The translations under genes and the position numbers were made by a program. Positions 1 to 48,248 of a DNA stretch of 48,248 nt are shown here, one piece after another. Under the pieces are notes generated by a model. The model saw nothing but the letters and a program-made list of their open reading frames with translations. It was not told where the DNA came from and made no database searches. The stretch covers positions 1 through 48,248 of the forward strand of contig DYPS01000008.1 in NCBI GenBank assembly GCA_020719775.1, given 5' to 3'. The stretch comes from Desulfosporosinus sp. (GTDB taxonomy: Bacteria > Campylobacterota > Campylobacteria > Campylobacterales > Arcobacteraceae). The stretch's first letter is position 1, and each line of letters starts with the position of its first letter.

Positions 1-17
1 AATAAAAATAAAAAAAT

Positions 18-915
18 ATGTCAAAGAAAATGAATAAGGCAGGAAGCTAAGTTCGTTGTAGTCCATTAGAAGGCATAGATCCAAGTTCAATAATGAATTT
101 TGAGTACGAATTATCGAATATTTAAAAAATCCAACGCAAGATTCAATCTGCTTTAAATTCTCGTTGATGATGATACTATTTTTAAGTTTATTATTTAATT
201 TCTTAATAACTCCAAATGAGTTTGAGGAACAGCGAAATAAATATTGATTAGGAGATAGGAATAGAATAATTTAGAATAGTTTTGAAAATAATATCAGCAG
301 GACTGATAAAATCAACTGCAACTGTATCTTAAACTTAACTAAGCAATGCAGAATTTAGGTTAGTCTATAAAGGATGATTTATAATGAGGAACAAAATGTG
401 ACAACCATCGTCACTAAATATCAGAATAAGAATAATCCTCTTTGGGAGTAAACGTTTTACCTTGATGGAAAAGCCGAAGACCATCTTATCATCATTCTCA
501 AAGATGATGATTAGAAAATAATTGGGAGAGCAGCTCTCGAGTTAAAAATTATGTTGAATGAATTCAACTCAATTTAGTTTAAAAGTAATACGTGATTAAA
601 ACAGACTAGACCATCAATCTTTACTTGGCGGATCAATTCACAACAACTCTTACTTATGCCTTCAAATTATATGAAAAAGCTGATCACATAGGAGGTTTAT
701 AGACTCCCAATCTTACTCTTACTCATATGGATATCATTAAAAATTCATTAACTTCGACACAAAAAGCTGTTCAAGGGTTATTAAATACAAAATAAATTCC
801 CAATATTTTCAGTTGTATGGACACTTAATAAATAATTGGATTCGATAATATTGAATTTTATCCAAGTAAATTTAGAACAAAACGAAGATAGCTTTAAATA
901 TAAAACAATGAATGA
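18..915 (+). CDS. C2-domain protein (275 aa, 3 introns)
   Basis: Translated with TAA/TAG as Gln, this reads as a small protein with one C2-like domain over roughly residues 65-150. The strands look like FRIVLKIISAG, then NNPLWEQTFYLDG, then HLIIILKDDDQKIIGRAALE, which follows the usual C2 order (NPxWxExFxF followed by LxIxVxDxD and IGxxxIxL). C2 domains bind phospholipid, often with calcium; the DDD loop would suit that, but the binding set is not complete by eye. Introns at 163-186, 363-388 and 585-604 are needed to keep the frame; the first has an unusual GTTGAT donor and is the least certain. The C-terminal part is unassigned. ATG at 18 is the first in frame, but the window begins only 17 bases earlier, so an upstream exon cannot be excluded. 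The stop is a lone TGA, and the frame stays open beyond it into the next gene. Confidence 0.6.
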
Positions 916-966
916 TTGCTTGATGTTTTGTATTGCTAATTAGAACGATAGTTATTATTTATTGAA

Positions 967-2235
967 ATGCAGAAAAATAACAAATTTCGAAAAAGCGACT
1001 TAGCCATTCCTGAACTAGACACCTTATTCGCTTGTGAAACACCCAGTCGTCTAAGGAATTCTATGTCCAATCATAGTGTTCCTTCCATTGATTTTGCCAA
1101 CTACCGCATCACCATATCCAATCATCAAGTTTCGGCTTTTCAATCTGCCAAATTTATCAAACAGTAACCGAGATCTTCTAAAAATTTGAAATAACAACTT
1201 TCTTCCCTCCAATAAAAATTAAACAGTGCAAAAGTGTAGATGAGTACTCGGTCAAACATTAAGGAACATCATCAAACCAAATCGTAAATTAGATAAATAG
1301 TACATTATCCAATCAAGAAGGAGGAACCTAAAAGAGGAGCAAGGCAACCTGTTTAAAATATTTAAAATTTAAGAAAAAGTCGAATCGAACAATTTACCAA
1401 CGCAGTTCCCAAGCCTAAAAACATAACAACATTTTCAGTTAATCCATATTCTTCAGTCAGAAATAATAAGTATTATCTGTCTTAGGTTGTGAGAGCCATC
1501 CACTAAAAAAATTCACTTGCAGTCGAACACATTACATCATCAATTCAGTTTTTAAGACAATGTCAGTAACTACCCAATTTTTTGTTTCAAAATAAAGGAA
1601 AAGTACCTATTTAACTTCTTCAAAATCCAATTTTTTCCAATAAAAAAACTCTAGTGCTAGATTTAGATTAAACGTTGATTCATTGTTTCGACAATACAGA
1701 GTGTGAACCTGATCTAAGTTTAAAAATAACAATATAAAACACCCCAGTTGAAGTGGATTTTACAATTCGACCATATGCACTTACATTCCTCAAAAAAATA
1801 TCCCGTAAATGGTAGGTTATCATCTTTACAGCAAGTCATCAGGAATATGCAGATGCTATATTGGATTAAATTGATCCTGATCATGTTATTTTCCAGCATA
1901 GACTCTATAGGCAGCATTGTACAATTGTCAACGATCTTTACCTAAAAGATCTCTCAAGAATAAACAGAGATTTGAGTAAAATGGTATTAGTTGATAACGC
2001 TGCATATTCTTATGTTCTTCAACTTAGTAATGGGATTCCAATACTTCCTTTTTATGATGGCAAGGATTTCGAATTATCAGCATTGGAAGGATATCTTTAA
2101 AAGCTTGATCAATGTAAAGATGTTCGGGAATTAAATAAAAATTATTTTCAACTTCATCTCTATAACTAGTTTGATAATAGCACTGAACTTATAGAGGAGC
2201 TTTATATAAATCATAAATAGCAAATTTTAATTTGA
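967..2235 (+). CDS. NIF/CTD-type DxDxT phosphatase (SCP/Dullard-like, 422 aa)
   Basis: No intron is needed. The C-terminal half is a haloacid-dehalogenase phosphatase of the FCP/SCP family: VLDLDQTLIHC at about residues 230-240 carries the DxDxT nucleophile motif (D232, D234), followed by RPYALTFLKKIS, KWQVIIFTASHQEYADAILD and MVLVDNAAYSYVLQLSNGIP, the order seen in CTD small phosphatases and Dullard. Such enzymes remove phosphate from Ser/Thr of RNA polymerase II CTD or other proteins. The Gln inside the catalytic DLDQT is encoded by TAA, so this enzyme depends on the altered code. The first 200 residues are Lys/Asn/Ser-rich and look disordered. The start at 967 is the first ATG after the upstream TGA at 913; the same frame is open between them, so a fusion with the C2 gene is possible. 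The substrate is unknown. Confidence 0.88.
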
Positions 2236-2382
2236 TATTTTTTAGTTCTTTTCCATATACAACTATCAAATTATTGTAAAATCTTTATTTTATCAATAAT
2301 TCAGAAGGATTTTCTAATTTTGAGCTTATTTGAGTTGTGCATAATCAATAATAATATTACTGCCTCAAAGTTTTAAAACTGT

Positions 2383-3435
2383 ATGCGTGGCAAAAAACTA
2401 ATCAATCACAATCAAGTGGTGCAAAATCATCCACAAAAAATCGAAACACTACGTTCACAACCCAAGCGCAAAGTCAATTAAATCAGAAGTCAAGAACATA
2501 AAATTAGAATGCAACCAAATCCACTTCAACCGCCAACCCAAAGAGTCATTCGGGCTCCGCCATAATTTCAAAATTCTGAATATGAACCACAACGTAGACA
2601 AAGACAAACATTCAACTTTGTTCCTATAGGTTAGCCAACGCCCGTTTTTGTTAGTCAAATGCAAGAAAATCCTTTGAGAATGCAAAGAAACAGTGATGCA
2701 TGTGTAATGGCAAGAGGAAGAGAGCACAATTTTATAAATCAAAATAATAATAGAGGACTTCATAGTTCTACTCAGAAGATTAAGATTATATCAGCTGACA
2801 ATCGCGATCAATCTTATTCTCGCTCTTAAAATAGTTCAGCCCGCAAACGAGGAGGTATAGAACTTACTAAAACATTGCTTAAAAAAATATCAGGAATGTA
2901 CACTGATAAAGATTTCCAAAATCGATCTTCAATGATGAACAAATCGAATAAGTAAGACACAACTGGAATCATGACAATGACAATGAGTGGAAGAGGTGTA
3001 TGTGATGAATATCAAATCAGCGATTTTGACTTTCAGCCCAACTCTAATCATACCCTTAATCTTACCAATAGCAATCCAATTAGTTTTAATGATTCTGGAA
3101 ATTGGAACAGAACAGGAAATCAAGATAATAGTTATACGCATCAACACTATCAAGAAGCAACTCAAAACATTCAAAGCATTTCTTCTTTTGTCACTCCTAA
3201 AAAAGAATTGATTAAAGTTAAAAGTTTTGATATTATGAATAGTCGTCCAACTTCAGAAAGTATAGTTGTCGGTAATTAACCTCCAGCCAAACCTATGGCA
3301 AACAGAAAAGGAATGCAGGGAAACACATCTCGTTAAAATGAAAGATATTTAATTCGTTCAAAGAACAAAACACTAGATCAACTTTCAGTAAAGCAGTCAA
3401 TGGTTTTTGGAGGATTTGACAACTATTACCAATGA
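2383..3435 (+). CDS. Disordered Asn/Gln/Arg-rich protein (350 aa)
   Basis: A single open frame without introns, from ATG at 2383 to TGA at 3433. The product is rich in Asn, Gln, Ser and Arg with short proline stretches (for example QPPTQRVIRAPP). It has no hydrophobic segment and no domain I recognise. A basic region (RKRGGIELTKTLLKKISGMY) near residue 155 is the most ordered-looking part. A serine-rich stretch and the C-terminal VKQSMVFGGFDNYYQ could be short interaction motifs, but this is only a guess. It lies 147 bp downstream of the phosphatase on the same strand. Function unknown. Confidence 0.7.
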
Positions 3436-3561
3436 AGATAAATAGTTAATTTTGATTTTTGTAATTATTGGTGAGTAAGCCATACTTATTCATTCTATTT
3501 TTTAAGAATTATTACAGCAAAACGAATTAACTTAACATAATGCAATATCACTATTGTACTA

Positions 3562-4284
3562 TCATATATTTTTGACTAATTATACAAATTATTGCCAATC
3601 TTTTACTTTGTACTCCTGAATTTTTTTAATGTTTTCAAATTAAACTGCTTTCCCAAAGAATTGTTACATTTCCTTAATGTTATCCTTGCTCATTATCATA
3701 AATATGCATTGGTATAATTAATTTATATAATGTCTGTCCCAAAAACGAGAAGAAAAAGATAAATATTCCAACCATTTGTTACTTAATGTCACTGTGTTTC
3801 CAATTATTCCTGAATATTTTGCATTGAATTCATTCACCATCTATCTTAGTCTGTCCTTGGTCAGAAACTAAAATCCATTTTAAGTTGTTCGCACCCATAA
3901 ATTCTATTGATATTGAAGTTCACCAATAGAATTTATGAATTTGATGAAAGTTTGGTCACTCATTATTCCTATAGTTTTGTCCAACTCATCGTCATTCAAT
4001 TATTATGGGCATATACATTAATTCTTTCTGCAAATTTTGCAATCAAAACCAGAATAGACTTATACTGGACCTTCATCTCGTTCTATTTAATGAACTTTAT
4101 TATTTCGATGAGTTTGCTTTGTTTTTAACACGCCTGATTTCATTTCAGGTGCTTTAGCATTGATATGTTTGGTTTTAATATGAGTATACAAAGCAGCATA
4201 TGAACCATATGCCTTGCCACAGCCCTCACTGCATATAAATTCTTTTGAAATTTATTAATTTTTTCGCCGATGAATTTTTTGCAT
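3562..4284 (-). CDS. C2H2 zinc-finger protein (240 aa)
   Basis: Read on the minus strand with the ciliate code, the frame starts MQKIHRRKNQQ and soon gives one clear C2H2 finger at about residues 17-42: FICSEGCGKAYGSYAAL followed by YTHIKTKH (C-x3-C, L, H-x4-H). Fingers of this kind usually bind DNA, sometimes RNA or protein. A second cysteine cluster (CKICRKNQCIC) follows near residue 80. The C-terminal 130 residues are helical and charged, with no recognised domain. The start is uncertain: the frame is open further upstream and contains a possible partial finger (FGDCEGYI) on the far side of an unresolved junction, so an upstream exon may be missing. The gene converges with the one ending at 3435, leaving 126 bp between the stops. 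Confidence 0.7.
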
Positions 4285-5189
4285 AATGTTCTACTTATAA
4301 AAATATTATAAATTTGAAGTAGTACAACAAACAATCAAAATGAATGATATATAAAGGATATAGCCCTCACAGTCTCCAAATGGTTTGTATTATTAAAAGA
4401 TAAATGTACCGTTGATACCCGAATCATGAATTGTGACTACCAGCTTATTTTTTGAATCAAATTAAAATGATTTTAAACATAACAAACTGAAGATATTAGA
4501 CTTCAAGATTAAATTTCCATTTTTTTTTTATTTAATCAGTTGCTTGATTATCATCCATAAGAGTGCTTCCAACAAAAATGGGGCTTTTTAAGTAAATTTA
4601 TGTGTTTGTATAATGCTGCTATATAATATATTTTTCTTTGTTAGTTTTATCAATATTAGAATTTAAATAATATTTTTATAAAAATTGATTAATCAAAAAT
4701 AAGGAAAATGATCAAACTACTGATATTTTTATTATTTTAATGACTTAAACTTATGAATATACTCATAATTATATTATAAATGTTTTCTTTTTCGTTTATA
4801 ATTTGTAAAATTAACTAAGTTTTCTTATTCAAATGAACCAAGGTATTTGCTTAAAGAAATTGTATATTTAAACTTGGAACTTATAAAGGAAAATTTATTT
4901 GGTATACAATCGTATTTATGATATTTGCTTGCATAGTTCTATATGCACCACAAATCATCAAACTCAAATTTATTTATTAACTTAGTAAACAAACTAAGGT
5001 TAAGAAAACTTTTCAAAATAAAAAAATTCTTACAAATTTTACAAGTCATTGGAGCTTAGTTAAATTTTTCCAAAGTAGAATATTTGCAAAAACAAAATGG
5101 AATAATTTTTAAGCAATAATTCATTGCAATTTAATTGTTTAATCATGAAATTCTGTTTTATAGTTCAGAGATATAGTTATGAATAGTTA
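4285..5189. other. AT-rich intergenic stretch
   Basis: About 900 bp of very AT-rich sequence with frequent TGA in all frames and no domain signal on either strand. It may hold the promoter and 5' exon(s) of the zinc-finger gene. I see no repeat unit or RNA gene. Confidence 0.5.
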
Positions 5190-5672
5190 TCAGCTTATTC
5201 TTTTCAGTTGGTGTTCTTGAAATATTTAGTGATTATACATTATTCTAAGGATTAAACCTGAAGGCTCAGATGTTGGTTCTTTAGCTTTTTGAAACTTTGA
5301 AGTTTATTTCGTCAGCCTTCTACGTACTTTGGCTTTTAATAATAAAATTTCCTTTATAATATATTGTATTGAGAATAATGGCAAATTAAGTTTCATTACT
5401 TTCAATATAAATCGCATTAAAACGCACAAAGCTCTTTGAAAGCAAAACTCTTTATTTTTTGTATGGCCGTTATTTTCTAGAAATGAACATGAATTGGCTT
5501 TCTTTAATAGTATTACAGTTTGAAATAGTAAATTAAGTTTTTTTTTCTTTTTTGAGCAGAAGGTAGCTAAAAGTAAAGTAAAAACCAGAACTGTAAGTGC
5601 TTTTTTAATAGTATTGATTAGCTTGTTTTGAACAAAGATAAGCTTTTGATGTTTTATGCAAGGTTTAAGCAT
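5190..5672 (-). CDS. Possible small membrane protein (160 aa, doubtful)
   Basis: A TGA-free minus-strand frame starting MLKPCIKHQK. It has a hydrophobic run (LTVLVFTLLLATFC, about residues 27-40) followed by a lysine cluster, which could be a membrane anchor with a basic flank. The last 45 residues look more protein-like than the middle. An intron could be hidden at the hydrophobic run, because a GT..TTTTAG pair of 25 nt covers it. No homologue is recognised. TAA and TAG are sense codons here, so an open frame of this size can occur by chance. It would be divergent from the gene starting at 5718. Confidence 0.22.
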
Positions 5673-5717
5673 ATTCAGAACTATATAATAATTAATAAAC
5701 TGTCGTTCATTGCTTAG

Positions 5718-6995
5718 ATGTCGCTTAGGAAATAGACACAATCACTTGATTTACAGTACGAGTAGTAATAACTATTGGAGAGATCTAATGAACTTCCTAC
5801 TAATTCATTAAAAGTCAAAACAGACGAACTTTTTTCTCAACAAAAATGTATAGCATCATAAAGAGAATAAGATCACATTTTGTTCGTAGGTAATAAAAAA
5901 AAGATAGGAGAGTAGCAAACAAGTGACAGGATCATAATTCGACAGAAAAGAGAGAGTGTTTACCATTTTGTGAAAAAGGAACAGAACTAATTTCAAAGCC
6001 ATGTAATAAACCTTTTCAATGTAAATTTAATTTTAACTAAGGTCATTGCGATTAACTAGAAAGCTCTTATGAATGATAACCATTGGTAGTCCTTCGTAGT
6101 CTCCAATTTTTACATTAAAGAAGTTTTTAAAATTTAACATCGCTATCAAGCTGTCATCATCTTCCTCAAAAATAACTTAGATTGTCTTCAAGAAAATTAG
6201 TTGTAATGTTTCTATTAATTTAGGTATGAATTCGTAAGCCGACTCAAGAACAATGGAGATCTGAAACTCTATGATTTATCCATTAGAATTAAAAAATTCA
6301 TTTAATTGTACAAGGAAGAGCTCGCTTTAAGATAGCCTGCCGACGAAGGAAGTGAAATGTACACAAACATAACGTAATTTCTTAAGACAATGCATGGTAA
6401 GGCCTACTTTTGCGTGGCTCGTTCGAACATCCTCATATTTTCCGAATCTTTTCTGTCTTTAGTTGACTAAGATTATGAAGATTTTATTCTTAAAACCCTC
6501 AAGTATCGTTCCATTACCCAAGAGTATCAACCATTTAATACAGATATTTTTCTACCCAGCGATACAAAGACGTGATGATCCAGTACTTCCAAAACATCGA
6601 ACTCCTTTTCAAACACAGAAGGGGAGAGCTTAGTCATGAAGAACTCATCAATTATTCGAAATACACTTTTGTCGACTGCATCACAACCCATCATCAAGTA
6701 TTGTTCTTCTTAATTAGAGAAAAATACTTTGCGACATTGAATTTAAGTTTGTATCAGATATCGCCTGCTTCGAAGTCGTGCAATAAATATAACATATATA
6801 ACAAAAATAAACAATAAAGCCTCGCCCTGCACTCTATCAAAAGATAAAGAGAGTTATGGAGACGTTCTCACAGAAGTAATCATAAGTCTTGAGGAATATT
6901 TTTTAAATACCAAATTCGCTAGATTATAATAAAGAGCATAACCGGTCTCAAATTACATTAAAAAACAACAACTAATGATTATCTATATCCTTTGA
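5718..6995 (+). CDS. Uncharacterised soluble protein (about 410 aa, 2 introns, 3' end uncertain)
   Basis: Starts MSLRKQTQSLDLQYEQQQ, with an in-frame ATG and many UAR glutamine codons. Introns at 6524-6543 (20 nt) and 6751-6775 (25 nt) restore one continuous frame. The product is mixed charged and aromatic, with no signal peptide or membrane segment and no domain I can name; stretches such as AYFCVARSNILIFSESFL and VMIQYFQNIELLFKHRRGEL look folded. The stop used here is TGA at 6993, but all three frames read plausibly to between 7183 and 7255, so a further intron may extend the gene (for example to TGA at 7229). The start overlaps a TTG-initiated minus-strand shadow frame, which I do not accept as a gene. 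Confidence 0.65.
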
Positions 6996-7531
6996 CAAGA
7001 GAATAACTCAAAGTGGTATTGATTCAGCTATGAAGTTCATCTCTCAAATTCTAAATTGCCTTTGAGACGACTACTATCTCTCATTAAATTATCAATAAAT
7101 GGAAGAAATGTAGAAAATAATAAAATGCAAGAATATCAATCTCAGTTAATCCAATACTTCCTTCTCTTAAGAATATGTTGACAGCTTTAATTTAGAATTA
7201 AATGACCATTAACTAAGTTCACAGCCAAATACATGAGGTCCAAATTTTAATTTGAAATGTTTTAAAAAAGAGAGCTTACTCCCCATAAAATCTTGAAAAT
7301 ATTTTTGTCAATTTCTTCCACTTTGCGTTCTTACTTCAAATCTGTGGTTTTAAATCATTTGCCTGTCGATATAATTCATATGTAGGTAATCCTATAGCGA
7401 TAGAGTAAAAGATGATTTAATAAAAAAAAGCTCAATGCCTTTGACAGCAGAAGCCCCTTAGAAAAATATTTAATTGTGATTTTGTTACTTTACGTTTTTA
7501 AATATTTTGAATTTGTGTGAGATTCAAAAGA
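6996..7531. other. Region of unresolved coding status
   Basis: Up to about 7255 the plus strand has protein-like frames that may be the final exon(s) of the preceding gene, but no single splice solution stands out. From 7255 to 7531 I see no gene. Confidence 0.4.
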
Positions 7532-7774
7532 ATGGAACCTAATGCCCATCCAAATATAAAATATGCGGACTGCTTGGCTGAGCTTTTTGTTGTTAGTATG
7601 GTTAAGCTTTGCCATATTGATGAGTAGATGAAAAATATTCACAAGAAAAGTGAGAGTAATTTATAGAAAGGAAACATCTCAATCAATTTTTTAGGAAAAT
7701 ATTATAATATCAAAGATTCAAGTTAATTTTAAAATTATTCCTATCTAGAATAGTTAATAAGACGAGGGAAATGA
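7532..7774 (+). CDS. Possible small protein (80 aa)
   Basis: A short frame, ATG at 7532 to TGA at 7772, beginning MEPNAHPNIKYADCLAELF and containing two UAA and two UAG glutamine codons. It is mixed polar with one mildly hydrophobic helix and no membrane segment or known motif. Composition is similar to neighbouring real proteins, but at 81 codons it could be chance. It lies between an unassigned gene and the CK2 pseudogene. Confidence 0.35.
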
Positions 7775-8037
7775 CAACAATAAACTGATATATTTGGAAT
7801 GAGGATGGAAAATAGACAAATGAGTGTGAATGTTCTAACTACTTTTGGTTAAATATGAAAAAAAAAAAAAATCATTCCCTCACTGAATGGAATATGTGTA
7901 ATGATATTAATCTCATTAATAATTTCAATAACTAAGATATTAAGTTTCATCTATTCGAAACAAGATAAAATAGATAAAAAGTTATTCGTAAACATTTAGA
8001 AAATTAAAGTTAATTTGACATAGATAATATTTGAAAA

Positions 8038-9140
8038 TCATTATTTTGTAAGTCCATCAAAGTAGGGATGACTCATAGCCTACAAAACAGTTATTCCCTA
8101 CATCTAAATTAAAGCTCATTTGCATGATCAATAATCAGCATTTTTTTAAGTAGATCTAACGCCTTTTCGTGAGCTAGATGCTGATTATCTGAAGATATAT
8201 AATCTTATAATTTCGTTTAGGACATGTTTTCTCTTCAATATGCATTTTTGTCTTCTAATCTGGTTTCAACTTGTATTTTTATATATAACGTTCAATTTCT
8301 GCTGTCCCCATCACTTGTGCTATTTTTCTTAGTTGATCTGGATTGTCGTCTCCCTTAAAAAATATGTTTATTTTAAACATCTGTATTGATTGAGTTGTAC
8401 CATGCCTGCAAACATGCAGCCTAACGACCATACTTCTAGAGAGTAATTATAAAATTAATTATTTACCAATAATTCAGGTCATTGTAATAACTTGAAGCAA
8501 CTCTCACATTATATTCTTTATTTGGTAAATAATAGTCAGCCAAACCCCAGTCTACAATTATCAAAATCTTTCTCTTTTGATCTATGAGAACGTTCTGTGG
8601 TTTGATATCTCTATGCATAATTCCTTGAGAGTGATACTTCCAAAATTTTATAAAGGAAATATCGTATCTATTGATCATTGTACTATGGAACTCTTTTACC
8701 TTACTATGTTTCAACATAATCGAATGCCTTTCTTCTTTAATAATTACGAGAACATAGCTTTTAGAACAATTGTCAATCATAACATTTATTAGTTCAATTA
8801 CACTTGGATGTTCCAAAGTTTTTAATATTTTAATTTCTCTTCTAATTTTACTTTAACGAACTTATAATATCAAATTGGGTACTTGGCTTTAATATTTTTA
8901 GTACAGACAGTTTTTATTATTATTTACCATTTCCGACTGCTACTGCTTTATACACGTCACTGTATTTTCCACGACCTATTTTTTAAATAATTTAATATTG
9001 ATCAATTGCCTAGTTGCTTAATATCAAAGAGTATACTTGATTGATATTTGATACTCTTAATATTCAAACTACTATGGTCCCCTTATTAGGGATGCATCCA
9101 GATATTTTTTGTATTCTTTTGGGCATTTATACTGAGACAT
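8038..9140 (-). pseudogene. Casein kinase 2 alpha pseudogene
   Basis: On the minus strand, pieces of a CK2 alpha catalytic subunit can be followed in order: an N-terminus MSQYKCPKEY, the glycine loop GRGKYSDVYKAV, HSQGIMHRDIKPQNVLID, the CK2-type DWG (VDWGLADYYLPNKEYNVRVA), YSLEVWSLGCMFAGM, FFKGDDNPDQLRKIAQVMG, SSDNQHLAHEKALDLLKKM and the C-terminal AMSHPYFDGL. The pieces lie in different frames. A 20-nt intron at 8381-8400 is still intact and joins FAGM to FKINIFF, but frame changes near 8275 and 8120, an in-frame TGA at 8235-8237, loss of the APE-like segment (NDLNYW replaces the GPELL region) and a deletion before HSQG cannot be explained by introns. A functional CK2 phosphorylates acidic Ser/Thr sites; this copy should not. 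It looks like a decaying duplicate. Confidence 0.82.
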
Positions 9141-9305
9141 ATTCAATTATTATTTTTATTATAATGAAGATATCAAATACGAATTTCACTATTAATAACA
9201 ATTAATTTATTAAGATTTATGATCCTTATTTATCATTCCTATTGTAATAAATTTAAGTATTTATACTGATGTTGCATAAAATAAATATTTTTAAGTCATA
9301 AGACA

Positions 9306-11655
9306 TCATGAATGAATTTCAGCAAATTTGCTTCCGAATACAAGTGAGATGATAGCCATGAGTTTGATGAGAATATTCAAGGCGGGTCCAGAAGTATCCT
9401 TAAGGGGATCTCCAACAGTATCACCAACAACTGCGGCTTTGTGAATGTCGGATCCTTTCTTTACAATATTTCCATTATCATCCTGCATAGCTCCACTTTC
9501 AATATATTTCTTTGCATTATCCCAAGCTCCTCCTGTATTGGCGGCAGATATGGCCATTTGAACTCCACTTACAATTGCTCCTGGTAAAAATCCAGCCAAA
9601 ATTTTAGGACCAAAAGCGAAACCTAGCAATAAAGGACTGAAGATAACCTAAATAAAAAAATAATTACAAGGCAACCTGGAGCAATCATTTCTCGTAGTGA
9701 AGATCTAGTTGAAATTCTGATACAAGCACGATAATCAGGTTCAGAGGTACCAGCTAAAATTCCAGGATCGTTGTGAATTTGTCTTCTAACTTCTTCAACC
9801 ATACCGAATGCAGCTTTACCAACAGAGGCAATAGTGAAAGCTGAAAAGACATAAGGCAACATAGCTCCAATTAAAAGACCAGCAAAAATTTAAGGTTTAG
9901 TTAAAGCAATATCTGCCTGAGCTGAAGGAGTATCAAGACCAGCATTGTGCAAGAAACCACCAAAGAGAGATAATGATACGAGAGCAGCTGAACCAATAGC
10001 AAATCCTTTACCAATAGCAGCAGTTGTGTTTCCAGCAGCATCTAAAGCATCAGTACGATCTCTAACCTATTCTCCCATTTCAGCCATTTATGCAATACCT
10101 CCTGCATTATCACTAATTGGTCCGTAGCCATCAATAGCCAAACTTAAAGGAAGATTAGATAACATGCCAAGAGCAGAAAGAGCAACACCATAGTAGCCCA
10201 TATAACTATTAGCAGCGAAAGCAGTTAAAGCAATGAAAATGGCGGGAACAAAGGTACTCATATAACCAAGAGCAAGACCAAGAGTAACATTTGAAGCAGG
10301 TCCAGCCTTGCAAGTAGCCGCGAGTCCTCTAACTGGTGAGTATGCATGTGAAGTAACATATTCAGTAAAGGCAGCGATGATCATACCTGAAATAAGTCCA
10401 AATATTGAACAAAGATAAGGAATATAAGGTTCAAGAATATCTTTTGAATTGCTCAAAAGTTTGAATTGAGAAGGATAAGAGAATATGCAAGCGAGATAAG
10501 TGACTCCAAGAAGTACAATTGTTGATCCAATCAATTGAACCTTCAAAGTTGACTCAATTTTAGTTTTAGTTTCAACTTTCATTATGTGAGTGGAGAGAGT
10601 ACTAATAATCAAGCAAATAATGATTCCTAAGGCAATAAGGACTAAGGGGTAAAATAAAACTGAAAGATATTGATTGCAACCCATAGCTCCATCGACACCA
10701 TTGTAGCCCACAAGAGTGTCAGATGAGATAACCAATGCTGCGCAAGTAGATTCAGCAAAAGAACCAAACAAATCAGCGCTCATACCAGCAACATCACCTA
10801 CATTGTCACCTACATTATCAGCAATGGTAGCTGGGTTTCTAGGACTATCTTCTGGCAAATCTTTTTCAATCTTTCCGACTAAATCAGCTCCAACATCAGC
10901 AGCTTTGGTATAAATTCCTCCACCAACTCTTCCAAAAAGTGCAACAAATGATCCTCCAAGACCATAGCCAGCAATAGCCTCAAACAGTTTTTTGTATCCT
11001 TAGTGGTGTTTGATTAATGAAAGTTACTCTTATTGATCGTTGATTGACTTATAAATAAGGATTAAAATAGTCAGAACTGAATTAAAAACAAAAATACCTA
11101 AAAGTCCAAGAGAAACCAAAGCAAATCCCATCGCGCAACCAGCTCTAAATGCAACTCTAAATGCAGGGGCAAGTCCAGCTCTTGCACAGTAGGTGGTTCT
11201 AAAATTAGTTTGAGTTGCAATGACCATGCCAACAGCTCCACAAATGATTGAAATGATGGCTCCAATGGCAAATGCTACTGCAGTCATAACTCCTTCAGCT
11301 GTTAAGAAGGTTATTACGAAAAACATGACGAAAACAAAGATGAGACAAATGAGATATTCCTGTTTGAGAAACTCAACAGCTCCCTAAATGAGTGATATTG
11401 TACATTGGCGATTTTATCTCCTAGTTCAATAAGTAATTTTCTTTGTTCTTCAGTGATATCATTGACGAGTTGTCTGGATGATGAAGAGTCATGGTCAGCA
11501 ACGTTAATGCTCTTAACGTGAAGGAAATTAATGACAGCCCAGATGATACCGATCACACAGCTGACTATGATGATAATAATGGATGTGGAGAAGTCAAAGA
11601 TTCCTTGGCAAGAGTCATCTGAAGGGGTTGCTGCAAAGATATTGTTGATTTACAT
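9306..11655 (-). CDS. Proton-pumping inorganic pyrophosphatase, K+-dependent type (769 aa)
   Basis: A membrane H+-PPase, which couples hydrolysis of PPi to proton transport into acidic compartments (vacuole, acidocalcisome, alveolar-type sacs). Exons join across 20-nt introns at 11384-11403 and 9648-9667 to give 769 aa, the normal size of the family. Diagnostic motifs are all present: [20 protein letters not shown] (about residue 235), [18 protein letters not shown] (about 272) and the C-terminal acidic [19 protein letters not shown] (about 723). GNTTAAIGK (about 533) has Ala where K+-independent enzymes have Lys, so this is the K+-stimulated type. Multiple hydrophobic helices are evident. 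The start [13 protein letters not shown] is the first ATG in frame. The gene uses fewer UAR glutamines than its neighbours, as expected for a well-expressed gene. It starts head-to-head with the gene at 11718, 62 bp away. Confidence 0.96.
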
Positions 11656-11717
11656 CACCACTATTTAAGATTAATAGATTCACTTAAAGTAATATCAGAT
11701 ATCAGCTGTAAACCATC

Positions 11718-12184
11718 ATGGAAAAATATCACGGATTCGATCAGCTCTTTTACGATTATCTATTTTAGAAAATTGTTAATCAAGGTGGACTCAGAATGCA
11801 GCTCATAGCTTCATAAGTAGGTACTAATTATTTTATACAGTCAAAGAAATGCAGTTAAAACTAGCAGCCAAAGACCCTTTAAACATCTATCGGAAACAAT
11901 ATGGCAATATTTTTTAGGCACTCAAAGCGATCAAAGCGACACCTTATTTTATTCTCGACAATATGGTCATCAAAATGAAACCGCCTCAAGAAGTAAGATT
12001 GCTTGGCATTCGCAAGGATCTAATGGAGGTTTATTAAAAAAAGTTAGCTTAAAATCGATTAAAAGAAATTGAAATCATGAAAATTAACAACTAAAATTAG
12101 TGTCAAATATGTAATAAAATATATAATGTGAATGTTAATCCATTGGGAAACTGTGGAAAAGCCAATCATAAAGCTCGTTACTGA
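11718..12184 (+). CDS. Small zinc-ribbon-like protein (148 aa)
   Basis: Starts MEKYHGFDQLFYDYLFQK. One intron at 11821-11840 (20 nt) is required. The N-terminal 110 residues are helical, with no hydrophobic segment. Near the C-terminus CQICNKIYNVNVNP is followed by GNCGKANHKARY, giving C-x2-C ... C ... H, which could bind one zinc. I do not recognise the family. It is divergent from the pyrophosphatase gene and followed by the tRNA gene on the other strand. Confidence 0.8.
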
Positions 12185-12236
12185 TTTTAACAATGAATTT
12201 TGTTTTCATATTATTTGTTAATATAAATAAAAAAAT

Positions 12237-12308
12237 TCCCTATCCGGGGATCGAACCCGGCCCGCCAGGGTGAAAACCTGGTATCCTAACCATATAGACT
12301 AATAGGGA
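12237..12308 (-). tRNA. tRNA-Glu (UUC anticodon)
   Basis: The minus strand folds as a complete 72-nt cloverleaf. The acceptor stem pairs TCCCTAT with ATAGGGA, the T arm is CCGGG-TTCGATC-CCCGG, and the anticodon stem CCAGG/CCTGG encloses loop TTTTCAC, giving anticodon UUC for Glu. CCA is not encoded, as usual in eukaryotes. There is no intron. It is an ordinary Glu tRNA, not one of the UAR-reading Gln tRNAs the ciliate code requires. A T-rich run lies just beyond the 3' end, suitable for Pol III termination. Confidence 0.96.
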
Positions 12309-12386
12309 GTGTTACATTAACTCTCTTCACTGTCATCAAATAATAGAATCCATAGATAGTTATTAATGAAATCAAAGTCCAAAAAC

Positions 12387-13311
12387 TCAGAATCTAGGGT
12401 GATCAATTCTGATTGAGGCAGGCTTATATTACATATGAGCAGAAAATAAACCCAATTTAGGGTCATTTCTCTTTTGCTGGCCCACACTATACTGGGGTTT
12501 GCTTAGTTTGTCTGATCTTTGTTGCACTCCGACTGAAGAAGTGAGGTCATATGTTTGATTGAGTTGACAACGATTTTGGTGGCTGGGATCTCTTGGTCCT
12601 TTAGGGATTGACCAGTGAGGGCGATTTTCGTTCAAACTTGTGTATGAGCTCTTTTCAGTATGATATGCTCCAGGCCCCACAATTTCAGTAGTTGAGTTGA
12701 GTTCAATTAAAGGATCAAAACCTTTTACAGCTCTTCTTGCATAAAGACTGTAACTTGGCTGAATTGGGACTTCTGGTTTAATATTTGGAAGGTATTATGG
12801 TCCTGGAGTCATTTTATACTTCTTTTGGTCTGGGGGAAACTGAATATATAATAATTTACTCTGGTATCTCCTCCAAATCTAGTATTTCCTATAAAATTTC
12901 TTCTTCCTCTATCTGCTTCATTAAGTTCTAACTGAATCAGTCATAATTTACATCAACATCCTTTCTAAAGTAATGCTCATACTTTGCCTTAGTATCTAAT
13001 GTATTCCTAGCAGTGGTTCCAATCTTCCATTAAGGAGCCTTATCGAAGTTAAACTTATCATGAACTTCATAATTTGGTCCTTTTGGAGTTTGTTTTCCGA
13101 AGCAGTCAAGCACTGCAAATTCTTTATTAACATATTTCTTTGGACCGGCAGCTCTTGTTCCAGTTCCAAAAGAGTATAGAGGAGCACTAGGTTTAGTACC
13201 ATCAACCACTTCTCCAAATGCAGAATAAATATCTGTGTTGGAAAATTTTATGAGATCTTGGTAAGAATAAACTTTGGACTGAACTTTTTAAGGAGAATTC
13301 TTCTCTGTCAT
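12387..13311 (-). CDS. Sperm-tail Pro-Gly repeat (STPGR/SHIPPO) protein, first copy (294 aa)
   Basis: Starts MTEKNSPQKVQSKVYSYQDL. Introns of 20 nt at 12932-12951 and 12840-12859 join three exons. Repeated Pro-Gly-Pro/Gly-x-Tyr motifs mark the family: PKGPNYEVHD, MTPGPQYLPN, VGPGAYHTEK and a SIPKGPRDP segment. STPGR proteins (ODF3/SHIPPO, STPG1 and relatives) are thin, extended microtubule-associated proteins; several are microtubule inner proteins of cilia. The repeats here are spread through the whole chain with little ordered sequence between. It is one of three STPGR genes in this window, with little similarity outside the PG motifs, so they are not recent tandem copies. Which axonemal site it occupies is unknown. 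Confidence 0.85.
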
Positions 13312-14203
13312 TGGTAGTTGGATTCGAATAATAATAAACTTAAGATAGAGATTTAGAATAATAGCTGCATAATATCTAACTTTGGCTTAAATAAACTAAT
13401 ATTTGTTGTCTTTATAAATCAATGATTAATTTCTCATATGTTTTAATACATTTTCTTGCTAATTAAAAAAAATATTCTTCATAAAATTAAAAAAAAATTG
13501 CCTATTCGACTTGATACTTTGAATGGCGATATGTTGCTGTTTAAAGTTGTCGGCAATCACATATATTTTAAAAATAATAATACAGGAATATCATAATTCT
13601 TAAGGGAAGTGAAGGAAAAATAAAAATAAAATAATCTAACTTTTAAAAATGCTATTAATATAAATTTGATGTAGAATATTAATGGATAAAAACAAGTAAA
13701 CAGTTAGCATTTGAGGAAATTATTGTTTGATTTAATTTATGTTCGTAAAATTAAAATGAAGCATTATCAAATAGACTTTGAAGATATTGTGATCTGGAAC
13801 AGTTTAATTTAATTAATTGATTCAAAAACATGAAATTTTGATCATTAAGTTTTAATAAACTTGTAAAAATTTCAAGGACACTGCTTTTATGACTGCTCGT
13901 GATACTAAATTTATTGAACTGAAACTTTAAAAAATATATATACTTTTGCTTTGACCAAAGCTAAATTATGGAAAGAATAATTGAAGAATCGATTCAAGAA
14001 TATAGCTTTGAATAAAATAAATCTTTCTATAATTCAGTTGATTTAATTTTGTTGACTTGTGTTATCTTGATCATTTTATGAAAATTTTGTAAACAAACAA
14101 TGCTGATTAATGTAAAGATTCACACAGATAATTAGTCAGGATTTGAAGTAAGAAGAAAAGAGGAGGCAGATTAAATTTGGTATCGAGTGAATCTTATATA
14201 AAA
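13312..14203. other. AT-rich intergenic region with one micro-ORF
   Basis: About 900 bp, AT-rich, with frequent TGA in all frames. The only item of note is a 37-codon plus-strand frame at 13968-14081, described under findings. It presumably holds the divergent promoters of the flanking STPGR and Sey1 genes. Confidence 0.5.
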
Positions 14204-16118
14204 ATGATAAAATTGATCAATTAGCAATCGGAAATCAAGTATTTTAAATCTAACCTAGCGAATAACTAACTGCTTTTCCAAACGCAAACGTAAACATCGC
14301 CATTTTTGGAACACAAGCGTCTGGAAAAAGCACTCTCCTTAACTTCGCTTTAAATTGCAGTTTTCCAGTATTGGACACTCTTCAAAACAGAGAGAGATGC
14401 ACGAAAGGAGTATGGCTACAGAATATAAATTTAATAAATGTAATAGATACTGAAGGATTCGATTCTGCAGAAAGATAAGAAGAATAAAAAATATTTTAAA
14501 AGCAGATCAGTTTGTTTTGTGTGGCCTTATCTGATATTGTAATCATCAACCTTTTCATGAATGAAATTGGACGTTACTCTGGTAGCCACTTGGACATAAT
14601 ATAAACTATTTTTAAAGTTGGAGAGAGGTTGGTGATGGTTCAGCAAAAAAAAATTATATTTGTTATAAGAGATTGCACATAGGATGCAAATCAAAAATTG
14701 CTTGAATAAGATCTTACCAGTAAAATTAATACACTTACTGCAAAATTTAGTAATAAAAATTTAAAATTTACTATCCAATTTTATTTTATGAGTCACTACA
14801 TATATTAACCGTAACGCTTTGCAGAAGAAGCAAAAAATTTGTTAAAACAGCTAACTGTCAAAAAACAATCAACTTTTAATAGTTACTCATCAAATGACAA
14901 AGTAATTTATATCAAAGATCTTTGGAAGAAGATAAAAATTGATAATGAAATTGATCTCAAATCCATTGATGATGCCTTAAAGTCACATGTTTTCAAAAGA
15001 TTACAAGTCGAATCGATTACTCTATTGAACTAATAGATTATACATCTCAATACTTTGGGATAAGTCAAGACCTATGATAGATATGTTGAAATATTAAAAA
15101 ATATTTCTTTGTAGCATTTTGCAGCAAATCGGCCACGTCATGTCAAAGTTAAATAACTTGAAGGAGTAAATGCAATGACCTATTAATTATTCGAGCCAAC
15201 TGCATTAAAACACTTCAACTAAATAATAATAAAGAATATTGAAAATGAACTTGAACAAAAACTTAGTGATTAAATTTAAAGAAATAAAAAAAATAAAAAG
15301 CTTTCCTATATGATTTTTAAGAAACGAAAAGAGATTGTGGATATTTATAAGAAGGTTATTTTGAATCATAAATAATATTCTCTTTATTTAAAATATTTTC
15401 ATGAAAAACTATCTGAGATAATTACCAAAGAAGAGAGAAAACTCAATCATCTGTTTAATATTTTTGAAATCACAGTATAAAAATAACTCAATTAACTAAT
15501 TAGCAAACAAACAAGTGCACTTAACTTCAAGCCATAAGAAATTCAGCAAAAGATAAAATAGTTATGTCAAGAATATCAATACAATTAATGGTAAATTGAC
15601 TTCAAATAAATTTGGTAAAAAGTTAGTTACAGATGTATTTAAAAGTTATTACCTCAACAAATTCAATAAAAGTCACTGAAATGTAAAAATGATTTGTGGT
15701 TTCTATCGGGAGATCAATCGACAAATATCATAGCTTATCACACAAAAATTGAGAAAAAAGCTTTAGACTTTTGTAGAGATATTCTTCAGTTCATGCATGA
15801 GTAAAATATATTTGCACAGCCCCTCAATGAAGTGAGAGATGTTATTAAATAATGTTTAAGCAAAAGACTCGACTAAGAAGTAATTTTTCTGTTATTTAGA
15901 ATCATAGATACAAATTTTCCTTTATGATTATATCAATCCTGTTGCTGCTTCTCTATGGAGAGATGGAAACTATATTAGGTTGGACTTCTTTGAAGAAAAA
16001 GCAGCGTAAATTTTATTTAAAGCTCTATTGGTATGGAGCCATCATTTTCTTAATTGGCACTTTAGCTGATTAGTGGTGGCAAAAAAATAAATGTAAATTT
16101 GTAAAATAAACACCTTGA
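14204..16118 (+). CDS. Sey1/RHD3/atlastin-type ER-fusion GTPase (624 aa)
   Basis: A dynamin-superfamily GTPase that fuses ER tubules. The start MIKLINQQSEIN leads across a 20-nt intron (14239-14258) into VNIAIFGTQASGKSTLLN, with the P-loop GTQASGKST at about residues 29-37. TKGVWLQ carries the switch-I Thr, VIDTEGFDSAE the G3 DxxG (about 75), and FVIRD the RD motif that replaces the usual NKxD (about 146). All match RHD3/Sey1 order. A long helical bundle follows. A 20-nt intron at 15880-15899 splices on the last exon, which supplies two hydrophobic segments (about 558-575, MIISILLLLLYG, and 597-609, YGAIIFLIGTLAD), the hairpin anchor in the ER. Without that splice the protein would end early and lack the anchor, which supports the model. 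At 624 aa it is shorter than the yeast protein (776 aa). Confidence 0.92.
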
Positions 16119-16156
16119 TAAATAATATTGTGTTATTTTTGAAAAATATAGAAGTA

Positions 16157-16833
16157 TCATCGATAGTTTCTGAGCCCAACTTGCCATGCTAAAGATGGCA
16201 GACACACCTGGCTTCTTCCATGAATTTTGGTGAACGTTTCAAGAAAGCCATAATTTTTAGTTCTTAAAAGTTTTTCAGTATAAGGTTATTGTCTATGAGC
16301 TCCATCTAAAGCAGGTTCTGTATCGTTTGAAGTCAACAAATGTATTTTATTTATACAATCCTAACTTATATCAATATTACTTTTTTAATAAATTTTGGAA
16401 TTTATTTACGATCTTTAAATGGAATACAAGTAAACTCCTTTTCAGATTTTGCATTTGATATCTTTTGAGAATCATTGCTTCTCAATTGTGAATAAAAATG
16501 CAGTTGTTACTCAGTTTGTTTTTGATGTTTATCTCCTTTCAATATCATATGATCAAACTCGTTTGCGTGAATTTTACTAATTCCTGGTTCATTTTTTAAA
16601 GCTAATCTAATTGCAGTTAGTTCTGTTTTTTTGAAATATACTTATGGAGGTGCTGAGTCTTTGGGGTGAAGTTTGTCTATTGCGATGTTGTCTCTCAGAT
16701 TAATAACCCAATTTAAATCATTCTAAGTATTGCTGCCAGAGTTAATAAGATGCCTGAATTCTGTTACATTCCTGCTCATAAAATTCCTATTTTTTTTATC
16801 CTTTCTTTGAGTTGATTTCTTTTGATCAGTCAT
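16157..16833 (-). CDS. Uncharacterised basic protein (218 aa)
   Basis: Starts MTDQKKSTQRKDKKNRNF. A 20-nt intron at 16361-16380 joins two exons, ending LAWQVGLRNYR. Rich in Lys, Asn and Gln, with no membrane segment. The segment VYFKKTELTAIRLALKNEP near residue 70 looks like an ordered helix. I do not recognise the family. It converges tail-to-tail with the Sey1 gene, leaving 38 bp between the stops. Confidence 0.75.
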
Positions 16834-16914
16834 ATAATCAGTGATAGAAGAATATACAAAAAAAATCTTCGAATTATTAATTCAAATTTATATACAATGA
16901 CTGAAACAAAACGA

Positions 16915-18924
16915 TCAGATTCGAACTTAATGATTAAATCTAGTTTCAACTTTATTGTGCAAAGCATGATTTTTTGTTGGCAAATGCTGTTGAACTAATC
17001 TTTAATGTGATTGTGCCAAATAATGAGCTATAGATGTTTGACAAAGATTAATACTCTTATTATAAATTTGACCTGCAGGGCATGCTTCACAAGACAGTTT
17101 TTTACTATTCCAAACAGGAGTTTCAACAGGACATACACTTATCGTACCTGAAAGAGATGGTTGAGATGATTTTGGCTAACATTTCTTTGAAACTGCGTTG
17201 AAGATTTAATTCACTGAACATTGAACCAAGGTAGATTTGCAATAAGCAAGATCTACATCATAAACGGTATCAACAGGACAAAGGGTACATTTTGAAATTG
17301 TAAAATTCCAATACGGAGTTGTTTGATTGCATCGTTCACAAGCTAGGCTATTATCGTTCCAAAAAGTTCCAAGAGGACACATTCCCATTTGACCAGTTGT
17401 TCTAACAGTTTCACATTGGCCTGTGGCTGAATTGTATATTTTATCAGAAGTACAAATTTGAGGAGTTGAAGTGCTAGTAGGTGATGTAGTATTGTTTTTA
17501 TTATCAGCTAAACAAATATTATTTAAGGAGTTCCAAACAGTGTTTACAGGGCAAGTTTCGCAATTTTTTGTATTGAGATTATAAAAAGGAGTATTTGAAG
17601 GACATTTGTTGCAAGCTAAATCAGTTGTACTCCAGTAAGGTTTTTCGGGAGGGCATTATGAAAACGTACCAGTTCTGTCAGGGACAGTTGAAGGAGTTGA
17701 AGGAGTTATAGGAGTAGAAGGAACTATGTTTTAACAAGTTTTAGAAATTTGAGAATAACTAGTGCCAGCAGGACATGTTTATGGGGTATCATTTGCTTTA
17801 TTGATACAAACCATAAGCAATTAATGCCAGTTTTCATTTGCTGTACATATTCTACAAGATAATAAAATGGGATCGAAATAAGGTTTTTATTTTTAGCATT
17901 TTTGACAAGATAAAGATGCTTGATTCCAAATTGGTTTATCTTTAGGACAATTAGAGGCAGTTCCTAAATTTATTTGACATTTTTTGCTTTCTTAATCAAA
18001 ATATTGACCAGTTGGACATACTTTATTATAAACACAGAGACGGGTCACAGAATCAAGAATTAAACCTTGTTGCTCACAGCTCACTTAACAAATTCTGGTT
18101 CCTACATTAAACAATGGTTTTTCTTTGGGGCAAGCGAAACATTAATTGCTTGTGAGGTTAGCAAATGGTGTTTTTTTATCACACTGAGTTAGATTAGTGT
18201 TATTGGAAAGATTGAAAATCATGAGTCTATATTTTTATTCAGTAGTATTTCCATAGCTCCAACTGTTTGTATCAATCAAATTATCCCTATAAACATAGTT
18301 GACAACCTTGCAGCACTATGATGTAATTGTATCAGTCATTATTCTCACATAATTATTCATTCTATCTATTTATTGTCTTATGGCTTGAATTGCTGGACAG
18401 TTTCCATTTGGACACTTGGGATTGTCATAGGGTTTGCCATTTTCATCTATTCCAATCTTTCCTTCTAGTATTTTAATTTCAGCTGAGGCATTGTCTATCT
18501 GGGCTTTTAGATTGTCTTTTTGAATTTGAGTTACATTAATGCATTGACAGGATCTTAGAGCGAATGGCACATTTAGGTACTTTTGAATATTGAATAGTGC
18601 ATCTCTTTCGTTTGCGAGTGATTCCTGTAAAATGATGATTTGAGCACTTGCTGTTATGTTGGTTGTATTGAGCTGATTATTGATATTGGTAAATTGGTCT
18701 TGAATTTTTTTGAGATCATCATCTAAACGACCTTGAATACCGTTCAATTAGTAGAAGTAAACACTTTGATCATATGGTTGAGTATTTTAGTTATGACTAC
18801 TAGGCTGAATATGAAGACTAGAACTAGGTTTTAGCAATGCCAACATTACTAAAATTAGGAGCACTTTTGAAAAGGATTGTCCAGTTTTATTGTTTCCCTT
18901 GTCAGTAACAGCAACAAATCTCAT
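16915..18924 (-). CDS. Cysteine-rich surface-type protein with N-terminal membrane segment (669 aa)
   Basis: One uninterrupted frame of 670 codons. A hydrophobic stretch (VLLILVMLALLKP, about residues 23-35) behind a short basic head suggests a signal peptide or type-II anchor. Residues 60-190 form a helical, probably coiled-coil region (DDDLKKIQDQFTNINNQL). From about residue 230 to 650 there are repeated cysteine modules of the pattern C-P-x(3-5)-P-x-W/Y-x(6-9)-C-x2-C, for example CPPEKPYWSTTDLACNKCP and CPLGTFWNDNSLACERC, resembling growth-factor-receptor/furin-type repeats found in ciliate surface proteins. A Thr/Pro/Ser linker divides two blocks. The paired cysteines imply an oxidising compartment, so I infer a secreted or surface location. 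The 38-residue tail after the last module is His/Gln-rich. Ligand unknown. Confidence 0.85.
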
Positions 18925-19058
18925 TTAACTTTGAATTAAATCAAATAAAAAATTATAAATTTGTCAGTTATCATATTCAATTAGAAATAATCCACAGCTA
19001 CTAGATCTCTTTGAACATCAATTATCAATTAAAAACATAAAATTGAATAAACAATGGA

Positions 19059-19925
19059 TCAATGGTATACACTCACTGGATTAGTGCTTCGAGTAGATTT
19101 GAAAATATTAGTTGAAGGTTTATTTTTATCCTTTGGAGACCACTAAGCAATTAAGTCATATATTGGTCCAGGTCCAGTTTACTTTGGTTCACTAAACCTT
19201 TTTTACTTAGATAAGAGTTGACTCTAAACATTGATAATTAATTACTTTAGTATTGTTTTTTGAGTTCAGTAATTTATCGAATGTAACATATTTAGATTAT
19301 ATCGGATGGTATGTTTGAGGACAAGGCAATTTTGGCAAAGAATTAGTTCGCTTAGATTTTATGCCATCTTTATTTTTGTCTTATGAGGAGTTCACTGAAG
19401 GGTTGTGAAAGTTTGACTTATAACCAAATGGCTAAATGAATTTTTGCTTACTTTGAGAGTGTTATATGATCCAGGATCGATATTAAGGCAATCGCGTTTC
19501 ACTTAATTAAATATTGAATCTTTGAATTAAGATACTTTTTCTCTAATGCGTTGATCTAAAATAGAATGCCACTCTCTAATCTTATTTGATTTATCAACAT
19601 GAAGCTCATAATTTCCAACCCCAGGAATATTCTTCTTAGCTTTGACAATTTGCTAAATAAAATTTTTAGAGGGCTTTTTGGCTTAAGCTGCAAAATCTAT
19701 CTTTGTGTATACTTTTTTTGAATGTTTTGCATCTTAGGGATTTATCACGTAAGCGCCAGGTCCTGGTATTTTTTTTGACGACTTTTGAAGCTCAACAAAA
19801 AAGGACTCTTTTGACTTATGTTTTGGCTGCAAAGGTTTTTAATTATGATTTCTCAAATCAACATAATATGGAGGATTGCATCTACCCATCTGGTGAGTAA
19901 TTTCGTATATAGTTTTGATATCCAT
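19059..19925 (-). CDS. STPGR (Pro-Gly repeat) protein, second copy (274 aa)
   Basis: Starts MDIKTIYEITHQMGRCNPP. Introns at 19432-19451 (20 nt) and 19224-19245 (22 nt) are needed. Pro-Gly motifs: KIPGPGAYVINP (about residue 55), NIPGVGNYELHV (about 100), NIDPGSYNTLK (about 155), LPCPQTYHPIQ and TGPGPIYDLIAQW (about 240). The spacing and the PGP-x-Y core are typical of SHIPPO/STPGR microtubule-binding proteins of cilia and basal bodies. Outside these motifs the chain is polar and Lys/Ser-rich. The C-terminus SVYH is set by TGA at 19059. It is on the same strand as, and 83 bp downstream of, the coiled-coil gene. Confidence 0.84.
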
Positions 19926-20008
19926 ACAATAAAATTATGATGAGTTCTAAAGAGTACTAGTCAATTATAAATATTAAACTTTAAATTAGAAGATTGAAGA
20001 AAGTACTA

Positions 20009-21135
20009 TCAAATATTTAATTTTCTTGGTTATGGTTGAATCATGCTCATTGCACTCGTCTTGAACATAATCTATTCGCCATTTCTTTTAGTAGGACTAA
20101 GGGCTGACACTCCACTTGGATTAATTGTTGAGCCAATGCCTTCTTGACTATCACTTACCAATCTTTTGCACTGATCTGATATATTTTATAAAACTTAATA
20201 TTCTCTTTATAACTGTTTTTCTTCTTATTTCAATAAATTTCTCTCTTATAATAATTTTTATCTGCATTTTTTCATGACTTCTTTTTTCCAACAGCCTTTA
20301 GGATCCATCTAATCACAACATTTGACTTCGTTTGTCGACTCCATGGTTTTCAGAATTGAATTCCATATTTTGAGTAAATCAGCTTCAATACTTCTCATTT
20401 GCTTATGAATACTATCAGTGAATTCTCTAAGTCTTTAACTTCTTTTTTTGGCTTATTGATGCATTTTTTCTTTAAATATTAAAGCCATTTCTGCTTTGTG
20501 GATGCGTGTTTATTTTTCCATATTTTGATCATTTTTCTTTTTCCATTTTTTTTTCTCTTCATCAAAGTACTATGCCTTCGCAATATATGGATTCATTTAT
20601 TCTTTTAGTTTAACCAGCTAATTTTGCTTTCTAAATCAAATCATAATTACAAAATTATTGCTAACGACAAATCTTATATTTATTTGTTTTTCTTTTACAG
20701 ATTTCTCATTAAATTTTCACATTATTTTTGTTTATTATTCATCACATAATTGCGAACAGTTTAATATGTTTACTAACTGCAGTTGGCACGAACCTCTTTT
20801 AGAGCTGAATTGACCAAACTCGATTAAAATTATTAAGTAAATTTACTTTTAATGAGAGATTCGTCATCTCCATAATTATATGCGCTGCTGATATTACTAA
20901 GGCTTGAATCAATTGGGAGTATTTACATGCTTCCAAACCCTTATTTATGGCGAGAACGATGTAATTTTTCTTTAATTTCCTCCATAAGTTAATTTTGTTT
21001 TTGGATGAGTTAATGGTCACAAACGATATTTAGTTTTTCTGTTTCCAAATAATGATTTATGACACTAATTTTCACCTAATTCCAGTGCGAATCAGTGAAT
21101 AAACTGTACTACCCATTCATTTGTAGGTTCTCCAT
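20009..21135 (-). CDS. Coiled-coil protein (368 aa)
   Basis: Starts MENLQMNGQYSLFTDSHW. A 20-nt intron at 20631-20650 joins ...LSLAIIL to KQNQLVKLKEQM. Long charged heptad-like stretches (EEKKKWKKKNDQNMEKQ, KQEEKQLQREYQVLQNIS) point to coiled coil over most of residues 150-310. A short Cys cluster (KCCDQMDPKGCWKK) sits at about residue 240. The Ser/Pro-rich tail (INPSGVSALSPTKR) contains a possible proline-directed phosphosite. No signal peptide or membrane segment. Family not recognised; a structural or cytoskeletal role is only an inference. Confidence 0.83.
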
Positions 21136-21273
21136 TATTATATAAAATGTGATTCATCAATAAATTAAATCAAAAAGATAGATATCTGAATAAATTTGAG
21201 ATAAATTTAAAAACGACTGACATAAATTTCAATATAAAGAAATAAGGAAATAGATATAACAACATATGAATGA

Positions 21274-21711
21274 TCATTGCTCTTTGACTATTAGTTAATC
21301 TTAACTTAAGTTATTTTTATTAATTTCGCCTGGAACAGGAGAGTTAGCTGTTCTATTTCTGATTTGATTACGCTGACTTTCCAAAAACAGTTAAAACTAT
21401 TTTTTTCCAACAGTTTTATTTAGGGATTGATATCGAGCATTGAGACTATTAGATATTTTTGATAATTAGCGTTTTGGTTTATTTTTTTTAAGTCTAAAGC
21501 TATTGTTGATGTGTAGTAGTCCATTGGTTAGTATTTTATTTAATTTTTTATCCAGTATCTAATTTTTACGGTTAACGACTTTGGTCTTGATTAGAACTTG
21601 TCGATTGTTTTTACTTGCAAAAAAATACTAAAGGTGTTGATCTACTAGGGCATCATAATAGATATTATTGTTACTCAAGGGTTAAATCCGAAACTACCTT
21701 CTCTTCTGCAT
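21274..21711 (-). CDS. Small basic protein (145 aa)
   Basis: Intronless frame MQKRRQFRIQPLSNNN... ending at TGA 21274-21276. Very Lys/Arg/Asn/Gln-rich (for example NSFRLKKNKPKRQLSKISN), with no hydrophobic segment. The charge would suit nucleic-acid or microtubule binding, but no motif supports either. It is divergent from the dynein intermediate chain gene, 167 bp apart. Confidence 0.6.
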
Positions 21712-21878
21712 AATAGAAAATAAAGAAATATTATATAAGCTCACATAATATCTGTCGCTCGAAAATATTCAATAAATTATCCTACACAAATATATCAATG
21801 AACAAGCGAGGATGAGTTAGTTTGGATTGTTGTCAATATTAATATAACTTACTTTATTAAATTTAATTTATTCAAATC

Positions 21879-23895
21879 ATGCGTCCCACCAGAGCTGGAT
21901 TAAAAAAGGCACTTCCATCACAAGCAGCACTTGTTGTAACCCTCTATTAACCCAGAAAAAAGGAACTAAAAAAGCTGAGATTATACATGCCAATGATGTG
22001 AACGTCGTCAACGAAGAGGAAGATGATTAAGCTCAGGTACTTTTCTCATTATTTAGAAAATCCCAGAATATGCTCGTCTTAGTCCCGCTGAGTTGAACCT
22101 AACCATAACACGCACATTAGTTGTTTCTAATCCTCAAGCTGAGCCAAACCGAATAATGTACGATTACTTGGACAGAAAAAATAAGGAAAACGACTCAGTT
22201 GATCAAATAGTGATGCATTTTAGCTTAGAAGGAGACTATATTCACACTTCTTCTAATGAATACAAGATTCAAGAAGAAATTTAATACATTCGCAAAACCA
22301 AATTTGAACAAGTTAAAAGACAAGCCGAACAGGAAGAACCTGGCTCAGGCAAAAATGTAGAAGCTATTAAGCAAGCTATGAGAAATAAGTTTGATTATAA
22401 GAGTAGATAAGTGCAAACCATATATCCATCAATCAAAGAGAGAGGAGCTGCAACTTGCCCGCCAATTACAGATAATCTGCGAGGAGAAGTCACTCAATGG
22501 GAAATTTGGGATTCTTATATTGAAGAATTTAAAAAAGAAAATAAAGATGATGAAAAAGTCAGCTAAAAGAAAGAAAAGAAACCCACTGATTCAGGAGGAA
22601 GATATTCCAATTCTTTCAAGCGATGTATGAAAATCATGGAGAGAATGATTCGTCAAAACGAGGAAGACAAAAAATATAATGACTATAAATATTATTGGCA
22701 ATAAGGGGAATAGGCACAAAGCCCAGAAGGATAGCTGCTTCCTATTTGGAGGCTTAGTTATGAAAAGAAAAAGAAACATGTTACATCTATTGTGTGGAAT
22801 CCAAAATACAAAGATCTTTTTGCTATTTCATTGGGAAGTTACGATTTTGCCAAACAAAAAGCTGGACAAATTCTTGTTTGGTCTCTTAAGAATGTGACTT
22901 TTCCATAATATAAATACGAAAGTTTGCCCACAGGAGTTATGTGTCTTGACTGGCATCCTTCATCTCCTGCTCTTTTAGCAGCCGGCCTTTACGATGGTAC
23001 AGTTTTGGTTTATGATGTGAGAAATAAGCATAATAAACCAATATATGAATCAACTGTTCGTACTCAAAAACATACTGATCCTGTTTGGCAGATTAGATGG
23101 AATCCTGATATCAGTGAGAAATACAACTTTTACTCAATTTCATCTGATGGACGAGTAATGAATTGGAGTCTTATGAAGAATAAATTAGAGCCAGAAGAAG
23201 TCTTCAAACTCAAATTAACAGGATAAAAAGAAGAAGAAACTTCATTCATTGGTCTTGCTTGTGGTCTTTGTTTTGACTTTAACAAATTTGATAATTTTTC
23301 ATTTTTGGTTGGAACAGAGGAGGGAAAAATTCACAAATGCTCATTGGCATATTCAGGACAATATCAATAAACTTATAAAGGTCATTTACTAGCTGTATAT
23401 AAAGTAAGATGGAACCACTATCATCCTACTACGTTTATTTCAGCTTCTGCAGATTGGACAGTCAGAATTTGGGATTCTACTTATCCACAGGCTCAAGTTA
23501 TGTTATTTGATATGGGAATGATTGTCGTTGATGCGATGTGGGCTCCTTACTCATCAACAGTGTTTGCTTGTGCCACTCTTGATAGAATCTATGTTTATGA
23601 TCTTAATGTTGAAAAACATAAAAGTTTAGCAGATAAAAAACCTGTGAAAAATCCAAAACTAACAAATTTAGCATTTAATAGCAAAGATCCAATCATTCTT
23701 CTTGGAGACTCATTTGGAGGCATTACTGTGATCAAGCTATCTCCAAATTTGTTAAAAAGAGGACCTGAAATTAAGAAAAAAGAGTAAAACCAGAAAAACG
23801 TACCTCCTCCTCCAACTGAAGAGTAAATTAAAGCTTTTGAGAAGAAAAAGATGGATGATTTGATTTCCTTAGTGTCAAAATGGGACAGAGAGTGA
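21879..23895 (+). CDS. DNAI1: Axonemal outer-arm dynein intermediate chain 1 (658 aa)
   Basis: Starts MRPTRAGLKKALPSQAALV; 20-nt introns at 21936-21955 and 22037-22056. The early segment NLTITRTLVVSNPQAEPN and the VDQIVMHF motif are typical of DNAI1/Chlamydomonas IC78 N-termini. A charged linker follows, then a WD-repeat propeller from about residue 330: SIVWNPKYKDLFAIS, VMCLDWHPSSPALLAAGLYD, GTVLVYDVRNKHNKPI, VRWNHYHPTTFISASAD and WTVRIWDSTYP are clear blades. IC1 anchors outer dynein arms to the doublet and links heavy and light chains. The length agrees with IC78 (683 aa) and human DNAI1 (699 aa). The C-terminus is a Pro run followed by a basic helix. Confidence 0.95.
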
Positions 23896-23942
23896 AAATG
23901 ATTATTGGCCAGGCTATATATAAAGTTAAAACAAATAAATTA

Positions 23943-26126
23943 TCATTGTTTCTTTTTAGTAGTATACTCTTTTAAAATTTGTTAGGCCTTGCTTTTTGCC
24001 TCGCGAATCTTGTTAATATAATCAATTTTTTCTCCTTTTTAAACATTTATTTCCCCAACTTACACTTTCTAATGTTTTCCTACTGGGGAACTAGCTTTAG
24101 CTATATTACAAGTTGGTGAAGTACGAGACTCAGTTACGCTATGTTTGCTTTATATTCCAAGTTATCTCACTTATTTTTGCTAATTATTATGATTGTTCAT
24201 ACTCTTAATTCCTATTTTTTCAATGATATCATTAATACTTTTCATTTTAGCAGCTTTTTTCTCAATTGCTATTTGATCTTCTTCTTTACAAACTTCCTTT
24301 TTATATTTATCATTTCGATTGTAAATATCATTCAAATCCTTTTGGGATGTTGGTTCATTGCTTTGAATTTTGATATTAGTGCTAGCTGAAAGCGATTATC
24401 TTGATTGCTAGTTAGTTAAACTAGGAGAATTGATTTAGCTTCTAGTTTGTACTAGTTTTTGATGGTTATTAGCGGCTGCTAATTAATTAATATTAAGTTT
24501 GCCGCTCCTTATTCCTTACATGATTTCTCTTTAAATTTATTAAACATTTGGCTAACTGCCTCCTTCGATTTCAATTTAATGAGATGTAATGATTTTCATT
24601 TTATACTTATTAACTTTTTCAGCCTTTACTTAAAAGTCTTTATACTATGTTTTTCTATCAATTGGGATTCTCTCAGAAGAATCATTGTTGTTACTACTAA
24701 TGTTGCTGTTACTTTGATTACTTTGACTTGTTTGATTAGTTGCTACATGATTTGCTCTTTGCTGAGCTCTCTCTTCCAATATCTTTTGAACTTCGTTAAT
24801 TGTTTTATTTTTAGAGTACTAACTGGAATTTTTATGATATTTTGCATCTTCTTTTGGTTTGTCGCTGATAGTATTCGCTGTTTTTTTAGATTATTCCATA
24901 GACTTCTTTTCCATATTCAATTTGGCCAACTACTCTTCTAAAGAATCAAGTAAATCATTATCTTCAAAAATATACGTATTTTCTTTCGTAAATTATTACG
25001 GTTTGAATTCAGGCTAAAATGATTGATCAAAATTAATGATTCGTTCATTTTTACGTTCTTATGTCTGCATATGGTCATCATCTAATCTAAATTATTTTTA
25101 TTCAAAATTTTTCTTTGAAGCTGATGCTAATCCAAAATGATCAAATTGAGAGTTATTTTTCTGTTAAGTTGAATAATTTTTATGGACTTCTTCATTTTTA
25201 ATACTATTCTTTCCTTTAGATTAGTTTGATACATTTGAATTATCTATTTTGCTATTTTTGATTGAGTTTTCTTGTCCTGAGCTATTTCTGTCATCTGAAT
25301 TCATGAATACTAATTTAGTTCCATTTATAACAAAGTTTGGAGTGTTCTTTTTCTCAATTACTTCTTGAATTTTGCCGAATCTTCTCTAGAGGAGTTCTTA
25401 AAATTATAAATGCAATCTCTTTTGTTCAGCTTCATAAAATTAATGCAGATACTATTGATTTATTTACGACTTAGTTTTCTTTTTGCAATCTTTGGGACGA
25501 TAAGAATGATCAATTATTGATAAATATTAGGCATCGGTGTCAATGAATGCTTTAAGAAAGAAAGTTTAATCTTTTTCCTGTCTGGGAATAAAAGCAAGAC
25601 TGGAAATTAATACATCAGCCTTTATCTATGCTTTGATGAGTGCGTCTACAATCCCATCAATATTCCATTTAAAATTACTGGCGATAGTTCTATACTTTTA
25701 TCTACTAAGACCCGCTTCTAAGTTTTTCTTGAGGTCATCTATGTAAATTTCGAAGGAGATTTAGTGATATTAGTATAGGATATGCAAATTGTTCTCTTCT
25801 TTGAGCATTTTAGTTAGTTTAATGAGATGAGAGTTGCTGATTTATCGATAAATTTTCACTTTCTGCCGCAGCTGGGATATTTCTTCTTCAGTTAAATTTT
25901 CTTTAAGAATCTCCATGAAGGTATTTTAAGCCTCTTTCTTGAGTCCAAAGGGATAGTGACCGTGATAGCGATGGATTACTTCAACCATTTCAGATTCTTA
26001 ATGCCAATTATATTAAGTCAGAAAATAATATAAAACTTCGCATGTTAACAATGATTTATCCTAAAAGAAAAAAATAAAGAATAAACACCCGATATTGAGT
26101 TCTATTATAATCGATTCTTCAAGCAT
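23943..26126 (-). CDS. Asn/Ser-rich coiled-coil protein (681-727 aa)
   Basis: The secure part is one frame from ATG 25988 (MVEVIHRYHGHYPF) to TGA 23943-23945, 681 aa. The same frame continues upstream through protein-like sequence (LLTCEVLYYFLTQYNWHQE) to ATG 26126, adding 46 residues but also a phenylalanine-rich stretch (about 26060-26090) that resembles an intron of 26-28 nt. The true 5' end is therefore uncertain. The N-terminal 200 residues are helical and ordered (LTEEEISQLRQKVKIYRQ). Residues 230-680 are Asn/Ser/Lys-rich with coiled-coil patches (EDNDLLDSLEEQLAKLNM) and an SNQSNSNISSNNNDS tract. No known domain. It converges with DNAI1 (47 bp between stops). Confidence 0.75.
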
Positions 26127-26218
26127 TATACAGACAGCTTTTCTAATAAAATGTAAGCCAACTAACATTTTAATCCCAATATAAAGCTATTTCATTTGAT
26201 ACGATAAATCTGAAATTC

Positions 26219-27490
26219 ATGGAGAAATAATCAAGCGACAATTTGCATTCTTAATATGTAGTTTACTCATTTATAGCTAGAAGGTAACAGTTAGCGTGAC
26301 AGAACCACAAACAGATCCAGTCAAAGGATTTACTACCTATCTTGTATCTGGCACAGATGCAATTGGTACCTTTGAAATCAAAAGAAGATATAATGACTTC
26401 TTTTATTTGCGAGAAGCACTCGTTAAAAAATGGCCAGCCATATATATACCTCCTATTCCAGAAAAATTGCTTAAAGTATATATCAATGCATCTAGGGAAG
26501 CAAAGATGCCGAAAATATAGAAATTAGAAAGAAATATTTTGATTTCTTTCTCAAAAGACTAGGGAAAATTAAGCACTTGTTTTAAAGTCCAATTACTCAA
26601 TAATTTTTAAGAAATAAAGCCATTGAAATGGAAAAGGTATCAAATTATCAAATTTAGTTTTTCATTACTTTGCCAAATCCAAGATTTAGCGAGTTAGTGG
26701 TCTAGTACAAGAAGACTTATGAATAAATAAATTTTTAAAATGCTAATATGGGAGAAATAAGAAATAGTATATCCAATTTTAGTGGATTTTTGAAAAAGGC
26801 AGAAAAAGAGCTCTAAAGTTTGAGAGTGCAAGTAGAAAATATTGTAGAGGCGCGAGCAGGATTTACACAACATCTTAGTAGCATTATTTTTATTCAGACA
26901 CATGCAATGTAACCATGCTTCCATAATATTAAAAAAACGTGTATCTTTAATATCTTCCATAAGATGAAAAACAGGATCCGAAGCTTATTTTTGTTAATAA
27001 CCAACAAGTTCAAGACAACATAAAGTTATTTAAAGAAGTGTCGGCTGTAAATTCATTTGTATCTACTCTTGATTTGATCACATACTAAATTTTAGAAGTT
27101 AAAGCTATGGAGGAAGCTTACAAATTGAGATAAAAATGCGAAAATGATCAAAAGAACAAAGAAGAATAATTACTTAAAAATTAGGCTGAATTGGCTAAAC
27201 TTATGAGCGGAAAGACTACTTTGAAATCTATATTTTCACGAGGTTCTAAAAATTAACAAATATAAAAGATATAAAAGGACATACCTTAAATAAAAAGATA
27301 GATCCAAGCCTTATAATAATTTAACAAAATTTTGATTGTTATCTTCGGATCAAATGAGTTACCAAAATTCAAAAGAGAAAAGCAACTTCAATATTATAAG
27401 ATGATGTATGAAGTTTCTGAGAATGAATTGAAGTATCTATCAACATATGGCTAGTTTATGAGAAGTATTATGTTGGGGCTCACTAAATGA
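26219..27490 (+). CDS. PX-BAR sorting nexin (401 aa)
   Basis: Starts MEKQSSDNLHSQYKVTVSV. Introns at 26258-26280 (23 nt), 26476-26495 (20 nt) and 26941-26963 (23 nt) keep the frame. Residues 14-115 are a PX domain: TFEIKRRYNDFFYLREAL contains the RRY-x-DF phosphoinositide site, followed by the proline loop YIPPIPEK and KKYFDFFLKRLGK. The rest (about 150-401) is long, charged helix of BAR type. PX-BAR nexins bind PI3P membranes and shape tubules in endosome-to-Golgi or retromer-type recycling. A 21-nt GT..AG segment at 26637-26657 is in frame without a stop and could be an unrecognised intron; removing it would not alter the rest. Which SNX subfamily is not clear. Confidence 0.9.
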
Positions 27491-27536
27491 TTGATATGTG
27501 ATATGTGGCTTAGTATTCAAAAATTAATTATTAACA

Positions 27537-29181
27537 TCACTGCTCATCTTTGGATTGACTTTATAAAATTTAGTAGTTTAGGACTTCACGATTAGATATT
27601 CTTATTTTTTTGTTCTAAGATCTAGCTCTAGGTCTCCAGAGAATGCTTTACTGCATTTATTTACGAGATTATAGAGTGGTTTCGTATTACTTGGGCTATA
27701 GCGAATGATAGTTTTATTAGAAAACTTATGATCTGGCTGTTTGATTGAATTAATCAATACTAGCGAATATATCTATTCTGGCTGAGTTGACTTAAGGAAT
27801 ATGAGATTTGAACTTATTTTTCGAAGATTAAAGATTGAATTTTGCTCTTGTCAATTCATCAACTCTTCTTCTTCGAGAGGCACTGACAGCCAAAGAATCT
27901 TCACTTATGGCTATTCCATAACTAAGATTGACGAAGGGAATGGAAGAAATTTGTCGTAATCCATTATTGGTAAATTATTAATTGGTCATTTTGATTTTGT
28001 TTTCTAAATCATAAAATCAGTACTTGATTTTGAAGTTGAGAATGTTTTCTTTTTTATATTGTTGACTCCTGATACATAACTATTTGTATTTTTTGTTATT
28101 TTTTAGTCCTAGGGATTAAATTAAAGGTGCACAACATGAGCGCTCTGTCTTTTGATAGGTTTACCATTTAATTTAATTTCTCCATTCAAACTCTCAAAAT
28201 TGGTTAGGAGAGTTTCTATAGCACCTTTACCTTTCATTTTTTTCTTCAAACTCTAAAATTGTTCCCTAGCCTTCATCTACTTTCTACGAATCTAGATTAT
28301 TTGATATTTACTATTGCCTCAAATCGTGCTTTTTCAGATTATTTGACAGCTTACTATTCTAGCTTATCTTTTTTGTATCTCCTCAATCTATTAGTTGTCT
28401 CCATCTCTTCTTTAATATAGAGAGGTATTTCCTCGATCTTAACAAATTTTTATTTTTGAGTCTCTGCAGATACTAATGGTCTTCTCTTTCTTGTATGACA
28501 TGTTGCAGCTCTTTTTTATTCAACTAGCTATAGCTGTTCATCACATGCTTAAGCATGTCCGTCTTTATTATGTGATCTTCCGTTTTGCATTGTTGAAGGC
28601 CTCTAATTTCTCACAAAAACTGGAGAATTACTAAAATGTTAATTCTTATTTAATCGAATTTCTTCATTTTCTAGTTTTTATCCTTAAACAACAGAAGATC
28701 TTTGGCTGTAAATTCCAGTCCCATACTTAGTACTCCTTTCTCCAAGAGTATTTTTAGGGCTAAGTGTAGAATAATCATCGTATTGTTTTTTTAGTATAAG
28801 TCTTTTAGGAGCTAATGAGTCAACTGGAATATTGCATATAATCTTTGTAGCTACATTTTCGATTTGTGCAGGCTGAGAATATTAAATGGAGTTCAAATTT
28901 AGGTTGAGGTAGAGCGTTTTGTTATTTTGTTAATCTGTATGAATAGGTAATTTTTTGTTCAGATACCTATCGTACAGTACTTAAGCTCCTCTTCCAAGTA
29001 AAGTTTCGATTGAGTTACTTACAGAAATTGTGGCGTAATTTTTATTCATTGAGGAATATAGTTTGGTAAATATATTTGATATTTTATTACAAAGTTATGC
29101 CTCAAAGGGTCGGCCACAACAATACAATTCTAAAAAAAAGATAAATTATTGTAAGAACATTTCAATAACTTTCGCTTTCAT
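27537..29181 (-). CDS. Uncharacterised basic protein (534 aa)
   Basis: Starts MKAKVIEMFLQQFIFFLELY, though the next in-frame ATG at 29049 (MNKNYATISVSNSIETLL) is an alternative. Introns of 20 nt at 28292-28311 and 28004-28023. An N-terminal CCGRPFEAQLCNKISNIF segment leads to a basic, Ser/Asn-rich chain with a helical charged part (ERLRRYKKDKLEQQAVKQ-like, about residues 290-330). No membrane segment beyond the weakly hydrophobic start, and no recognised domain. It converges with the sorting nexin gene (46 bp between stops). Confidence 0.76.
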
Positions 29182-29407
29182 TTAAGTTATTCACATACAA
29201 ATTACAATCAAATTTTAAAAATTGATTCAATATTGGAAGAACTCAAACAAATGACTATTCAGTTTCAATTCGAATAGTTTTTTGAATTCTAATCAATATT
29301 GAAAAAATAAAAAATAAGTTAGTGAGTAGGAAGATAGAAAGAATAGAAGAGATAACTAGAATTGAGTTAGAATATATTTATAGATAGAATTGAAGAAGGT
29401 TTTTTGC

Positions 29408-29874
29408 TCAAAAGAAATTGGTTGAACTGACAATTTCGATTCCTTTGTAACCCAAACCGTCAAAATTTTTCAAAATGTTGTTCACATCATAACAATTTAT
29501 TTTTTGCACAAGATGACTGGGAGAGAGAGAAGAGCTAACAATTGTAGAGTGCTAAAACTTTTAGTCAGAATCCAAGGAGATATGTTTGTAACCACAACGT
29601 AACATGGTTTTTTAATTTTCATGAAAAATGCTTGTTTCTTCGGTGGGAATGTTGAGGTTGTAGTCAAAACTGTCGGACTTGTACTGTCGGATGAGAGTCT
29701 TCGCAGTAGAATAGTTGATGTTGAAGATGGTGGAAGACTGCATCATGAAAAAAGTACATCTCTAATTGAAAAACCTTCCTGAATTACCTTCTTCAAGAAT
29801 TTGATTTTAGTCTTGATCGGGATCTTGGCGTACTTCGATCTGTTTCCCACACTTCTGCGTTTGCGTTGATACAT
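29408..29874 (-). CDS. Small helix-turn-helix protein (148 aa)
   Basis: Starts MYQRKRRSVGNRSKYAK, very basic. A 20-nt intron at 29738-29757 falls inside the recognisable part: KFLKKVIQEGFSIRD joined to SSTIFNINYSTAKTLIRQY. This is a helix-turn-helix of the homeodomain-like/Psq type (helix, EGFSIRD turn, INYSTAKT recognition helix), a module shared by transposase DNA-binding domains and by many short ciliate proteins. The remaining 85 residues are polar with no catalytic domain, so this is not a complete transposase. It may be a domesticated DNA-binding domain or a solo regulator; the target is unknown. Confidence 0.78.
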
Positions 29875-29934
29875 TGACGATTAATTAATATAATATCATT
29901 TTAATTCATTTACCCAATTAAAGCATTCCCAAAT

Positions 29935-30426
29935 TCAGCAAGTCAACAACATTTACTATTCCTATACAGCATCTTTTTATGACTTAATTGGCTTTGAAAA
30001 ACTGTCTGGTAGGGCAAAAAATGACGAAATAAAATGAAATTTGCTCAATTTAATTAAAAAGTAATGATGCAAATGCTGATTGAGGTTTTCTAATATAAAC
30101 AGGTGATAATATAAATAAAGGGTAATAAAAAGAGTTAATTTAAATGAAAGTATAATATCTAACTGTATGTTTGGGAGTTGGCGACCGGAACTATGAAGTT
30201 GGTGTTATTTTTTGAATTGAAACAGTTGATATTTAAAAGATAAAGTTAACTAAATAAAAATTAAAACTTAATGATAATTTAAATATAGCAAATAAGTATT
30301 ATGCAGAAACTAAAAATAATCTAAGTCAGTTTATTCAATTAGTTGCATATTTTCTAACAATAAACATTTGAATCTATTTTGCCCATTGATTAATTGTGAT
30401 TATAGCTTCTTTGTTTCTTACTTCAT
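29935..30426 (-). CDS. Possible protein (163 aa, doubtful)
   Basis: TGA-free minus-strand frame starting MKQETKKLQSQLINGQNRF. Its first 50 residues look like a normal helical protein, but the later part is leucine/phenylalanine-rich low-complexity (FITLYLYYHLFIL) and may be non-coding or contain introns. The open frame extends 5' beyond the ATG for another 80 or more codons. No homologue recognised. Confidence 0.28.
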
Positions 30427-30767
30427 GAAAAATAATTGATTCGATATTAGTTCTGAATAAAACACCCCAAAAAATGTAATGCTAGTGAGGATTTAGATAA
30501 TTTATTGGACAATATATAGTTAAGTAACGGTAGACTCAATATATTGACAAAAGGTTGAGTTTTCTGTGCTGGATACAAAATTATATATTTGTACTGGAAT
30601 GATAGTTATAAAAGTTCGAAGGGGTATATCGTTTCAGGGATATGTTATTATTGGATGGGAGAATGAGTCGTTGTGAGAAGATGATAGGGTTGTAGGATTG
30701 AGAGGTAAGCTGAAATTCTTTGATTTTTAATGTTTAGAGGGCTATAATGATAAATATTGTTTGATTA
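30427..30767. other. Intergenic region upstream of the ABC gene
   Basis: About 340 bp. It is less AT-rich than other spacers between 30590 and 30700. A minus-strand frame is open here but has no ATG. It presumably contains the ABC promoter. Confidence 0.4.
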
Positions 30768-33700
30768 ATGCAAGCAGAGTAAGCTTCAATTGACGGTAAT
30801 CCTCTGTTTCGCTACCTGCATATTCATTGCTTCATCCATATGTATCGTGTTCTCAACAAATTCAATCCAAGTACCTCTTTCATCATTAAGGCGATTACTT
30901 CGGTAAGCCCCGATTTAAACTTTTCCGACGCATAGAACGTCTATATCACTCGAAATAAAATCATCAACTCTTCTACAATCTCATCTTCACCTACCTCAGC
31001 TAAATAGTAACTGGAGTCATCATCACCATTATTTATGCCTCACTTAATTTACTCGTCCCCGAACTCATTCGACAGTTTATGCACTTCATGAGAGAAAAAC
31101 ATCTTTAAAAGAAAGAGTATGGAGATTTCATTTAAAAATTCATAGTCATACAGTTTCTAAGGATATTCTTTTCAGAACATTCTAAAAGATTGTTTCATGA
31201 ACTAGCTATCAAAATCTAAAGCACACTGGCTCGTAAACTTGTCTCTAAATCCCTGAGAATGGCCAAGGAGTGCAGAGATCGCATCCCATAATCATAAATA
31301 ATTCAGCTATAAAACGTAGACCTAAAACTGATATTCACACTTTTCAGAAATATGAATATCGTATTTTAAGCTCCTTTTACAATCATTGTGGCATTAATAG
31401 TTCTCTTCAACTAAAGTTCTCATTATGGTTTTATCGGAGTTTATTGGTTTATGATAGCCTTTTTGTTGCAACGAGAGCTAGATGGAAGAATGATGCACTG
31501 CAATCAAACTAAACTTGATTTAATAGAAAAGCGTTCGAACATCAACTACGATCTCTTTGATAAAATAAAGTAGGCAAAGCTGATTGGTTGGGAGGATATC
31601 GTTATTTAAAAAAATAACAATTTATTCATCGAATAAAATCATGACCACTCTCTTTTTTATGGTTATGCCACACTATATGATATTACTCTACTCATGCTCC
31701 CAATTTTTGTTGTTTTTACTATCACTCTTTATGACGCCAATGAAGAAGATCCTATTACAGTCTAACAGGTATATCTTATGCTTTCTCTTCTTGGTGTTTG
31801 CTATAATCCTATGAAATCAATCAGAGTTATCTCAATCAATCTTCATGATGGACTTCACAGTCTCAAAAGACTTTCAAGATACTTCCACTTTCCTTAAGAA
31901 ACAAAGTCATCACTTATCGATACCAGCCAAGGATATGTCGGATAAATATCTATTCAGCAAGGTACTGTGGCAACATATCCTCACTCTAGCTATGATTTTG
32001 ATATTCGAGTTGATGTGGCTATAAATATTCAGCCTGGAGAACGATTGACTATTCTTGGTAAAAAGAAAGCTGGTTCCAGTTCATTTTTATAAATGTTGGT
32101 GGGCAATATGAAGAGAATTAAAGGAAAAATATACATAAATGGACAGATATCTTACTTATCTTAGAAATTATTTTTCTTGAAAGACACTGTTAGATAGAAC
32201 ATTCGTTTTTTGAATAACACGATTTCCAATTCTGAAATATAAGATATTTACAATGAATTAGGACTCAATATGGATTTTCGATTTGATGATGATCTGCAAA
32301 CAATGATGGATGATACCAATAAATTTTCAAAAATGGTTCTGAAAAAAATAGCCTTAGCAAGAGCTTTATGCGCAAATGCTGACATTTACATTTTGGATAG
32401 TCCTTATACAGATCTTGATTATGAAATTGTTCAGGTTGTTGAAAAACGATTGAGGTAATTATAAGAAAAAGGAAAAACAGTTGTAATATCATTTAAATAT
32501 CTATAACTCATAAAATAAACGGATCATTTAATCATTCTTGAAAGAGGAGAAGTAGATGAATATGGTCGTTTTTCAGAGTTGCTACCTTGTACATAGTCTA
32601 GAATTTTGTTTTTCCTGAAATCCAATGAAGATAGAAAATAAATTATGGAGCCTGAAACAGGAAGAATTTAAATGAGATTCCATTAAAGAGTAAAAAGTGC
32701 GATTAACTTCTAACTTAAATCAGCAGTTCCGTCTTTCAAAAAGGCTAAGATGAAATTAGCAAACCTTCCGTTGGCTAAGTTTGGGCTCAAATTAAAGTAA
32801 TAACAAAGAAAATAGAAAGTCCCAGTTAGTTAAAATTTTGAACATTTAGTAATGAAATTTTTGACTTCTGTTTCTTTTAAATAGAGTATCTTCATATGTA
32901 CCAATGAAATAATAAAGTTATAATCATTTTAGCTGCAGAAGTTTTACACATTTTCATCCACTTCTACATCGGTCACCTATAAGAATAATTCGGAAACGCA
33001 GACTACACTAAATTCAAAAACATGATGATAGCTGAAGTTATTCTAACTTTCTGTCTTGCTGGATTGATCTATCTCTAAGGCTAGTTCAGTACAATTTTAG
33101 CAATTATAATTGGTAACAAACTCTATTAAGAAAGTTTTTATGAGTTAGCACATAAAAGACTTTCCTGGTATTCCAACTAATACAGTGTAAAAATGGCAGA
33201 TAGATATAATCACGTACTGAGTTTGTTATTTAGGATTACTAATAAATATTTATAGCATGTCATAGCATATTTGGCATTTATAAAAATCTAGTTATTTTGA
33301 TTGCCACAATTGAGTTCATTTCAACCAATAGATCTAAACTTATTGCCATCTTCATTGTACTCGCATCAATCTATTATTCGATATTCTACCTCTTTCGCAA
33401 AATTTAACGGAGAATTGTTAAATATTACTATGATTATAAATATAGCTATGTTCGAGCCCTAGAAGAAAGTATCCAGGGTGCATAGTTATTTAATATTTGT
33501 GGACTCAAAACACAAGTCATTGAAAGAGCAGAATAAAAATATCAAAATTTGGCTTCATATAAGTTAGCAGAATCTTACACTGCTTATGGATTGTCATTAA
33601 TTTGCGATATATTATCTATCACATTGCTTGCAATTGGTATTGAATATGGAATATAAATGAAGATACATCACAGAGAGCAGCGTATTTCTATTGTCGCTAC

Positions 33701-34740
33701 ATCGATCTTTCTACTTATGAATATCTCTGAAGTTTTAAAAACAATTATCAGAGAAATGCTCAGTTTTGAAACATTCTTCTCTATAAATTTAGTAATTATG
33801 AAATTATGAAGATTCCTTTCATGGATATCGGTGACAAACCAGTTCAATCTGAAGATGATGAAGAAATCCCTCCTCTCAAACCTTCGGCAGATTTTAAAGG
33901 CTACAAACTTTAATTCAATAACCTTCTCCTCTAAGAAGCTGGTTAAAATTTGCAAAAGAATCATATATTTAGCTTGACCATAGAAGAAGGAGAAATTGTT
34001 CTTCTTTATGAGAAAGATAGTAGATTTAGAGATTTGATTTTGTTCGCGCTGACAAAAAATTTACCTATGTTCAATGAACCATAATTTTTCAAGTCCAAAG
34101 CTTCAACCATACGTTTGGGAGGAGTCAATATAAGAGATGCAAGACGTCGATGTATTTATAGTTTTATGTAGAATGGCATTCGATGATAGGAGTAATCACT
34201 AGTTAAAACTTTTATTTCAATGGCACTATTCGCTAGAATATAAATTGGAGAGAGTAAGTTTATGATGAAGATGAAGCTAGAAGATATGCTTACATGCTTA
34301 GATTCGATAAAGATTTTCCTAGAATCAGTTAGGATATACTCTCATCAAAGCTAAATATCGAGAGTAAAAAAATTAATAACACTCTCATTAAAAAAATTGC
34401 ATTACTACGTATTTTGGTTAAAAAACCAAAAGTTATTATTATTAAAGATACTGATGAAATTATTTAATCTCTTTCCATAACATAGTTGCTCAAAGAGGAA
34501 ATTCCAAATTGCACTATCATCAAAATTAGCAATCTTTTATAAACTTCATTTGATGTAACCAGAATTGTGGCCATGGACTGTATGGAAATTTTGCAAGATG
34601 GCGACCCCAACGATATTAAAACCAACTCAAAAAGCAAACTAGCAGAGGAACTTCGGGATGTGAATATAAACAGCTATAAATTCATGAAAAATCTTATGAT
34701 TGGGGGTAAAAATAGGGCAGGACCATTAGTTTTCAAGTGA
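30768..34740 (+). CDS. ABCC-like full transporter with degenerate nucleotide-binding domains (1290 aa)
   Basis: Five 20-nt introns (30871-30890, 32898-32917, 33214-33233, 33792-33811, 34152-34171) give 1290 aa. The architecture is that of ABCC/MRP half-repeats: TM block 1 (about residues 75-330), NBD1 (400-600), TM block 2 (680-990), NBD2 (1040-1260). Helices such as IVTGVIITIIYASLNLLV and LIAIFIVLASIYYSIFYL are clear. The ATPase motifs are badly altered. The Walker A position reads LGKKKAGSSSFL, so the invariant Lys is Ser; the LSGGQ position reads FSKMVLKKIALARA; Walker B is YILDSP without the catalytic Glu. In NBD2 the P-loop is replaced by LLYEKDSRFRDL and the signature is absent. The frame and all splice sites are intact, so it is not an obvious pseudogene. 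I infer a non-hydrolysing relative of unknown role. Confidence 0.85.
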
Positions 34741-34806
34741 ACATGATTTGTAAAGTTATTTATTAGTTGCATCAGTAAAATGGGTAATTTCATTATCAGG
34801 AAAAGC

Positions 34807-35692
34807 TCAGTTTCTGGCTGTTTTGGGACGCTACATCGGCTTGGAATCAATTTTACTTCCATAATGACCAAAATCACTAGGTTTTTGATATTCACCTGGG
34901 CCTGGAGTATCTTTGTTACCAGCTAAAACAAGTTCTCTTTTTTGATTGAGAATAGATCTTCTCCCTGAGCTTTTCATATTTGATAATAGATATATTCCGT
35001 CAGGTTCGATTGTGTTTTGAATTGAGTAATCACTAGGTCCAGGAGTATTTTTTTCTAATTTAATCAAAGCTTACATTTTGAAAATCTATTAGTTTTAATG
35101 AAAGAATTAGAATTCTGAGTTTTATTTTTAGAGTTATAAAAGTTTCTACCACTTCCAATCAGATCTATTGTTTCATATTTGCCTGGCCCAGGAAATTATT
35201 TCAGTTGTTTGGCTTATTCGTTATTAGGTATGAAATCTAAATAAGGGATATGTTACAATTTTTTGGGTAAGCAGTTTTAGGGCGCATAGAATATGACCTA
35301 GAAGATTTAATGAGACTTTCATTTAATTCATAGGGGGATGGAGTTTTTTATTGTTGCTTGAGATAATTTGAGTAGAGAAGCTGATCACGATTATATCCAA
35401 AAGAAAAACCTCTCTACTTCTTGAGTGAAAAATCAGTCTTTGCCTCATATTTTCCTGGTGATGGATTGGTCAGGTTAACTCCATCAAAGACCTTTGATCG
35501 ATTGCCATATCCTATTCCTGATTTTCTTCTGCTTGCTCCAGAAGGTAGATCATAACTGATGGTGTTAGTGTAGCCTCTTTTGTCTTTAAATCTTGGAGAT
35601 TTTGAAAAAGACCATTGTGTTTTAGCAGAAGAAGTATTGGCTTGATGATTGAAGATTTGTTGAGTGGTCTCCAGCTTTCCTGTGATATTCAT
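34807..35692 (-). CDS. STPGR (Pro-Gly repeat) protein, third copy (281 aa)
   Basis: Starts MNITGKLETTQQIFNHQ. Introns of 20 nt at 35237-35256 and 35055-35074. Repeats: NPSPGKYEAKTDF (about residue 80), TPSPYELNESL, QFPGPGKYETIDL, NTPGPSDYSIQ and DTPGPGEYQKPSD. SYSMRPKTAYPKN and the terminal MQRPKTARN resemble the RPKTA signatures common at the ends of SHIPPO-like proteins. It has the cleanest PGP-x-x-Y repeats of the three copies in this window. Probable ciliary or cortical microtubule protein. It converges with the ABC gene (66 bp between stops). Confidence 0.88.
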
Positions 35693-35837
35693 TAGTTTTA
35701 TTTATTAATAATATCGAATAATTATAACTAATTGCCAAAATCAACAGAAAAAATTAATTCATAAATGAATGAGATACTGCTAATATTAAAGATTTTCTTT
35801 TTGTTATTTATTGAACTATTGATCATTATAACATATC

Positions 35838-37037
35838 ATGACAAGCAAAGTCACAAGATTTATTCAGACTCATCTGGCCAAAGAAATACAGGCAATGAAA
35901 GATGCTGGAACTTACAAAGGCGAAAGAATCATCACTTCTCCTCAACTCTCTGAAATTCAATCCAACGGGAAAACTGTCTTGAACTTTTGTGCCAACAACT
36001 ATCTTGGCCTTGCAAACAATGCAAGATTGATTGAAGCTGCTAAAAAAACCTTGGATACACATGGTTTCGGTATGAGTTCAGTTCGTTTCATTTGTGGAAC
36101 TCAAGATATTCATAAACAATTAGAGAAAACTATCTCCAACTATTACAATGTAGATTATTGCATTCTCTTCCCTAGTGGATTCGATGCAAATGCTGGATTT
36201 TTTGAAGCTATTTTTGGACCCTAAGACGCTGTAATAAGTGATGCTCTTAACCATGCTTCAATTATCGATGGTATTAGACTATGTAAGGCTCAAAAATATC
36301 GCTTTAAACATTTAGATATGTCTGATCTATAAGAGCAACTAAAATCAACAACATCAGCAAGAATGAGAGTTATTGTGACTGATGGAGTATTCTCAATGGA
36401 CGGAGATATTGCTCCTCTTGATAAAATATATCAACTCGCTCAAAAATATGATGCTTACATTTATGTTGATGAGTGCCATGCTGCAGGATTTATTGGAAAA
36501 ACAGGAAAGGGAACTCCATAATTATTTGGACTTCATGGAAAAATTGATTTTATTAGTTCAACATTGGGCAAGTCAATGGGTGGAGCTTCAGGAGGTTTCA
36601 TTGCTTCATCCAAATAAGTTGTTGATATTCTTAGAAACAGAGCTAGAACATATCTTTTCTCAAATTCTATTGCTCCATCCATTGTTGGTGCATCACTTGA
36701 AGCATATAAACTGCTTGAATAAAGTTCTAATCTTATTGAAAAGTTAAACAAAAACACCCATATTTTCAGAACAACAATGAAAGCTGCTGGATTCAGAATT
36801 TTAGGACATGATCTATGCCCCATTGCCCCTGTTTGGCTGGGAGACGCTAAAATAGCAACTGAACTATCAAATAGGATGCTTCTTTAAAACATTTTTGTGA
36901 TCGGGTTTAGTTTCCCAGTCGTACCGAAAGGATAGGCTAGAATTAGAGTGCAACTTAGTGCTGGACATTCTGAAGAACAAGTTGTTAGATGTGTATAGGC
37001 CTTCAAACGTTCTGGCAAGGAGCTTAAAATAATCTGA
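35838..37037 (+). CDS. kbl: 2-amino-3-ketobutyrate CoA ligase (glycine C-acetyltransferase, 399 aa)
   Basis: Cleaves 2-amino-3-ketobutyrate with CoA to glycine and acetyl-CoA, the second step of threonine breakdown after threonine dehydrogenase. Intronless, starting [20 protein letters not shown]; the length equals E. coli Kbl (398 aa). Alpha-oxoamine synthase family features are all present: [33 protein letters not shown], the aspartate of [13 protein letters not shown] that binds the PLP ring nitrogen, and [14 protein letters not shown] with the PLP lysine at about K245. I see no convincing mitochondrial presequence at this ATG; an upstream plus-strand frame rich in Leu/Ile is out of frame. 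Convergent with the next gene (71 bp). Confidence 0.96.
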
Positions 37038-37108
37038 TTTTCAAGAAATCAACTTATTTAGTTTAAAACAGTATATAGAATAATTTTAAGCGAAAATTAA
37101 ATATTTAT

Positions 37109-38041
37109 TCAATCATTTTTATTTTACATCTTTTCAATACTTTCTTTCGTAAGATTCAAACTAAACTTTGATATTTTGAATTAAAAATCATGACTAATGC
37201 GTTGATGTTTATGCTTTTTTTAATAATCCATTTACAAATTTTTTAATTTATTCTCTATTCTCAATAAATTTTATTTATAATACACACTCTGCAATCTTAT
37301 TAAGTAAAGCCTACTTTGCTTTTCGCCAATACAAGAATCCTCTTTGATGCTCAAATGCTAAAATTATGGTCTTTGTTCAATTAGCTCGTAGACCATAGGA
37401 GGTTCTATAAAACTTAATTCGAAAGAAAAATTAGAGTAAATTTCAATACTAATCTTTTTCTTTATGACTAGATTGAGAAAAAAGCCGAAAAAAAGTTTGA
37501 TAAATTGTCCTTGAATAATTAATCTTTATCTTTAATGCTAGCTTTTTTTAAGCTCATGATAATTAATACCTTCTGTTTTGAGCCAAGCCCCAAACTCATA
37601 GTTTTGAGTTGAAATAAAGATTGTAGGATTTTAAAAAGTATCTTCCAAAAAGTAGTATACAATGCCACCATTTTGTAAGTAAATTGTAAATTTATGAGTA
37701 TCTTTTGATAAAGCTTTTTTGAACAAGGAAGTGAGTGCCAAAACAAAGTCCACTTTCTCCTTGCTCTCTTTACGACTAAATTCAGCTGTATCCATCATTG
37801 AGGGTAATTTTCTTTGATAGTAATATTTTTAATTGCCTTCAAATATTTTGCTTGGATGTATTGAAAGAGGAGTGATGATAGAAAGTTCTTCGATAATTTA
37901 ATACTCCAGCTCATCTATTTTTTATTGTGCGTCGTGGCTGCGATTCATGTGCTTCTTGGTTGAGGTTTGTCTTTTGAGAAGTGGCGTGTTTGAGTGAGAG
38001 AAAAGACTATTGCTGTCTTCTTGCAGATTATCTGTGTGCAT
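37109..38041 (-). CDS. Uncharacterised protein (310 aa)
   Basis: Single frame, ATG at 38041 (MHTDNLQEDSNSLFSHSN) to TGA at 37109. The N-terminal 90 residues are polar. Residues 95-230 look folded with alternating hydrophobics (FTIYLQNGGIVYYFLED, PTIFISTQNYEFGAWL, KKKISIEIYSNFSFELSF), suggesting a beta-rich domain. The last 60 residues form a basic helix. No membrane anchor or known motif. Confidence 0.75.
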
Positions 38042-38208
38042 GTGGAGGGTTATTAATCTAATGTCAAATTAAATGCCTAAAACGGTGGACTTGAGAAAGG
38101 CGCAATCCCAAATATAAATTATAAACTCAACAAATTCAAAACTTTATTATGTTACAAACACAGTCAATTTCAATTAACTAGAATAGACACTATTTGGTTA
38201 CGATCATT

Positions 38209-41200
38209 TCACTTTGATTTAACATTCTTTGTGTCTTCTTATGGAACTTAAGCCTCAATCTATATTTTTTGCTATTTTTGATTGGGCTAGATTACACTGG
38301 TTTATTTTTAAACCTAACCAACAGTTGCAACCTTTTAAGACATAGAATCGATATCTGCATTTAATGAATGATTACAATTTTTGGCTTGTTCTACTATTTG
38401 TTCAAGACTATTCAATCTCTTGCTGATGAGTAATATATTTTTCTTGGATGTCATAAGCTTGCTTCCAATCATAGTTTTTATCATTTCTATTTCGCATTTA
38501 CTATAGCACCTATAGTGTAAGAATATTCTCAATTATCTACATTAATGAATCGGTACCCTCCTTTCGAATACTGCATTTTAAACACATCTCCTTTCTATGG
38601 AGTTACTCCTTTCTGATTCCACATAAGTTCCTATATTTTAATATAATTACCAGTGCTTCTTTTTCATCGGTATAATAATTGGAGCAATATCCTTTGTTTA
38701 TGAATTTACTTTGATTTTTTTTTAGAGTAGAAAAATGAGAATTTGGATATATGTTGGGATAATTGGTAGCTAGATATTAATGAACTATCCCACAGTTGAA
38801 TTACTACGCAGATGATAGTAATATCTTTTGCTACTACATTATCTTTTTGGCCAATTAATTTCTAACCTAGTCATTTAACTTATTTTCAATTAGCAAAAAT
38901 ATTTAAATATAACTAATTGTCGACTATTTAATCATCTCAATCACTAATAATAATTATTTTTGACTTAGTTAATAGTCACATTTCAGCATAGTTGTTAAAA
39001 TGTGGATCTTAGTGGGAGTAAACATATTTTTATTGCTCAATTTTGACATTATATGAGTTTGATAACTTTAATCTTTAACTCCAAGTAAACTAATCTCGTA
39101 CAAAAGCGAGCAATGATACTATAAAGTGAAAATGGGAAACCTGCTAAAGTGAAATTTTAGTATTTAAGTGAACCAATTGTTGAAATATCCCCCCTTCTCA
39201 AAAAGCGGAGAAAAAGTAATATTGTTAGCATATGTAGTGACATTTTGAAGAATCGGGATCAAATCAATATTTAGGTAGTTCTTAGATTTTCTCTGCATTA
39301 AGGCATACACATAAAATTAGCACGATTATATATTTTTGGGCAATTAATAGAGTTGTAAAATATTGATGTATGTTGCAAAGTCATAGTGCCTGATTTAGTC
39401 CTTCATTTTGTTGTAGTCTTCTTTGCTGTAGTTAGACTCTGCATCCATAAATTGAGCGAGGCTGTTGGGCATTCTAGTCGTGTTTGTTCTTTGTTCCTGT
39501 GGAATTTCCCATAATTTAATGATATTTTTAGCTTGACATTATTCCATATCAACATCGGGTTTTATATTGTAAACGAAGCTTTTATAATTTTTCCTGTCGA
39601 TGTTGCCAAATAAAATATTAACTTTAATGATTTAAGCCATGGTTTAGAATTTGGGTTTGAATTTGCCTATAATTGTCAATAATTGTTTAATGAATAAGTT
39701 ATATTAATTGGTATTGCAAAAGTGCCCTGATGTTCTGGTCAAAATAACATTGATGAAGTTGTTAAATTTGAGAGATAAAGGTAGACTGGATTGTATTCTA
39801 TCATAGCATTTTAACATTGTGAACAATATCTGCCAAAAACGATAGTACTAAGTACTTTGATATTCATAAGATTAATTTTAGCGAATTAGTTTACTTATCA
39901 ATCCTATGTAATCAATCAACAGAGAAAGGGAAATAAAACTAGAGTATTTTATCTCAGTTTTCAGCTGAGATGCATTAACCAAGTAGTGATTTATTGCGAA
40001 CAATACTCCATTTGAAATTATTCGAGTTGAGTTACTAGCTGACAGCTACAGTTCGAGAATTTAATAAATAAATTAATCTTTCATGTTTTAGATAATTAAA
40101 TTCTTTACTTGCTAGAAGGATTGACTAGGGGCGTATTTAATATATAAAAAATTATAGTTGCGTCTGATTTGATAGCTATTCATTTTTAATTTTTAAGGCT
40201 TCATTTCTATTAATTTAAATAAATTCAGCTATTTATAAGCTGTTTGGATCAAATTCTGGGGCATTTTCAAAAAATTACTAAGTATAGAGTGCGATTGACT
40301 TCCAATCTCATTTTTTAAGACTTCCTTAAATTTATTTTTTATTTATTACAGCGCAGCCTATCGATTATGAATTTTACTTTGAATTATTACTGCAAGCAGA
40401 AGATATAATTATGCCTGTTCAAATTAAAAATTTCCATTATTGTATTTCATGTTGTTTAATACATACATTACAATTATCTTTGATTTCAGCTAGAAACCCT
40501 GTCTTGAAATCTCATAAAGTAATCTGGGAACATTGTAAGTTATTTTGAGACTGTCGACGAAAATACCCAATATTTCGGCATGTTTCTCAAAAAAATTATT
40601 GCTAATTAGCAAAGCAAAGACATATTGCTTGGCATCATCATTTTAAGATTAATCTTCTTCTTCTAAATATCGTTTGATGAATTAGAATATTTTTATTTTT
40701 TATATTTAATTCAGCTTATTGATGGTATAATATTTTGAGTACTCGACGAATAATTGAATTAACTGCCCTCTGTAAATAACAGAATTAACTTTGAGGTTTC
40801 CTTTTGAGTCGAAATTTTCAATCACTTGAGAAAAAATTATTTAAATGATTCTAAGCATTGCTTTATCTTTGAAGATAAAATCACTTTTGATAATTTTATA
40901 AAGATGGTTGTCCCATACAGATATTTCCTTCAATTATAAGTCTTTAACAAATTTTTATTTTAATATTTTTTCATTGTTATCGATAAATCCAAATTTGGTT
41001 ATAAGATCCAGATTTGCCAGCTCTCTTATTAACCTGACCTTATCTTTTTTTTACAAAGTCTAGTATATCTCAACCAAGTGAATCAAAATTAATTTAATCA
41101 ACTTCCTTTCATCTATCAATAACACAGGCCTTTTAGAGATACCGTTGAGAAGATTCAATAGAACTTCAACTTCAATGGGCTGTTTTTTTGGAAAAACCTA

Positions 41201-41859
41201 ATTAAAAAAATAGTGAGGAATTACTTTTTGAATATCAATTTGAATAGATGAAAATTAAGAGAAAAAACTGTAATAACTGCTGAGCTAAAGGAGAGTAAAG
41301 TTTGGCAGCCCCTTCTTTGCGATGTAATCTATCCAAGCATTATATAATATCTTTTCATATTTTAAGTCAAACTTGCAAACTTTGTCATTGCATATTTTGA
41401 GATAAAACTAACCGACTAGCTTAAGTCCTAAGTAGGTCAAGATATACCAGCAGGATCGAGCGATGAGGCATTGCTTTCCAATTATAATTTTGGTAAAATC
41501 TAGCGCAGCATACTGAAATCATTTGTTAAATATTTACCTTTATTAAAACTAATTTGCTTCATAAGCTGCTTGAGAAGTTTTATCAATTCAGCTATTTAAC
41601 TTTTTTTACTTTGAATGATCTCATTGCATTCCTGATACAAAGATTTAATTTTATTATCTTGATTGAATCCTCCTCTATTCATTCTTTCTCCTCTTTCTTT
41701 AGCTCCATAATTGTTTTACTCAGTCCCAGTTTCTTTCCTGTTTGTAGTTATTTTGGTAGGTTTGACAAAGTTGTAAAGAGTTAAGTTTGTCATAGAACCA
41801 TTTCCTTAGTGGAAGAACTGCACTCTTCTAAAAGTTTCATGTATGATTCTTCTCAACAT
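38209..41859 (-). CDS. Large helical protein of unknown function (1190 aa, 3 introns)
   Basis: One of the longest genes here. The frame runs from MLRRIIHETFRRVQFFHQ to the Gln-rich C-terminus EAQVPQEDTKNVKSK. Introns: 41500-41537 (38 nt, the only long one and less certain), 38631-38650 and 38537-38556 (20 nt each). The middle is a continuous run of helices with regular hydrophobic spacing (KQYVFALLISNNFFEKHAEI, RLLYEISRQGFQLKSKIIV, YNLFIKQLLTIIGKFKP), reminiscent of helical-repeat (ARM/HEAT-like) or organellar RNA-binding FASTK/RAP-type proteins, but I cannot assign a family. It is not a transmembrane protein. The C-terminal 200 residues include a Cys-containing stretch and a coiled coil (RLNSLEQIVEQAKN). 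It is divergent from the DP gene (138 bp). Confidence 0.75.
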
Positions 41860-41997
41860 TTCTAATTTGTATTATAAAGATTTTCCTGTTGTATTGTAAC
41901 AGCAATAAAGAGTAGATGAAGTCTAGAGAATGACAGAATCTGAAATTAATAAATTTAGTGGGGTTAGAAAGTTGCTAGCTTGGTAGATAGTATTCTA

Positions 41998-43164
41998 ATG
42001 AACGATATAATTAATCACTCTTCAATGAACGACATCCAGATCAGCCGCGAATAGTCTTAAAAAGACCATTATGAATGCTCCAGAAACTGCCTCCACTCCA
42101 ACTCGGCCCATTCCATCATATCGCCCATTCCTATGTATCATCGCTCTACGGTCAAGAATGAGTGTGTTTCGGACCAAGAAGAAAACGTGAGGGACACATC
42201 TACTCTCAATATGACTTGCTAAAATACAATTAGCTTCCAACAAATATCAAATTTCTACAAATGGCAAGAAGTTACTAACAACCAGTTCAAAAAAAGGATT
42301 TCACCCGTCGCAAACGATTCATAAGAGGCACAACCGAGACGAGGTTCTCGCAAATTACTTAATAAATCACAGAATCTAAAGAATATCTCTAAGCATATTA
42401 GATGTTTAGTCCAACGCAACCAGCATCTCACCATCAAGTATCTCTCCTACATCCTTTACGAAATTATCGGATAGACTAGTTTAGGGAAGTAGATCACTGA
42501 GCTAGATCATCACATCATTTCTAATTAGCTCATTAATTTACTAATCAAAAAGCATCAACATGAGGAACTCATCGACCAATAGTTAAAGTCAGTCATCAAA
42601 AATGTGAGGCGGCGACTTTATGATGCTCTCAACGTACTCATTGCAACTGATATTATCGAAAAAGGATCAAAGGGACTACTGAGGATGTCTATGACCAAAA
42701 GCAATGATAACAATAATATGAAACAAGAAGAAGAAGCCTGTTAAACTAATGATTTAAAAATAAGCCAGCAATTAGCTGTCGTTCAACTAGAGAGGGAAAT
42801 ATAGGAGATAAAGAAGAAACAATAAAATAAACAAATAGAGCTCGAGGAATCAATAAGAAAATATATGCTGATGAAGCAACTTGTAAGTAGAAATTCCCAA
42901 AATTAAAGAATAAATAGATACATAGCTGAGAGTAATAAAATTAAGCTGCCTTTACTTTTGATAGAGACTGAACCAAAAATGCTCCTGTAATGGGGAGATA
43001 GTGAGATAACTGTGGAAAGCGATAAATAGATTATAATAATGAATGATATAGACTGTATGAAATGCTTATTTGAAGTGAAGATTTAAGACATTAATGCTTT
43101 CGCCTTGAACTTATAAGTTAATCGGCAAATAAATTCAAATTATATTCAGGAAGAAGATCATTGA
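41998..43164 (+). CDS. E2F/DP-family transcription factor, DP (dimerisation partner) type (388 aa)
   Basis: Intronless. A winged-helix DNA-binding domain spans about residues 135-225. Its recognition helix, NVRRRLYDALNVLIATDIIE (about 202-221), carries the RRxYD motif that contacts TTSSCGC-type sites and matches DP proteins (NIRRRVYDALNVL) better than E2F (RRRIYDITNVL). A leucine/glutamate coiled coil (VQLEREIQEIKKKQQNKQ, about 265-300) follows in the place of the dimerisation domain. DP proteins pair with E2F to control G1/S genes. The N-terminal 130 residues are Ser/His/Cys-rich and divergent. No E2F partner gene lies in this window. Confidence 0.88.
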
Positions 43165-43308
43165 TTCATGCTATCTATTCCTATTAATACACTTATCCAT
43201 AACAGCCAAGCAATATTATCCATGTAAATTTGACAACCATCAAAAGCATTAAACCATTGACAATGTTTTGAATGACTTTAAATAATTTATAATTACATAT
43301 AGTTGATT

Positions 43309-44338
43309 ATGAAAAGCTATCTTGATACACTTCGCAATCTTCAGCAAGATGCCACCAACGATAACCTCATCAATAAAACTTCCTCCTTCTGTTCCTACGA
43401 GGACTATCTTCACCAAAATAAAATAAGAAAAGTTCAAACATTTGATTATAGATATTAATCTCCAAATGTAGCCACAGTATTAGTGGATAAGCCAGTACAA
43501 GATCGAAACTATGAAAGTAAATAGTGATTAAATTAGCTAAATCATAAATAAAATACTATCCTCAGGAAAGAAAAGTCATTGAGTATGAGGACAGAGAGAT
43601 AAGAGAAAGAGTTCCAAAGACAAAAATAATAACTGAATATGTTGAGAAAAAAGAAGTAGAAATTGTACCCAAAGAAGTCATTGTTACGGACTATTTTGCT
43701 GTGGAACATTTGACCAAGTACGTGAAAGATGTAGTTTCTGAAGTTAAAAAATAAATGGTTACTGTACCAAAAATCATAAAAAAAGAAGAAGTTTATCCAG
43801 TTTAAAGGTATTTATATTTATATTCAGACAAATTGTTTACTATCCAGCACACAGAATTGACGTAGAACAGGCTAAAATAGATGCTAAGCAATATTTATAA
43901 AAACAGGGAGTTGTGGTAAGACCTGATGCAGAGTATCGAACTATGAATCCATAAAATAAACTATAATCGAAGTTATCCACAAAAGTTACCTTTATGGAAG
44001 AACCAAAAATCATTCTTATTCCAGAAATATAATCAAGATTTCGATCAAATATAAAAGAACCTTAATATACAAACTACATTCACTTACCTAGAAGATCCTC
44101 AAAGATAAAAGATCTTTCAACTTCTCATTTTAAAAAAATATCCAAATAAAAATACGGCCATTATGACGCTATTCCAACTTATAACAGATAGAAATATAAT
44201 CTATTAGAATAGATTTAATACCAGGCATAACGCGATCTCTCAAAATGTTATGACTCAGTAAATGACTATACTTTTGTGGAGAAAGATCGCTATCGATATG
44301 ACAAAGCTATGAATTCAGCGTTAAATAGGCATTTGTGA
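43309..44338 (+). CDS. Alveolin-like cortical (epiplasm) protein (329 aa)
   Basis: Introns of 20 nt at 43517-43536 and 43808-43827. Residues 90-180 hold the Val/Pro/Glu/Lys-rich pattern of alveolin domains: KVIEYEDREIRERVPKTK, YVEKKEVEIVPKEVIV, VVSEVKKQMVTVPKIIKKE. Alveolins form the filamentous mesh under the alveolar sacs of ciliates, dinoflagellates and apicomplexans. Flanking regions are Tyr/Ser/Arg-rich, with VVVRPDAEYRTMNPQ after the core. The repeat is short (one block), so this is a minor alveolin or epiplasmin-like protein rather than a large one. The start MKSYLDTLRNLQQD is the first in-frame ATG. Confidence 0.78.
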
Positions 44339-44896
44339 TTACAGTTATTCTTGAAGTTCTAATTAAATATTTAGAATTATTATTGTTTGTGTTTATCCAG
44401 TATTTTATTTATTAGTTAATATAGTTTTTTTATTATTAACTGAAAGCAGTAATATATTTAGATATTCAATAATTTACACTAAATTATAACTATTGTTATA
44501 TTTTTAATTATTATTCATATTCAATTTTATATCAATTATTGCAAATTAACTTTCTTTGTCTTTCCAAAAAATTGCTTTTATTGCATGTCAAGCTTATTTA
44601 AATGCATATTTTTCTTATTTTAAAAACAAGTATGTTTTTTTTGTATTGATATCTGCATCTTTTAAGTTGTATATATTATTAACGTTGACATTTTTTTTAA
44701 ATTGAATATTTTTTATTAATCCAATATTGCAATGGATTTGGTTTAAATGAAATCGTTTTTCTTTACATAATTGAGATCTTTATTGTGATCAGTAAGATAT
44801 AAGTTTTCTTTCTTTTATTAATTTGTCATAATTATTAAATTAAAATCCTTTTTTACAACATTTGCTAATAGATTAATTATTAAAATAATTAATAAA
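44339..44896. other. AT-rich intergenic region
   Basis: About 560 bp of strongly AT-rich sequence with stops in all frames and homopolymer T runs. It should contain the promoter of the glycosidase gene. No repeat unit or RNA gene seen. Confidence 0.5.
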
Positions 44897-46359
44897 ATGT
44901 TCAAACTACTCATAGTTTGCGCCTTATTGTTGATCAATATAGCTCATTCAGCTATACATGTGAGAAACGGAAGGATAGTCGATGATCGAGGAGGAGAACT
45001 GATATTTCATGGACTAAACGTAGTCTCCAAAACCCCACCATACCATACAGTCTTCAATTAAACTGATATGCAATTATTTCAAGAGCTTGGTATCAATGGT
45101 ATTCGTTTGGGAGTGATGTGGTCAGGAGTTGAACCTCGTAAAGGAGAGTTCAATTAAACATATCTTAATCACATGAGGGACACAGTATAAAACTCAGGAA
45201 AATATGGTATATACACACTCGTTGAATTTCATCAAGATTTGTTTAGCTAAAAATTTTGTGCTGATGGAGTACCTGTTTGGGCAGTACCTGAGCATGTATA
45301 TCATGATTTTCCAAGACCTGTTCAAATGAAAAAATTTGAATTCGATTAAAATGGATTTCCACGTTGGCAAGATTGCTCAAAGCTTCCTTGGTCTTAATTT
45401 TATTTCACTAACTCAGTTGCTAAAGGATTTGGAGCTATTTGGAATAACAAAGATGGGCTTAGAGATTTATTTATAAATTATTGGAAAAAAGTAGCTGAAA
45501 CTTTTAAAGGAAGCGAATATGTAATTGCATATGAACTGATGAATGAACCTTGGCCTGGTGATCAATTTTTAAACCCTCTAATTATGATCCCAGGACTGTC
45601 TTAGATTATTAATTTACAACCAGCTTATGATATAATTTCTAATTAAATCAGAAAAATAGATCCTGATCATAGCATTTGTTTTGAGCCTGTAACTTGGCTT
45701 AACTATTTTAGAGCCGGGTTCAGTCATCCTCCTGGAGGAAAGAAATACTCTAATACTTCTATTTTTTGCTATCACTACTATAACCCTCCTACATTCAATC
45801 TTAAAAAATTCATGAAGGCAAGGATGGGAGATGTTAAAAGATTGAAAACAGGAGGATTACTTTCTGAGTTCTACGTAATTAACAAAGAGGGATAAAAGAA
45901 TATTGAAATGATGGATTAATGTGATGCAAATCTTCAGAGTTGGTTCGGATGGATATATCCAATCGCTGAAAATCAGCCAAAACACTTACAATCTCAAGAC
46001 AAGCTTCATTAGATACTATATGATTAACAAGGATAAGTTAACTCATAACTTGTAAAAGGAATCACTAGAACTTACGCTCCAAGAGTCGCAGGTGAAACTA
46101 TCAGTCAAAAATATGACTCTGTGACCAAACGATTTTCACTCAGTTATTATATTTGCAAGGAATGCGGAGAAACCTTAGTTTTTGTCAGTGAAAAATATAT
46201 CTATAAAAATGGTATTTTTTTTGTAATTTAGGTTATGACATCAATTGTTATCCAAGGGGAGGAGTGACTTGTTCTAAATAGGGCGAATACTATATTCGAG
46301 TGACTGCTAATTAAATTGTTGAAAACACTTAAGTTTTAGTTGTAATTAATGCTTTGTGA
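44897..46359 (+). CDS. Secreted GH5 glycosidase, endoglycoceramidase-like (480 aa)
   Basis: An N-terminal signal peptide (FKLLIVCALLLINIAHS) is followed by a GH5-type barrel: ELIFHGLNVVSKTPPYH, GINGIRLGVMWSGVEP, YTLVEFHQDLFS, then the acid/base motif YELMNEPWPGD (E217) and the nucleophile motif KTGGLLSEFY (E324). A glycine/tyrosine-rich SNTSIFCYHYYNPP lies between. This layout is that of endoglycoceramidase (EGCase), which releases the intact glycan from glycosphingolipids; a related beta-glucosidase specificity is possible. One 20-nt intron at 46212-46231 precedes the last exon, whose beta-rich segment (YDINCYPRGG, VTCSKQGEYYIRVTAN) resembles the C-terminal sandwich of these enzymes. Probably lysosomal or exported. 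The gene is close to the chromosome end. Confidence 0.9.
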
Positions 46360-46551
46360 TTCTTCTCTTTTATCTTAATACTGAAGATCATAATATTATT
46401 TCTGAAATGGGCTTATAAGAGTATTATAAAGCAAGCCTTAGTTTTAATTGATCTTTACCCATGTAAATAATTAATCTAACTAGCTTTATATTTTTATTTG
46501 AATATTGAAATAAAATTAAAATTAATTATAATAAAGAAGTTCAAACAATCT

Positions 46552-48035
46552 TCAGCTCAAGGAGTGTCCCAACTTATAGTTTTATTCTATTTTATTGTAC
46601 AGTTCATGTATGTTGTTGTAGATGTTCGATATCTTCTTCTGACAATCATAACAAAAAGTTTATTTTCCCATAGTCGATATATACTTTCTAAGTTTCCTTG
46701 AATCCATTGCAAATTTTTTTCTCAAATTTTATAAATTTTATTGTTTTGATGTCCAAATTCTAGTCCAATGATCAAGATATTGCATAAATTAATTGGAAGT
46801 ATCCTCAATTCTGGCTTTAATTTGCTTTGATTAACTTTCCTTAATAATGAAAAATATACTAATTAACGAATGATTTTTTTAGTTTTGTCTACTAACCCAA
46901 GGATTTTTTAACTATTTAGACTATTGGCATTGGATGCCAATAGATCCAATTAAATAAAGACTTCGTCTGATTGTATTTTTTGAAAAATTGATATTTTGTG
47001 AATTTATGACAATTTACGGATTTGCAACTAGAATCCGTACTGTCTAACAGCTTTTTAAATAGTTTATTAGTTTTTGTTCTCCAATCCAAACTATTAGTAA
47101 GAATTGAATGTTTGAATATTTGCTATTTTTTGCTATTCCTTTTTGCAAAATTACAGCACTTCTTTGACTTCTTTAACCTAATCTTGAATATGGTTATGGA
47201 ATTTTTTTAATTATTCAATATGCGCTTATAGTTGCAAATGTTGTTTCATTTTTAAAGTCAGTTCCTTTTCTTTTTAATTCAACTGCAGTTTAATAAAATT
47301 TAATTTTTTGATGGTGCTATTATACTATTTTTTAAGTAAATGAACTTCCATCAATTTCAAATTCTTGTCAATAACTTTTTCCTAAATACTGCTTTAATTT
47401 TGATTGAATTTTGTAGGCTTAGTTTTTCCTTACTGTTGAGTTATAATATTGTTTTGAAGGTGCTGACTAAAGAGAGTTAGCATAGTTTAAATTTGGTTTT
47501 CATGATTATAATTTTTCAAAACAAAGCATAAACATTTTTTAGCAGATTGAATCAAAATATTGATCAAATGAGCTATTTATTTTTAATGGATAACTTTTGC
47601 ATTATTCTATTAATCTTTCAAATAGTATTTTGCCAAATTCATCATTTATTCTTAAATATTGTTAAAATATGTACATTACTATTCCTTTTATTGTAAAGAA
47701 TATATTATGCTACCCTTTTTATTGAAGTTGTTTATATCATCATCATGTTATTTGTATTAATGTGTAAGTTTTAATTGCCTATGACATTGATCATTTCTTT
47801 TGATCTCTCTTCGTGACAATGGATTCAAAATTATAGAATTTTATTGTTTTTAGTGAGTAAAACTTCTATTTTTATATATTTTTTCTTTATTAGAAGAATA
47901 TTGAATAGTACAATTTCGATCTTCATTACTTTCTGTTTTTGTGTCAATAGAATATTGATGCAACTTAGCTCGAGTGACATTTTTATGAATGCTAATTCTA
48001 GATGTTGGACTAAAATTAATCTTCTGATTTATCAT
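46552..48035 (-). CDS. Subtelomeric coiled-coil protein (487 aa)
   Basis: Frame starts MINQKINFSPTSRISIHKN at 48035 and continues without TGA; a 20-nt intron at 46840-46859 joins KTKKIIRQLE to SQSKQIKARIED. The first 180 residues are Gln/Asn-rich and poorly ordered, so an internal start at 47483 (MLTLFSQHLQNN) is possible. Coiled coil dominates from about residue 215 to 290 (KEKELTLKMKQHLQLQAHIE, VKEVKEVLQFCKKEQQKI). The C-terminal 100 residues are helical and basic with a CYDC pair. No known family. The start codon lies about 185 bp from the first telomere repeat. Confidence 0.72.
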
Positions 48036-48219
48036 AAATTTATACCAATTTCTATTATAATAAAGAAAAAAATATCATTAATCACATAAGCACTAGTCTC
48101 AATGACTACAGAATCATTCAAAACTAGCTAAATTGTTGAACAAAATGAACAAAATACAAAAAATATCAAAAATATAAAATATTTGACATTTCAAATAATA
48201 TATTTGATTTTAATAATTC
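48036..48219. other. Subtelomeric spacer
   Basis: 184 bp of AT-rich sequence between the last gene start and the telomere, with no repeat visible. It must contain the promoter of the last gene if its start at 48035 is right. Confidence 0.5.
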
Positions 48220-48248
48220 GGGGTTGGGGTTGGGGTTGGGGTTGGGGT
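48220..48248 (+). repeat. Macronuclear telomere, (GGGGTT)4.5
   Basis: Twenty-nine bases of perfect G4T2 repeat run to the end of the window, with the G-rich strand oriented 5'->3' towards the end, as at a real chromosome terminus. The transition from unique AT-rich DNA is abrupt, as expected for de novo telomere addition during macronuclear development. No G3T3 variant unit is present in these copies. Confidence 0.97.

Follow-up and report, generated by a model that had tools for sequence, protein, structure and literature searches.

The gene at positions 30768-34740 (+ strand) of the DNA analysed here encodes a 1290-aa protein that, judging from its sequence, is a member of the ABCC (MRP/CFTR) family by descent, yet fails the criteria for an active ABC ATPase. 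We consider it probable that this is an intact gene of a peritrich ciliate, i.e., one whose product has lost ATP hydrolysis and has kept the architecture of an ABC exporter under purifying selection.

Origin of the contig and genetic code

The window, i.e., the whole stretch of 48,248 nt analysed (contig C216), is a eukaryotic contig that was mis-binned in a bacterial assembly of 2.85 Mb. Under the bacterial code few long frames were found, and long frames appeared once TAA and TAG were read as sense. Over 20 further contigs of this assembly also carried protein kinase genes with in-frame TAA/TAG. The dependence of the long frames on a sense reading of both triplets, together with these similar sister contigs, indicates that the window is ciliate DNA binned by mistake with a bacterium. 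The assembly has been rated as 100% complete and 0.32% contaminated, yet it contains more than 20 ciliate contigs (e.g., L057-L076 and L078-L092), to which its contamination estimate is blind.

In the kinases of the sister contigs (L018, L019, L020, L021, L022 and L024) TAA and TAG fall on conserved Glu positions, for example in the APE motif and in helix C. Over the kinase columns with at least 60% conservation, TAA was found on Glu 11 times and TAG on Glu six times, and neither was ever found on Gln. In addition, the Pfam scores increased in 5/5 kinases tested when both triplets were translated as Glu. The nuclear code is one in which TAA = TAG = Glu (NCBI table 30, Peritrichia). The common ciliate code with Gln (table 6) was ruled out by the triplets on conserved Glu and by the kinase Pfam scores, and the code of Oligohymenophorea sp. 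PL0344 (UAA=Lys, UAG=Glu; PMC10553269) was rejected, TAA at conserved columns falling on Glu 11 times versus four on Lys. Because the assignment UAR=Glu has been reported to have arisen once among ciliates, in Peritrichia (PMC10553269), the source organism is most likely a peritrich (bell-animalcule type) ciliate. ARAGORN detected two tRNA-like genes with no anticodon assigned (L059:7532-7616 and L090:10673-10757), which might include reassigned suppressor tRNAs.

The change of code has consequences for the ABCC-like protein itself. Compared with the standard ciliate translation, in which in-frame TAA/TAG are Gln, 59 of the 1290 residues differ when they are read as Glu. The motif losses described in the first-pass annotation stand under either code, the exception being the Q-loop of the first nucleotide-binding domain (NBD1), where the apparent Gln is a Glu (codon TAG). 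Translation with code 30 brings back the canonical TVRENI/TIRENI motifs in both NBDs, and the ABC_tran score went from 54 to 64 bits with the correct code, the gene model having also been refined between the two scans. As this gene exemplifies, conserved motifs can be masked when the wrong code is applied and Glu is translated as Gln.

Gene structure and ABCC membership

The gene finder was trained on the window and on 20 stretches of the sister contigs L057-L076, 21 ciliate sequences in all. Over these sequences, 180 of the 255 predicted introns were exactly 20 nt long (83% of the short introns), with the genome-wide consensus GTA...A(-6)TTTAG; they are shorter than in Paramecium, for which a mode of 25 nt has been reported. 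The ABCC-like gene has six exons and five introns and ends with a TGA stop. Each of these introns has a length of exactly 20 nt and the genome-typical splice consensus: intron 1 (30871-30890, GTACCTCTTTCATCATTAAG, PWM score of 13.1 bits), intron 2 (32898-32917, 9.0 bits, the weakest of the five), intron 3 (33214-33233, 13.2 bits), intron 4 (33792-33811, GTAATTATGAAATTATGAAG, 11.8 bits) and intron 5 (34152-34171, 16.1 bits). On the + strand of the gene only five 20-mers reach the score of the weakest intron, and all five are located on frame changes. The number of intron-scoring 20-mers expected by chance per junction (inside the frame overlap) is 0.005-0.04, so the five introns together cannot be put down to luck, and genome-typical 20-nt introns at the frame changes mean that the reading frame is intact. 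The gene coordinates, the length of 1290 aa and the five introns given by the first-pass annotation are all confirmed by the 20-nt intron model. Signs of a pseudogene (frameshifts, stops or broken splice sites) were absent from the 1290 codons of the modelled gene.

Other models were rejected. A first one with introns of 20/35/35/20/29 nt was superseded by the genome-wide 20-nt rule. The 188-nt intron 3 preferred by the gene finder itself deletes a segment of the second transmembrane domain (TMD2) that fits the ABCC pattern, and the frame change there is already explained by the consensus intron at 33214-33233. Intron 4 holds an 8-bp tandem duplication (aattatga x2, 33794-33809); its reading as a tandem-duplication frameshift was not favoured, the 20-mer scoring as a normal intron (above 16% of the known ones), and from the DNA alone a frameshift origin of this frame change is still conceivable. 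Just downstream of the gene (35838-37037) the window holds an intronless glycine C-acetyltransferase-like gene, with 51% identity to one bacterial copy (L010) and ca. 30% to the others sampled.

As read from its sequence, the protein is a full-length ABCC-type protein with the order TMD1-NBD1-TMD2-NBD2, forward and in one chain. Exon 1 (30768-30870) codes for the N-terminus, an ABCC-like lead-in to TMD1, and exon 2 (30891-32897), open in codes 6 and 30, contains TMD1 and NBD1. TMD2 starts in exon 3 (32918-33213), continues through exon 4 (33234-33791), as supported by the gene model, the collinearity with MRP1 and the core analysis, and finishes in exon 5 (33812-34151), which also has the first half of NBD2. 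The second half of NBD2, the C-terminus and the stop are found in exon 6 (34172-34740). Pfam detected ABC_membrane (PF00664) at residues 76-337 and ABC_tran at residues 409-540, both in exon 2, and weaker second stretches in the C-terminal half. TMD1 covers about residues 73-337 (31004-31798), NBD1, delimited by Pfam, PDB matches and the NBD alignment, residues 382-599 (31931-32584), and NBD2, delimited by PDB matches and the NBD alignment, residues 1013-1251 (33884-34620), split by intron 5.

The best PDB matches were AtABCC2, MRP3, YCF1 and MRP1 (E 1e-37 to 1e-35), with MRP4 and CFTR also present, and the best 26 sequences were all ABCC or CFTR. Thus, both the domain order and a greater similarity to ABCC than to ABCB and other subfamilies speak for ABCC membership by descent. 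The second half alone still had MRP1 at the top of the PDB search, with half-transporters nearly equal in score, and is collinear with MRP1 in the alignment. When scanned alone it is weak (16.8 bits for NBD2 and 13.4 bits for TMD2, below the Pfam cut-offs), unlike in the ABCC/MRP and ciliate ABCC proteins. Nevertheless, domain order, full length and the collinearity of both halves are shared with the ABCC/MRP full transporters (MRP1, MRP3, YCF1 and plant ABCC2) and with the ciliate ABCCs. The NBDs of the ABCC-like protein share only 17-24% identity with functional ones from ABCC proteins. No TMD0 was found in the protein, nor has one been reported in any of the 60 ABCCs of Tetrahymena (PMC2984421).

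The two ATP sites

Both NBDs were aligned with 17 reference NBDs and 16 ATP-site residues were scored in each. NBD1 was identical at 7/16 and NBD2 at 0/16; by residue class the matches were 9/16 and 6/16, compared to 14-16 of 16 in six functional NBDs. In NBD1 the Walker A remnant GKKKAGSSS (32057-32083) has the second Gly replaced by Lys and the catalytic Lys by Ser, the signature reads FSKMV (32324-32338) instead of the canonical LSGGQ, the Walker B (32396-32401) keeps its Asp and has Ser at the catalytic position, the Q-loop Gln is changed to Glu and the H-loop His is lost (K/F). What NBD1 retains is G1, G3 and Ser of the P-loop and the Asp of both the Walker B and the D-loop. The losses are more extensive in NBD2, where the P-loop position (LLYEKDSRFRDL, 34001-34036) reads YEKDSRFRDL, with no Gly and with Lys replaced by Arg, the signature remnant is INNTL (34372-34386), the Walker B remnant IIIKD (34435-34449) has Asp changed to Lys and Glu to Asp, and the H-loop His is Asn. 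The motif remnants noticed in the first pass, GKKKAGSSSF at 32057-32086 and the NBD2 stretch above, are both present. Its statement that both ATPase sites are destroyed holds completely for NBD2; for NBD1 the loss is functionally decisive and not total.

Each nucleotide-binding site (NBS) pairs the Walker motifs of one NBD with the signature of the other. NBS1 therefore combines K to S, E to S and H to K/F with the opposing signature INNTL, and NBS2 combines K to R, D to K, E to D and H to N with the opposing FSKMV. With the Walker A Lys, the Walker B Asp, the catalytic Glu, the His switch and an opposing LSGGQ taken as the criteria for an active ABC ATPase or transporter, neither site qualifies. 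ABCC proteins such as MRP1 and CFTR normally have a degenerate NBS1 that binds ATP and barely hydrolyses it, and hydrolysis is carried out at site 2, made of the NBD2 Walker motifs and the NBD1 signature. Here site 2 is wholly lost and site 1 lacks its Lys and its partner signature; hence, given what is established about ABC catalysis, normal ATP hydrolysis by the predicted protein is excluded. Productive ATP binding has very probably been lost at both sites, and some residual binding at site 1 is conceivable.

This is different from the ABCC/MRP proteins and the ciliate ABCCs, in which NBS1 alone is naturally degenerate. The heterodimeric exporters and MRPs also tolerate the loss of catalytic residues from one ATP site, but in these a canonical second site drives the cycle, and in the ABCC-like protein it is the second site that has been lost too. 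Word searches of open-access papers found no description of a full-length ABC protein with both ATP sites dead.

Selection, alternative readings and possible role

There are 187 single-base changes that would create a TGA in the gene. In a neutral-decay simulation that considered substitutions only, before counting indels, the probability of finding no TGA was 5% at a divergence of 0.05 substitutions per site and fell to 0.4% at a divergence of 0.1. Neutral drift sufficient to erase the ATP sites would almost surely have brought TGA stops. The hydrophobic core was kept at 46/49 positions in NBD1 and 45/49 in NBD2, near the level of functional NBDs, whereas composition-matched shuffles had means of 61-62% and maxima of 75-78%. 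At the ATP sites the identity of NBD1 (7) was near chance (shuffle mean 4, maximum 8) and that of NBD2 (0) below it (mean 3.3). A uniform neutral process cannot explain a spared core together with ATP sites at or below chance. The splice sites were intact in 5/5 introns, and synonymous codon preference was at the 49th percentile of the other genes for the whole gene and at the 8th for NBD1 alone. Past selection for the ABC fold is well supported by these sequence data, and present-day selection is probable, not proven. Single-sequence AlphaFold models gave a pLDDT of 33 and no usable fold; from the sequence we infer that the NBD fold has been retained.

A decaying gene would have lost the function of its ATP sites long ago, passed through an interim role and seen selection relaxed only recently, with the frame still open. 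The low codon preference of NBD1 and the low identity to functional ABCC NBDs would fit with this, and pseudogenization has been proposed among ciliate ABC duplicates (PMC2984421). However, we regard it as unlikely, because a neutral divergence above ca. 0.05 per site would almost surely have left a frameshift or a TGA in 1290 codons, the five introns are intact and the core is conserved at the level of working NBDs. Somewhat less likely still is a working transporter whose residual NBS1 still binds ATP by means of an unorthodox P-loop, with very slow hydrolysis or none. The P-loop, Walker B and D-loop residues kept by NBD1 agree with it, as does the fact that a degenerate, ATP-binding NBS1 is normal in this family, but the catalytic Lys is Ser, the Q-loop Gln and the H-loop His are lost, the opposing signature is INNTL and NBS2, the hydrolytic one in ABCC proteins, is gone.

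It is very improbable that a wrong gene model or code, an assembly error or a chimera makes a normal gene look dead. Although the contig sits in a bacterial bin and the code first assumed (table 6) was wrong, the motif losses are located inside exons, are substitutions rather than shifts and are independent of the code, and the gene model was built on genome-typical introns.

Searches for orthologues found none in ca. 1,000 whole bacterial genomes (genus, family, order, class and phylum samples), nor in the genome_contigs or viral_contigs collections; in these prokaryote and viral collections only stray ciliate contigs could match, and the pattern scans were back-translated by the standard code, so that any pattern containing a TAA/TAG residue would have been missed. 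The top matches listed by tblastn against plasmids were ordinary bacterial ABC proteins with 20-22% identity. The same bin yielded no second recognisable ciliate transporter of the ABCC type; contig C164 has a short NBD of canonical type in which one TAG is in frame, of ciliate or other origin.

Of the readings considered, the selected, non-hydrolysing, transporter-like protein proposed in the first pass thus finds the most support, from the motif losses, the intact spliced frame, the conserved core and the simulation of neutral decay; the regulator, channel or scaffold role attached to it is conjectural. In such a protein the NBDs would be structural domains that are docked on the TMD bundle and do not depend on ATP. 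In both, the lost Q-loop Gln is soon followed by a canonical T-V/I-R-E-N-I, and this region lies near the NBD-TMD interface in ABC exporter structures, which suggests that docking on the membrane part has been kept and the ATP engine dropped. We infer that the protein may not be a pump and may instead serve as a partner with a regulatory or scaffold function or as a passive conduit, any choice among the three being speculative. The hypothesised role has an analogue in CFTR and SUR1/SUR2 (ABCC7-9), ABCC members repurposed as a channel or channel regulator. However, these still bind or use ATP and have at least one competent site each, whereas here no site has a usable pair of Walker A/B and signature. 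Its origin was probably a neofunctionalisation in the course of the known large expansion of ciliate ABCCs (60 in Tetrahymena and 46 in Paramecium; PMC2984421).

More tentatively, and with our opinion leaning slightly against it, there may be a eukaryotic lineage of full-length ABC proteins without any use of ATP, in which the ABC exporter fold is maintained for a channel, a facilitator or a regulator of receptor type that works independently of ATP. In ABC proteins, the engine is considered to be the joining of the two NBDs, driven by ATP. If a full-length member with both sites erased is indeed under selection, this would mean that the exporter fold can persist for an ATP-free job, and the protein would offer a natural way to test which contacts between NBDs and TMDs are still required when catalysis is gone.
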